A DNA stretch of 64,000 nucleotides from Bolinopsis microptera (lineage: Eukaryota; Ctenophora; Tentaculata; Lobata; Bolinopsidae): positions 4,400,001 through 4,464,000 of the forward strand of contig NC_087077.1 of NCBI RefSeq assembly GCF_026151205.1, given 5' to 3'. A model generated the notes under the pieces. That model saw only the letters and a program-made list of their open reading frames with translations. It was not told the DNA's origin and made no database searches. The translations under genes and the position numbers were made by a program. Numbering within the stretch: the stretch's first letter is position 1; each line of letters opens with the position of its first letter. Below are positions 1 through 64,000 of the stretch, piece after piece.

Positions 1-343
1 ATAGAATATTTTAAATAAACAAATCATGCATGAAATGGATTACTATGTAAAAGTAAAAGTAAAGTTAGTAATAAAGTAAAATTTAATTCCTTTACACTTT
101 AGTTTCTTTCGCTAATGATTGGTAGATGCATACAGCATAGATCAGTAAGCTGAATAACACAGCTTTTTGTTTATTATCTAGATGACAGTTGACAAGGTCA
201 ATGATGTGAAATCATATGGTATAAAATATCGACAGTAACAATAATCTCAATTAATGGATAATGTTTGAATATTTACGAATGAATTTGTTAATTGTGCTGT
301 GTTATGATTTTGTCTTTGAAATGTATATGATAGTATAACTGCT
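1..343. other. AT-rich flank, no gene seen
   Basis: A/T-rich sequence ahead of the first inverted-repeat element. I see no open frame, splice pattern or tandem repeat worth naming. Confidence 0.5.
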
Positions 344-429
344 TGCTCTATCCAGAGCCCTTGCGCTTGCAGTAGCGCGCGCCCACCTCACGGCGGTAAA
401 AAGGGCTCTAGCCATCAACCCACCCAACG

Positions 430-461
430 ATTTTGGCACCACTCTACAGTGGTGCCAAAAT
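430..461. repeat. Perfect 14-bp-stem hairpin
   Basis: ATTTTGGCACCACT (430-443) is followed by a 4-base loop, CTAC, and its exact reverse complement (448-461). It lies inside the inverted-repeat element and is probably part of that element. Confidence 0.7.
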
Positions 462-557
462 TACCCGCGCTTTTGTCTGCCTCATATGCGACGTGTGTAG
501 CGACTCGTAGGTCATTTAGCCAGACGTGAAGAACTATTATTGAGTCATCAATTTCTC

Positions 558-710
558 TTCTGGGAACCCATTCAAAGACATCGTCAAAGGGGAAGACCAC
601 ATTTCACATACATTGATATCCTTCGGAAGGACACGGGGCTTGACGACAGCAAAGAAATTAACAAACTCATGCTGGATAGACAGATTTGGAAATTGGTTGA
701 CGATGTCAAC
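558..710 (+). pseudogene. Fragment of non-LTR retrotransposon RT (extreme C-terminus)
   Basis: The plus frame reads FWEP, then RGRPHFTYIDILRKDTGL, then LMLDRQIW. From memory this matches the tail that follows the reverse-transcriptase domain in many animal LINE-type polyproteins, with the pattern WEP...RGRP...TYID.L..DTGL...LM.DR..W. Only about 50 residues match. The rest of the open frame (to 920) is not recognisable, and no RT catalytic motif (YADD) or endonuclease is nearby. This is therefore a dead remnant carried inside a repeat. Assignment to a specific clade is not possible from this piece. Confidence 0.5.
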
Positions 711-1090
711 CCATCGAGATCGTTGCTCTGCGAAGCAAGAATGCTAGTTCGCGCGGCGCGTCGAATGTCGAAGCGGCGAAGTCCTCCAAATTTGGAAAAA
801 GACTATTTCTGTTCGGACGCTAAAGCCGCCCTAAGTCGAGTCGATTGTAGCCTTTCAGACATTGATTGCGTAAACGAAACGTGTCGTACGTCACCTCAAG
901 ATCGGGTGACAGGGGGCTGACCTTGTAGCGCGATGCACTACTGGGTCGCGCGCGCGCATCCAATAATGCTTCTCGCAACCACACTTCGGTAGATCGGCGA
1001 GATGCACCACTGTGCTACACCTAACCATGTGCTTTCGCGCTGTGAGGCGGGCGCGCGCTACTGCACGCGCAAGGGCTCTGGATAGAGCAA

Positions 1091-1829
1091 CCACTGTGCC
1101 TCACCGAGCTGCGAAGGATTGACATCGTGAATCAAGGGCTGACCATGCCCGAACCTAATTGATCATTGATTGGGTCTGAGGTCACGTGATTATGAGCCTA
1201 TGAGGTCACGTGACTATGACTTGTATCACGTTGCGACCCCCACGGTCGTTTCACTATGTGACGATACAGGGGGAGCCGCGCACTTCGTGCGCGGCGGGTC
1301 ATACAACGTATGACAAACTATGACGTCACCAGACCTTGTCTTCCGTTTCCCGCTCATTGGACCAGGTGAGCTTGCATGCTTGTGAATGAATGTGTAAGTA
1401 CAGCTGTACTGTAGTTTATACCTAATTAACCCCTATACACTGTCACTATGCACTATATAAACCTGAAAAGTGGTTACTGCATAATGGAGGGAGAATTGCC
1501 AAGACTACCTGCGCTACATAGACGCTGTTGTCAGCACTGCACACGCGCGCACGAACCTTCCCATCGGGGTTCGTGGATAGGTGCTTTTCTTGACTTGTGA
1601 AACAAGCGCGCCCGAAGTGGCGCGAAAGCACATGGTTAGGTGAATATAACTGCTACTACCTGATGAAAAGTAACGTAACGTTACACGTTACTAAGTTACT
1701 TTAAAGCTAATATAAAGGTTATTTATATCGCGGTGACCACTTTGACTGTTGACGCGACTCGCGCATTATATTGCCAATTGCTTGCTTGAAGCAAGTTGCT
1801 TCGCTTCGAAAAGATCGCAGCAAAGATAA
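1091..1829. other. Repeat-derived spacer
   Basis: No gene is evident. Two TCACGTGA/TCACGTGAC E-boxes lie 24 bp apart (1183-1188 and 1207-1212). Positions 1612-1645 are an inverted copy of about 1016-1046, the flank of the previous element, which shows the same repeat family was inserted or rearranged more than once. Open frames here are short and cross repeat boundaries. Confidence 0.45.
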
Positions 1830-2438
1830 TTACTGGGCCGCGCTCAGCCTGTCATTCCGCCGAATCTCTATGAACATAATAGCTTGAGGTCCCCAGGTAA
1901 CAGAGATAAAAACTGGAAAGGGCCACATGTTGGCATCGTTAATAAACAAATAAACCAAAAAGCGCAGCCACGTCCCACGAAATTTATTGACAGGTGATCA
2001 AATGGTACTCGTTTAAAGTTTGTGAAGTAACGCGCCGCCGCTTTTGGCTTTCGTCTCGAAATTTTGCCGGTGACCAGTACTTTGACGTGAAATATCGCGC
2101 ACTGGGTCAGTCCATTACTTTCAAATATTGTTTTGGAGGACTTCGCCGCTTCGATTTGTTCTTCTTAATGTACAATGACAAGTACTTTAAGTGCGGAATG
2201 TGCATAATCTTCATTTATATTTACATTGTCGGGGAAAATTTTCAATTACCTTTGAAATTGATGTTTGAATTGCTCTATCCAGAGTCTTTGCAATGGCGCG
2301 TGCCCGCCTCCCGACGGTAAAGTTTCTTTATTAATTGTGAACCAAGCGCGCCCGCAGCGGCGCGAAATCTTGACCATTATTAATGATCTGACCCGGCGCC
2401 CGTTACTTCGCAGCAATTGTGAATTACCTCGGGTCAAT

Positions 2439-2527
2439 ATTTCGAGAAGAAAGCGGTGCGCGCTACTTCGAAGAAATTTAGAAGAGTATAATTTTCGAAG
2501 TAGCGCGCGCCGCTTTCTTCTCGAAAT
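2439..2527. repeat. 34-bp inverted repeat
   Basis: The arm 2439-2472 (ATTTCGAGAAGAAAGCGG...) is repeated inverted at 2494-2527 with about one mismatch around a 21-base loop. It lies inside the foldback element. The long open frames on both strands here are produced by this symmetry. Confidence 0.75.
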
Positions 2528-2660
2528 GTTAGCCATAGGCAAGTGCTACGAGACACCGGGTTAGTCCATTAGCGATGGACAAATAGAATAGCCGCTCAAT
2601 CTTTAGTATATAGCTATAGTATATACCTATACTACCTTTGACCTTATAATACCAATCACT

Positions 2661-2803
2661 GTCATAAAGATGTAATTACGCGAGACCGAACTAATAGTCG
2701 TTACCAATGCGCGGCGGGTCTACTTACCCTTAGTTTACAGGTAAGTACTAGTAGACCAGCGCACGACTATTAGCTCGGTCTCATCTTGTTACATCTTCAT
2801 GAC
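2661..2803. mobile_element. 143-bp MITE-like inverted repeat
   Basis: The ends GTCATAAAGATGT.. and its near-complement ..ACATCTTCATGAC bound the unit. Pairing continues inward through GAGACCGA.CTAATAGTCGT. The arms are about 42 bases around a centre containing two TACTT.CC-like blocks. It is nested in the 1.16-kb foldback. No target duplication was resolved. Confidence 0.5.
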
Positions 2804-4287
2804 AACTATACTATCTATGAGTATGATCTATCATTACTAGCACAAGTGACACGGTAGCGTATAATTTCACATGTTGGCCGGGAAAGCGGACTAGTTGCAG
2901 AATCTAGCTTACCTGGGGACCTCAGGCTATTATGTTCATAAACATAGAATAGAGATTCGGCGGAATGACAGGCTGAGCGCGGCCCAGTAAAATCTAGCAT
3001 GTCAAGGGATAATTTCATTAAGTTCAGCAGCTAAGAACTGGTCAGAGGATTGACCATTCTAGAAGTATTAATTAAATGAGGGCCCTCTTTCAAGTGAGTC
3101 ATAAAGGAGTAGGCCAGTAATCAGTATATATGATATATTGCCCCCCCCCCCCTATATTTACCATCCACACCGTGCTTCAGAGAGTGTGTTTGTAGAGTTG
3201 TAAACAAATAAAACCAATTAATTGAATGCATCAAATTAGTTTATTGAAGTCTAGAGTGCATTACACACACTATACAAAAATGAAAGCTTGAGCTGCCTAC
3301 TCTCACTAATTTTCGAAGCTCCAAACTTCTGAAATAATGAACTGCCAATTTAAAGCCCACATGTCAGAAAGATACATACACTACAAACGTTTGAAAAGCG
3401 TTCAGAATGTAAACTTGTACGATTCTGACATGTAGCTAAAGATAATGGGGAGGGGCAGTGACAGAACACTAGTCTGCATTTCAGTTTGAAGCCACCAAAA
3501 GTAGCGAGAACATTTCGCTCATCAGCCACCGCAAAACTTATATCAACCTATCTAGAACGTGGGTACGCGCCAAAATACAATACTCCATAATAAACCATGC
3601 AAAAATATAATACGAAACAAAAAACTGAGATTTCGGTCATCATTAGTAAATGTAAACCATATGACAGTGATACCAATCTGATGTATGTATTGCTTAGAGC
3701 TTGCTCCTCTACAACGAGTTTTATTTGTTAATATTTTGAAGGGAGTTCTGGGAAATTTGTTTAGGAGACTGCTCATTATTACATACATCAAGCAATGATC
3801 CCATGGACAACTTTCAATCAGTTGCCATGGAAACATGTAAACATCAATATCAAACGAATAAAAACACGACATACATCAAGTCACATTAGCTTGCAGGATA
3901 TGAGAAATTTGACGAATCACATCAATCTGTCAAATATTATCAATCAAATGCCCACATTAATTTTAGGTCAAATATTCACATGAATTGCAAGCTCTTATAA
4001 TCTCTGAATGTTGGAATCGTCACGTTGTAAAAAGTTGTGTTAACGAGGCAGCAGTGAATTACAGAACAACAACAACGTTACCAAAACTAGAAATTTAGGA
4101 AACATTTAAAGATGGTTGCTATATATTATCTGGTGGGTGAACTATCCAAGAAGCTAGTTAAAGTAGGACCTGACACGTGTCCTGCACGTCACCAGGCCGT
4201 TCTAACCAATAAATTAGCCTTTAAGAACATTGCACTATTATTTAACTCAGGGGGAAGTGTACTAAGTGTACTCACTTAAGAGTACAA

Positions 4288-4388
4288 ATTGCTATTAGGT
4301 GGGAGGGAGTCGGGAGATGGTAGCCTTGTATAATTGCTATTAGGTGGGTGGGGGGGGGGGGGGGGGGGAGATGGTAGCCTTGTATAGT
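4288..4388. repeat. Two-copy direct repeat with poly-G tract
   Basis: ATTGCTATTAGGTGGG...GGGAGATGGTAGCCTTGTATA occurs at 4288-4333 and again at 4334-4388. The second copy has expanded to an uninterrupted 19-G run. Such runs are unstable and prone to sequencing error. Confidence 0.7.
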
Positions 4389-5048
4389 TCTATATTCACC
4401 AGATCTTAGGTAATGCCCGGACGTTAATAAAGTTTAATAAATAATACAATAAAATGAAATTATTTACACAACAATTTAATTGCCATATTCTCGAACCCTT
4501 GACAAAACAAAAGACTATGACAAACGCTCTAAAAACAACACCAGAGTAGGCTAAAATAAACATATACAGGAGATTGGTACCACCTTATCATATACAAATC
4601 AATAAAAAATTTGATGTAGGAGCAGCAGGTTAACCGCCGGACTCCAACTCGTACCCAGATCTAGATAAGTTGACAGGGCTCGCGACCCAGTAACGGTCTG
4701 TACGGCACATCCCTTCACAGGTCCCAGGGCAACAACAACAAACAAAAAGGGAAACTGTGGGGGGTCCCACAGAGGGATGCACCGAACATTAAACATTAAT
4801 ATACATAATCTTACGATCCCCTTGACATGAGGATCGTAGAAACACGCAGCTCAAGCGCGTCGCCATGACAACAGTTCCGAGTTGTCAGGACAACACAAGT
4901 GTGGTCAATGGTCATGTGGATGTAAGACTTGGTGTTAAAACATTAAACATGGTTCTACGGTAATAATCTGGCCCGGGCAGCAGTTGTTCGAGCCGGGCTC
5001 ATGTGCACCACCATAACAATATATCGGTCAATAAGTGAAAACTTCTGG

Positions 5049-5224
5049 CCCCAATTTTCTGTCCAGGGGAAGAGGCTCTTAAGGGAGATTTAAGGCTTGG
5101 AATTGTATTCAGTGGGTAATTGTTATCAAATGAAGATAACGTTGATATGGGTGTAGACTGATCTCTGCCAATTTAAACGATACAGAGATCAGATAAGGAG
5201 GTTAGGGAGGACAGAAAATTGGGG
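5049..5224. mobile_element. Possible 176-bp MITE (16-bp perfect inverted termini)
   Basis: CCCCAATTTTCTGTCC at 5049-5064 is exactly complementary to 5209-5224. The interior has a second small inverted pair around GATCTCTG/CAGAGATC. There is no clear target duplication, so this could also be a structured 3' UTR segment. Confidence 0.35.
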
Positions 5225-5559
5225 TTATGTATTAAAATATAAAAAATTGTTACTGTTTTATTTAAAATACTGATTGACAATACTCTGGTCCACAACTCAA
5301 ATTATTCCATCGAAATTAATAAAACCGAAGTATAATAAAAACCAAAATTTAAGTTTTCGCTCAAGTCGGGGTACACACCCCTTTAAACATCCAATAAATA
5401 AACAGAAAGGTTCCCGTGAGGTCCCCTGCTTACGAGGGTTCCCCCGCGGGTGGGAGGGTGGTCTCTGGTTAGAGTCCGTCCCAGGGAAGCTGTCCACGTA
5501 TCCACTGTCTCTGTCTGAAGCCGGGTCATACAGGCCCTAGCTGTGAAACTGAACGGGGG

Positions 5560-6384
5560 TTATTGAACGGCCACCAACTCTGGATGCACTGGATGGGTCG
5601 CCCAACTAACTGGGATGAATTGTTGGGGGTTGTGGGGCATCATGTGGTAGGGATGAGGGGGTTGCGGGACCGGAGAGGCAACACTCCGGGGGATGAAGGG
5701 CTGGGCGTTAACCAGATCCTGCAGGTCAGGGGAGCGGGACCGGTCGTCGCTGTCACTGCTGCACTCGCTGTAGTTGGAGCGGCGGTGATGGATCACGGAC
5801 TGCAGGTTCCGCCTCTTCTGCTGCTGGATCTTCTCCCAGGACTGCATAGGAAGTCGGATGTCATCAGTGGAGACAGCTTGCTGCTGGTCGTACTGATAAG
5901 CTTCAGGGCTGAACCTCTTCAGGACGGAGAGGGAGCCTTGATCTCCTATTCTATAACACACCTCATAGGGGTCCATCCAGAGGAAGAAAGAGTCTGGCAG
6001 CTGAGCTTTTATCTCCTCCAGGCTGATTCCTGACACCCTGGCTGCTTGTACTATTACCGGGTCGAACACAGCGTCTCTAATCTCCAGACACCTAAAATAA
6101 GGAGACGTTAACATTTGGAAATGGGAATATACCGTGCTCCAATCTAAATGTAGTAAACGGATTAAACAACAACTTTTAAGAGTTCTAAAATGTTAATGTT
6201 AGAAAGTAACAAACCTGAAGGCGGTCCCTCGATCTGGATGTTTAGGATACCAATGTCCCTTGAACTTAAGCTTGAGGCATTCTGTGAGCTCCTTAGCAAA
6301 CTGGCTGACCTTTCTTTTGGGTAACTTGTTGACCAGGAAATTAAGGACTATAAAGTGCACTCCCAACTGTATCTCTGATATCAT
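5560..6384 (-). CDS. tob: BTG/TOB family antiproliferative protein, two coding exons
   Basis: Exon 1 is 6384-6215 and exon 2 is 6091-5560 (minus), joined at a phase-2 GT-AG intron, giving 233 residues. The BTG domain fills residues 1-110. It begins MISEIQLGVHFI, has box A with GHWYP (43-47) and the sequence DRGTAFRC, and box B from about 88 to 109 (LPDSFFLWMDPYEVCYRIGD). BTG/TOB proteins bridge the CCR4-NOT deadenylase (via CAF1) to RNA-binding partners, promote mRNA decay and restrain proliferation. TOB-type members also bind poly(A)-binding protein through PAM2 motifs. The tail here is low complexity, but FSPEA (117-121), VNAQPFIP (184-191) and NPQQFIP (211-217) look like PAM2 remnants, so I favour the TOB branch. 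A TTTCTTTAG acceptor 7 bases before the ATG suggests an intron in the 5' UTR. The open frame on the opposite strand is a shadow. Confidence 0.92.
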
Positions 6385-9300
6385 GATACTACTAAAGAAA
6401 GTGGGTGGGTTAGTTAACTAGTTTTACAATTATCATATCAATAATCAGTCAATAGTGAATTAATAATATAATCAACAGTTTCAATCATCACTCTTAACAA
6501 TTTAATATCTTCAAACAGAAAGGACAGAAGATATCACTGCTATCAAAATCGCAAAAATTTAACAGGGAAATACAAAATAAAAGCGGAACAAAAAGTGTAC
6601 AAAAGCAAGTCTTATATAATAAAGAACAATGCTGCGTTCCCAAAATTAGATTTGTTCACACTGTTGACATTGCCCCTAGGGTGGTTCAACTAAACCAAAT
6701 TAAGGAGGATCTAGCAAACACAGGAGCAGTAGGAAACTGAACCAACAACATTGAGGCCAGCAGAATAAGACTAATTAATAAGTGACACACAGCGGAGGAC
6801 CGCAACTCCGCCCAGCATCTGCCAAGTGTTAATATTTCACGTCAGCAATACGATGACACTTGTTTCCTAAAATAGCGAGGAAACATCCGGCCAGAGTTTT
6901 AGGTTCTGTCAAAAGCTGCTCAACTCTCAATAACTCTGAAGAATGTGGGTCACCAGACTGCAACTGGTTAGTATAAAAGTAGTTAAAGTAGGAAAAGGAG
7001 GCGAGACACGCAGGGTTCACCAGCTGTCCGCACCTCCCCCTGGCAGTGCGGATAAATAACTTCTTTCTGCCGGCACAAAACACTAATTACACTCGTATCA
7101 GATAAGGAACACATTTCATCGGGGGATGAACATAAATACTGATAATTCAGTCAGATTTTGTGGCTTGGCTCCAGAAAGTCTTTAGGGATTATCGTCCAGA
7201 TTACAATAGATAAAAATATCGAGATTGGAACGATGGTTCTGCCGGTAACAGTTATCAGAAAGTCTTTGTTCGTGCGTGATAGAATCACAGCTACAAACTA
7301 ATGACCAGAACCCTCAACTAGGCTCTCATACTAACCAAGGTAAACCTCGCTATTGAGAAATGATGAAAGAAGCTCGTGACTCATGACCAACAACAGAAGA
7401 CTTTTTACAAGCTTGACTGAGCAGATCTTACTAACAACCTCAGTTATAATACAATTGTAAAGTAATTACAGGGAGGGTAGCTTGTAGTTTAAAACAATGA
7501 TCGGTATATATATTATATAAGTAAGTATATATATAGGGTATATAGTAAGATGATCGGTATGGCAATAACGAGGCGCCGGTAGACTTCTGTATGTTGTGGA
7601 GGCACATAATTACCTTTATATTGGATAACTAGCGGATAAGTATAGATAGAACAGATAGAAGAGGAAGAGTGGCTAGAAACTGTCACACGTACCTGAATCT
7701 ACTGAATGAGCAACTGTCACACATCTACTGAATTAGCTTTGAATGAGCTACTCAAAGTAAGAGTTGAGTATCACGCGAGCTGACTCCCACGTGACTAATG
7801 CTGCTATTCGAGTCAGGATAACTTGATACTATAATTCGATCTAACATCAGCCCCCGGGGTCACTCTTTCGTGTAATTACTAAATTTAGACTGGGCAGTAA
7901 GAGCTCAGCACAACGGCTGCCAGCCAATGACAGGAACAAAGAAGCAGTTAGAAGTTTTGACAGTGTACTTTTCAGAAAGTTCCTGACGATAGCAGTCCGG
8001 AGTTACAATATATTCTGCCGTTATGCTATGGGCGTTGTGGAATCCATGAGTCGACGACACATGAATATGAGACAACGTGTGGTGAACGACAGTTAGCCGA
8101 TTATGAAGTTGAATATATTATTCGATCGCATAATAATATTCAGTCCAGCAAAGAATCAAGTCACCAAAAAGTTATGCAGCCTACTCGAATGTTACGAGTC
8201 GCTTAACCTAATCAAATTAGAGCTGCGAGGAAGTAGTTGAGTTTCGCACAATCTGAGACACACATTTCGGAGTTTTGAAACATGTAGAGAACAGAATGGC
8301 AACACCCTCACGAGAGGGTGTGTGCTGCAGTATACACACTGCAGAGTGCAGACCACGAACATGTAGGCACACACGCAGCCGTATCAGTAAATTATATTAG
8401 GTGCAAACGACCTGGGATAATCGAAATCTGCTGCTCAAGAGAATCAAAGGCTAAATTGTAAAATTAGCCTTATCAGTTGTAACATAACACGGCCATGAAC
8501 CGGCGCATAATTAAACCTGTGAAAATATTATCACGTTTTCACCGGAAATACAAGTTTATATCACGAATTGTTAAGTTTACAGCAGGAAAGAAACAAGAAT
8601 TGAAAAGTGGATTGGTCGAGAAGCGTGGTGTTCAAGCAAAACATCGCATGCATGACTTGGTTTACGTAACTAGATAAGCGACAAATTCTATAGTTTGATC
8701 ACAAGCAAGAAGCATTGCAAAGTCAATAGGCTGATTTGTGGGCGTACTCAAGGAACACGGAAGAAAATCTCGAATGCAAATGCTGATTTTGCATTATAAG
8801 AATGGCCGCAGTAGCACAGAGTAGAATCTCTACAAAGCACACAATTCTGCGCGCGTTCCATACAAAGCACACAACTTTCACCTTTCCAGTACTTGCGACG
8901 CACAAAGAAAATTCGTCCGATGCCGAGTACAGGCGAGAATATCGACTGGAAGAATCACTTACAAAGCGGACTGGTCCACTGGAAACTAGACATTCTGATG
9001 GCAATCCGCAATTAGTTGATCCGCCAAACAGGAAACGCAAGGCATAAAATAGCCAAAATGGCACTCCCACACATAAACAAAACAATCAAATTAGAGAATC
9101 AAAGCGTTAAAATGACCTAAGCTTTATAAATACACACGATATCAATAAATTGAGAAGGAACAATAACTTTAACGGGGAGTCAGGTGACATGACAGGGTCT
9201 CGAGACAAGGATTCATGTGGCCTTGTTAGAAGTGTGAACAGCTCACAAGACTCATTGTAACAATTAATTGATTACACCGGCTAAGTGAATTGAAATAATA

Positions 9301-9870
9301 CCCAATTAGCTTGCACATGTTATTATCTGATAATGTATTTGCGTGTGTAATCATATTACAGTATGTGGTAGGTCACCGAGGGAGATGATACGACACAAAC
9401 GGGAGTTCATTGGTGCAGGCCAATCGAATGATTGTGGAGACCTAATCAAGTACAAGTAAGTAAGGTAGATACAATCATCAAGCTCGTAAAGCAGACTCAG
9501 AGTGATAGTTGATCGTTGTTTCGGGATGAACTAAGTAACATTGATAGAGGCGTTACATTTCAAAAAGCAGTCTGAGAATACAAAAAAACGAAGTAGGTTA
9601 AAACTGGGACGAACGGAATTGAAGGATATTTGTAGGCCGGACAAAGCGACGTGCTGTATTGTAATTCATTGAAAGCCAAGCCACAGATCTGAAGTAAAGC
9701 AACTCACATCCGGCTTGTCTGAGAACTAGAGGCTGGCAGGTCGAGGTAGCAACTGAGAGCACGCATAATGAGCGTGCCCAGGCGAGCCAATGCAGCACAA
9801 CATCAAACAGCTTCAGCCACAGAGAGAGCGAAGCAATATAGCAGCGCTGAGTGAACGAGCTAAAGCGAGT
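6385..9870. other. Upstream region of the BTG gene; no coding exon recognised
   Basis: Holds the expected 5' UTR exon(s) and promoter of the BTG/TOB gene, which I cannot place. AT-rich stretches such as 7504-7545 (TATATA) and small hairpins near 8306 and 8325 occur. Open frames around 8723-9085 exist on both strands but lack family similarity or splice context. Confidence 0.4.
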
Positions 9871-9878
9871 TAGCTGTG

Positions 9879-9940
9879 TGACGTCACACGCCGCGCGCAC
9901 ACGTGAGAGCCAATCAGAGAACGGCGTGCGTGTGACGTCA
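9879..9940. promoter_or_regulatory. Promoter-like cluster: two CREs flanking CCAAT and an E-box
   Basis: Perfect CRE octamers TGACGTCA lie at 9879-9886 and 9933-9940. Between them are CACGTG (9900-9905) and CCAAT (9910-9914) in a locally CpG-rich stretch. CRE (CREB/ATF), CCAAT (NF-Y) and CACGTG (bHLH-ZIP) are standard animal promoter elements. No gene start next to it was identified, so which transcript it serves is unknown. Confidence 0.5.
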
Positions 9941-11763
9941 CATGACTTAAATTATACAGCAGCCAGCTCCCTGTTCGCGTAGGGACCCTCCTGTTGGATT
10001 GATAGAAAATACTGGGGCACATTATCAACAAATGAGCGGAACTTCATGACAATCCTGCCGGAGCAGCTCGAGTTGCTCTAAAAATAGAAGATGAGACAGT
10101 GTAAGTGAGGCCCTTGAGGCTCTTTAATCGGTATTGTTCTCACGGAAGGTATATTGCAATTTACGATATTACCAGGCTACTACTAGAATCAAACACGCTA
10201 TGTTTATATGCAATAATAACAACCACAAGGAAATCAAATGTTTAAAATAGAAACGCTAGGAAACGGCGATGAAGGATTTCAAAGTATGACAATCGATATG
10301 AACAAAATTAAAATAAGTGAAGGATGAAAGAAAATGAATTTGAGAGAAATGAAGGTAGTAAAACAAATAGCAGCGAAATAGAGAAATATACACACTTCTA
10401 CAGATTCCGTCTCTAGATTGATCATCTGAGAGTAACTAACTCGCACAGAGAGTGTATAGCAAGCACGAACGTTACACTCGCGTGTAAAACATTCAGAGAG
10501 ACTGTTACATTTGCAGCGACTGCTAAATAATGTAACACACAATCACGGTCCACCACATCAGGATAAAAGCACTATAATGAGTCGTTTACAAAGAGATCAT
10601 TCAGAGAGGTTCAGTTGGTCCTTACTGCTTCAAACACGATATAATCTACAGGCTTTAGTACTTTATTACTGTACGTGTGCTAAATATCATGAAGCTTTAG
10701 AATATTCGGTGCAACCATATTTTACTTTTAGCAAACAATTGAACATATATTCTCATCGTCGAGAGTAATAGAATATTCTGGGCCTACTCACATTTCATGT
10801 CTAGTGCATGAATGTAAGCAGTGGTCACTCGCTTACAGGTTCGTAGTTTATCAGTTGTGCTAGAGCGAGCGATAATAGAACCACTGGAGGTGTAAAGTAT
10901 GCAGAGTTCACTCAATAGTTTGGGTGGTTCACTAAAATGTCACTAGATCACGTGCTCCGGAACTCCGTTATTAACCAACTTTTAGCATAATATCCATTTT
11001 AGAGGCGAGCTTCTAATTTTAGCATGTTTGGAACATCATTACATCATCTTGAGTGAGCTGTGTGTACCGGGTATCACAATTGTTGGCTCGGATTCAAACT
11101 CAATTATGAAGGAGGGTGGTGAGGTCATGGTATTTGCAGATGTGATCACTAAACTACGAGAGAAATGTAGCAGAGGTGTAAAGAAATCTAGCTCTTCAAA
11201 TTAGCTTCAAATTAGGCGTCCTTCGCTCTACTTTTGGGGTAATAGAAATAATGAGATGATGAATATCTCAAACTTTCCTAAACACGGGTACAACAAGCAG
11301 TTGCTCCAGTACAGGATTACCTGTACACAGTGGATCTCACTACTCACAGTCACTATTCATGTACATTGTGTTTGTGTAAGACAGGTAGCTGGTGAGTGTT
11401 GTGATAGTCAGTATATAACAGTGTGTAAACTGTCTACATCCTTACTCACGGTCACACAGATTAGGAGAGACCAGGTTGTGACGTCACGAAGACGGATACT
11501 ACACGGATACTGCAGGGCTGATTGAATGAGGAGGGGGTAAACCAGAACCAGGAAGAAGAACACTCTAATACGATCACGTGATAAATGTGTTGAGCTAACA
11601 GATGGCTTGCAATAAAACCGGCAAACACACACACACTTGGATAGCTTCCGCTATTACACGCGGTTATGTGCAGTTTCGTTAATTCAAGTGAAATATTAGC
11701 ACGGTGCGAGATAAAATGCGAGGATTAATTATAAAATATTGGTTTAAAAGACAGGGAGCAAAG
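9941..11763. other. No gene recognised
   Basis: AT-rich intergenic-looking sequence. A single perfect CRE (TGACGTCA) lies at 11479-11486. The open frames (for example 10279-10542 and 11256-11525) have no recognisable domain. Confidence 0.4.
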
Positions 11764-12155
11764 TCTTCAAGTCATGATGGAGAACACAAATTCTGAATAT
11801 GAGGCGATATGTTAACTTGTCTTCAAGTCATGATGGAGAACACAAGTTCTGAATATGAGGCAATATGTTAACTTGTCTTCAGGTCATGATGGAGAACACA
11901 AGTTCTGAATATGAGGCGATATGTTAACTTGTCTTCAAGTCATGATGGAGAACACAAGTTCTGAATATGAGGCAATATGTTAACTTGTCTTCAGGTCATG
12001 ATGGAGAACACAAGTTCTGAATATGAGGCGATATGTTAACTTGTCTTCAAGTCATGATGGAGAACACTAGTTCTGAATATGAGGCGATATGTTAACTTGT
12101 CTTCAAGTCATGATGGAGAACACAAGTTCTGAATATGAGGCGATATGCTAACTTA
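11764..12155. repeat. 56-bp minisatellite, 7 copies
   Basis: The unit contains TCATGATGGAGAACACAAGT and TATGTTAACTTG. Copies differ at two linked sites (AAGTC/AGGTC and CGATATG/CAATATG) that partly alternate, which suggests growth by dimers. Confidence 0.95.
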
Positions 12156-12237
12156 TTTTCCGGCCCACTAACTGGAGTGTAAATCTAATTTTACATTAGC
12201 CCCCACAAAGTGCTGTGAAAAATACTGTAAACCAAGT

Positions 12238-12267
12238 CACGTGGTGTGAATGCTGGGTTACCATTGG
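12238..12267 (-). promoter_or_regulatory. CCAAT-N19-CACGTG module (on minus strand)
   Basis: CACGTG at 12238-12243 is followed 19 bases later by ATTGG (12263-12267). Read on the minus strand this is CCAAT-N19-CACGTG, the same geometry as at 15.7, 22.8 and 50.2 kb. Confidence 0.45.
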
Positions 12268-12735
12268 TTACAAGGTGGGCATTGTTAATCACATTGGAAC
12301 ACATTGTGGGCAGTGATTTTATGAAGGGCTCAAGTGATTAGAAATTAAGTACTACTGATCAGATAAAAGCGATAATAAACCGGACAATGAGTGTAATTTG
12401 AGTGTGTAATATTGTGTGTAACACAGCTACAAAGCCACACAAACTCACTACTTTAAAAATGCATGAGCTGTCTCAAAGATAAGAAATATGAGTAACAGAT
12501 AAGAAATTCCCACAAGACTGTTAATGCAGTCCCCAATGTAGGTCAGCCCCCATCACCTAATTATACAGTTACACAAATGTGTTCTCGAACAAGGGCACAT
12601 TTCGCTCCCATTATCAAGAAGACATGGGAAAGTGTACAATAGTGGGAGGACTGTAAGAAACATAAAAGCAAATTAAAAATATCTATTTGCGTGACAATGT
12701 TTGGTGACATTAACAGCTAACAAGTGACAAGTTGT

Positions 12736-12893
12736 ACAGTCACAGTCACAGTCACAGTCACAGTCACAGTCACAGTCACAGTCACAGTCACAGTCACAGT
12801 CACAGTCACAGTCACAGTCACAGTCACAGTCACAGTCACAGTCACAGTCACAGTCACAGTCACAGTCACAGTCACAGTCACAGTCACAGTCAC
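12736..12893. repeat. (CACAGT)n hexanucleotide array, about 26 copies
   Basis: A pure hexamer tract with no interruptions. It is open in several frames (Val-Thr or His-Ser repeats) because the hexamer has no stop codon. There is no gene context. Confidence 0.97.
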
Positions 12894-15335
12894 GAGCTTC
12901 TGCCGTGTATTAACTGGGCTCACAAGCTTCCACACCATCTAACATATGAAATAATTTACGATGATAAAATTACATGAGATAATTTACAACAATAATGACA
13001 CTCTCACGCTAAGTTACAGTTATATATATTAGCTAAGTTAACAATTACCACATGTAGCCATTTCAAACGCATCACAACTCAGATATCTAATGTTGTAAGG
13101 CACGTGAGCACCTGTAGTTCTACATACGAAGTGTTTTAAAACACACAGACCAAGCAACAAGCATGTAAAGTGGAGCCTGCTCCTGCGGCACTTTAGTGAC
13201 CAGTGGAACTCACGTAGAGCCAGTTCACAAAGAGTGTAGTAGAGCACTGAACTGAGAGCAAGAAGGAAAAGTCTAGAGACGTCTGAATCCGGTGAGTATC
13301 AGTGTCTCGTGTGTTTTGAGACTTTCGATTCCTTGCCGAAAGAGCTCCACTTACCACTTAACACGCATCCTAGAGATTAGAGAAGCTAAGGATTATATTG
13401 TCCACTACAGCAGTCACTGCAGGTGGTACAGTTTACACGACGCTCCGAGGATTAAATGTCGGGTCACGTGACCACATCTGGGTCAGGTGTGACCCAGCTG
13501 GGGTCACGTGACCGGGGGTGAGACCGCACAGAGACCGAGCCAGCAGTCACGAGACCGAGAGAAAAAGATCACACATTAGCTAAGGAGTAAGGAGTCACAG
13601 CTAGTAACAGCTGCGATACAAAGCAAAACAACCCCCTTGATACGTAGGTAATTTTCCAGATTGACACAGTTCAGCCACTGAGAAGAGGCCACCAACGAGG
13701 ATCTAGCAGTGAAGTCAGGTGACACTAGCAGTGAAGTCATGAGACACAAGGGGACCAGTCACCGGCTAGCTAACTATGGTTTGCAGAGCAATGATACAGA
13801 TTACAGAGCTGGAAGTGGTAGTGATTAGAACTACCACCACCAAATTAGTAATGAGAGGGAGAGAGAGAGGGAGGGGAGATATATGACACTATGGTGTGGT
13901 ATGCTCTCTAATAGAGGTGGTTAAACCACTGTCTTAACCACAACCACACTACAAACCAGTCACCCATATTTATATCCTAAATATGTCTTATTGGAGGAAC
14001 ACAGCAGATATTATCACCACACTTGAATAAATAAAACTCCCTCACAAGAGAAATGAAAGATCAGTTCTCCGTCTTTGAGTTTTATTACGATTTTAGCTTC
14101 GTGGTCACCTTTACCGCACCCACATAGTCGCTTTGATCTTCCTACAGTTGAAGTTTTTGTATTTAAAATCTGACAACATAAAATCTTTCCTTTCACCTAT
14201 CACAATGTTGGTGGAACAAAAAGGAAGGGCGAGATGGCGCCCCGGATCAGCCAATGGGGGTGTAGAACGTATTGGATGCTTTAAAGTGGACAAATTCTCT
14301 AGTACCCACTGTCTCCCTACTAATAGCAGTGACCACTGCCTCCCTACTAATACTGCCTCCCTACTAATACTGCCTCCAGTAGTAGTAGTATTATACCTAC
14401 CTCTTTAACGGACCTCCCAGCGTAAATGATCTATAATCGCCGGTTAGCCGACCGAATAGTAGGATAATGGGACTAATATACACCCGAGGAAACATGCTCT
14501 ATAACATGCTCTATTACATCAACATTGATACGCTATTATCGAGGTAGTAAGATAAATGATCCAATAAATGATATCCTGACTCTAGCGACTCTATAGCTCT
14601 GAATGCTACTGTTAGTATGTTTACAGAGGTTCAAATGTCAAATAAACCGGAAATATATTGGGTATCTTTTTAGAACTGGATATAGTTGCTACAGTAACCA
14701 GTTATAGTTGCCAGGGTAACCAGCTGGTACAAACTCACAAGTTCCGGTGCTACTACAGTGACCTGTACACCAAGCCACGGTAACCAGGGCCGTCCCGCAA
14801 AGTATTCACAAAATGTGTCCGGTGTAAAGCCAGCTAAGAGAACCGGAGAGAGAGAGAGAGAGAGAGAGGGGTTGGTACATATTGTTTTGGTACCTGGTAT
14901 ATTTTTAGTGATTACCTCACTGTTTTTGCTGAACAATAGCAAAGAAATACTGGTTATTGGACGTCATATTTCTACTGTAACGGTGGACAGTTTATTGTAC
15001 ACTAGAGATAGCATGACGAAGGAAAGTGATGTAGAGATTAGGTTTCTGGGGGAGAGGATAAAGGCATCATTGCTCTTGAAGCCTTGTTTCCACAATTACA
15101 GCTTAGCACGTGAAACTCGGTTAAAGTAGCCACGTTTCTCTCACAAGCTCTCCACTAGCACGAAACTAGCGGAGTTTCTCTGCTGGAGTTACATAACAAC
15201 AGTTATCATGATCAATAAAAACAATTATAAAGGTCCCCCTCTCCTACCATCACGATATCTATATATATTGGCACACTAAACCGCACATGAATATCTCATG
15301 AGATATCAATTACCGGGCTACTAAGTACCGGTACC
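12894..15335. other. No gene recognised; E-boxes and purine tracts
   Basis: Contains paired GGTCACGTGACC sites near 13465 and 13505, GA-rich tracts at about 13855-13880 and 14843-14868, and the X-box pair listed separately. AAGTC...GTCTGAATCCG|GTGAGT near 13290 resembles a donor at the end of a non-coding exon, but no partner exon was found. Confidence 0.35.
14685..14720. promoter_or_regulatory. Two tandem RFX X-box motifs
   Basis: GTTGCTACAGTAAC (14685-14698) and GTTGCCAGGGTAAC (14707-14720) both fit the palindromic X-box GTNRCC-N2-RGYAAC bound by RFX factors; the first has one deviation. Spacing is 22 bp, about two helical turns. RFX sites mark ciliary gene promoters in animals, but no adjacent ciliary gene is visible. 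Confidence 0.5.
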
Positions 15336-15392
15336 GGCTGAGAGGGACCAGCTGAGAGGGACCGGCTGAGAGGGACCGGCTGAGAGGGACCG
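15336..15392. repeat. 15-bp repeat, about 4 copies
   Basis: The unit is GGCTGAGAGGGACCG, with one variant copy. Confidence 0.9.
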
Positions 15393-15700
15393 GGTTCTCA
15401 GCTAAATGAGGGGCCGACAACAATACGCTCAGACAATAAACACTAAACAGCACCTCCTCCACAAAGGCACGCTAGCTGTAGAGAGTGTTATTATTGCCCG
15501 ACAAAAAGTAGTGTGGCAACACCGCCGTTAGATCTCATTATTCAGCCAGAGACGGGGGTCATGTGACCGTGAAAGTGGGTCAGGTGACCTGTACACTGTA
15601 GTATTGTTTGTTGCCATTAGCGACCACGTGCGCGACCACGTGGGCCAGGTGCTGATAAGAGAGGCTCTGCAGTTTCCTGATGTAGACTATTATCTCTCCG

Positions 15701-15746
15701 CCAATCACAGGGCAGAACCTAGTTCACGTGACAGGGAAGCACCAAT
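15701..15746 (+). promoter_or_regulatory. CCAAT-N19-CACGTG-N11-CCAAT module
   Basis: CCAAT 15701-15705, CACGTG 15725-15730, CCAAT 15742-15746. It combines both spacings that recur in the window. Two further CACGTG sites lie 60-80 bp upstream (15625 and 15637). Confidence 0.5.
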
Positions 15747-15878
15747 AGGAGGCTACTAGACGGGAACCATGTAAAACTATGACATGGAGAGTGAAGCTAG
15801 CCACTGTTAGAACCAGGAGAGGTTATTGTTCGAGGAAGTGGGGATATGTAAATTGTAAGGCAGGTTCCCGTCCTATAT

Positions 15879-16112
15879 AGTGAGGTTCTGGCAATCTCAA
15901 TAGTGAGGTTCTGGTAACCTCAATAGTGAGGTTCTGGTAACCTCAATAGTGAGGTTCTGGTAACCTCAATAGTGAGGTTCTGGTAACCTCAATAGTGAGG
16001 TTCTGGCAACCTCAATAGTGAGGTTCTGGTAACCTCAATAGTGAGGTTCTGGTAACCTCAATAGTGAGGTTCTGGTAACCTCAATAGTGAGGTTCTGGTA
16101 ACCTCAATAGTG
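15879..16112. repeat. 23-bp hairpin-forming minisatellite, 10 copies
   Basis: The unit is TAGTGAGGTTCTGGTAACCTCAA, in which GAGGTT and AACCTC are inverted around a short loop, so every unit is a small hairpin. Two copies carry CAA in place of TAA in the loop-proximal arm. Confidence 0.95.
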
Positions 16113-16607
16113 AGCAGCCTGCTATGACACAGGTCCATGTCACTACTACTACTGTCATGGTCAGTAGTGAGAAGTACATGAGCACTGAGCAGCTTAGCTA
16201 ACGTCACCCAGCAGTCCATCCACATGTTCACTACACAAATAGGAAAATAAAAAGAACTAGAAATGTAGTTCTATTGTTGTTATAGTTGTTAATGATCGAA
16301 GAAATACTATAAAGAATAGCCAGCCACCGATAGAACTTGATGACACAAATAAATCCATAAACCAGACTGACTAAATCTATGAGCCTAAACTGGCAAAGTG
16401 GTTTAAAGAGGTCGTACACGAGCTGAAATTAGAGATCTGTCAGCTAAAAGTGAGAGCGAGAGAGGGGGGGGGACGTGCCCACCCGACTCAATCAGACACT
16501 GATACACGACGTAGTTCTAGACATTCAATAGAACTCTGAGTCGAGTGTAGCAAGCACCGACCAGATATTGCTTGCAGAAAAGCAATCATCGACACATCAG
16601 GGGACGA

Positions 16608-16708
16608 CCAATGAGAACACGAGTCTTAGTCACGTGACCAGTCAAGGATGCAGGTAGCCAATCAGATGACAGATATGAGTCGCACGATTGAGTGGTAAGA
16701 AGCACGTG
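16608..16708. promoter_or_regulatory. CCAAT/E-box cluster
   Basis: CCAAT 16608-16612, CACGTG 16631-16636 (N18), CCAAT 16658-16662 (N21 from the E-box), CACGTG 16703-16708. It overlaps the possible tetraspanin-like exon, so one of the two readings may be wrong. Confidence 0.4.
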
Positions 16709-16917
16709 ACAGGACGCAGCCTATCAGAAGGGGAGTGTACTCCTGAGGAGGCCTCCTTACACCTTGTACAGTAAGCCAGCATAAAACAGCCGTAATAACA
16801 AGCTAGACAAGTCAGTATCAACACAATTCCAACTAGATCATCATTATACTCCCCCAATATCCGGGTCAATATTGTAAGACAAGGACCTTCAGCTCCAACA
16901 CAAGGATAAAACCCTAT
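16642..16917 (-). CDS. Possible exon: tetraspanin-like last membrane segment
   Basis: The minus frame reads a Cys-rich stretch (CVGAEGPC) followed by LTILTRILGEYND and a hydrophobic helix (VGIVLILTCLACYYGCFMLA), ending in Cys-rich YCTRCK. This layout resembles the end of the large extracellular loop, TM4 and the palmitoylated tail of tetraspanins, which organise membrane microdomains. A possible acceptor (ATTATAG) lies at about 16918, and a donor-like AG|GTGTAAGG lies within the frame. I could not find TM1-TM3 exons between 16.9 and 18.2 kb. Upstream is a satellite array, so a full gene would have to span it. It may be chance. Confidence 0.25.
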   Translation of the reverse strand: MGFYPCVGAEGPCLTILTRILGEYNDDLVGIVLILTCLACYYGCFMLAYCTRCKEASSGVHSPSDRLRPVTCFLPLNRATHICHLIGYLHP

Positions 16918-16939
16918 AATACTGATATTTGTCAACAGT

Positions 16940-18181
16940 AAGATTGTCTCATTGGTCTCATTGCGGGGAATTGGTTAAATCTACTCCAAAGCTGGCGTAA
17001 AAATAACTGTCTATTAGAAGTAAGGGCAGTCAGGGGCTTGGTTAGTCATTGACCTCAGCACTCTACAAAACCCATTCTCAAGAACTAGAAAGATACTTTA
17101 CAGTTAAATACCACATAGGCTGAAGACCTCTCCATAATAACTAGTGACTAGCCTAGTTCTAGACAATTATTATAATTCTACTCCCCACATTGTACTCCCT
17201 GTAGATTGGTGTTCTCATAACACAGTATCCAGAACTTTCCCTCAGTAGACCATTGTATTAAACAGTTATGTAATCTTTCTCTCTCTCTGCCACATCAGAT
17301 GGGGGGAGTATAGACTATAGAGCCAGAGTGTGGTACTCTTCCTGAAACCAACACCTATATTAATAGAATATAGAGCGCTCGTTCACGGGTAAAATTGTCA
17401 CGTGATACCCTTAAAAGGAGTGTAGGGATACAGTACCAGTCACGTGGTGCCCATATAAGGAGCGCCTTACGGATACAGTACCTCGTACCTCTACGAAATT
17501 AATCAAAGCTGGGAGCTCCCTTTATTACTCGCCACTAACCACCTCCAACTGGGGTATTCCGGGAGAGTTGTGTGTAATTTGACAGGGTGGGAGCAGTAAA
17601 GGGAGGATTTGTTGGAAGTACTCTGTAACAGAGCAGGGGGTATATTTAAATATAAATTACACAGTACGCACGAGTTGTAGTTGGGAATAAAGGAGACACA
17701 CCTCGAGTAGGGTGTGGCTAATAAGTTACGGGAGCCCACTTTCCGAGTAAAACTACTTTTCAAGTGAAACTTCAACCCCAGAATGATGCAAGAAGGAAAA
17801 TGGAACTGCAAATGATAATTTTGGGGAGGAACCGCCGAGTTATGAGCACGTACAATCAGTACAGTCTTGACAAAACCAGAATCAGAATTTCAGCAATCTT
17901 TTACAGCATAATATGCAAAACGTAGATAAAATTTTATTTATAGCAGAAATAAATCTAATAATTTCAGTGCCAAAGGGACAGAAATCCCTACAAATGTCAC
18001 CAAGAGACGCTTGTAAAAAATACAACTCACAGAGTCAGAAAGTGGGTTGTCGTGCTCACGTTTAATAAAACAAACGTTATTCTGCCCTCCAAATAACTAC
18101 AGGGAGGGTTTTAACAGTACGCTAACAACTGTTAAACTCTAGTACTCGCAAAAATGTGGCTGGCTGAATCTCTGTCCACTC
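16940..18181. other. No gene recognised
   Basis: Intergenic-looking sequence with two CACGTG sites (17399, 17443) about 44 bp apart, each ahead of a similar segment (GTGTAGGGATACAGTACC / CGGATACAGTACC), suggesting a local duplication. The minus-strand open frame 17503-17811 has no recognisable domain. Confidence 0.35.
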
Positions 18182-21100
18182 AACTGAGCAGTACCCACCC
18201 AGCACTGTTAGAACTGAGCACTGAGCAGAGGTCTCTACCCACCCAGCACTGTTAGAACTGAGCAGTAAGCAGAGGTCTCTACCCACTCAGTACTGTTAGA
18301 ACTGAGCAGTGAGCAGAGGTCTCTACCCACCCAGCACTGTTAGAACTGAGCAGTGAGCAGAGGTCTCTACCCACTCCGCACTGTTAGAACTGAGCACTGA
18401 GCAGAGGTCTCTACCCACCCAGCACTGTTAGAACTGAGCACTGAGCAGAGGTCTCTACCCACTCCGCACTGTTAGAACTGAGTAGTGAGCAGAGGTCTCT
18501 ACCCACCCAGCACTGTTAGAACTGAGCAGTGAGCAGAGGTCTCTACCCACTCCGCACTGTTAGAACTGAGCAGTGAGCAGAGGTCTCTACCCACTCTGCA
18601 CTGTTAGAACTGAGCAGTGAACAGAGGTCTCTACCCACCCAGCACTGTTAGAACTGAGCAGTGAGCAGAGGTCTCTACCCACCCAGCACTGTTAGAACTG
18701 AGCAGTGAGCAGAGGTCTCTACCCACTCCGCACTGTTAGAACTGAGCAGTGAGCAGAGGTCTCTACCCACTCAGCACTGTTAGAACTGAGCAGTGAGCAG
18801 AGGTATCTACCCACTCAGCACTGTTAGAACTGAGCAGTGAGCAGAGGTCTCTACCCACTCTGCACTGTGAGAACTGAGCAGTGAGCAGAGGTCTCTACCC
18901 ACTCAGCACTGTTAGAACTGAGCAGTGAGCAGAGGTATCTACCCACTCAGCACTGTTAGAACTGAGCAGTGAGCAGAGGTCTCTACCCACTCCACACTGT
19001 TAGAACTGAGCAGTGAGCAGAGGTCTCTACCCACCCAGCACTGTTAGAACTGAGCAGTGAGCAGAGGTCTCTACCCACTCCGCACTGTTAGAACTGAGCA
19101 GTGAGCAGAGGTCTCTACCCACTCCACACTGTTAGAACTGAGCAGTGAGCAGAGGTCTCTACCCACTCCGCATTGTTAGAACTGAGCAGTGAGCAGAGGT
19201 CTCTACCCACTCCGCACTGTTAGAACTGAGCAGTGAGCAGAGGTCTATACCCACTCCACACTTTTAGAACTGAGCAGTGAGCAGAGGTCTCTACCCACTC
19301 CGCACTGTTAGAACTGAGCAGTGAGCAGAGGTCTCTACCTGCTCCGCGCTGTTAGAACTGAGCAGTGAGCAGAGGTCTCTACCCACCCAGCACTGTTAGA
19401 ACTGAGCAGTGAGCAGAGGTCTCTACCCGCTCCGCGCTGTTAGAACTGAGCAGTGAGCAGAGGTCTCTACCCACTCCGCACTGTTAGAAGTGAGCAGTGA
19501 GCAGAGGTCTCTACCCACTCCGCACTGTTAGAACTGAGCAGTGAGCAGAGGTCTCTACCCACTCAGCACTGTTAGAACTGAGCAGTGAGCAGTGGTGTCT
19601 AGTCTCTACCCACTCAGCACTGTTAGAACTGAGCAGTGAGCAGAGGTCTCTACCCGCTCTGCACTGTTAGAACTGAGCAGTGAGCAGAGGTCTCTACCCA
19701 CTCTGCACTGTTAGAACTGAGCAGTGAGCAGAGGTCTCTACCCACTCCACACTGTTAGAACTGAGCAGTGAGCAGAGGTCTCTACCCACTCCACACTGTT
19801 AGAACTGAGCAGTGAGCAGAGGTCTCTACCCACTCCGCATTGTTAGAACTGAGCAGTGAGCAGAGGTCTCTACCCACTCCGCACTGTTAGAACTGAGCAG
19901 TGAGCAGAGGTCTATACCCACTCCACACTTTTAGAACTGAGCAGTGAGCAGAGGTCTCTACCCACTCCGCACTGTTAGAACTGAGCAGTGAGCAGAGGTC
20001 TCTACCCACTCAGCACTGTTAGAACTGAGCAGTGAGCAGAGGTATCTACCCACTCAGCACTGTTAGAACTGAGCAGTGAGCAGAGGTCTCTACCCACTCC
20101 ACACTGTTAGAACTGAGCAGTGAGCAGAGGTCTCTACCCACCCAGCACTGTTAGAACTGAGCAGTGAGCAGAGGTCTCTACCCACTCAGCACTGTTAGAA
20201 CTGAGCAGTGAGCAGAGGTCTCTACCCACTCCGCACTGTTAGGACCGAGTAGTGAGCAGAGGTCTCTACCCACCCAGCACTGTTAGAACTGAGCAGTGAG
20301 CAGAGGTCTCTACCCACTCCGCACTGTTAGAACTGAGCAGTGAGCAGAGGTCTCTACCTGCTCCGCGCTGTTAGAACTGAGCAGTGAGCAGAGGTCTCTA
20401 CCCACCCAGCACTGTTAGAACTGAGCAGTGAGCAGAGGTCTCTACCCGCTCCGCGCTGTTAGAACTGAGCAGTGAGCAGAGGTCTCTACCCACTCCGCAC
20501 TGTTAGAAGTGAGCAGTGAGCAGAGGTCTCTACCCACTCCGCACTGTTAGAACTGAGCAGTGAGCAGAGGTCTCTACCCACTCAGTACTGTTAGAACTGA
20601 GCAGTGAGCAGAGGTCTCTACCCACTCAGTACTGTTAGAACTGAGCAGTGAGCAGAGGTCTCTACCCGCTCTGCACTGTTAGAACTGAGCAGTGAGCAGA
20701 GGTCTCTACCCACTCTGCACTGTTAGAACTGAGCAGTGAGCAGAGGTCTCTACCCACTCCACACTGTTAGAACTGAGCAGTGAGCAGAGGTCTCTACCCA
20801 CTCCACACTGTTAGAACTGAGCAGTGAGCAGAGGTCTCTACCCACTCCGCATTGTTAGAACTGAGCAGTGAGCAGAGGTCTCTACCCACTCCGCACTGTT
20901 AGAACTGAGCAGTGAGCAGAGGTCTATACCCACTCCACACTTTTAGAACTGAGCAGTGAGCAGAGGTCTCTACCCACTCCGCACTGTTAGAACTGAGCAG
21001 TGAGCAGAGGTCTCTACCCACTCCGCACTGTTAGAACTGAGCAGTGAGCAGAGGTCTCTACCCACTCCGCACTGTTAGAACTGAGCAGTGAGCAGAGGTC

Positions 21101-21616
21101 TCTACCCACTCCACACTGTTAGAACTGAGCAGTGAGCAGAGGTCTCTACCCACTCAGTACTGTTAGAACTGAGCAGAGGTCTCTACCCACTCAGTACTGT
21201 TAGAACTGAGCAGTGAGCAGAGGTCTCTACCCACTCCGCACTGTTAGAACTGAGCAGTGAGCAGAGGTCTCTACCCACTCCACACTGTTAGAACTGAGCA
21301 GTGAGCAGAGGTCTCTACCCACTCCGCACTGTTAGAACTGAGCAGTGAGCAGAGGTCTCTACCCACTCCGCACTGTTAGAACTGAGCAGTGAGCAGAGGT
21401 CTCTGCCCACTCAGTACTGTTAGAACTGAGCAGTGAGCAGAGGTCTCTACCCACCCAGCACTGTTAGAACTGAGTAGTGAGCAGAGGTCTCTACCCACTC
21501 CGCACTGTTAGAACTGAGCAGTGAGCAGAGGTCTCTACCCACTCCGCACTGTTAGAACTGAGCAGTGAGCAGAGGTCTCTACCCACTCCACACTGTTAGA
21601 ACTGAGCAGTGAGCAG
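18182..21616. repeat. 44-bp satellite array, about 78 copies, with higher-order structure
   Basis: The unit is about ACTGTTAGAACTGAGCAGTG plus AGCAGAGGTCTCTACCCACTCCGC. Variation is concentrated in the CTCCGC/CCCAGC/CTCAGC segment. Rare variants recur in blocks. The CTATACCC...CACTTTTAG unit appears near 19241, 19908 and 20920. The CCTGCTCCGCGCTG block appears at 19337 and 20356. The spacings are 667 (15 units plus a 7-base insertion near 19590), 1012 (23 units) and 1019 bases. This indicates recent duplication of a block of about 1 kb. One short unit lies near 21175. Confidence 0.97.
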
Positions 21617-21960
21617 CATCTGATATACACACAGATCTCTCTCGTGATTATTAAACCACCCCCTGAGACTGTCATGTGCCTGCTTACTGTCAGATACTAG
21701 CCTTGTGTTTTACTTTATTTGGTGATATTTGAGGATATCAGAAGAGCGAGGTTGTAACACGACAACCGAGACAGGGGGAGCGAGGTTGTAACAAGAGACA
21801 GTATTTTGATATTAATTACTCGTCAGATGAGCGAATTGTGGCGATCGTGAAATAGTGAGACTAGTTGATTATTTGGCATCAAGTGAGGAATGGTATTTTA
21901 CTGTTAAATCATCGTGGAATGATGATATATAGCTCTTGAAGATGTAAATTGTTAGTGTGA

Positions 21961-22111
21961 TGAATTAAAAGCAAAGATATAAAGATATCTACTGAATTAA
22001 AAGCAAAGATATAAAGATATCTACTGAATTAAAAGCAAAGATATAAAGATATCTACTGAATTAAAAGCAAATATATAAAGATATCTACTGAATTAAAAGC
22101 AAAGATATCTA
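21961..22111. repeat. 32-bp repeat, about 4.5 copies
   Basis: The unit contains TGAATTAAAAGCAAAGATAT and AAAGATATCTAC. The last copy is shortened. Confidence 0.93.
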
Positions 22112-22280
22112 CTGAATTGCACAGTTTAATGTATGTACCTCTTCTTATCGTGGTCGCAATTGAGCAACTTTAAAAGAAAGTTGAAAAACCCATCTAGCAT
22201 ATCGTTAGAAAAGAAAATCCAATTTGTAAAACCAGAAAAGCGGCCACAAAACCTGCACAACTTGCTGCAACCATTACATA

Positions 22281-22373
22281 AAGGTGACCAGTCCTACTAG
22301 GGAGAGATGTTTGGATAGGTCTCGAGGCAAGGTGACCAGTCCTACTAGGGAGAGATGTTTGGATAGGTCTCAA
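22281..22373. repeat. 48-bp direct repeat, 2 copies
   Basis: AAGGTGACCAGTCCTACTAG through GGATAGGTCTC is repeated head to tail. Confidence 0.9.
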
Positions 22374-22757
22374 AGCGGAGCAATTAAATGACACACTTTT
22401 AGCAAGTAAGATTAGTCAGGCTGTACCCCCAAATCAGCTAAAAGGGGTCATCGAGTAAATGAAGGAGTCAAGGGTAAACGACTACTTAGATATAATGTGA
22501 CCTCATTAGGCCCCCATAAATATGGACTTAAAATTTATAATTGGGGTAAGGTAACGGATAATCAGTGAAACTTGAGGAACTAATTGAGGTTATTGAGGTG
22601 ATCCAAAGAGGATTGATTGCTCGGATTCTGGGTACATGTAGACAGTACTCCCTCAAATAATAGTATTGAGCAGGTTCCTACTCTCTCTTTGCCCCTTATA
22701 ATTGTAGAGAAAGAGTGCACCATAAGAGCTCGAATCTGTAGGGTTGGTTTCTTTCGT

Positions 22758-22787
22758 CCAATCAGAGACTAGGTCGTATGTCACGTG
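22758..22787 (+). promoter_or_regulatory. CCAAT-N19-CACGTG module
   Basis: CCAATCAG at 22758 and TCACGTGA with CACGTG at 22782-22787. Start-to-start distance is 24 bases, as at 15.7 and 50.2 kb, with unrelated intervening sequence. Confidence 0.5.
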
Positions 22788-23082
22788 ATCTGACGGGGCC
22801 AGTGAGACAGGCTCGTCCTACATGTGGTGTGGGGCCCTAATGTCGGCCCCTATTAGATGGCTACCTCCCTGACCTCCTTACCATTGTAGCAACCACATTA
22901 TCCTCATCACACTACCATTACACTACCCAGCCACTATTCTTAGAGTTCCCAGGTAATCACCATATAAACATGTGTAATTATATTCCTTATCATTCTTCAA
23001 TTATCCCCCAAATTTGTGTCTCAATGGTATCACACAGATCATGTGCTGTACCGCTGACAGATGCAGTTAATAATAATAGGAG

Positions 23083-23349
23083 TCACTCTCTATGTCACTC
23101 TCTGTGTCACTCTCTGTGTCACTCTCTGTGTCACTGTGTCACTCTCAGTGTCACTGTGTCACTCTCTGTGTCACTCTCTGTGTCACTGTGTCACTCTCAG
23201 TGTCACTGTGTCACTCTCTGTGTCACTCTCTGTGTCTCTGTGTCACTCTCTGTGTCACTGTGTCACTCTCAGTGTCACTGTGTCACTCTCTGTGTCACTC
23301 TCTGTGTCACTGTGTCACTCTCAGTGTCACTGTGTCACTCTCTGTGTCA
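23083..23349. repeat. CACTCTCTGTGT / CACTGTGT mixed minisatellite
   Basis: Blocks of CACTCTCTGTGT, CACTGTGT and CACTCTCAGTGT are arranged in a higher-order order of about 60 bases. All three plus frames are open, so the open frames here are repeat artefacts. Confidence 0.93.
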
Positions 23350-23490
23350 TGTGTGGATCACCGTGTGAGACTCGGGTTTTTCATGATCTAGGCCCGGTTT
23401 TGTGGTTAAAAGTTCTATTTGATTACCGGGTTATAAATATCGAGCTTTTATATATGTTCAACGTTTCGATTTGAGCGAGACTACATTAAA

Positions 23491-23556
23491 TATATGGCTA
23501 AATATCTGGTTAAATATCTGGTTAAATATCTGGTTAAATATATGGTTAAATATCTT
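23491..23556. repeat. 13-bp repeat, about 5 copies
   Basis: The unit is about TGGTTAAATATCT, between two unannotated stretches. Confidence 0.85.
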
Positions 23557-24453
23557 ACCAGTACCATAGAACAAGCTAAGTGGACCTCCTAACAGTATGT
23601 GTTTAATAAATCTAACTTGTTTAATGTTTTAATTCTAACTAACTAACCAACACGGAGAAACTAGCCTTAAAAAAGACAAGGCTGATCATGGAAAATAAGA
23701 AAGGAGATAAGCAGAGAAAATGTTTAGATAAAGTGAAAGATAAGAAAAAACAGCGCTACAGTATTTAGTTTTACAGTCACGCTAGAGATTAGTGATTAGT
23801 TGTAAAATAACGCCCTAATTCTACACTCTACAGTGTAATATTATTCAGTCCTGAAGATAAAACAAATATACATTTCAACCCTCATAATTTATTAAGGTTT
23901 TGTTTTAACGTCTCAACTGGCTAATTCTCACGTTATTTAGAATGAATTGCTTGAGGGGAGGGGTCTCCATATTTTTAGAGATGGTCACTCACTCATACTC
24001 CCTCCCCCACGCGATGTTTAGTCACACTTACACTCTACAGTGAAACAAAGCTACCTAAATTACAATTTAACTTCTTAACAAAGCGATCTTAACCATGTTG
24101 TCTCAACAAAGCAGTTCTAAACGCCAAGTAACGAGCCCACAAAGAAGTTTCAGCTAATAAGTATTATTATCGCTGAACAATGTTGCGGAGTGCCGAGTAG
24201 AATAATGTCGTTGAGCGTTCTACACCGCACGAAATGGAGTGCTATGTGTGTATTGTTAGCGGAGATGAAGTGCTATATAGTATCTATGTATTGTTAGAGA
24301 AGGTGTGTTACTACCTAACACATATCTGAGAATGGGCGGACCCTGTTACATCGCCTTGTTCAACCCTGCTAACTCCCTCGAATAGCCATGTTAAGTTTCT
24401 CACTGTTTCTCACCTCACCCACATACAGGTGTAGTAACCACAGCTACAACTCA
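23557..24453. other. No gene recognised
   Basis: AT-rich sequence leading up to the transposon insertion. Near 24235-24310 an imperfect duplication containing GTGCTATGTGTGTATTGTTAG / GTGCTATATAGTATCTATG is visible. No open frame was supported. Confidence 0.4.
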
Positions 24454-24456
24454 TTA

Positions 24457-25050
24457 TAGTACAGACAAATCCGTCTGAAAAAATCGATCTGCTGACACAC
24501 GAAGCTTTCAGAGGATTTTTGACGTTTTTGAGTCCTAATAGGTGCCCTCTATGGCTGACCAACTTTTCCAAACTTTTCCACGTGGCTTAAGGCCACTTTT
24601 TGCCACTTTTTACCACTTTTTACCACCTTTCTCGTATGTCAAATATCTAGCGTTCTGAATATCGTAGACAGTTCTAAATTGAACCCCGGTGTTCGTAATA
24701 TTAAGGAGAACAATTGTTTCTTCGAGAGTTTTCTTGTCAGATAATTAGATAATTGGCTAATTTATAATTAGCTAATTATTTTAAAAATCCAAAATTTTTT
24801 TTTGCTTAAAATGATCAAAATAACATGAAACGTGGAGAAAATTAGTTTTTAGAAAAATTAAAAATTTTTCGACTTAGAAAATTTTTCGACTTCGAAAAAA
24901 AAAATTTCGACAAAATTTTTTTTTGAATTTCCAAAAATTTTTGAGATTCGATATCAGTCATACATTGCACTATACTTTCTCGTGATACACAAACCTTTAT
25001 AATTTAGCGATATCGCTATTATCATAATCATAAATTTCAAGTTTGCAGAT
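24457..25050. repeat. Left terminal inverted repeat of the transposon (594 bp)
   Basis: Pairs with 31506-32076 almost throughout. About 23 bases (near 24975-24998, containing CTTTCTCGTGATACA) are present only in this arm. Short subrepeats CCACTTTTTGCCACTTTTTA lie about 135 bases from the tip, and A/T homopolymer blocks fill 24790-24950. Such subterminal repeats are typical transposase-binding sites (inference). Confidence 0.93.
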
Positions 25051-25374
25051 ACAGATCATGATAGAAGCCAGAAGGGGTTACGTTTCTTGTTTATCGTGAT
25101 CAGAATCTGCACATGATAGAAGGGGTTATGTTTCTTGTTTATCTTAATCAGAATCTGCACTTCTATAATGAAATATAACGCTGCCACACAATCCCTCATC
25201 TCAAAGAAACAGCAGTTTAGTTAAATCAACACAACCACCAATTTAACAACAACAGTTTAGTTAAATTAACACAACCACCATCCGCAGATCCTATTCTTCC
25301 CGCAATCACAATTCACAAGTTAAGTTTTCGTTTGCTACAAATCGTATTGTTTCTGCAAATCCCCTGTCTTTCCT

Positions 25375-28300
25375 ATGTTTCGCGAGCTTGCCATCAAAAT
25401 AAAGCTCCTAAAACAGTATGGAAAGAAAACGCAGGAAATCCGCAGTCTCTTATCTGGAAAGGAGATCGCCTACTGCCTCATATTATATCGTGTGGTAAGA
25501 ATTGTATCTTGTTCAGTATTTTATTATTACGGCTTTCTTTGAATTGTACGTTTTTTTTTCAAAATGCAAGTGCTTGAGTTGATACAATAGGGGGTGACGG
25601 TCGAGAGAAATGACATAGCAGTTACGAGGATAAATGCTCTGTTGAACGACTGGCTCAATGTCCCTAGTGTTGAGGAAAAAAAGAAGATTTACAAAAGCGT
25701 CTTCACCACATTATTCAAAATGGACACAGGTCAGTTATATTACTTTCGAGTTTTAGGTGCTGTTGTTTGTGCTCCAAAGTTGTCTAAATTTATCAATTAC
25801 CGTATGTATTTATCCTTATTAGCTTATTGACGGAAATATGGGCGATAAGAAATATAATCGTCAAATTGATCGTCTAGGTTCGGGTAAGGATGAGTACCAT
25901 ATTCGATCTGTGCAAAAATATTTAGCATTGGACAACAATTCTAAAGATGCGCTTAAATCGGCAATCAGAGGTATTTAAACATTTTTATCGTTCAAATTCG
26001 TTGAAATTGAATATTGAAACATCGCCTGATTATATATATAATAAATAGAACTAGAAATGATAAAATCAGCTTTTTGTCTGCAATCGGTATCCAAGAAATT
26101 CATGAGAATGTCAAATAAATTGAGCAGAGAGTCATATTTCACGATCACACTCCTCAGTTTACTACAATACTGACACTGAAGCAGTAGATGTTCTGAATGA
26201 AATTATTCCTCAAAGCGTGCAACCAGTAATACAAATATTACAATCATCTGACGCTGGTCCTTCTACTAGCAAGACTAAAGCTGAGATAACTAAAATTAGT
26301 GATCGATGCAAAATATGCTTAAAAGAAGACTTGTTAAAAAACCTTACGGTCATAACACGGAAGGTATTTTATAAAAACACACAACAGCATATTTTTCTTC
26401 TAAGTATTCATTTTTATTGATGAAATAATGTAATATTTTAAATCAAGATATGCAGTTCTTCGCCATCAATAGACATACGTTATAAACATATTAACATATT
26501 CAGGGAGTTGAGACATTACACTCGGCCGGGATTGAAATTCAAGTTGGCGATTTGTTCCACAACGTTTGCCGGCTAAATATCACAAGAAGAACCCGACCCT
26601 CAACTGCATCAACTGAATCAACAGTGAGAACAAGAAGTTCGGAATCGAATGTATTTTGCTTCCAAACACATTGTTTTTACTGCGGATTAAAAGTATCAGA
26701 TCGTTATCGCTATCACAACGAAACAAGATTTGTTGAAACCCTTGAGTGCAAGCTAACTGTAGACCAAGCTATAGCTAAGCGTCCTGCAGATGATCCATGG
26801 TGTCTCGAGGTAAGCTAAATTCCCACATAACTCTCATGCTCATAAAAAGGGTATGATAATAAAAAATTTCGTTTTATTTATATTGTGAAATGTTGTTGCA
26901 TGTTAATCACGCACGTGTATTCTCAGGTTTTAGGAAGGTTTAATACGGTTGTAGATCTTCCTGCTGCAGATGCCTGCTATCACAATGCATGTGCCATCAA
27001 TTTCAAATGTGGTTACGGTAAACCAAAGAAATTTGATTTAACAACACCTCACCCACCGAGAAAACGAAGGCATACGACAGAATCAATAGTGATCCCTCAA
27101 CGCTTACCGGATTTTTCCCGAATGGCTGCCTTTCTCACAATTATGAGAAAGTTTGAAGATTCTGAAACGGGAAGTGAAAAGTTAGCGGTCCTTCAAGATG
27201 AAATGGGTAAAATATCGGAGCCATATGGTGTTGTCTACATGAAAATGCAGATAAAGATACATTTTGATGATAACGTAGATTTCGTTGGTAAGTTATTTTA
27301 ACGACAATATTGTTCCAATCTTCCTTTAGAGAGTGCTGGTATTTTCAATGAGATGCACAAGTTGCAGCTAAATAACAAATTTTATTCCTGCAGATGGTCT
27401 TGTGATTATAACGAACCGGTCGTCTAGGATAATAAAAGACTTTTACGATAAGAAAGACAACTCATCTGAAATTGACGTTTCCAAAGAAAAGAAGAGAATA
27501 CTTAAAGCTGCCCTTGATGTGATGTTAGAGGAGATACGCACATTCGATAAGTATTCTTCGAAAACTGATGAATATCCTACAATTGTGGGTCAATCGGTAG
27601 ACGATCTGTTAAATGGTAATAGAATTTACGTATTCAAGTATTTAACACTACGTGGCATAAATTATTTATGATTTCTACTTGGGTTATTAGTTACACAATA
27701 AACAGTAAAAATTGTATAATGGCAAATCATTTCAGAGTTACCAGACCTTCTGAAGATGTTTGTTGAAGGTGTAGTGAAAACAAAAGTAAAGAGCAAGTCT
27801 AAAATGCTTGGTTTAGCACACTCTATATTAGCGGCTGTTAAGCCTGGCTCACTGATGTCACCTGTTCAACTAGGAATAGCAGTGACGGCGCACCATCTAT
27901 TTATGTCTGCATACCTAAACAAGATGCTGTCTTCGTTTGGATATGCATCTTCCTACCAAACTACACTCAATTTTGAAAAGTCAGCTGCAGTTACTCAGTC
28001 GAAGTCAACATCTAAACCTGGCGACTCTTTCGGGCAGTTCATTGCCGATAACGTTGATGACAACCCAGACACATTACACGGCAAGGACTCTGTACACGCA
28101 ATGGGGATTATGGTGGCAATGACTCCAGGTGTTATAACAAGCCTAACTATCAAAAAAGAAACCGTTTCTGTGGACAAACTTAAGTCCATGTCTGATGGCA
28201 ACATAAAAGTTTGTATGATCAAAGAAGCCAAATTCCTCAAAAACGTAAAATTTCTGGATATTTTTGGAGACATCCCATCTTTTACGTATCCAGAAAGTGA

Positions 28301-31300
28301 CCTGCTCTACATCACGTCAGCTGCTTTAGGGACTAAGACTCCATTATGGTCTGGCACAATGCAGGCAATGACACGAGGGCAACATCCTAAACCATCGTCG
28401 TTCCATTTTCTTCCTCTCATCAACCTGCAGCCGAGTAGTATCGACTGTGTCTATTCTACTCTGGTTTACATTAAGGAAGAGTGCAAGAAAATGGACTGCT
28501 ACCCTGTAGTGACTTTTGATCAGCCGCTATACTTTAAAGCAATGTCACTTACAAAGGCACAGGACTCTGATGTCTCGGACGTGTTTGTTCGGCTAGGGAC
28601 CTTTCACCTAATGATGTCCATACTTGCTTGTATTGGATACATAATGAAAGGATCTGGCCTAGAGGAAATCATAGGCCAATGTTACTCGGAGGTCACAGTG
28701 AAAGACATTATGAAAGGTAAAGCCTTTAATCGGGCTATAAGGGCCCATTCGATCGTCCACAGGGCTCTTTTCTACCTTCTCATCGAGGATAAAGTAGACT
28801 CTACTTTGACGAATGATGAAAAGATATCGCTCATGAGCTATCATCAGCGTCTTTCGGACAAAGAAGATCCCTGCGAAGTGAAGGACCTCAAGGAGCAGGG
28901 ACTCTTCAAAAAGCTGAGGGACATAATCCACGAGGCCAAAATAGAGCAGAATGAATCAAAAACGTCTAAGTTATGGTTACAGTACTTAGAAATGGTCGAC
29001 ATTCTTTTCGAACTCTATCGTGGTGAAAGGATTGGTGATGTCAAACAATCAATTTCTGCCAAAAAGCACATACTACCATATCTTGCAGCAGGTGATGATA
29101 AAATAGTACTTTTATATGTTTCCAAAATCGATTAACTAAGTATGGTTACGATTTCGTATTTAACCGTGTTTCTCTCTGCTGCAATGTTATATACTTTTAA
29201 TTAAAGCCAATTTAGGTAACCGTAATCATTACACTACTTCGTTGTGGCTCGATATTCAAGAAATGGAACAGCTGCAGTCAACACATCCTCAACTAAAGAA
29301 CTTTGTAGGATCTGATTTAGATTCGATTCGGCGATCTGATAGATTTTGGGGAGGTGAGTGTCTTGTATTCAATAACGTGCTAATGAGCTGATTATCGTCA
29401 TAATCATTTAGAAATATTTTATCACAATTAAATCTACCGCAACAATTTGTAAATCAAACACCTATTGATAAGTCTATTTCCAGCTATTTCAACCGACCAA
29501 ATCATAGAACAAGTTCTTATGAAATCTTTGAAGTCAAGAGGAGGTATGACTGGACCAGGAAAAGGCTTAAACGTTGAAGCCTCAAGGAACCAGTGGATTC
29601 ATAGTCGGCCAATTTGCGCAGCTGTAAGCAGGTTTGTCTGCGTTAATAATATTGAAGAATGAACGATCATTTTTATCCACTACTCCTGCTTATACTTAAG
29701 TAAATTTTACAGAGCACATCAAACTCTAAAACCTAGACACTTTCAGTGCAATCCAGAGTGTAGCAGGAGTTGCTTACTCCACAAGTGACCAGCATCAGCA
29801 GGCCTCAGAATCAAGAGTAGACGTTGACACACAAGATTTTGAAAAGATATGCTTATTTCTAGAGGAGAGGGAACCTTTTAGGGACAATGATGAGCTGGTA
29901 AACATTGTCAATGGTGTTCAGGCAGGGGAGTATGTTACAGCTCACAAAGCTCTAATGTTAGGAAATTGTATAGTCAATAGTATGGTTTCTAAAGAAATTA
30001 AGAAGTACAAATTTTCCCGAAAGATGGCAGTCGTCAATATGGCTGCTGTCTTAATTAAGGAAAAGAGTAGATCATACACCATCGATCCTAACCTCCTCTT
30101 CCAAAGACTTTTGTCTTCAATCATACTACGCCGAAACGATGTTGATATTGCCACAGTCTTCTGCCATGAGCTGTGTGCATTTCCTACAAGACTATTTTCT
30201 GCAGAAAAAATGATGCTATCCTCCGAAAATAAGTCACAATTCACTAACAAATTCCCCGTCCTAGATGATACGGAAAGTAGTAACAGAAGTGGGATGAGAT
30301 ATGTTATCGATGGAGGTATGCTTCTTCATCGCATTGCATGGAAGATTGGGTCTTCCTATAATGACATATGTGCCAGCTATGCTTCTTTTCTGTCAACGTA
30401 TCCATTGTGTACGATTGTATTTGATGGATACCATTGTAATTCAACTAAAGACATGGTCCACAATGTACGAGGGAGAAATCTCAACTGCTGTAACATTACA
30501 CCAGAGTTCTCTACTGCACTTACTGTAAAAAAGCCACAGTTCTTGTCTAACTCAAACAACAAGCAAAGATTCATCAACCTTCTCTCTGAATATTTGACGC
30601 AGTCAGGATTTACCTGCATACACGCTTCGGCTGACGCAGATGTACTTATTTGCAGGACTGCTATGGATATATTTAAAGATAAGAACAATGTGACTGTAGT
30701 TGGTGACGATACTGATCTATTGGTTATTCTTACCGATATGACAAAAAATGTCGTATTCAGTAGATGGAAAATCTATATGTCCACGAAAGCCCATGTTTAT
30801 GACCTACAAGCACTTAAACATCATCTTGGAGATAAAGTGGTTTCCTCGATATTAGTTTTACATGCATTCACAGGGTGTGATACGGTAAGCCGCATCTTCG
30901 GCGTCGGCCAAGACAAACTGTTGAAAATGAGGAATAAGTTAAGTGAAGCAGATCTTGATGTTTTTTACAGCCCTACTGCAACAAAAGAGGAAGTCAAGTT
31001 AGCCGGGGAGAATTTGTTTTCGATCCTATTGAGTCTCCTCCCCACTGATGCTACACTTGATGCAGCACGGTTACGACTGTTTAATGCCAAGGTCGTCACC
31101 GGGGTAACTGCCATTGAAAGTACATCTCTACCACCTACTTCAGCAGCCGCTTTGGAACATTCTCTGAGAGTCTACCATCAAGTTCAAACGTGGCTCGAAA
31201 ATGACTTGCAACCTACCGATTGGGGATGGAAACTCGTCAACGGACAACATATTCCTGTAACGTCACAACTTCCGGCAGCCCCCAGTCATATCCTAGAAAT

Positions 31301-31424
31301 CATTCATTGCAAATGCAAAGCCGGCTGCAAACACCAACAATGTAGCTGTCTGAAGCATAACATAAACTGTGGACCTGGATGCACTAACTGTTTGGACAAT
31401 TGCGAAAATCGTACAGACGACTAA
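25375..31424 (+). CDS. Transposon protein: transposase-like region + XPG/FEN1-like nuclease + CXC zinc motif
   Basis: Exons read by splice consensus and phase: 25375-25494, 25823-25970, 26158-26363, 26504-26809, 26927-27287, 27394-27615, 27736-29091, 29216-29353, 29484-29631, 29747-31424. This is 1,561 codons with no stop or frame break. Exon 26504-26809 has a Cys/His pattern (HNVC...CFYC) and the next has CYHNAC, likely zinc ligands. In 27736-29091 the candidate catalytic acids lie in IADNVDDN (Asp near 28047), VVTFDQPLY (Asp near 28518) and GSGLEE (Glu near 28662). The last exon has the nuclease acids in YVIDGG, IVFDGY, SADADV, GDDTDLL and AFTGCDT, then CKCKAGCKHQQCSC and further Cys. This protein family is abundant in animal genomes. 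An extra open segment at 25591-25729 has a good acceptor and donor, but including it breaks the frame at 25823, so it may be an alternative exon or my error. The N-terminus is the least certain part. Confidence 0.85.
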
Positions 31425-31505
31425 TAATAATATCAATTTCGGATCATTTATCTATACTATAATTTAATGTACTAAATGAATATGTTATATTAAGCTTATT
31501 TTACA

Positions 31506-32076
31506 ATCTGCAAACTTGAAATTTATGATTATGATAACAGCGATATCGCTAAAATATAAAGGTTGCAATCTATGACTGATATCGAATCTCAACAATTTTT
31601 GGAAATTCAAAAAAAAAATTTTGTCGAAATTTTTTTTTGTAAGTCGAAAAATTTTCTAAGTCGAAAAATTTTTAATTTTTCTAAAAACTAATTTTCTCCA
31701 CGTTTCATGTTATTTTGATCATTTTAAGCAAAAAAAATTTTTGGATTTTTAAAATAATTAGCTAATTATAAATTAGCCAATTATCTAATTATCTGACAAG
31801 AAAACTCTCGAAGAAACAATTGTTCTCCTTAATATTACGAACACCGGGGTTCAATTTAGAACTGTCTACGATATTCAGAACGCTAGATATTTGACATACG
31901 AGAAAGGTGGTAAAAAGTGGTAAAAAGTGGCAAAAAGTGGCCTTAAGCCACGTGGAAAAGTTTGGAAAAGTTGGTCAGCCATAGAGGGCACCTATTAGGA
32001 CTCAAAAACGTCAAAAATCCTCTGAAAGCTTCGTGTGTCAGCAGATCGATTTTTTCAGACGGATTTGTCTGTACTA
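31506..32076. repeat. Right terminal inverted repeat of the transposon (571 bp)
   Basis: Inverted copy of the left arm, beginning ATCTGCAAACTTGAAATTTA and ending GGATTTGTCTGTACTA, followed by the TTA target duplication. It lacks the roughly 23-base insertion present on the left. Confidence 0.93.
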
Positions 32077-32079
32077 TTA

Positions 32080-32666
32080 ACAAACAATTAGCAACTCATT
32101 AATAGCAACACTCTCTATAGTGCTCCTTTTATAGTGCTCCCTTTACTGGCACCATCGGTTAGCTCATGATCCATTCAACCTATTTATAGCTATTACAGGG
32201 ACCCGATAGTTGAAAGAGAACGAACTTCTTACTTATATAATATTCTTTATAGATTATATCTAAATGTAGCTCAGGTAAATGCTGCATAAGTTATAGATCC
32301 TAAAATAGGAGCACATACCTTTAGCTAAGATAATAGCGCTAATATATAACATTAAGCTATAAAGGGAGCGCTTTATAACGTCTGAAAAGCAGAAAGCTCT
32401 AAAAGCGGGTACTACCACTTAATGTAGCAAAAGAGAGAATCTACAAGACAATAGTCTTAAAACAGCAAGCTGAGGGTGGAGGTTGCCTTGTGTGGTATAA
32501 TGTAGAGGGAGTTATGTGCCTCGCCGGGCTAAAGTAGTGGATGACCTTGCTGTACGGCAAGTTAAACAAGGATCTGAAACTACTAGGTTCCGTACAGACT
32601 CAACTCTGCACCCGTGTCAATATGTTCATTATATGCAAGCCTCTTGATTTATAATGGTTCAGGCGA
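32080..32666. other. No gene recognised
   Basis: Intergenic-looking sequence rich in TATAGCT and TAGCTAA words between the transposon and the next minisatellite. Confidence 0.4.
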
Positions 32667-33191
32667 GGTCACTAGGTCAGAAAATACCTAGCAAATACCT
32701 AGCAAATACCTAGCGACCTTGTTCTTCTGAAAGAGGGGAAGCTAACATGGTCACTAGGTCAGCAAATACCTAGCGACCTTGTTCTTCTGAAAGAGGGGAA
32801 GCTAACATGGTCACTAGGTCAGCAAATACCTAGCGACCTTGTTCTTCTGAAAGAGGGGACGCTAACATGGTCACTAGGTCAGCAAATACCTAGCGACCTT
32901 GTTCTTCTGAAAGAGGGGAAGCTAACATGGTCACTAGGTCAGCAAATACCTAGCGACCTTGTTCTTCTGAAAGAGGGGAAGCTAACATGGTCACTAGGTC
33001 AGCAAATACCTAGCAAATACCTAGCAAATACCTAGCGACCTTGTTCTTCTGAAAGAGGGGAAGCTAACATGGTCACTAGGTCAGCAAATACCTAGCGACC
33101 TTGTTCTTCTGAAAGAGGGGAAGCTAACATGGTCACTAGGTCAGCAAATACCTAGCGACCTTGTTCTTCTGAAAGAGGGGAAGCTAACATG
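32667..33191. repeat. 60-bp minisatellite, 8 copies, with internal 11-bp sub-expansion
   Basis: The unit runs GGTCACTAGGTCAGCAAATA, CCTAGCGACCTTGTTCTTCT, GAAAGAGGGGAAGCTAACAT. In two copies the AGCAAATACCT segment is itself tandemly repeated (near 32690 and 33003). The copies are otherwise almost identical. Confidence 0.96.
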
Positions 33192-34555
33192 TTTACAGAT
33201 AGTCAGATATAAGATCCCAAGAGTTTATAATTTATCAAATCTCAGAATCAAAGAAAGTTCATTAGAATATGACAGATGGAATTATGGCATATCATTAATC
33301 GCGAGTTTCCATGGTAACTGTTATACAGACTGCTGTCCAGGAAGTACAGGAGAATTACAACTGAAATTAAACGACCAGACCAATCAAATAACAGCTGTCA
33401 GGTCATGTGAACTCTGTCATGTCACATGTGACCTCTGTCATGTCACATGTGACCTCTGTCATGTCACATGTGACCTCTGTCAACCCTGCCCGAAATAAAA
33501 CTCTTAACTTGACAGTGGAATCGTGCTGTATAACCCCATCAATAGAAAGGTTGAGTAGGGTAAGTAGCTGTAACTAGACAAAGGTACGTTAAACACGATC
33601 CCTCCCAAATATGCTGAATCCATTAACATTGAGTGGGGTAAGTGGCTCTGAGTGTAGGTTATTGATTAACAAATAACATAATAACAATCACTCGTCCACT
33701 GAGGCCGGCACATTTCAAGTACCACAGTCTGGAATGACACTGTCAATAGAACTATTATTATATATGAAAACCATGTAACTATGATAAATATAACTTTACC
33801 GAAAGTTAGTCTGGTCTTGAACAGCCGAACAGACGCTAATAAATATAGCTTAATATAACCCACCATGCAGTACTGACCTGACTGCCAAATCTCGAGTGTA
33901 GCCGATACGAGACTTCAGAAATAATAAATTTCCTGCCAGGTGAACGAGCCAATAATATGCTACATGCAGGCTAATTATCAGACCAATTAGGCATGATTAG
34001 GAGTGAGTAGTGGGTAATTAGAGGTAATTAAAAACCTGGACCACTGACAAGGAAATACATTAGCAGAACGGCAATTAGCATTGCTTAATGAACATGAGAT
34101 GAAGTGCTGCATCTTATGTAGGTTGTTATAAATACAGCAGATAGAAACAAGAAACAGATAGTGATCATGGTGCTAGAATAAGTTTAATATAAAAGTTCCG
34201 TAAACCAAATACTTCGCATTGAGGATCTCATGATGGGTGGTGAACTATTTGATTAACAGAATTAAGAGAACACGTCATAACGTCATTATACGGTGGAATT
34301 TAAGCAAGCAAGGTTACCTATTATATCCACTACTACTACTAGTAAGTTACATAATACTGCAATATTGTGCAATAGCAGTAAAGAAGATAGTAGATATGGA
34401 CTAATCGGCGCAGTGACGCAGTCTTCATATCCGCCTAGAATCTTTCTCTGACGTACAACCTTCTTTCTTTTTGGAGTAATTTTCTGCTTAATTAAAACGT
34501 CAATTGTGTAATAGAACGTGGCCGATCTACTCATATTTAATAGAAAGAGAGTTCA
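33192..34555. other. No gene recognised
   Basis: AT-rich. Includes the 21-bp repeat at 33402-33482, a CCATGGTAAC half X-box near 33310, and a two-copy GAGTAGGGTAAGTAGCTGTA/GAGTGGGGTAAGTGGCTCTG segment (about 33551 and 33631). No coding exon was supported. Confidence 0.4.
33402..33482. repeat. 21-bp repeat, about 4 copies
   Basis: The unit is about GACCTCTGTCATGTCACATGT. It contains the palindromic core TCACATGTGA. Confidence 0.93.
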
Positions 34556-34606
34556 ATGCGGTTCAATGTAGGGCGGTTCAATGTAGGGCGGTACAATGTA
34601 GGGCGG
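34556..34606. repeat. 14-bp repeat, about 4 copies
   Basis: The unit is GCGGTTCAATGTAG; the copies drift in one base. Confidence 0.85.
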
Positions 34607-34689
34607 TGCTACCTACATTCTACAATATACGAGATCTCGTGATAAGATAAATCTCATGATAAGATAAATAATACTGTGAGTAGAAAGGG

Positions 34690-36475
34690 GAATAGAGGGT
34701 AAAGAAGCTGAAACTACAAGACAAGAGTAACAGAGAGGGTAAAGTAAGAGAGGGTAACTACACAACAAGTGTAACGGAGAGGGTAAAGTAAGAGAGGGAA
34801 ACTACAAGACAAGAGTAACAGAGAGGGTAAAGTAAGAGAGGGTAACTACACAACAAGTGTAACGGAGAGGGTAAAGTAAGAGAGGGTAACTACAAGACAA
34901 GAGTAACAGAGAGGGTAAAGTAAGAGAGGGAAACTACAAGACAAGAGTAACGGAGAGGGTAAAGTAAGAGAGGGTAACTGCAAGACAAGAGTAACAGAGA
35001 GGGTAAAGTAAGAGAGGGTAACTACAAGACAAGAGTAACAGAGAGGGTAAAGTAAGAGAGGGTAACTACAAGACAAGAGTAACAGAGAGGGTAAAGTAAG
35101 AGAGGGTAACTACAAGACAAGAGTAACAGAGAGGGTAAAGTAAGAGAGGGTAACTACAAGACAAGAGTAACAGAGAGGGTAAAGTAAGAGAGGGTAACTA
35201 CAAGACAAGAGTAACAGAGAGGGTAAAGTAAGAGAGGGTAACTGCAAGACAAGAGTAACAGAGAGGGTAAAGTAAGAGAGGGTAACTACATGACAAGAGT
35301 AACGGAGAGGGTAAAGTAAGAGAGGGTAACTACAAGACAAGAGTAACGGAGAGGGTAAAGTAAGAGAGGGTAACTGCAAGACAAGAGTAACAGAGAGGGT
35401 AAAGTAAGAGAGGGTAACTGCAAGACAAGAGTAACAGAGAGGGTAAAGTAAGAGAGGGTAACTACAAGACAAGAGTAACAGAGAGGGTAAAGTAAGAGAG
35501 GGAAACTACAAGACAAGAGTAACAGAGAGGGTAAAGTAAGAGATGGTAACTGCAAGACAAGAGTAACAGAGAGGGTAAAGTAAGAGAGGGAAACTGCAAG
35601 ACAAGAGTAACAGAGAGGTTAAAGTAAGAGAGGGTAACTACAAGACAAGAGTAACAGAGAGGGTAAAGTAAGAGAGGGTAACTGCAAGACAAGAGTAACA
35701 GAGAGGGTAAAGTAAGAGAGGGTAACTACAAGACAAGAGTAACAGAGAGGGTAAAGTAAGAGAGGGTAACTACAAGACAAGAGTAACGGAGAGGGTAAAG
35801 AAGCTGAAACTACAAGACAAGAGTAACGGAGAGGGTAAAGTAAGAGAGGGTAACTACAAGACAAGAGTAACGGAGAGGGTAAAGTAAGAGAGAGTAGCTG
35901 CAAGACAAGAGTAACAGAGAGGGTAAAGTAAGAGAGAGTAGCTGCAAGACAAGAGTAACAGAGAGGGTAAAGTAAGAGAGGGTAACTGCAAGACAAGAGT
36001 AACGGAGAGGGTAAAGTAAGAGAGAGTAGCTGCAAGACAAGAGTAACAGAGAGGTTAAAGTAAGAGAGGGTAACTACAAGACAAGAGTAACGGAGAGGGT
36101 AAAGTAAGAGAGGGTAACTACAAGACAAGAGTAACAGAGAGGGTAAAGTAAGAGAGGGTAACTACAAGACAAGAGTAACAGAGAGGGTAAAGAAGCTGAA
36201 ACTACAAGACAAGAGTAACAGAGAGGGTAAAGTAAGTGAGGGTAACTACACAACAAGTGTAACAGAGAGGGTAAAGTAAGAGAGGGTAACTGCAAGACAA
36301 GAGTAACAGAGAGGGTAAAGTAAGAGAGGGTAACTACAAGACAAGAGTAACAGAGAGGGTAAAGTAAGTGAGGGTAACTACAAGACAAGAGTAACAGAGA
36401 GGGTAAAGTAAGAGAGGGTAACTACAAGACAAGAGTAACAGAGAGGGTAAAGAGAGGTTAGCTGCAAGACAAGAG
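34690..36475. repeat. 44-bp minisatellite, about 40 copies
   Basis: The unit is about AGAGTAACAGAGAGGGTAAA plus GTAAGAGAGGGTAACTACAAGACA, purine-rich on the plus strand. Variants (ACGGAG, ACTGCAAG, GAGAGTAGC, ACACAACAAGTG) recur in blocks. Four junction units carry GTAAAGAAGCTGAAAC (near 34700, 35800, 36190) and mark block boundaries. The minus strand is open in all three frames because the unit has no stop, so the long Leu/Ser-rich frames are not taken as genes. Confidence 0.96.
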
Positions 36476-36596
36476 TTGACAAATGGAAGATGCACTCTTA
36501 CACACGAGCAGTCAAAACACAGTGTACATCCATCCTGGACTGTCAGACGATACCGTACTGAGCTCGCCCGCCATGTGACCAGTTTCCTGCTCTATC

Positions 36597-36745
36597 ATTG
36601 GCCAGATCAGCCCACGTGCTATTTCTTCTTAGCTCTTATTGGTCGTGTTATTGCACGTGTGGTGGCCATGGCAACAAGAGTGGTTAACAGCGAACTGTCA
36701 TGAGAACCTGGTTTGTCCAATACATGGCCTGATAATCTGCACGTG
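36597..36745. promoter_or_regulatory. Promoter-like cluster: three CCAAT/E-box pairs and an X-box
   Basis: ATTGG 36597 - N11 - CACGTG 36613; ATTGG 36638 - N11 - CACGTG 36654; X-box GTGGCCATGGCAAC 36662-36675; CCAAT 36717 - N18 - CACGTG 36740. This is the densest set of NF-Y/bHLH/RFX-type sites in the window. It lies just beyond the 44-bp minisatellite. No gene start was identified beside it. Confidence 0.5.
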
Positions 36746-36864
36746 ATAAAAAGGAGTCTGAAATATATGGGCCTGCAAATGTTGACATGCTCACTATCTA
36801 CTAATATTACTAAAATTACTAAGCTCACAACGGTCTCTGTGTCTTTCTAACATTGGTCTCGTAC

Positions 36865-36935
36865 TGTAACACACTGTAACACACTGTAACACACTGTAAC
36901 ACACTATTACCCACTGTAACACACTGTAACACACC
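36865..36935. repeat. ACTGTAACAC 10-bp repeat
   Basis: About seven copies of ACTGTAACAC, one variant. Confidence 0.88.
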
Positions 36936-37470
36936 GGCCACTTTAATACCTGGCACACATGAACACGCTACACTGCTACACACCAAGACGGGACTACCAG
37001 ACTTAGTAGGAAGAAAAACGGAAGTATAACTACCCAGAGAGAGAGAGAGAGCTCCGACACGAGACGGATCTCTTTAACCTCGAACTCTAGCTTTATTATT
37101 AACGTCTGGCTGTGGAGCAAGCGAACTCCTATAAGTTGCAATTATTTATCGGTTTTACGGCTATCAACACCGACGCAAACATAACTTAAAGTGGTATGTG
37201 GTAAGGTATGCGGTGAGAGAGTGTAATCAGCGTTATTATAAATATCGGATGGTTGAAATGTCGGACGGTTTAGGACCAGTCATCGAGACCACAAGACGAA
37301 AACAAAGCCACAGTTGAGCCAAACAGCCGATATCACGATGTCACAGTGCTAAACGCACGCAGTTACGTCACTGCGCACACTAATTCCAACCCAACCCGAG
37401 CACAGTGACATGTTTTAACATGATCAACAACACGTTCTGCAGAGAGCCCGGTGTGAGGGGTATCACATCA

Positions 37471-37500
37471 TGACGTCACAGCACGGAGATCGTGACGTCA
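37471..37500. promoter_or_regulatory. Duplicated CRE (TGACGTCACAGCACGG twice)
   Basis: TGACGTCA at 37471-37478 and 37493-37500, each followed by CAGCACGG, so the site was tandemly duplicated with a 22-bp period. A TTACGTCACTGCGCAC half-CRE lies about 110 bases upstream. No adjacent gene is seen. Confidence 0.45.
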
Positions 37501-37791
37501 CAGCACGGGGCAGGGGGCTACATATTATCGACTGACATGATGGGACCCTAAATGGTGATTAAATTAGAGTTCTACACTGAAACGGCGTGTAAGACTCACA
37601 ATAGATGATTTGTTTAGTGTGTGTGTGACCAATAGCTCTGTGATCTGTAGGGGGTAGAGTCAGGTAGCTGTGGTGATATTAGAGTCTTCAAATCATCGCT
37701 ACAAAATATAAGAATAGATTTTAAGGAGGGTAAGATCTGGTGATCTGGTGATCCGGCGTGACGTGCGTGCGTGCGTTACATTTGTTATATT

Positions 37792-37830
37792 ACATATAAT
37801 ATATATATATTATATATATATATATATTTG
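37792..37830. repeat. (AT)n tract
   Basis: TATA dinucleotide run with small interruptions. It may extrude cruciforms. Confidence 0.85.
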
Positions 37831-37977
37831 TTGTATTAACTGCAGGTGATGATTTTATCGGAGCAAACATATCTACACAACGACACAATATAATAATATA
37901 TAACAATAGCACACATAGCGATCCCACATTCCGTGTCAGTGTATCTGAAGAAAGTAAGAATGTAGCACTGCTATAAT

Positions 37978-38090
37978 AACTTCTGCTACTAGCAGTTGCT
38001 ATAACTACTGCTACTAGCAGTTGCTATAACTACTGCTACAGTTGCTATAACTACTACTGCTACAACTACTGCTACTAGCAGTTGAGAACT
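37978..38090. repeat. CTACTAGCAGTTGCTATAA-type repeat
   Basis: Imperfect copies of ACTGCTACTAGCAGTTGCTA; CTACTAGCAG is close to self-complementary. Confidence 0.8.
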
Positions 38091-38508
38091 GGTTTTTACT
38101 CGAGTGAAAGCAAAACTTTACTATTTCGACTTGTACCTGATTCTAGAGCGGAGGCAAAGCTTATTCTTAATGTTAAAAAATCTACTTCGAGATATAGTTA
38201 TCCTCATTGTTTAAAGAATAACTGAACAATTGATTGGTTTCTGGCTAAAAATGAGAAGGCTATAGCTTTTGAAGAACTTGGATGTTGAGTATATCTGAGG
38301 GGCAACCCATATGAAGTTTACAAGATTCTTCGTATTTTGTAATTTGTGTGAGGACAGGTTACGACAGAGTCAATCTGGCCCGTAATATCAGGATGTAAGA
38401 TATTATCCAGCTGTTACAATGTAACATGTTAGTTTAGGGGTGTGTTACGAGGCAGGTTTCAGCCACCTGAGGTTGTTTCATGAGGCAGTTCTCAGTTCTC
38501 ACTACACA

Positions 38509-38850
38509 CTAGATACAACACTATAAGCTACATACTACACAGTAATAATACCCCTCAAACTACACACACTACACTACAACTTAACCCCTCCCTAGTAGAC
38601 ATCTCAAACTACACACACTACACTACACTACACACACTATACACTACACACACTACACACACTACACTACAACCCCTCCCTACTCCCTAGTAGACATCTC
38701 AAACTACACACACTACACTACACTACACACTACACTACACACACTACACTACACTACACACTACACTACACACACTACACTACACTACACTACCTCCCTA
38801 GTAGACATCTCAAACTACACACACTACACTACAATACACACTACACTACC
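38509..38850. repeat. ACTACACAC-type array with CTCCCTAGTAGACATCTCAAA blocks
   Basis: Short ACTACAC/ACACACT units are interrupted three times by a unique block (CTAGTAGACATCTCAAACTA), which gives a higher-order period of roughly 100 bases. Confidence 0.88.
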
Positions 38851-39126
38851 TTGACTGGTAGGTATTTGAAATAGTGTAGAATGTTATGTTGAGTAGGCAG
38901 ACAGTTCACTCAGCACACCAAATGTTCAAATTATACCAGTTTTATCATTCCAAAAGGTAATATGAGAAAAGCCAATCGAATTTGACCTATTATGCACTTT
39001 TAAACAGTGATACGTGAACTTGACTGAAAAACTAACTTAAATACTGCCTATTCGAAGTAACTAACTGTTCCATCGACTTTGAATATATCACCAAGATTAC
39101 TTGTCTCTGATATAATATTGATAAAG

Positions 39127-39187
39127 CTGTAACTGTTTCTCTGTAACTGTTTCTCTGTAACTGTTTCTCTGTAACTGTTTCTCTGCT
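39127..39187. repeat. 14-bp repeat, about 4 copies
   Basis: The unit is CTGTTTCTCTGTAA. Confidence 0.93.
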
Positions 39188-39637
39188 GCATGTCGGACTA
39201 CCGCGAAACTTCACGTTCCTTGAGAACAGGTACCCTCACAACTTCTTTACTGTTCAGAGAGACGTAAAGGAGGCTAACAACGGGCCAGCAAAATTTTAAA
39301 TTGCTTTGTTCTGATAAGGGCTAACTTGATCGATTCAAGACCTTTCTCTAAACTAATTTCTGGAAAGTTCATGAGAAGAACCAAATTATCAGGACAGATT
39401 GGAGAGGTTAATCTAGTTAGGGTCCTGTAGCAGGGTCCTGTAGTACACTCAGTCAGATCTTATTGTGCAGGATTCATTTCAGGAACATTATCTGCAGGGT
39501 ATTAAAGTCTGTATTCTGTATTGTGTTACATTTCAGGGACACTCTTGTGGAGCCTGATCTATATTTATGGTATCTAATAAAATCAATTCTCGTTGCCATG
39601 ACAGCGACAACTTACGGGGTTACAATGCGGAGTTCTG

Positions 39638-39659
39638 ATTGGTCCACGCAGATCACGTG
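39638..39659 (-). promoter_or_regulatory. CACGTG-N11-CCAAT module (on minus strand)
   Basis: ATTGG 39638-39642 then 11 bases then CACGTG 39654-39659, identical in geometry to the two pairs near 36.6 kb. Confidence 0.45.
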
Positions 39660-40227
39660 TGCCAACAAGAGGTGATTGTGGTAAGTACTCTAGTAAGATG
39701 TCACAACAAAAGCTGAGCAGTCAGCAGGAGATACCCCTCCTGTCAACTACTGTAGCTTATGCTCCTCAGGATAGACCTTCTAACTTAATCGACCTGTAAA
39801 GTTTACATTTAGGACTGCAGTAGCTCGACCGTTCCATATTATCCTAACATGACCAAATTATGGCCGGAAACAACAAATGTGAACCCGGAAATAAAACAAA
39901 GCGCCCTTTGCAGATCATGTTACCGCTCCATTCCTCCAAATGTTTGCGTGTACTCAAAACTTAATAACGACTATTTTAAAAGTCATAACGACTGTTTTGA
40001 GTTGTTAATGTTCCTTACTTTATTGTTAATGTTAGCGTGTACTCACGACCTAACTTAATAACGATTCGTTTAAGCTGTTAATTTTACTTACTTTACTTTA
40101 CTTATGAGTTATGACAGGATTGAGTTATGACAGGAATGTCGTAATTGTCGTAACTTTGACCTGACAGTCAGACACTAAAGATCTGATGACGACAATGGTT
40201 GGTTAACTCTAAGATTAGAGGGAGCAC

Positions 40228-40359
40228 AAAATGAAGTTACTATTCCTTAGAAAACGATGAAAATCTAAATTTTCTGTATTGAATCAGATTATATATAATC
40301 TGATTCAATACAGAAAATTTAGATTTTCATCGTTTTCTAAGGAATAGTAACTTCATTTT
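40228..40359. repeat. Perfect 132-bp palindrome (66-bp arms, no spacer)
   Basis: Arms AAAATGAAGTTACTATTCCT... and ...AGGAATAGTAACTTCATTTT are exact complements through all 66 bases, meeting at ATA|TAT (40293/40294). I compared every base. A perfect spacer-free palindrome this long is unusual. It may be a recent inverted duplication, a snapback element, or an assembly/library artefact. Confidence 0.95.
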
Positions 40360-40486
40360 CATATACATATATATAGGTAATCTGCACGATGTGCTGTATC
40401 CGCCAGAAAACCTGATAACGCCTTGTACTAACACGACACGTGTTAAGGAAGTGGTGGAACGAATCTGAGAGAACTGGTCACGTGAC

Positions 40487-40527
40487 AAAGTGAAGTGACA
40501 AAGTGAAGTGACAAAGTGAAGTGACAA
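40487..40527. repeat. 13-bp repeat, about 3-4 copies
   Basis: The unit is about GACAAAGTGAAGT, next to a TCACGTGAC site at 40477. Confidence 0.85.
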
Positions 40528-43117
40528 AGTGAAGCTGGAGATTTTAATATCCGGTATTAAGGAGATAATATCTCCGACTGTCTGATATCTGGTATCTGAA
40601 TTACTCCGCCACATTAGCATGCAACTAAACTTAATTTGACCACTTGTGGGCTAACAGATTGCTAAATTAGAAAACTCATAGATTCTGGATATGAAGCAAA
40701 AGGAATTCTACAGAAAACCATGTTCTGTCAAACTCGAATAGATACTGTACAAGTTGACCAGATCTCGCCATTAGCAAACCAACAAATTGCAACCTGACAA
40801 CCTGACTTGGGTTGAAGTATTTAATTAATATCATTAGAATATGTGTCCTTGTACAGCAACATGTTTCTAGAAAGTGCACTGCAACTAGCTGCGTGGTAGG
40901 ATGTGTAGCATGTAAACTAGACTGGAGACATCAACTGTGAGGTGTCACTTGTACAAAAGGTCTTCAGATGGAAAATAGCGAAAATGGGGTCATGAGAAGG
41001 TAAAGAAAGCTATAAATTGAGTTAGGGCGTTATCGCCATTTTGTCCATAAGATTTTAGTTATAAGGCCAAGGTTCCTAAGAATTCGGTTGCAATGTCACA
41101 CGTACAGTAACATAAGAATTTCTGGTCTGTGATATCTAAAACCTTAGTAAATTCCAAACTAACATTTCCGAGTTCTTAGAAAATAAGCTAAAAGTTTAAG
41201 AAGCTGTAATTCCTAACAGGTTGAAAGGCTGCTAGTATCTTTGGGATGGGTTTTAACTTAACACCAACCGATTCGTATAGTTATCCTACTAACCTAGTCA
41301 ACCTAGCCGGAATTTGAGGTTAGGTGCTCGTCATTATCAAATACCAAGGTCACAGTTGCTAGTCAGGATAACGTGATGGTGGTTAGAACGAGCGAAGGAG
41401 AGAGGGAGAATGAAAATAGTTTCCATTCATTCCTCAATAATCTCTATTTAAAGCAAGGAAAGTGTTCTCCTCATGATTAAGACAATTTTTTCCCTATTCT
41501 CAATGTGACAAAACCGGTGATATTATTTCACTACCCTATCACTACCCATAAGACCTATAATCCACCTATAAAGACATCTAAAGTGATATGGTTGCTGAAC
41601 TACTCACGATATAAGCTGCTATACCATAACTTCAGGTATGATTGCAACATCAGTCAGATGCAGTTAGATATAGATAGCACTGTGATAGTGTAGCTAATTT
41701 AGTTGGACCTGCAGATAGGATGAAGGTGTGGCCTGCACTACAGTCCACTAAACTACTATATAGTATAGTACGTCAATACTACGCACCACCCTGCACATTG
41801 GACCAAGTTAATAGAGGGTTCAGGACCACTAAAAGCTTTTAACTCAAGGTTATTAAACTTTATTAAACTTTGAAACTAATCGAGGGTAAAGGAAAGGAAG
41901 TCAGCCAGCAAATTGTTAATTATGGAATTAGATTACTTTTTGTCTTGAGATTAGAACTAGCAATTAATTAAGGGAGGGGTTTGCAGAACCTCAAATAGCT
42001 GAATAGGTAGACCACGTGATGTCCATATATGGAATGTCACGTGGTCATCATCTCAACAGCGAACTGTGTAAATTCTTAAGCGGATTTAGTCAGAGTCTTG
42101 CAGATTGTGAAGATGTATAACTTCGGATTTAGTACACACACAGTACACACACAGTACACACACGTTACAAACATACACGTATAATACAATCTCACTACTC
42201 GATACTCATTATACACAAATTATTAATTAAGCTAAAGCCTAAAAGTAAGTGTTTATATGAATATAAATTACTCACTGCTTGGCAAGTGGCAGACGAAGCC
42301 ACACAATGGGGAACAGAAATTAAATAATAGATAAGATGTGTTGTTCTGTCAGGCACAAAATCACGAACCAAGTTTTGCTAAATTTCTACTTTTGTCTAAT
42401 TTGTGGCGCTTGTTAATGTTGTGAGAAAATTTATTGCAATGATCAAATAATTCTTATTACAGCAGAGCAATAACAATAATTAATCGTAAGAAATAAGTTA
42501 GATGAAAGGGTTTTAATAAAGGGTTATAATTGACATAAATTGAATGGCCATTACTGTTAAATTGGCTTCAAGCCAATAAAAGAATCGAACCATTGTCCTG
42601 AATAAATTCAACGGAAATAAAAATCAATTTTAAAATTGAGTACAATAATTATGTGATAAGTGATCTTATCTTACGTCAATTGTGATAACTCGTTTAAATG
42701 CACCAAGACACCGATCGTATTTACAAATAAGACGTTAATTACAAAAAGGAATTTTCTAGGCTACAAAATATCATCGCTATTTTTACTATCATCGTATTTA
42801 CCAGAGCATAGTTTGTTAGTGATGACAACTAATATAAACCTTTGTCGGGAGTTGATTTCTTAGAATTTTGGATAAAATCCAGACTACATATTTGTTGCAG
42901 GAGAACTAACTTCCTTAGCAAATGAAATGTACTAGACAAGATTTACAAGCTTCAAATATATTAGCTATGTTGGATTGGGCAGCACTAACCATTGTTCTAC
43001 ACTCCCCGTACCTCTCCAGTCTCCAGTCATCGTATCGTACAATATTTCTGGAACCACTTAGCTCTCCTCAGCACGTACAACATTTTAATAATTATCAGAG
43101 TCAGGGTGCCGGTTTAT
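40528..43117. other. No gene recognised
   Basis: AT-rich intergenic-looking sequence. An inverted pair GACCACGTGATGTCC / GGAATGTCACGTGGTC brackets 42012-42047, giving a hairpin with two E-boxes. A CACACAGTA tandem run lies near 42131. Open frames are short and unlinked. Confidence 0.4.
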
Positions 43118-43593
43118 AAATGAAGGTCTACTGACTCAGTCAGGTCTCTGACTCAGTCAGGTCTACTGACTCAGGTCTACTGATTCAGTCAGGTCTACTG
43201 ACTCAGCCAGGTCTACTGACCCAGTCAGGTCTACTGACTCAGTCAGGTCTACTGACTCAGTCAGGTCTACTGACTCAGTCAGGTCTACTGACTCAGTCAG
43301 GTCTACTGACTCAGTCAGGTCTACTGACTCAGTCAGGTCTACTGACTCAGTCAGGTCTACTGACTCAGCCAGGTCTACTGACTCAGTCAGGTCTACTGAC
43401 TCAGCCAGGTCTACTGACTCAGCCAGGTCTACTGACTCAGCCAGGTCTACTGACTCAGTCAGGTCTACTGACTCAGCCAGGTCTACTGACTCAGTCAGGT
43501 CTACTGACTCAGTCAGGTCTACTGACTCAGCCAGGTCTACTGACTCAGTCAGGTCTACTGACTCAGCCAGGTCTACTGACTCAGTCAGGTCTA
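43118..43593. repeat. 18-bp minisatellite, about 26 copies
   Basis: The unit is CTGACTCAGTCAGGTCTA, alternating with a CAGCCAGG variant. CTGACTCAGTCAG is nearly palindromic, and TGACTCA is an AP-1 site present in almost every copy. The first copies are shortened. Confidence 0.96.
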
Positions 43594-44951
43594 CAAATCC
43601 TGGCTACTCCACTTGCTCACACATCATCTCACACACGATTGTGGCACGATCTAATGAACGAATCAGGTTGGTTGGTAAGTAACTGGTGACCATTATCAGG
43701 ACCAGCTGATGAATGCATTCAGTGCCAAACTCATTAATAATTCAGTTCCTGTTATTAATGAGTTCCTGTGTGATTCCTTTGTTGGTAGGGAGTACACAAT
43801 GACTGGAGAGGTGAGGATCACAATAGCACTTTCCGGGGTTGGACGGATATTGAATTTACCGATAAACGGTGTAAATATACTTACAGTATTGATTAACCGT
43901 ATTAGTGCACTGATGAGTTACATGAAATGTGTTAAACGTATTGCTATACTGTACACACGTTATATTCCCAACTATTGGCTATCTCTAGAACTAGTCTCTA
44001 TAGCTAGTTTCAGAGGGGCTGCTAGGCTGGGAGAGGTAATTGGGTAATTGGATAATTGGGTAATTACAATTAAGCTGATGTAAGGAGAGGCAGCTGATTG
44101 GCTGCAGCTGGTTCAACCTATTATACACTGTATATTATACAGTATTGTGTGACTAGCTTTCATTTAATGAGTACACTGTCAGTACGTGTATACGATAATA
44201 GTTCATGATGTGTAGCACATAGTTACACAGATATACTACACTGCTAGTACTCAGTAACCACACAACAGTTATTGTTAAGTAACATAGCAGGAACAATATA
44301 AACTAAAGTTGAGCTTCACGTCATGATAGTAATGATAAAATACTCCGCGTAAAAGATAAGGCTCATTAATAAAACAATGAAATGATGAAAAGAAAGGTGA
44401 ATTATCGGATATAGTTTGAAAATGAGCTGGATAGCAGATGATAAGGTCAATTTCGCACCAAAGCTACACCTGTCACGTGCAGTACACAGAAACTGCACGT
44501 GCAGTAAACAGAAACTACACGTGCAGCGTCCAATGTCTTGCACACGGAAAAGGGACCACTTTCCAGATAATGGCGATTATATTCGAAACTTCGTGGGAAA
44601 TAAACTGGTGGTGGAAACAACGTAGAGGCTTGCTACCACTGCACAACCACTACACTGGTTTGCAGTGGTTGTACTTACCGACAAACCATCCTGTTAATTT
44701 CTAGAAGATATTAAATATCAATAAGATGCAACGTTATCCAGCTCAGGTATAACATTAAATAACCGAGATAAGCACGATGGCATTGTATTTCAATCCTTTA
44801 TTAAATAATTAATTAAACACGGATGCCCGAAACCAATCACTAAATAGCCGGATATGAGAGCATTGTGGACAATGGACACTAAAAACTAATCTGATTAACA
44901 TTAATGAGAAGATGTCATGCTACCCTTCTGAAGAGCAATGTGTTAGTTGCG

Positions 44952-44994
<43 letters not shown>

Positions 44995-47149
44995 TGTGTG
45001 TTAGTTGCGGCTATTTTACACTTATCAAGAAGTCTGTGGTACCTTCCAAACGAAATTTAGGAAATTTACTGAAAATAGGTTTCCAATTTGTTCCTAACAA
45101 AATCAAAATATCATGATTAATTAGAATATCACTTGAAACCCTCATTCGCCTGCCATAATGTGACCATTGCGGTCATTTGTGAGCCTTCCTAATGTCAGAA
45201 ACAATTCTAAAAGGTTTTTGGTTGGCGCCTAGAGAAGATATGCTCTAGCTAATTGTGCGAATTTTATTTTTACAACTCCTTGTTGTACTTGTAGTTCCTA
45301 CACCCAGGAACTACAAGTTGTAGTTCCTAGGACTGTAGAGACACATTCCTCAAATTCGTGTGGTAATTCCCAGCAAATATTCATATTGCCCTAACTATTT
45401 GAGTAAATTCGCACTGAAACTGCTCCGAGTTTTCAGAATTCCCAGAAATAAGAGTTGAACTTTCCCCGAATGCATGCAATGGACCATCTCCCTTGTTCAC
45501 TGCTCAGTTAATATAAATTGTACAATATTCGTTCCAGAACATTCTCTAATCAAATCAACTCTGAATGAGCGATATTCTGACAGAACTAATCTGACAGTGC
45601 TGTATTCTGACAGTGATTCTAAACACGCACAATATTCTACAGTATATCACCTACAAATCGTATTATGTAGCTACCTAGAATTGGACACACTCTACATTCT
45701 ACATACTCCACAACACAGATCATCACAAATATATTACATCATGCCTCATTCTGAGGTGGAGAAAAGGTAGGTGAGTGAAATCATCATTATATTAAGTTGT
45801 TTTGTTACTAAAAATAAAAACATGGCTTGCCATGATGGCTCGATGTTAATGGAATATTTAGCGGAATGATACACGATTGGTTAAGAGGTCTGACGGTTAG
45901 ATTGTTCCGCCAAAGACATGGCTAGTGGCTACTGAGATAATACCTTGTGTTTACAGTCTGTAACACTAATTACAGATGTAGATGTTCCCAAACTGTGTAT
46001 TAAGAATTAGAATTGGTTCTAAATTTCAGACTGTCTTATATTTCTCCCCCTCTCAAATTAAACATGAAACAGCACTAATCCTTCTCTCGATCCCATTATT
46101 TAAAAGCAAAGCAGTGGCTACTAGTACTAAAGCAGGTAAATCAGACCCCCTGGTTATGTAATCTCTAGCCCTACGTAAAACTAATCCTTCTTGTAATTTT
46201 GATACCAATATTCCGAGAATATTCTCCCATCAGTCAACTCGACAATATAAAACTAATCCTCGATATGTGTGGCTACTGATTGGCTCGAAGATATTGGGGT
46301 TGTCAATATCGAATTGGGAGACATTTACAGAAAGCATTTCGTTAAATCGAAATGTCAAGCCCTTACCTTGACTGGGATCCAACAACTTGTTCGAGGTGTC
46401 ATTTTTGATGGATTGAAATCATTTTATTGTATCTTCATCATTTTACGAAGACATCCCATTAAATCGCCGTCTCCTCACTTTAAACCCCATAACGAAATAA
46501 AATATTTTAAAGGAATGATTTGCTCTACTAGTACTATTAAATTACTTGATTTAAATGGTTTAAGCGTAACTCCATCAAATGTAATGATACCTGGAGGGAT
46601 ACTGTAACAGCTGAGTAGTTGCTACCATGTAAGGGCAGGGAAGCAGGGGAACTACCAGTACCATGGTATTAAATAGAATTCTCTTGATCTTTCAGTTCAT
46701 TCAAACGAAAACCGTTTTATTCTGGAACATCAATACAGTGTGCAAGGAGAAGACTGAGTTAGTTACACTACTTATACTGAGTATAAGTAGCAATAAGTCA
46801 GATATTCGTTGCTGACATGTTTCATCTGGACGGGAAGGGAAACAAGAGGCTCAGTACTGACAGTAGTCCTGTAGTTGTCAAATCACTATAAATAAAATGC
46901 AACAAAACAGGGTGGGGTACTAAATGCAATGTAAACTTACTTCGTGTCATCACCAGTTTTTCATTACTATATTTGTATAATATTAATATAAACTAGTTGT
47001 AAGGTTCCACTAAAAGCCTCACCTACGCTGCTTTTAGTTAACATCTTCTGAACCTCATGTTAGAAGTAATAACTCCAACAAACCCGTACCTAGACTGCAC
47101 GGCACACAGGGTCCTAATATCAACACTCAACACTGTATCTATTTGCAGA
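43594..47149. other. No gene proved; one weak first-exon candidate
   Basis: Open frames of about 112 codons at 43709-44047 and 46269-46607 have no recognisable domain. ATGCCTCATTCTGAGGTGGA followed by GAAAAG|GTAGGTGAG near 45741-45767 looks like a start codon and donor, but no partner exon was found. A GA/GT dinucleotide run lies at about 44958-45001, and a perfect 12-bp-stem hairpin (CTTGTAGTTCCT) at about 45290-45319. Confidence 0.35.
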
Positions 47150-47290
47150 CCTGAAATCAGAGGCAACAACAAGTGTTATATATTTGCCTCGGCTTGGAAT
47201 CAGAGGCAACAGCAAGTGTTATATATTTGCCTCTACTTGGAATCAGAGGCAACAACAAGTGTTATATATTTGCCTCGGCTTGGAATCCCT
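47150..47290. repeat. About 50-bp repeat, 3 copies
   Basis: CAGAGGCAACAACAAGTGTT followed by ATATATTTGCCTC. Confidence 0.9.
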
Positions 47291-47570
47291 GAAAGTCTCC
47301 CTCCTTCTCCCACTACATTCCTAGACTATGTCTAGTTGTCATGGTGATGTCTCCCTCCTTCTCCCACTACATTCCTAGACTATGTCTAGTTGTCATGGTG
47401 ATGTCTCCCTCCTTCTCCCACTACATTCCTAGACTATGTCTAGTTGTCATGGTGATGTCTCCCTCCTTCTCCCACTACATTCCTAGACTATGTCTAGTTG
47501 TCATGGTGATGTCTACCTCCTTCTTCCACTACATTCCTAGACTATGTCTAGTTGTCATGGTCATGTCTCT
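47291..47570. repeat. 54-bp minisatellite, 5 copies
   Basis: The unit runs TCTCCCTCCTTCTCCCACTA through CTAGTTGTCATGGTGATG. Being a multiple of three and stop-free, it produces an open frame with an 18-residue repeat. I see no gene context. Confidence 0.95.
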
Positions 47571-48097
47571 TACTCACTTCTTCTTTAGACCAGCATAATA
47601 TTTCTTCTTGGTAAATATAAGATAAGGAGATTATTTAACACTGCACAAGGTGAGTATTATACTATATTGGGGGATCAAGGACCCCTATTATTATGTATTA
47701 TGTAAATTCCAAAACATCGAGTGCCCAGCGATTTCTCAGCTGTAGGGAGCTGTAGGATGTTCTTAATCGCTCTGATGTACTATTAGTTTTGTTGCAGCTC
47801 CAAATATTGATATAACACAGTCTAATCAGTGTCGTGGTTAACACGGGTCACGGAGTGTAAGAAACGGAGAGAATTGGCATCGATTTTACACGATAGAAAA
47901 TTATATTGGCTGCCAAATTGGCTGCATCAAATCAATTAAGTTAAGAAATGTAAGGACCTGATCACTTCTGAAAATAAAAATAAACTTAATGTTGCTATTT
48001 CAATATGCCAGATTGTAACACTAACAGTAATGTTTGATAAGTTTCTCGAAGTACTCGTCAAGCTCGGCCAGAGTTGGAATTTCGTGATCTAATAAAA

Positions 48098-49480
48098 GCT
48101 CTGAGCAACACTGGATACATGTTTGGAGGCCTGTAGCTGTAGCTGCCTACTCTGAGCAACAATGGATACATGTTTGGAGGCATGTAGCTGTAGCTTCCTA
48201 CTCTGAGCAACACTGAATACATGTTTGGAGGCATGTAGCTGTAGCTGCCTACTCTGAGCAACACTGGATACATGTTTGGAGGCATGTAGCTGTATCTGCC
48301 TACTCTGAGCAACACTGGATACATGTTTGGAGGCCTGTAGCTGTAGCTGCCTACTCTGAGCAACACTGGATACATGTTTGGAGGCATGTAGCTGTAGCTG
48401 CCTACTCTGAGCAACACTGGATACATGTTTGGAGGCCTGTAGCTGTAGCTGCCTACTCTGAGCAACAATGGATACATGTTTGGAGGCCTGTAGCTGTATC
48501 TGCCTACTCTGAGCAACACTGGATACATGTTTGGAGGCCTGTAGCTGTAGCTGCCTACTCTGAGCAACACTGGATACATGTTTGGAGGCATGAAGCTGTA
48601 GCTGCCTACTCTGAGCAACACTGGATACATGTTTGGAGGCCTGTAGCTGTAGCTGCCTACTCTGAGCAACACTGGATACATGTTTGGAGGCATGTAGCTG
48701 TAGCTGCCTACTCTGAGCAACACTGATACATGTTTGGAGGGCATGTAGCTGTAGCTGCCTACTCTGAGAACACTGGATACATGTTTGGAGGCATGTAGCT
48801 GTAGCTTTCTACTCTGAGCAACACTGGATACATGTTTGGAGGCATGTAGCTGTAGCTTCCTACTCTGAGCAACACTGATACATGTTTGGAGGCATGTAGC
48901 TGTAGCTGCCTACTCTGAGCAACACTGGATACATGTTTGGAGGCATGTAGCTGTAGACTGCCTACTCTGAGCAACACTGGATACATGTTTGGAGGCCTGT
49001 AGCTGTAGCTGCCTACTCTGAGCAACACTGGATACATGTTTGGAGGGCCTGTAGCTGTAGCTGCCTACTCTGAGCAACACTGGATACATGTTTGGAGGCA
49101 TGTAGCTGTAGCTGCCTACTCTGAGCAACACTGGATACATGTTTGGAGGCCTGTAGCTGTAGCTGCCTACTCTGAGCAACACTGGATACATGTTTGGAGG
49201 CATGTAGCTGTAGCTGCCTACTCTGAGCAACACTGGATACATGTTTGGAGGCCTGTAGCTGTAGCTGCCTACTCTGAGCAACATTGGATACATGTTTGGA
49301 GGCCTGTAGCTGTAGCTGCCTACTCTGAGCAACACTGAATACATGTTTGGAGGCATGTAGCTGTAGCTGCCTACTCTGAGCAACACTGGATACATGTTTG
49401 GAGGCATGTAGCTGTAGCTGCCTACTCTGAGCAACACTGGTCACATGTTCGGAGGCCTGTAGCTGTAGCTGCCTACTCCT
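48098..49480. repeat. 51-bp minisatellite, about 27 copies
   Basis: The unit runs CTGAGCAACACTGGATACAT, GTTTGGAGGCCTGTAGCTGT, AGCTGCCTACT. As 51 is 17 codons and the unit lacks stops in several frames, long open frames arise on both strands (up to 228 codons on the minus strand). One-base gains or losses near 48724-48771, 48955 and 49045 shift the frame, which argues against coding selection. Confidence 0.96.
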
Positions 49481-50193
49481 CTTATATCCGCTCTGTCACG
49501 AGTCCTTTTTGAAAGTCTGCTCTACCAACTGTTAACTAAAACCTGTCAGTTCTAGAGCAATACTCAGCAATACCAAATTCTGCAGAATACCAAGAGTTAT
49601 GTTTGAATCTGTAGAATCTAAAATCTTAGACTTTCGGTCAATCGACAGTATACATGCCCAGGGTTTCAGCTACATCCCTAAAATTAGAATCAAACCATAC
49701 GAGTACTGTGTAGGTGTTGTACCCTAAACTACCTACCTCACTGGGAGAAATAACACGTGCTCTACGGCTACACATGCTCTTATTACTGCTCTTATTAAAA
49801 GTGGACTTATTTGGATATGTTCGCCTATTAAAGGGATTAATCAAGCCCTTGGGGTAGTATTCTCTCAATATTCCACTTATTGGGGGATTATTCTCTCAAT
49901 ATTCCACTTGGATGAGGTCCAGTGGAACCCTTACAAGTATCCGCCATTAATTAACCCATCATCAATAATCACCAAATTCAGTTTTGAAACCATTTCAACT
50001 ATGTCCATGAAGTTGAAGATGGCACGTTAGTCGGCAGAAGAGGAACAGGTGACCTGATGCCCTTTTAAACTTCTTTTAAACTCCTCTACACTCCACCATC
50101 TACACTCCTTTTAAACCCACTCTAGCCCCCACACATGTCGACACACGCGAAATGAGGATATCTCACAATCACCAGGTCTCAACAGAGACAGGA

Positions 50194-50223
50194 CCAATAG
50201 TTGCCATGGTGATTGATCACGTG
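50194..50223 (+). promoter_or_regulatory. CCAAT-N19-CACGTG module with X-box half-site
   Basis: CCAAT 50194-50198 and CACGTG 50218-50223, with GTTGCCATGG starting at 50200 between them. ACCATAGTAAC follows. Confidence 0.5.
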
Positions 50224-51019
50224 ACCATAGTAACGAGCGCAGACACTACGGTCGGCTACTGACCAGACAAAAGACAAGGAGTGTGTAGTCTACAGCTTAT
50301 TACTGAAGAGGCTGCTGTGTGACAAGGTGTGTCCCAGGTGATGTCCGAATATTCTCATATTTTATCTGGGTTTAACTGTAACGCGCGAATGTCACTGATC
50401 TGGGTATTCCAACTTAGCTGGTCTGTTACTAAGGGTCATGTAATTTCATGTATCAAGATAAGTGGTAAACTGAGTTAACTTCTGATTAAAGAGACTCCAG
50501 AACATTCCCCGTAATTAGTGCCCGTAATTAGAGGAAGGAGAGTGGAAGTAACACTAGTAATTACAGGAATAACTGTCTAGGAGGCTGCTAACATGGTGAT
50601 TACCTTATCACTAATCCTGCTCACTTATCAGGCTCGTAAAGTCACTCTGACACAACAAGAGTGTTATTGATATTAGCCAACATAGAAATATGGTCATGTC
50701 TTAAAGGAGATTGGAGGTACTCCGTCTAAGATTGATATAAAGATTAGAGAAGAACAAGTCTTGTGACTTGTCGTTAGATAATATTTGTAACCATTAAGTT
50801 GAGTAAATATAAGCTCCAATGAAGTGCCAGACAAGTTTTAAAAGTTTCTTCTAGCTCTCCTGTTTTCAGCTTTTAACATACCCTTTACATTAGATTTAGA
50901 ATAAGTGGTCACGTACAATATTGTACTAAATCAAGCACAATGGAGTACAATGATCAGGTACTCCAGAGTACATGATAGGAGCTGGGAGATATCAGACAGT
51001 GTTCTAGACAGTACACAGC

Positions 51020-51230
51020 ACATGACTGGTACCAGTTGACAGTAGACGGTACATGACTGGTACCAGTTGACAGTAGACGGTACATGACTGGTACCAGTTG
51101 ACAGTAGACGGTACATGACTGGCACCAGTTGACAGTAGACGGTACATGACTGGCACCAGTTGACAGTAGACGGTACATGACTGGCACCAGTTGACAGTAG
51201 ACGGTACATGACTGGCACGGCACCAGTTGA
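51020..51230. repeat. 31-bp minisatellite, about 7 copies
   Basis: The unit is about ACATGACTGGTACCAGTTGA plus CAGTAGACGGT. The last copies have GGCACC in place of GGTACC. GGTACC..GTTGAC makes open frames in all three minus frames. Confidence 0.95.
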
Positions 51231-51519
51231 CAATTCCCCCCAAATAGCCAGGTAACACCAGGTAACACTGCTCGAAAACGGTGGAGACAGCACAGAATCA
51301 GTCCTGTTAGACAGCACGTCGGCCCTAATTGGAGACTGACTGGCAGGACTGGCAAATATTCTCAGTCAATTAATCTGGTGTTAGGGGATTAGCGCCCACA
51401 AATCCAGTGTTATATATTCTAGCTCACTGAACAGTTACTATTTCCCGTTAACCTCGCAACACCGTTGCATTGTGAGTAGTAGCGCGTGAAAATGGAGAAT
51501 AACTGTTCGTGATGTAAAT

Positions 51520-51595
51520 ATGTAGATAATATGCAGATAATATGCAGATAATATGCAGATAATATGCAGAAAATATGCAGATAAAATGCAGAACA
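51520..51595. repeat. 11-12-bp repeat (CAGATAATATG), about 6 copies
   Basis: Short tandem copies with A-for-T variants at the end. Confidence 0.88.
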
Positions 51596-51596
51596 G

Positions 51597-52926
51597 AGTA
51601 GTTACAGTGTGTGACCTCACACAGACACACACACACAGTCCTGCCACGTGACTCATAGTGAGGTAATCTCCCGTTACGTAGTGGTCCATTGTCCGGTCTC
51701 TTACGTACTGTAGTGTAATGAACACTGCCGTAGCTCTGCTGTAGTGTTACTGTGCGTAATGAACACTGCCGTAGGTCGGGACTCATTACTACAGCTTCCC
51801 GGAGTTATTTTGGCATCACACATACTGCACATAGCTAGGGCAGTGCCAGAACGCTCCCCTCTACAGTCGGCTTTATTGTCATGAGGTAATGTTGTTGTGA
51901 TGTTATGAGGACACTGTTTACGTGGTTCATTAATCCAGATAAAACTGAGATATAACACAACTACTGTAGCTGTGGTTGAAACTCTGGATATAACACACTT
52001 TTACATTATATGATAACAGTGGTTTTACGAGTGGTTTCTCTACATATAATCAGCATGGCTTAATTTATAAAAATTACCGTTAAAACTTGGTGGGCAGACT
52101 TGAAGACGGCGATCAAGTAACTTCTAAAACTAATCCATGAGATCATAACATCAAGATATTATCATTCTAGTCACCAATAAGATACATGCAACATCTAGCC
52201 AATCTTAAAACAGATTACCTAACCACTTTAAACGCTACGTTGACAGATAACATGTGATAAATTATTAAAGGGGGTTACTGGTTGCTGGGGCCAATGAAAT
52301 AAAAGTTACGGGATCAAGATATTGCAGAAAGTAATGAGATACTTGCTAATACATCTTGTGTTGATCTGCAGGTATCTGGATCAGTAACACTAGTAACGGT
52401 AGTCTCAATCAGGGACCACGTGACTTATCAAAGTTATGTCATGTGACCTAGAAGGGAGGTTATTAGATGAGATATAACTTCATTTATTGAACAAATTGTT
52501 GAACAAATGAAATCAATCTATAAATAGAAATTGAAAGTTTGTATTGTAATGAGAAATTTCGTGCTTATTTAGCCGCAACATATTGTTGATGGAATGGAAA
52601 CAGTTAAACCATAAAATGAATAAACACAACTAAATAAGTTGATCTATTGAATAGGCTTAACCCGATTAATTGGGATAAAACTTATCGTTAAACATGTCAC
52701 CAATATGCTAGATTTGATAACTTTATGAAATTCCAACAAATACAAATATCAGTTGCGCAGAACCTACATTTTCAAAGATGCTCCAGGCACAGAAGTTTGA
52801 GGACAAACTCAAAGAACTATAAAATGTTCACTCTCTCACGGAGTAATGATACATTAGAAAACATTTCCTTTGCTATTTCTAGATTATAACCATCAAATCC
52901 AGGAGTTAATTATTAGTTCTGGTTAT
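51597..52926. other. 3' flank of PSMD8; no other gene recognised
   Basis: A two-copy direct repeat, GTAATGAACACTGCCGTAG, lies at about 51716 and 51757. GTAACGGTAGTCTCAATCAG at 52393-52412 matches 19 of 20 bases of a motif in the PSMD8 upstream region (55716-55735). A GACCACGTGAC site follows at about 52415. Confidence 0.4.
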
Positions 52927-55594
52927 TTAAACAATCATCTCCAGCTCCTTAGCGTACTCCAGGAGATGTTGTGTAACCGTGGTAATAGGCACACATCTAT
53001 CATCACCTTTATCTGTCTTGGAGAACCTGAAATAGATTGAGAGTTGAGATATATACTCACTAACCCTCTGATAGGGCACATCTACTTTGTACAGCTCTCA
53101 AATACACGCTTTAATACGTCAAACTTACCAATAAAAGGCACCGAAAATTGAATTATTGACAAGGCTTTGAAGTAACTACATAATATGTGATTAGGAAAGC
53201 TGTCCGCCCATTTTACAGAACTCAGCAGAGAAATATGTTCTCATAGGGTTGATCCCTGCAGTAAATCACGGTCACCTTGTATAGTATAATAGTAATATTG
53301 TATAAATCGATAGGCATATTAATTCGCTTGTTAAAAAGGTAGAGTCAAGGAGATATACAGCTAGTGGTCAGTGCAGTACTACCACTACTAGTGACTACCC
53401 ACTGAGTAGCAATAAACCAGTCACCCACCTGTACACTTTCCCATCCCCCTCCCAGCCCTGCTACTACCCACTGTGTAGCAATGAACCAGTCACCCACCTG
53501 TACACTTTCCCATCCCCCTCCCAGCCCTGCTACTACCCACTGTGTAGCAATGAACCAGCCACCCACCTGTACACTTTCCCATCCCCCTCCCAGCCCTGCT
53601 TATCTGCAAACTGCTTCGTCTTGCTCTGGTTATCACAGAACAGCAGCTTGGTCGCCTCAGCCACTGTCACGGAGTTGTAGCTAGCAGAGATACAGGAGGC
53701 GATCTGTTCTCGGATGGTGTCCAGAAGGATGTCTATAAAGAAGAGATAGGACTCTGCTGGAACGTTGAACCGGGCTAGGAACACCTTGTTGTAGCTTCCT
53801 TCCATCAGGTACTGAGGGGAACAAGTGCTTTTATATGGTGGCTGGGGTGGAGGGTTTATATGGAGGGTTTATCGCATTTCATAAATATTCGGGGACAGTT
53901 TGATTCAATCTAAATTTAATCAAGTATTTGATAAAAACGTTTCGAATAAATTAGAATTTTATCGAATTTTTATCAAAACACTAAAAATAGATTTTCAAGA
54001 AGCATTGACGTGGTGCCTGTCGATAGAATATACGATATCTTATGTTATGGATGTTCACTGTTCAGTGTAATAATCCAGGCTTCAAATTTGTAAATTCTGC
54101 CGAGTCTAGCCAGGCTTTATTTGACTAGACACTATAACGGAATGTAATCCCTTCAGAATGTTATATTGGAAGTTAGCCCAGTAACTATGAGTATTGAATA
54201 ACTATTCAGGGGTCAACCACATTCGCATCTAACCACACAACATTATGTGATAAAATTAGCCGTTTCAGTCTGATCATGGCTCAATTTCATCAAGCTTTCA
54301 ACGCTTTAGCTATTCATGTCAAGATATAGGATCACGGTATTTTATTTATAACCGAGAGGGTCTCTCAGGTCTCTCCAAATCAAAATATGTAGCAAGTCAT
54401 GCTCTGGGTAGCATCTTCAATTTTTATTATCTAAAATAAAACCAAGTCACATAGATTCAGTTCCATGTCAGTTCTAGAAAAACACACAGAACCTAAAATA
54501 GGATTGTTTGTAGGATTTCTAACCTGCTCCAAAGCAATAGGGTGCTTTATATAAATGTTGTTGTGAATCTCTTTAGGAGGAAGCAGCTCTAGTTCAGTGT
54601 GGAACTCGGCCACTCTGTTTTGGGACAGCAAACTGGCAAATAGGGCAAATTACTTGATTAGATTTGAAATTACATGATTATGATAATTATGCGTTTCTCA
54701 CAGAAAGTGTTTACAACATTCTGTTGAGAATAACTTTGCGAAGATAATCTCATATATTGCTCGTTAGATAAGGATTGAGGGGAGGATAAGTGCAGATAAG
54801 GGACCCACCAGAGCAGGTTCAGTCCCAACAGTTGGTAGGTAAACGGGGATTCTGCTAAACTGCCGGAAAAGTCGAAGTAGTAGCATTTCAGCTGTGCCAT
54901 GTACCTGGGAAATTGTCACGTGATCAAAATATAACAGGTTACACCCTGGCTCCATAATATGAAGGACTTGTTTTCATTATAATAATACAATATGTCTACA
55001 GAGGAGTCCTTTTGCAATGAATTTGATTAAAGGTGAAAATAACATTTGTTATTGTTGAAATTAAAGATAAATTAATCTAAGGTAAGCAGTCCGCAGTATT
55101 GTCATAACTTAAACATACAATAAAGATACAATAAAACATGACGGTACCTCTCAAAGGAAGGAATGTCCTTCTTGAGTATGCTCCACTGAGCTCCTAACTC
55201 CAGTATGTCTCTAGCCAGGATAAGTTCAGGGGTTGATGCTGACGTGTTGGAGGTAGGGAGGAAGGAGAGCTGGGTTAGAGACACCTGTAGAGTGCAGCTA
55301 GTTAGTGGGCAGATTAGAAACAACTGTAGATAGAGAAATACAGCCGTACAGCGCACATTACAACTGCATGTTTGTTTGTTGTCCGGACGGTGCCGGTAGT
55401 TCTAATGACCAATTTAAAAATAAAGTTATATACAAATAATATTTAAATATTTAAATTGAAGATAAGAACTAAAGATAAGAACTAACCTTGAGGGTTGAGA
55501 GATAACCTCCACATTTGTTCAGATCACAAGGTCTCTTACTCCATTCAGCCTTCAGCTTCTTGTAGATATCTACAGTTTCTTGCAGCTTAGACAT
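52927..55594 (-). CDS. PSMD8: 26S proteasome non-ATPase regulatory subunit 8 (Rpn12), six exons
   Basis: Minus-strand exons: 55594-55487, 55284-55148, 54904-54809, 54632-54524, 53811-53567, 53026-52927. All phases agree, giving 264 residues (yeast Rpn12 is about 274). Diagnostic stretches are [20 protein letters not shown] in exon 2, [11 protein letters not shown] in exon 3, [17 protein letters not shown] and [12 protein letters not shown] in exon 4, [13 protein letters not shown] and [15 protein letters not shown] in exon 5, and [12 protein letters not shown] at the C-terminus. Rpn12 is a PCI-domain subunit of the 19S lid. Its C-terminal helix docks the finished lid onto the base. Exon 5 ends with the winged-helix part. 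Its donor region is tandemly repeated (53,397-53,600, see repeat). The start is chosen because [18 protein letters not shown] aligns with the usual N-terminus of the short Rpn12 form. An X-box lies about 115 bases upstream. Confidence 0.96.
53397..53600. repeat. 69-bp repeat, 3 copies, made from the end of PSMD8 exon 5 plus intron
   Basis: ACCCACCTGTACACTTTCCC recurs at 53423, 53492 and 53561. On the minus strand each copy carries the last 30 or so exon bases (GGGATGGGAAAGTGTACAG) and the donor GTGGGT. The copy next to the exon body is the real junction. The other two are decoy donors inside the intron. Reading through to them meets an in-frame TAG. Confidence 0.9.
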
Positions 55595-55706
55595 GATCTA
55601 TTCAAGTAATTAGTTATTTCAGGTGATATGCGTGAGTATTCATATTAATTGATTCGTTTCAATATCATTCATTCGTGAAGATTATAAGATATAAGAGTTA
55701 TGTATT

Positions 55707-55735
55707 GTAACCATGGTAACGGTAATCTCAATCAG
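55707..55735 (-). promoter_or_regulatory. X-box and shared motif upstream of PSMD8
   Basis: GTAACCATGGTAAC (55707-55720) is a perfect palindrome matching the RFX X-box. It overlaps GTAACGGTAATCTCAATCAG (55716-55735), nearly repeated at 52393-52412. It lies 113-141 bases upstream of the PSMD8 start codon, a suitable place for a promoter. Confidence 0.5.
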
Positions 55736-55961
55736 AGAAAGCATTTTGCTTGCTGTCTCCCAGACAGAACCTGAAGCCCGGACTCCATTTTCCAAGCTAT
55801 TTAAAAGCAATTAAAATAGAGCAACTTTGTGATTGTCCCCGATGTCCAGTAAGTTGCTTCGTGGAGGTCGGAGATCACGTGATAATCTCCCGGTTCGTGG
55901 AGGTCGGATATTAAATACTCCGTCTGAATATTTAGCTTCAGAATGTCAGTCAAAGCCACTA

Positions 55962-56284
55962 AACTGGTGACTAAACTGTTCACTAAACTGGTCACTTAAC
56001 TGGTCACTAAACTGGTCACCTAACTGGTCACTAAACTGGTCACTTAACTAGTCACTAAACTGGTCACCAAACAGGTCACCAAACTGGTCACCTAACTGGT
56101 CACTAAACTGGTCACTAAACGGGTGACTAAACTGGTCACTAAACTGGTCACTAAACTGGTAACCTAACTGGTCACTTAACTGGTCACTAAACTGGTCACT
56201 AAACTGGTCACCTAACTGGTCATTTAACTGGTCACTAAACTGGTCACTAAACTGGTCACTTAACTGGTCACTAAACTGGTGACC
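55962..56284. repeat. 12-bp minisatellite (ACTGGTCACTAA), about 26 copies
   Basis: Variants ACTGGTCACCTA and ACTGGTCACTTA are interspersed. It lies between PSMD8 and the 3' end of DSCC1. The minus strand reads TTAGTGACCAGT. Confidence 0.95.
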
Positions 56285-56344
56285 CTATATGTGGAGCAGT
56301 ATTTAACTACCAGTACCATCGACCTCTCCCATAAGCGGGTAACA

Positions 56345-56430
56345 CAGCCTCTTATCACGTGTCACGTGTATCACGTGTCTCCTATCACGTGTCACGTGTA
56401 TCACGTGTCTCCTATCATGTGTCACCATTT
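56345..56430. repeat. TATCACGTGTCACGTG-type repeat
   Basis: Roughly two copies of TCTCCTATCACGTGTCACGTGTATCACGTG in overlapping register, giving seven E-box-like CACGTG/CATGTG sites in 70 bases. A PSMD8-DSCC1 intergenic regulatory role is possible but unproved. Confidence 0.75.
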
Positions 56431-56913
56431 CACATGTTGTCGGGTTCATTAACATAAAGGTCGACCACGAAGTCTTGAATTCGAATTTTTATATTCCGAC
56501 ATTCAAAGAAATTGTTGAAATTCTTTCATACAGCGAAGTAATATTATAAAACACGATAGTGGCTGCATGACGCACGTTCCATGCATAAATTCATAGATAT
56601 GATAACTTTAAGTACGTTCTGTTTTATGAGTTCCATAAAAATGATCAAATACTTCGAAAAATGTAGCAAATGAATTTAAAACCATACGTATTAAATGTAT
56701 TAAAATGGTAAAATAACAAATAAAATATTTAAAAATATCAAAATCATCTTTCTGACTCGCGAGAATACGTTAAAATGTATTCAGAACAAGATTTCACTGC
56801 TCATTCATTGTACTGCCGTGCTGGTGACTTGGTTGAAATTGGCGATAAACCAATAATCTGATAAAGCAAAGAGAATTGTAGAATGTAAAGTTACACATTC
56901 CTCTTGTAAACAG
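56431..56913. other. DSCC1 3' flank, no other gene
   Basis: Very AT-rich sequence immediately downstream of the DSCC1 stop codon (minus strand). It should include the 3' UTR. Confidence 0.4.
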
Positions 56914-59900
56914 CTAGCTCCTTGTTTTGGAGTTGTAGACCTTGAGCTTAGTTTTGTGATCTGTAGTGCTCCGACAGTGTTTCAGTAACAAAGCAGTCAC
57001 AGTCTGGCCAGGTCCTATCAGATCCTGAGGGTTACAAGTTAGTGTGTTATTCGGTGCGTAACTAACCTTCCAGTTGCAATGAAACATCATTAATTTGAAC
57101 ACCAAGCATGAATCAACTTCCGCTGGAAGTGGATTCTATACGTGACCACTATACGTGACCACTATACGTGACCACTATACGTGACCACTATACGTGACCA
57201 CTATACGTGACCACTATACGTGACCACTATACGTGCCAACTGACCTGATTTGTAAGGTATCCCAATATATTTTTCTAAGAAATATAAAACTAATTAACTT
57301 ATTAAATTGTAATTTAATCACGTACCTCTAGGTAAGGTATAACATCGTCATGTGACCACTTCTCTTGCCTACTGAACAGGTACGCGAACCTTCTAGCTGG
57401 TTCTATTGGCAGATCCGACACTGAAAATAAATAATTGTTATCCGATCAGCTCATATCGTCTGTTGTTATCAGATCACGTGTACATTTGTAATGCTCCAAT
57501 AACTTACCAGCTAAGTAAGAGATAGTGTGGGGTGTGGAGGACTTGTTAACCAGAGCCAGTCCTCTTAAATAAGTCATGTCTGCAGTCATACCATCCGGGA
57601 GGGAGTCCTGCCATACTTCCACAAACTGAGGGTGAGTAGATTAGGAGATGTCAGGTTTATTTTGGTCTAGACATTTACATTTGGTCAGGAGAATATTCTA
57701 GATGCTAATCTAGGACAGAGCACATGATTTTTGAACCAGAAGCACAAACAGTTATTTCTCGTAGACATATTGTCACCTGTAGCAATGACATCAGTGCCAC
57801 AGCCGATATTAGTGCCACAGTAAATGAGATATTTAGTCAGTAAGAGCAGTATCATAGTAGATAGTGTAATATAGAAGCAGTGGTTGATAGCAAATGTGAT
57901 GTTTATAAGTGTTTATAAGTGTTTATAAGAACGTCATTTGGACGGCAGTAATGTACCTCAGTTAGATTGAACTTGCCCGCCGAGCTGGAGAGGATATACT
58001 GTCCGTAGAACCTACAGATCTTATCCTCGCACAACTTTATCAGCACCTCATCCTCCGTCTCGGATACCTGTGCAGAGGGAACAATAATAATGATATTCAT
58101 GTTTATTGAGGTTCTCTGTATATGCTGAGGAAATGATTGTAGGGTGAATGTTGTGCATGACTTGTAAAAGTAAGGGTATATCATTATACCTACTAAGGAC
58201 TGTGCTTGCGATGAAGCGTTGAAGCAGTTTAAACGAGCCTCTCGCCACTAACCTGCTGTAACCTGCTGTAACCTGCTGTAACATGCTGTAACCTGCTGTA
58301 ACCTGCTGTAACATGCTGTAACCTGCTGTAACCTGCTGTAACCTGCTGTAACCTGCTGTAACATACTGTAACATGCTCTGAGCTGTTCACTCTCAATTCT
58401 ACATAAACCTGGAATAATGCAGCAACACAAACCTGGTTACCATAGAGACGGAGGCAGAGTTCAGTAACGAATCTAGGCTGTAAGTCTGCTAGAGTGTGAC
58501 AGGATTGTATGAGAGGCACTTTCTCCCACGACCAGTTCATCTCTTCTAGCAGGGTGAGGATCCTGGGGACATGGCTTGTGTTACTAGGCTGTCTTCTAGA
58601 TTTATAGGACGGGTTCTACCCTTTCCTTTTAATACTTTCAACACTACTATATAACAAATAATTTGAGATCATGAATACGATGTAGTTACATTGAAACGTC
58701 GAGTAAACTCCTTTCCCTAATAAGAGCATTTTTTACTTGTCGCAGTAACCGGGATAAAGATAATTTTACACAGAATACAGAGAAAGAGAGCTACAAGGGC
58801 AAATAATTTCCCTAATTTCTACTTAAGTAGATATTCATATCATTTGAACACGTTCCTATTGGTTGGTATGGTGTCAGAGGGGGGGGGGGGGCGAGTATTG
58901 GAGTCGAGCCTGGTTAACTGAGCTAGCTAATTAGTAACCTTGATACAGCTGAAGTCTTGTACTCGTGCTCCACTACTCTCCAGTAGCCGTTCATCTCTAT
59001 CGCTCCTAACTCGTCAAGTCCTTCTTTTAGTTCCTGAATCGCACAAATGTAATTTGTATTTAACCAATTACAGTTTATCCAGTTAACAGGAAATTATGAA
59101 AATGTATGTCCTTGTGGGTAGTTACCCAATTGAAAGATTAAAACTAATGATATGGATATATTTGTGTTCAACCATCCAGCAACTAGTAAAGTCACCTGCT
59201 CTGAGGCCTGTATATTACTCAACAAATCCTCAATAGTAACTTTCTCTCCTTTATCTTTAGTCTCATTCTCCTCCCCACTATAAGCCGACCTGAAATAGTC
59301 AAAGTGAGCCATCCGCTCCGCTGATTGGCTCAAACTTTAGAGCCAATCATAAATCATAAGATCGGAGAGGAAGTATTTATAGGAGAACGTTTTAAGAGGA
59401 GGTCCTATTAAAACGCTCTGATATAAATAGTTCCTCTCCGATCTGATACCACTTACAGATGTAGTCTAGATCTATTATTAAAACTGCAACTCTTATTACA
59501 GTCAACTACTTTAATAGCGTGATCTCTACCCAAAGTCTGTTTTCATCAATCATAACGCCGCAAATACTCATAGAGTCAACCATAACGTCATTGGAGACCT
59601 AGCACAGGCTAATGTCTACATACCCCCAAATACATATACATAATAGGTTTCTCATTAAACAGCGACACGGTTATTTTGGGATTAACAAGATGAGTTTGCA
59701 AACATACCTGTTAAGAATATCTCTCATCTTATCCAGCTTTGCTCTGCACAGTTTCAACTGAGGAGGAATTAGTGAATTGTACGCACAGCACGAGGTGGTC
59801 GAATTTTTGCGTGCATGCTTTATAATAGGGATCATGAAATTAATAAAATGAGTAATCTTTAATCAACAGTCAACATATATTATCATAGAGATTAGAGATA

Positions 59901-60567
59901 TGTAAAAGACAGAGGAACAGATAACCGATAAAAGTACCTCGTAGTATACGAAATTACAGCTAGCTACCCTCCTAGGGGTGATGGTATGAGTAGAGGTGTC
60001 TATGTCTGCAGCAAGTTCTGGAGTTAGGAGGAGGGAGTTGGAGGTGGTACATTCTCGCACTGTGTAAGTTTTGTTGGTAGTACAGAGCACTGCTTCCTCG
60101 CCTCCGTCTCCTCTCAGAACTGCAAATATTCAACAACACTGAATATTATAGTATCATACTTCATAAATATTATAGTTTCTTTCTCTCAGATCTATAGTTC
60201 TATTTTATCATCACATTAACTAAACTAACCGAAAGATTTCTCTTCTTTCAGGATATTCAACATCTCCGGAGATAGTTCTATCAATCTCACATCATTCTTT
60301 CCGTATTCTTCGTCAAAATACAACACCTGCGAATATAAAGATTTATGAACATTGAAAACTTATCGTGACTTGTGAAACTAAGCCTAAACAAGATTATCAA
60401 GTGATATAATAAAAGTAACAAGTTAATTGTAAAGTTACCTGAGTGCTCCTAGCAATCTCGACGCCTGCCTCTTCGCTTCTCAGTGTAACAGCTTCTCTCA
60501 GAGCCTCCTCCTCTGTTAACAACACCTCTTCTAATGGTTCAGAGTGTTCTTCTTCATCTCCTAACAT
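56914..60567 (-). CDS. DSCC1: Sister chromatid cohesion protein DCC1, eleven exons
   Basis: Minus-strand exons: 60567-60439, 60326-60230, 60119-59938, 59757-59708, 59289-59196, 59033-58939, 58562-58433, 58067-57957, 57625-57508, 57420-57326, 57024-56914. All junctions are GT-AG and all phases agree: 403 residues (human about 393). Landmarks: VLYFDEEYGKNDVRLIEL, EEAVLCTTNKTYTV, IEDLLSNIQASEQ, GYWRVVEHEY, NWSWEKVPL, LCEDKICRFYGQYIL, GKFNLTE then FVEVWQDSLPDGM, RGLALVNKSSTP, EPARRFAYLFSRQEKWSHDD and the C-terminal LKVYNSKTRS. DCC1 forms the alternative clamp loader with CTF18 and CTF8, which loads PCNA at forks and supports cohesion. Its C-terminal winged helices bind DNA, and its N-terminal half pairs with CTF18-CTF8. 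The start is the first ATG of an acidic exon 1. The gene lies in tandem with PSMD8 and head-to-head with the GAD-like gene. Confidence 0.96.
57139..57236. repeat. 13-bp repeat (ACTATACGTGACC), about 7-8 copies, in a DSCC1 intron
   Basis: A pure tandem array in the last DSCC1 intron, with no effect on exons. Confidence 0.95.
58249..58375. repeat. 10-bp repeat (ACCTGCTGTA), about 12 copies, in a DSCC1 intron
   Basis: On the minus strand the unit reads TACAGCAGGT, which contains CAG|GT, a good acceptor/donor-like string repeated a dozen times just inside the intron between the exons ending 58433 and starting 58067. Confidence 0.93.
59360..59443. repeat. 84-bp inverted repeat in a DSCC1 intron
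   Basis: GATCGGAGAGGAAGTATTTA (59360 on) pairs with its near-complement ending at 59443. The arms are about 36 bases with few mismatches around a short loop. It is a MITE-like hairpin insertion. Confidence 0.7.
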
Positions 60568-62088
60568 GCTATTGTGGAGTAGGTTCGTAATACATTGATA
60601 CAATATTTACCTGACTATGGTAATGGTCCAATACGAACAAAACTGCAATTTAATTGTCACAATCTTACACTGAAACTACTTATTAAATTATCTTGCAACC
60701 CTGGTTGCACTGGTTGTACTGACTGCTTTGTGTGCTTTTAATTTGTCTAATTCTCCTTCAGTTAATTCCATTCAATATGTACATTCGACTGAAATTAAAG
60801 AACCAAATTGATAATGAAGGGTAAAGATATCTTTTATGTATTCATCTGGCGCTTTTACGGAAAGATGCAGCATTGCCTCTTGTCATTCAATAAATATTTC
60901 ATAAGTCGATTGATTAAGTACGCCACCTAAACAGAAGACTGCTAAAGATAAAACAGATTTTACTATCCCTTTCGTCACAATTTTGGGTAAAAACTCCAAA
61001 CTTATGATCATGAACTAAAAACTTTTCGATCAGAGTTAAACTTGTCCTCCCCAGTCAGTTCATGCTAAACTTGTGAGCGTCTAGTCGAATCACATGACTT
61101 AATACGAGCGTAAGAGTGAACAAAAAGCCTTATTTCCACACTATCGCTATTACGTTCGAACGTGGACAAAACGCCGCATTTTAACGCGCGTATCTATCAA
61201 AATATATCGTGCGCCTTCCATTGAACTATTCGGTAGACCCTTTCGCACAATATGCCACATTACAATTTAAGTGTCACCGCTCACTCATTTTACATGTCAC
61301 GACATTAAACTTAAAACTAAATCAAGTTAAGCCTAGTTACACACAAGTTTAATAAGTTGCTGCCTTTTGTCTCCGTTATCTCTAATAGCTTATCAGATCA
61401 ATACTGCTGTATACTGTGGCGGTTTGTGTTGTTGGACACCTATATCTGAGTACATTGTGGCTGGAAATCGGTCTGCGCAGCAAATTTGTGCAACATTTCA
61501 AGAAGCGGGAAATCGTCTAGAAGTTGAACTTATCAACAATTCTACCAGCGTTGTTAAATTGAGGAACTAGCTTACATTTTATAAGATTCTGGGTTCTTGG
61601 AAGGTAAGTATTCTAAGTAACTTATACTGAAGGGAAAGAATTTCTTTAAAATGTTTCGATGATATAATTATAATCAATATGATACTATTTGAAGATTAAA
61701 GTTGATACAAATTCATGGCAATAATAGTGAAGTCCGGCCTTTTTATAGTAAAGATAAAATGGTGTCTCAATGTACGTGACTGACGACGGTGGTCATATGA
61801 TTTTCATATGCTTTTGAAGAAACCTTTTATCGTAACCTGACCCAATATTCCATATTATCACGAGGTTTGACTCTCACGCCACCCTTTCTTTTGTTTTGTG
61901 CTTTGTAGTTTGAATTGCTTCACAATAGAACGTTTCATAATAATCAGAGAGCTTCTATCTTTCTATTATTATAACGTTTCGTTTTTATTCTATTTATTTG
62001 TTTAAATTGAAGACTGTATATCGTGAAGCATTGTATTTTCTACATAACTTCCATCAATACTACTATTTCCTATGTGTCAGATCAGCAA
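60568..62088. other. Head-to-head intergenic region between DSCC1 and the GAD-like gene
   Basis: About 1.5 kb between the two start codons. It should contain both promoters. A small CpG-containing patch at about 61140-61210 (ACGTTCGAACGTGG, TTTTAACGCGCG) is the only local rise in CpG. An upstream non-coding exon for the GAD-like gene is possible: an acceptor-like TGTGTCAG precedes the start codon by about 10 bases. The open frame 61367-61570 is not recognised. Confidence 0.45.
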
Positions 62089-63513
62089 ATGTCGGACTCG
62101 TTGAAAAAGAAGCTTGATATAGTGTTCAGAGCGCTGCAAAACGAGCACAAATACTGCAGTTTTGAGGAGTTGAACGAGAGGGTGGTATTTGAGGAGGGAC
62201 TGAGTAAGGAGGAGCGGTTTAAAACTGTTGTGGATACTGTCTGCAAATATACAATAGACACCAAGGATAAGAACTGGATAGCTAAACTGTACGGGGGTAA
62301 GGGAATATGTTATAGGATACGTAGCAGGGGTATGCTCCTCATTTTTCACACTACATAATATCCTACCTGCTCCAAATATAAAATACACATTACACATTAC
62401 ACATTACACATTACACATTACACATTACACATTACACATTACACATTACAGGTGCTGTTTAATGTTTCATGTCTGTAACGTGTTTCAGGTGGCACTGACA
62501 TGTCTTTCTTAGCGGAAATGATTGTTTCTTACTTCAATCAGAACTGTCACACATACAGCAGCAGCCCTTTCTTTACATTCGCAGAGGAACAAATCATCAA
62601 GAAGACTATAGGTAACACATTTGCAATGAAGCCATTGAACGTGGCAATATCGAACTTTATATCGAACTATGGAGTCATATTAGTATCTACTAGATGCATA
62701 TAGTCCAGATTTCTTCTTATCGTTTTAACCCCATCTCAGGCTATGTTGGGTATGATAAGAGAGCTAGCGGGCTATTTCTACCAGGAGGTAGTTATTGTAC
62801 CCTAATTGGTATGATATGTGCCAGATATAACAAGTTTCCTGCTTCCAAGCGTGCCGGTCTGAACTACCCTATTCAGGTATACATGTAATACAATTATCAC
62901 AACCCTTAAATTATATAACTATCACAGTGTTTTTTTATAGTTTTAAACTAATTTATTTGGATGAAAGTGCTTTAACCAGTTGTAGCCAGTCCACACCCTG
63001 GCTCCATAATCAGATATAGTATGAAGAATTTGTTTTAATTCTAAATGAAAAGCTCGAATTAACATGATATGTATAATTTATATTCAGGTGATAACCTCAG
63101 TAAACTCCCACTATTCAGGGATAACCTCAGTAAACTCCCACTATTCAGGTGATAACCTCAGTAAACTCCCACTATTCAGGTGATAACCTCAGTAAACTCC
63201 CACTATTCAGGTGATAACCTCAATAAACTCCCACTATTCAGGTGATAACCTCAGTAAACTCCCACTATTCAGGTGATAACCTCAGTAAACTCCCACTATT
63301 CAGGTGATAACCTCAATAAACTCCCACTATTCGATTGAAAAGTCTGCCATTATGATGGGTATGGGAACTGATAACGTTATAAAGATAGACTTTGAGAAAA
63401 CAACTCCAGAGGAATTCGAGGAAATAGTTGTTAACAACAACGTGTTTATGATAAACTCAACATTCGGAACCACTAGTGAGGGTACCATTGAGTCTGTCGA
63501 CAAATTCTCTACG
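62089..63513 (+). CDS. Group II PLP decarboxylase, GAD/CSAD-like; first four coding exons (partial at 3' side)
   Basis: Plus-strand exons: 62089-62296, 62489-62611, 62740-62876, 63304-63513. Phases agree, and the last ends in a donor (ACG|GTAAAT), so the gene continues beyond the window. The roughly 226 residues seen start MSDSLKKKLDIVFRALQNEH and contain EMIVSYFNQN, FFTFAEEQIIKKTIG, the cofactor-phosphate loop LFLPGGSYCT (family: SPGGSxSN), ARYNKFP, the His that stacks on PLP in NSHYSIEKSA, MGTDNVIKI and STFGTTSEG. The catalytic Lys and the DAAWGG motif would lie downstream. The family decarboxylates glutamate to GABA or cysteine sulfinate to hypotaurine. Substrate cannot be told here, and the loop LPGGSYCT departs from the classical GAD sequence. 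The acceptor of exon 4 is embedded in a 31-bp minisatellite. Confidence 0.88.
62386..62452. repeat. 7-bp repeat (ACACATT), about 9 copies
   Basis: In the first intron of the GAD-like gene. Confidence 0.93.
63088..63332. repeat. 31-bp minisatellite derived from the exon-4 acceptor of the GAD-like gene, 8 copies
   Basis: The unit is GTGATAACCTCAGTAAACTC plus CCACTATTCAG. The copy at 63304 is the true start of exon 4 (encoding VITSINSHYS) and diverges into coding sequence after CACTATTC. The seven copies before it each end in TATTCAG, a complete acceptor. One copy has lost a T (near 63119). The CAATAAA variant marks two copies, including the exonic one. Confidence 0.93.
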
Positions 63514-63710
63514 GTAAATTACTTCAGCGTTTTAGTTTTACATTAAATATTCATTTACATTGTATATCCCAAGTTGGTACATTTGGACAGCCAAATTACT
63601 CTGAAATCGAGAGGCATCTGAGTACAATATTTTTAAAGCATATTCTTTTAGGTTACTTCAAGATTAACAGGACTGTTTGTCAGTTATAAATTGAAATAAA
63701 TAAACACCCA

Positions 63711-64000
63711 AGTTCCACATCTGAACTTGATTAGTTCCACATCTGAACTTGATTAGTTCCACATCTGAACTTGATAAGTTTCACATCTGAACTTGATTAG
63801 TTCCACATCTGAACTTGATTAGTTCCACATCTGAACTTGATAAGTTCCACATCTGAACTTGATTAGTTCCACATCTGAACTTGATTAGTTCCACATCTGA
63901 ACTTGATTAGTTCCACGTCTGAACTTGATTAGTTCCACATCTGAAGTTGATAAGTTCCACATCTGAAGTTGATAAGTTTCACATCTGAACTTGATAAGTT
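63711..64000. repeat. 22-bp minisatellite, about 13 copies, running off the window
   Basis: The unit is GTTCCACATCTGAACTTGAT plus TA/AA. It lies in the intron after exon 4 of the GAD-like gene and continues past position 64000. Confidence 0.95.

Follow-up and report, generated by a model that had tools for sequence, protein, structure and literature searches.

The 64,000-nt stretch of Bolinopsis microptera DNA analysed here (the window) contains, at positions 24457-32076, an element of 7,620 bp that has long inverted arms and lies between TTA duplicates. We interpret it, with a probability of about 0.83, as a cut-and-paste DNA transposon of the AcademX type, autonomous and very recently mobile, for which a mechanism is proposed below. 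The element has defined ends, is bordered by 3-bp duplications and carries an apparently intact gene, and an identical copy of it lies at a second, unrelated site. That it is a transposon is considered very highly probable, and that it belongs to AcademX highly probable.

Both tips (TAGTACAG at 24457 and CTGTACTA at 32076), both long inverted arms and the TTA duplication, all of which had been recognised in an earlier sequence-only reading of this DNA, were borne out by arm pairing and by comparison of the flanks. Positions 24456-24969 pair with 31564-32077 (514 nt, 98%) and 24992-25050 with 31506-31564 (59 nt, 97%), and among direct repeats of 2 to 12 bp tried at the borders, a match was obtained only at 3 bp. 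A 30-bp tip pattern gave 72 forward and 73 reverse matches in the genome, whereas the reversed control matched in neither orientation. The duplication was 3 bp long in 14 of the 14 scored elements bearing such tips (TTA and ATA three times each, TAC twice, and TAT, CAT, CTT, AAA, AAT and CTC once each); L029, whose left tip is altered, was excluded from this count, the AAT duplication is that of L033, and in L031 a 2-bp duplication matches as well as one of 3 bp. Besides the two autonomous copies, eight tip pairs of more than 3.2 kb were counted by hand among the 100 tips listed, and three of them were fetched: two, L034 and L035, correspond to the short family and contain long ORFs that by eye are retrotransposon-like, and the third, L036, contains a nested element and nuclease fragments.

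The element is filled by a GT-AG gene model of 11 putative exons (Table 1), whose joined frame of 4,767 nt runs uninterrupted through 1,588 codons to its stop codon. Two of the exons lie in long frames, 27720-29135 and 29730-31424, whose openness does not depend on how the gene is spliced, and nine further GT-AG exons complete the model. The unbroken spliced gene of the sequence-only reading was thus recovered, with about 30 codons more than the figure given there. Exon 8 has 84 matches in its own genome and exon 11 has 80, the two copies being included in both counts. The relative L014 possesses an ORF of 1,342 aa with no introns, and junctions 6/7 to 10/11 fall within stretches aligned to it, the alignment being broken by a gap of 5 residues at 6/7 and by small ones near 10/11; an alternative splice pair at exon 10/11 looks possible. 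The relative L023 is likewise interrupted at junction 7/8, and among the 12 loci compared no homology support was found for exons 1-4. The motifs DNVDDN, TFDQPLY, GSGLEE, YVIDGG, SADADV, GDDTDLL and GCDT lie at aa 587, 742, 788, 1215, 1324, 1349 and 1406, respectively.

Table 1. Features of the element, in window coordinates.
Feature	Position	Strand	Basis
Left target-site duplication TTA	24454..24456	.	Flank comparison
Left terminal inverted arm, 594 bp, tip TAGTACAG	24457..25050	+	
Putative exon 1	25375..25494	+	GT-AG model; without homology support
Putative exon 2	25591..25729	+	GT-AG model; without homology support
Putative exon 3	25878..25970	+	GT-AG model; without homology support
Putative exon 4, Cys/His-rich region begins	26158..26363	+	GT-AG model; without homology support
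Putative exon 5, Cys/His-rich	26504..26809	+	GT-AG model; relative L023 covers part
Putative exon 6	26927..27287	+	GT-AG model; relatives L023 and, partly, L014
Putative exon 7	27394..27615	+	GT-AG model; relatives L023, L014
Exon 8, transposase core, D587 (28047-28049) and D744 (28518-28520)	27736..29091	+	Open frame; own-genome matches; conservation
Putative exon 9	29216..29353	+	GT-AG model; junctions spanned by alignment to intronless L014
Putative exon 10, D985 (29495-29497) and E989 (29507-29509), proposed third catalytic acid	29484..29631	+	GT-AG model, conservation; donor uncertain
Exon 11 with stop: linker, nuclease, CXC	29747..31424	+	Open frame; own-genome matches
FEN/XPG/EXO1-like nuclease region	30297..30995	+	Acids D1218, D1256, D1326, D1328, D1351, D1353, D1408
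CXC (LIN54/tesmin-like) zinc motif	31308..31406	+	LIN54 profile match; Pfam TCR in relative
Right terminal inverted arm, 571 bp	31506..32076	-	
Right target-site duplication TTA	32077..32079	.	Flank comparison

A transposase-like region, a FEN/XPG-like nuclease and a CXC motif share a single frame, as had been read from the letters, and the fusion of transposase and nuclease in one frame is also found in the uninterrupted ORFs of L014-L018. The two-metal site of FEN1 is composed of seven acid positions, and the window nuclease holds all seven (D1218-D1408), the FEN1 positions being assigned by motif order. Across ten fetched loci with long frames, the D of VID, the acid plus AD, the DxD and the GxD motifs are kept in 10/10 and the D of VFD in 9/10. 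A nuclease profile search against PDB returned EXO1 (five rows), GEN1 and a 5'-3' exonuclease as its best seven rows, with weak E-values (0.0014 for the best EXO1 row, 0.046 and 0.24, respectively); five of these seven FEN-type rows represent one protein, and no single EXO1 stretch was significant alone (i-Evalues 1.2 and 16). No Pfam model, nuclease models included, exceeded its cut-off on the window protein, and XPG_I gave six genome matches, none among the exon 11 match places listed. The single-sequence AlphaFold model of the nuclease (mean pLDDT 33.8) was unusable. Three scans of viral contigs (P0002, A1, A2) yielded no relative, and prokaryote genome contigs searched with a piece of the host's XPG protein yielded no FEN1 proteins. 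The CXC family profile matches LIN54 in PDB (E 0.012), and Pfam TCR is above cut-off in the relative L018 and below it in the window protein (E 0.25).

The genome search for other copies that the sequence-only reading had called for revealed a full-length second copy on the same chromosome, 120,695 bp away and identical in 7,620/7,620 bases, with TAC as its own target-site duplication. The flanks of the two copies are unrelated (28% and 27% identity over 700 bp). Since the second copy is identical, has unrelated flanks and has a duplication of its own, this shows that the element moved very recently. That the two identical copies are separated by no more than 120,695 bp of a single chromosome would also suit a segmental duplication or an assembly error with no transposition; against this, identity ends at the tips, each 300-bp flank pair occurs once, matching in the own-genome search only itself and a short inverted repeat within one flank, and each copy has its own 3-bp duplication, and we hold this explanation to be very improbable. 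The joined flanks of both copies, searched as empty sites in a one-haplotype assembly in which an empty allele cannot appear, matched only their own two halves, plus the short inverted repeat inside one flank.

AcademX is described as a lineage of the Academ superfamily (Kojima) with 3 or 4-bp duplications and a nuclease, and AcademH as its sister lineage, with a helicase and 9-10-bp duplications (PMC10045372). The window element, with its 3-bp duplication, inverted repeats of 594 and 571 bp and nuclease encoded together with the transposase (at weak E-values), agrees with the AcademX description as printed, and the Academ-like identity assigned from the letters is upheld by comparison with that description. 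Cysteine-rich CxC motifs occur in KDZ proteins too, the sequence resemblance to nucleases is weak and none of the Pfam nuclease models reaches its cut-off, all of which would fit another CXC-bearing superfamily, e.g. KDZ/Zisupton or Dada, in which the likeness to a nuclease is superficial; however, no KDZ Pfam match was found in the window protein (E up to 5) or in five relatives (E up to 1), and the 3-bp duplications in 14/14 elements together with the nuclease fit AcademX, which leaves such a superfamily improbable. An own-genome search for KDZ (PF18758) found nothing and is no proof, because no control genome gave a match either. Least probable of all is that the element belongs to AcademH or to some Academ branch bearing a helicase. 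A similar transposase would be expected of a named sister lineage, but AcademH has 9-10-bp duplications, against 3 bp in 14/14 here, and a helicase, for which the window protein gave no match. The sequence-only reading had held that the family is usually seen as fragments, a view that is not supported by two studies, in which 100 full-length Academ consensus elements were curated in bivalves (PMC10294476) and one Academ-1 gain was counted in Daphnia mutation-accumulation lines (PMC8594854). Intact Academ elements are already known, and the window element adds a good new example.

Within the AcademX element, the candidate catalytic acids of the transposase were compared in up to 11 aligned rows, again fetched loci with long frames; L021, L023 and other exon 8 match loci were excluded, and the rows are not independent (L008, L013 and L022 form a group with L014; L015 and L017 are close to each other). 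The best-kept acids were D587, D744, D985 and E989, with a carboxylate at D587 and D590 in 7/7 rows, at D744 in 10/10, at D985 in 11/11 and at E989 in 10/11, the remaining rows having no aligned residue. GSGLEE had been put forward as a core motif, and its glutamate E792, kept in eight of ten rows next to an S789-G790 that is kept in all ten, could be the third catalytic acid of a D-D-E core lying within exon 8; yet it is replaced by G in L020 and by D in L019, whereas D985 and E989 are better kept. These counts speak against the GSGLEE glutamate as the leading candidate for a catalytic acid, and we regard E792 in that role as unlikely. The transposase profile had 0 hits in PDB, and the single-sequence AlphaFold model of exon 8 (mean pLDDT 38.3) was unusable for judging an RNase-H fold. 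Among five relatives, two gave DUF6589 (PF20231) matches below cut-off over the transposase region (L016, E 3.3e-4; L020, E 5.6e-4); a genome search with the same model found two other places, both below cut-off, and nothing in control genomes.

On the mechanism that we propose, the predicted protein would use its N-terminal Cys/His-rich region, its C-terminal CXC motif or both to bind the arms, and an RNase-H-like DDE core (candidate acids D587, D744 and E989, with D985 as the alternative) would nick one strand at each end and join the nicked strand to the target DNA with a 3-bp stagger. The third acid, D985 or E989, would sit behind a mostly helical insertion of about 240 residues. The fused FEN/XPG-like nuclease would then cut or trim the other strand (a 5' flap), which would complete excision. 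This specific second-strand role of the nuclease is put forward tentatively; the full picture of a single-chain two-nuclease transposase, in which the DDE core with its third acid behind the helical insertion makes the joined strand and the FEN-like nuclease the second-strand cut, is somewhat doubtful. Non-coding elements with matching tips may be moved by the same protein, although another family may move them, because the fetched non-coding elements have arms that share only about 81% identity with those of the window element over 468 bp.

If the proposal is true, excision is shared within a single eukaryotic polypeptide between two nucleases of different origin. We know of no test of the part played by the FEN/XPG-like nuclease in transposition for the AcademX class, and a literature search covering titles and the beginnings of abstracts found none of its function in transposition. 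Two identical full-length copies whose gene is open and whose ends are exact, together with dozens of same-tip elements, make the question of the nuclease directly testable, and the conservation counts indicate which acids to mutate.

In AcademX, whose nuclease is of the XPG type, a 3-bp target duplication, a transposase-like region and a nuclease are combined in one element as in the window, whereas three features, namely the CXC motif, the pair of identical copies and the D985/E989 site proposed here, are described from the present genome only. AcademH belongs to the same superfamily, yet has a helicase in place of the nuclease and longer duplications. The window nuclease has the acidic motif order VID, VFD, (E/D)AD, DxD, GxD in common with FEN1, EXO1, XPG and GEN1, but its sequence likeness to them is weak, below Pfam cut-offs, and it is fused to a transposase-like region. 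The Tesmin/LIN54 CXC domain is matched by the family profile and, over the Pfam TCR cut-off, in L018; the window protein differs in that its one motif scores below cut-off and lies C-terminally in a transposase. Likeness to DUF6589 is confined to the transposase region of L016 and L020, and the window protein differs from them in having no Pfam match to this model. The proposed two-nuclease single chain finds its closest parallel in logic in Tn7, in which TnsA acts alongside TnsB.

The AcademX-type transposon of Bolinopsis microptera is bounded by the tips TAGTACAG and CTGTACTA, each adjoined by TTA, and its inverted arms show two paired stretches, one of 514 nt (98%) and a further one of 59 nt (97%); among the duplication lengths tested (2 to 12), 3 alone fits. 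The sequence-only reading had described tips, inverted arms and a TTA duplication, all of which were recovered, and had proposed a search of the genome with the arm for other copies; with the left arm as query, this search located a second full copy on the same contig, identical to the first at 7,620 of 7,620 bases. Beyond the tips, identity between the two sites falls to the background level (28% and 27% over 700 bp), the second copy has a duplication of its own (TAC), and the 300-bp flanks of both copies matched at their own places only in this assembly, in which the flank search found no empty site for either copy. The element has therefore moved recently: with zero differences, the rule of three places the upper 95% bound on the divergence of the copies at about 3/7,620, or 0.04%. 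Among the matches listed, the 7.6-kb form is represented by just these two copies, 121 kb apart. The chance that a random second site would lie as near as the observed 120,695 bp in an assembly of 264.65 Mb is about 0.0009 (2 x 120,695/264,652,675), which hints, from this one pair, at local hopping of the element.

Coordinates of the transposon, its second copy and other features (the window contains 28 partly overlapping tandem-repeat rows with a score of at least 200)
Feature	Location	Remarks
AcademX-type transposon	window 24457-32076	
Second full copy	G000:C6:4303762-4311381 (contig of the window; first copy starts at 4424457)	
Long frame	window 27720-29135	open without any splicing assumption
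Long frame	window 29730-31424	open without any splicing assumption
Tandem array	window 18192-21616	about 78 copies of a 44-bp unit (94% matches)
Further tandem arrays	window 34712-36452 and 48099-49478	44-bp and 51-bp units
Nested element	L036 (fetched locus) 2502-5695	inside another element; slightly different tips; duplication CTC; nuclease fragments within

The two long frames are joined by an 11-exon model with GT-AG introns, which yields 1,588 codons without an internal stop, in agreement with the earlier claim of a frame open over at least ten exons. Since the splice sites were picked for frame continuity, the absence of stops does not in itself prove the model; relatives give it independent support. 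Locus L014 encodes a single uninterrupted ORF of 1,342 aa that aligned to aa 550-1588 of the spliced protein and, separately, to aa 373-565. Junctions 6/7 to 10/11 are thus covered by aligned sequence, although the alignment has a gap of 5 residues at 6/7 and minor ones close to 10/11. Locus L023 is also interrupted at the 7/8 junction. Exons 1-4 are predicted by the gene model only. About five other diverged Academ-like lineages (L014, L015, L016, L017, L018 and L020) carry uninterrupted ORFs of 1,068-1,556 aa, and intron-rich and intronless forms therefore seem to exist side by side in one genome.

Exon 8, in the transposase part, has at least 84 matches in the genome, comprising both full copies plus 82 pieces whose identity to it is 22-47%. 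Conservation was scored over 11 rows of unequal coverage (the window element, L014-L018, L020, L022, L008, L013 and L019), which are not independent, L008, L013 and L022 belonging with L014 and L017 with L015. Invariant residues were D587, N588, D590 and H603 (7/7 rows), D744, G770, H773, S789 and G790 (10/10) and Y940, D985 and K997 (11/11), while E989 was kept in 10 of 11 rows and E792 of the GSGLEE motif in 8 of 10. We propose D587, D744 and E989 (or D985) as the putative DDE acids, the last two about 240 residues apart. A low-confidence structural model places a strand ahead of D744 followed mostly by helix, and fits, without proving, a helical insertion between D744 and the third acid. 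A PDB search with a five-row transposase profile gave no match. The functionally uncharacterised family DUF6589 (PF20231) matched the transposase region below the cut-off in two of five relatives (L016 and L020) and may be its distant relative; searched against the genome, it gave two sub-cut-off matches, at other places, and none in any control.

Exon 11 has at least 80 genome matches, the two copies included. The nuclease acids are conserved over ten aligned rows, with the D of VID, acid+AD, DxD and GxD in 10/10 and the D of VFD in 9/10. With a trimmed profile, EXO1 (E 0.0014), GEN1 (E 0.046) and a 5'-3' exonuclease (E 0.24) were matched, and the best seven of ten rows were of the FEN kind, five of these being EXO1; the other three were unrelated proteins (E 1.1 to 1.5). 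No single stretch of the EXO1 match is significant by itself, no Pfam nuclease model exceeded its cut-off against single proteins, and the six genomic places matched by XPG_I, of which one is apparently the XPG gene of the host itself (named by eye), include none of the listed exon 11 matches. The FEN-like identity is therefore probably correct as to kind, its basis being a profile and the order of motifs rather than strong similarity of sequence. A longer profile also matches the LIN54 CXC domain (E 0.012); in L017 the CXC lies outside the long ORF.

The 30-bp tip pattern has 72 forward and 73 reverse occurrences in the whole genome (100 places listed), against 0 and 0 in the control. Among the matches listed, at least 42 facing pairs were counted by hand, at least 31 of them spanning 2.6-3.2 kb. 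We fetched nine loci of this or similar length (L025-L033) and three longer ones (L034-L036). The arms of the short elements are about 81% identical to the window element's over 468 bp, and at E 1e-5 nothing other than arm pieces matched. Flanks included, ORFs above 120 codons were present in three of the nine (L026, 144; L029, 121; L032, 121) and absent from the other six. The target-site duplication is 3 bp in all 14 elements scored, namely both autonomous copies, eight short elements (all nine but L029), L034, L035 and two in L036.

DDE strand transfer would proceed with a 3-bp stagger, and the FEN-like domain might, with less confidence, cut or trim the strand left unjoined by the DDE core. 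PMC10045372 suggests that the differing duplication lengths of AcademX and AcademH relate to the nuclease and helicase; this agrees with a direct involvement of these domains in the reaction but does not say what their part is. According to the same text, AcademX has a 3-4 bp duplication and a nuclease, both shared by the window element, and AcademH a 9-10 bp duplication and a helicase. In the literature searched, which omits most subscription papers, no functional test of an Academ nuclease was found. In mutation-accumulation lines of Daphnia magna, a single gain of Academ-1 has been counted (PMC8594854). The family had been described as usually seen as fragments; however, full-length Academ elements are not rare, since 100 curated full-length consensus elements are known from bivalves (PMC10294476). 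Because AcademX and full-length Academ elements have already been described, the window element is a well-preserved addition to a known kind, and a useful test case for nuclease function.
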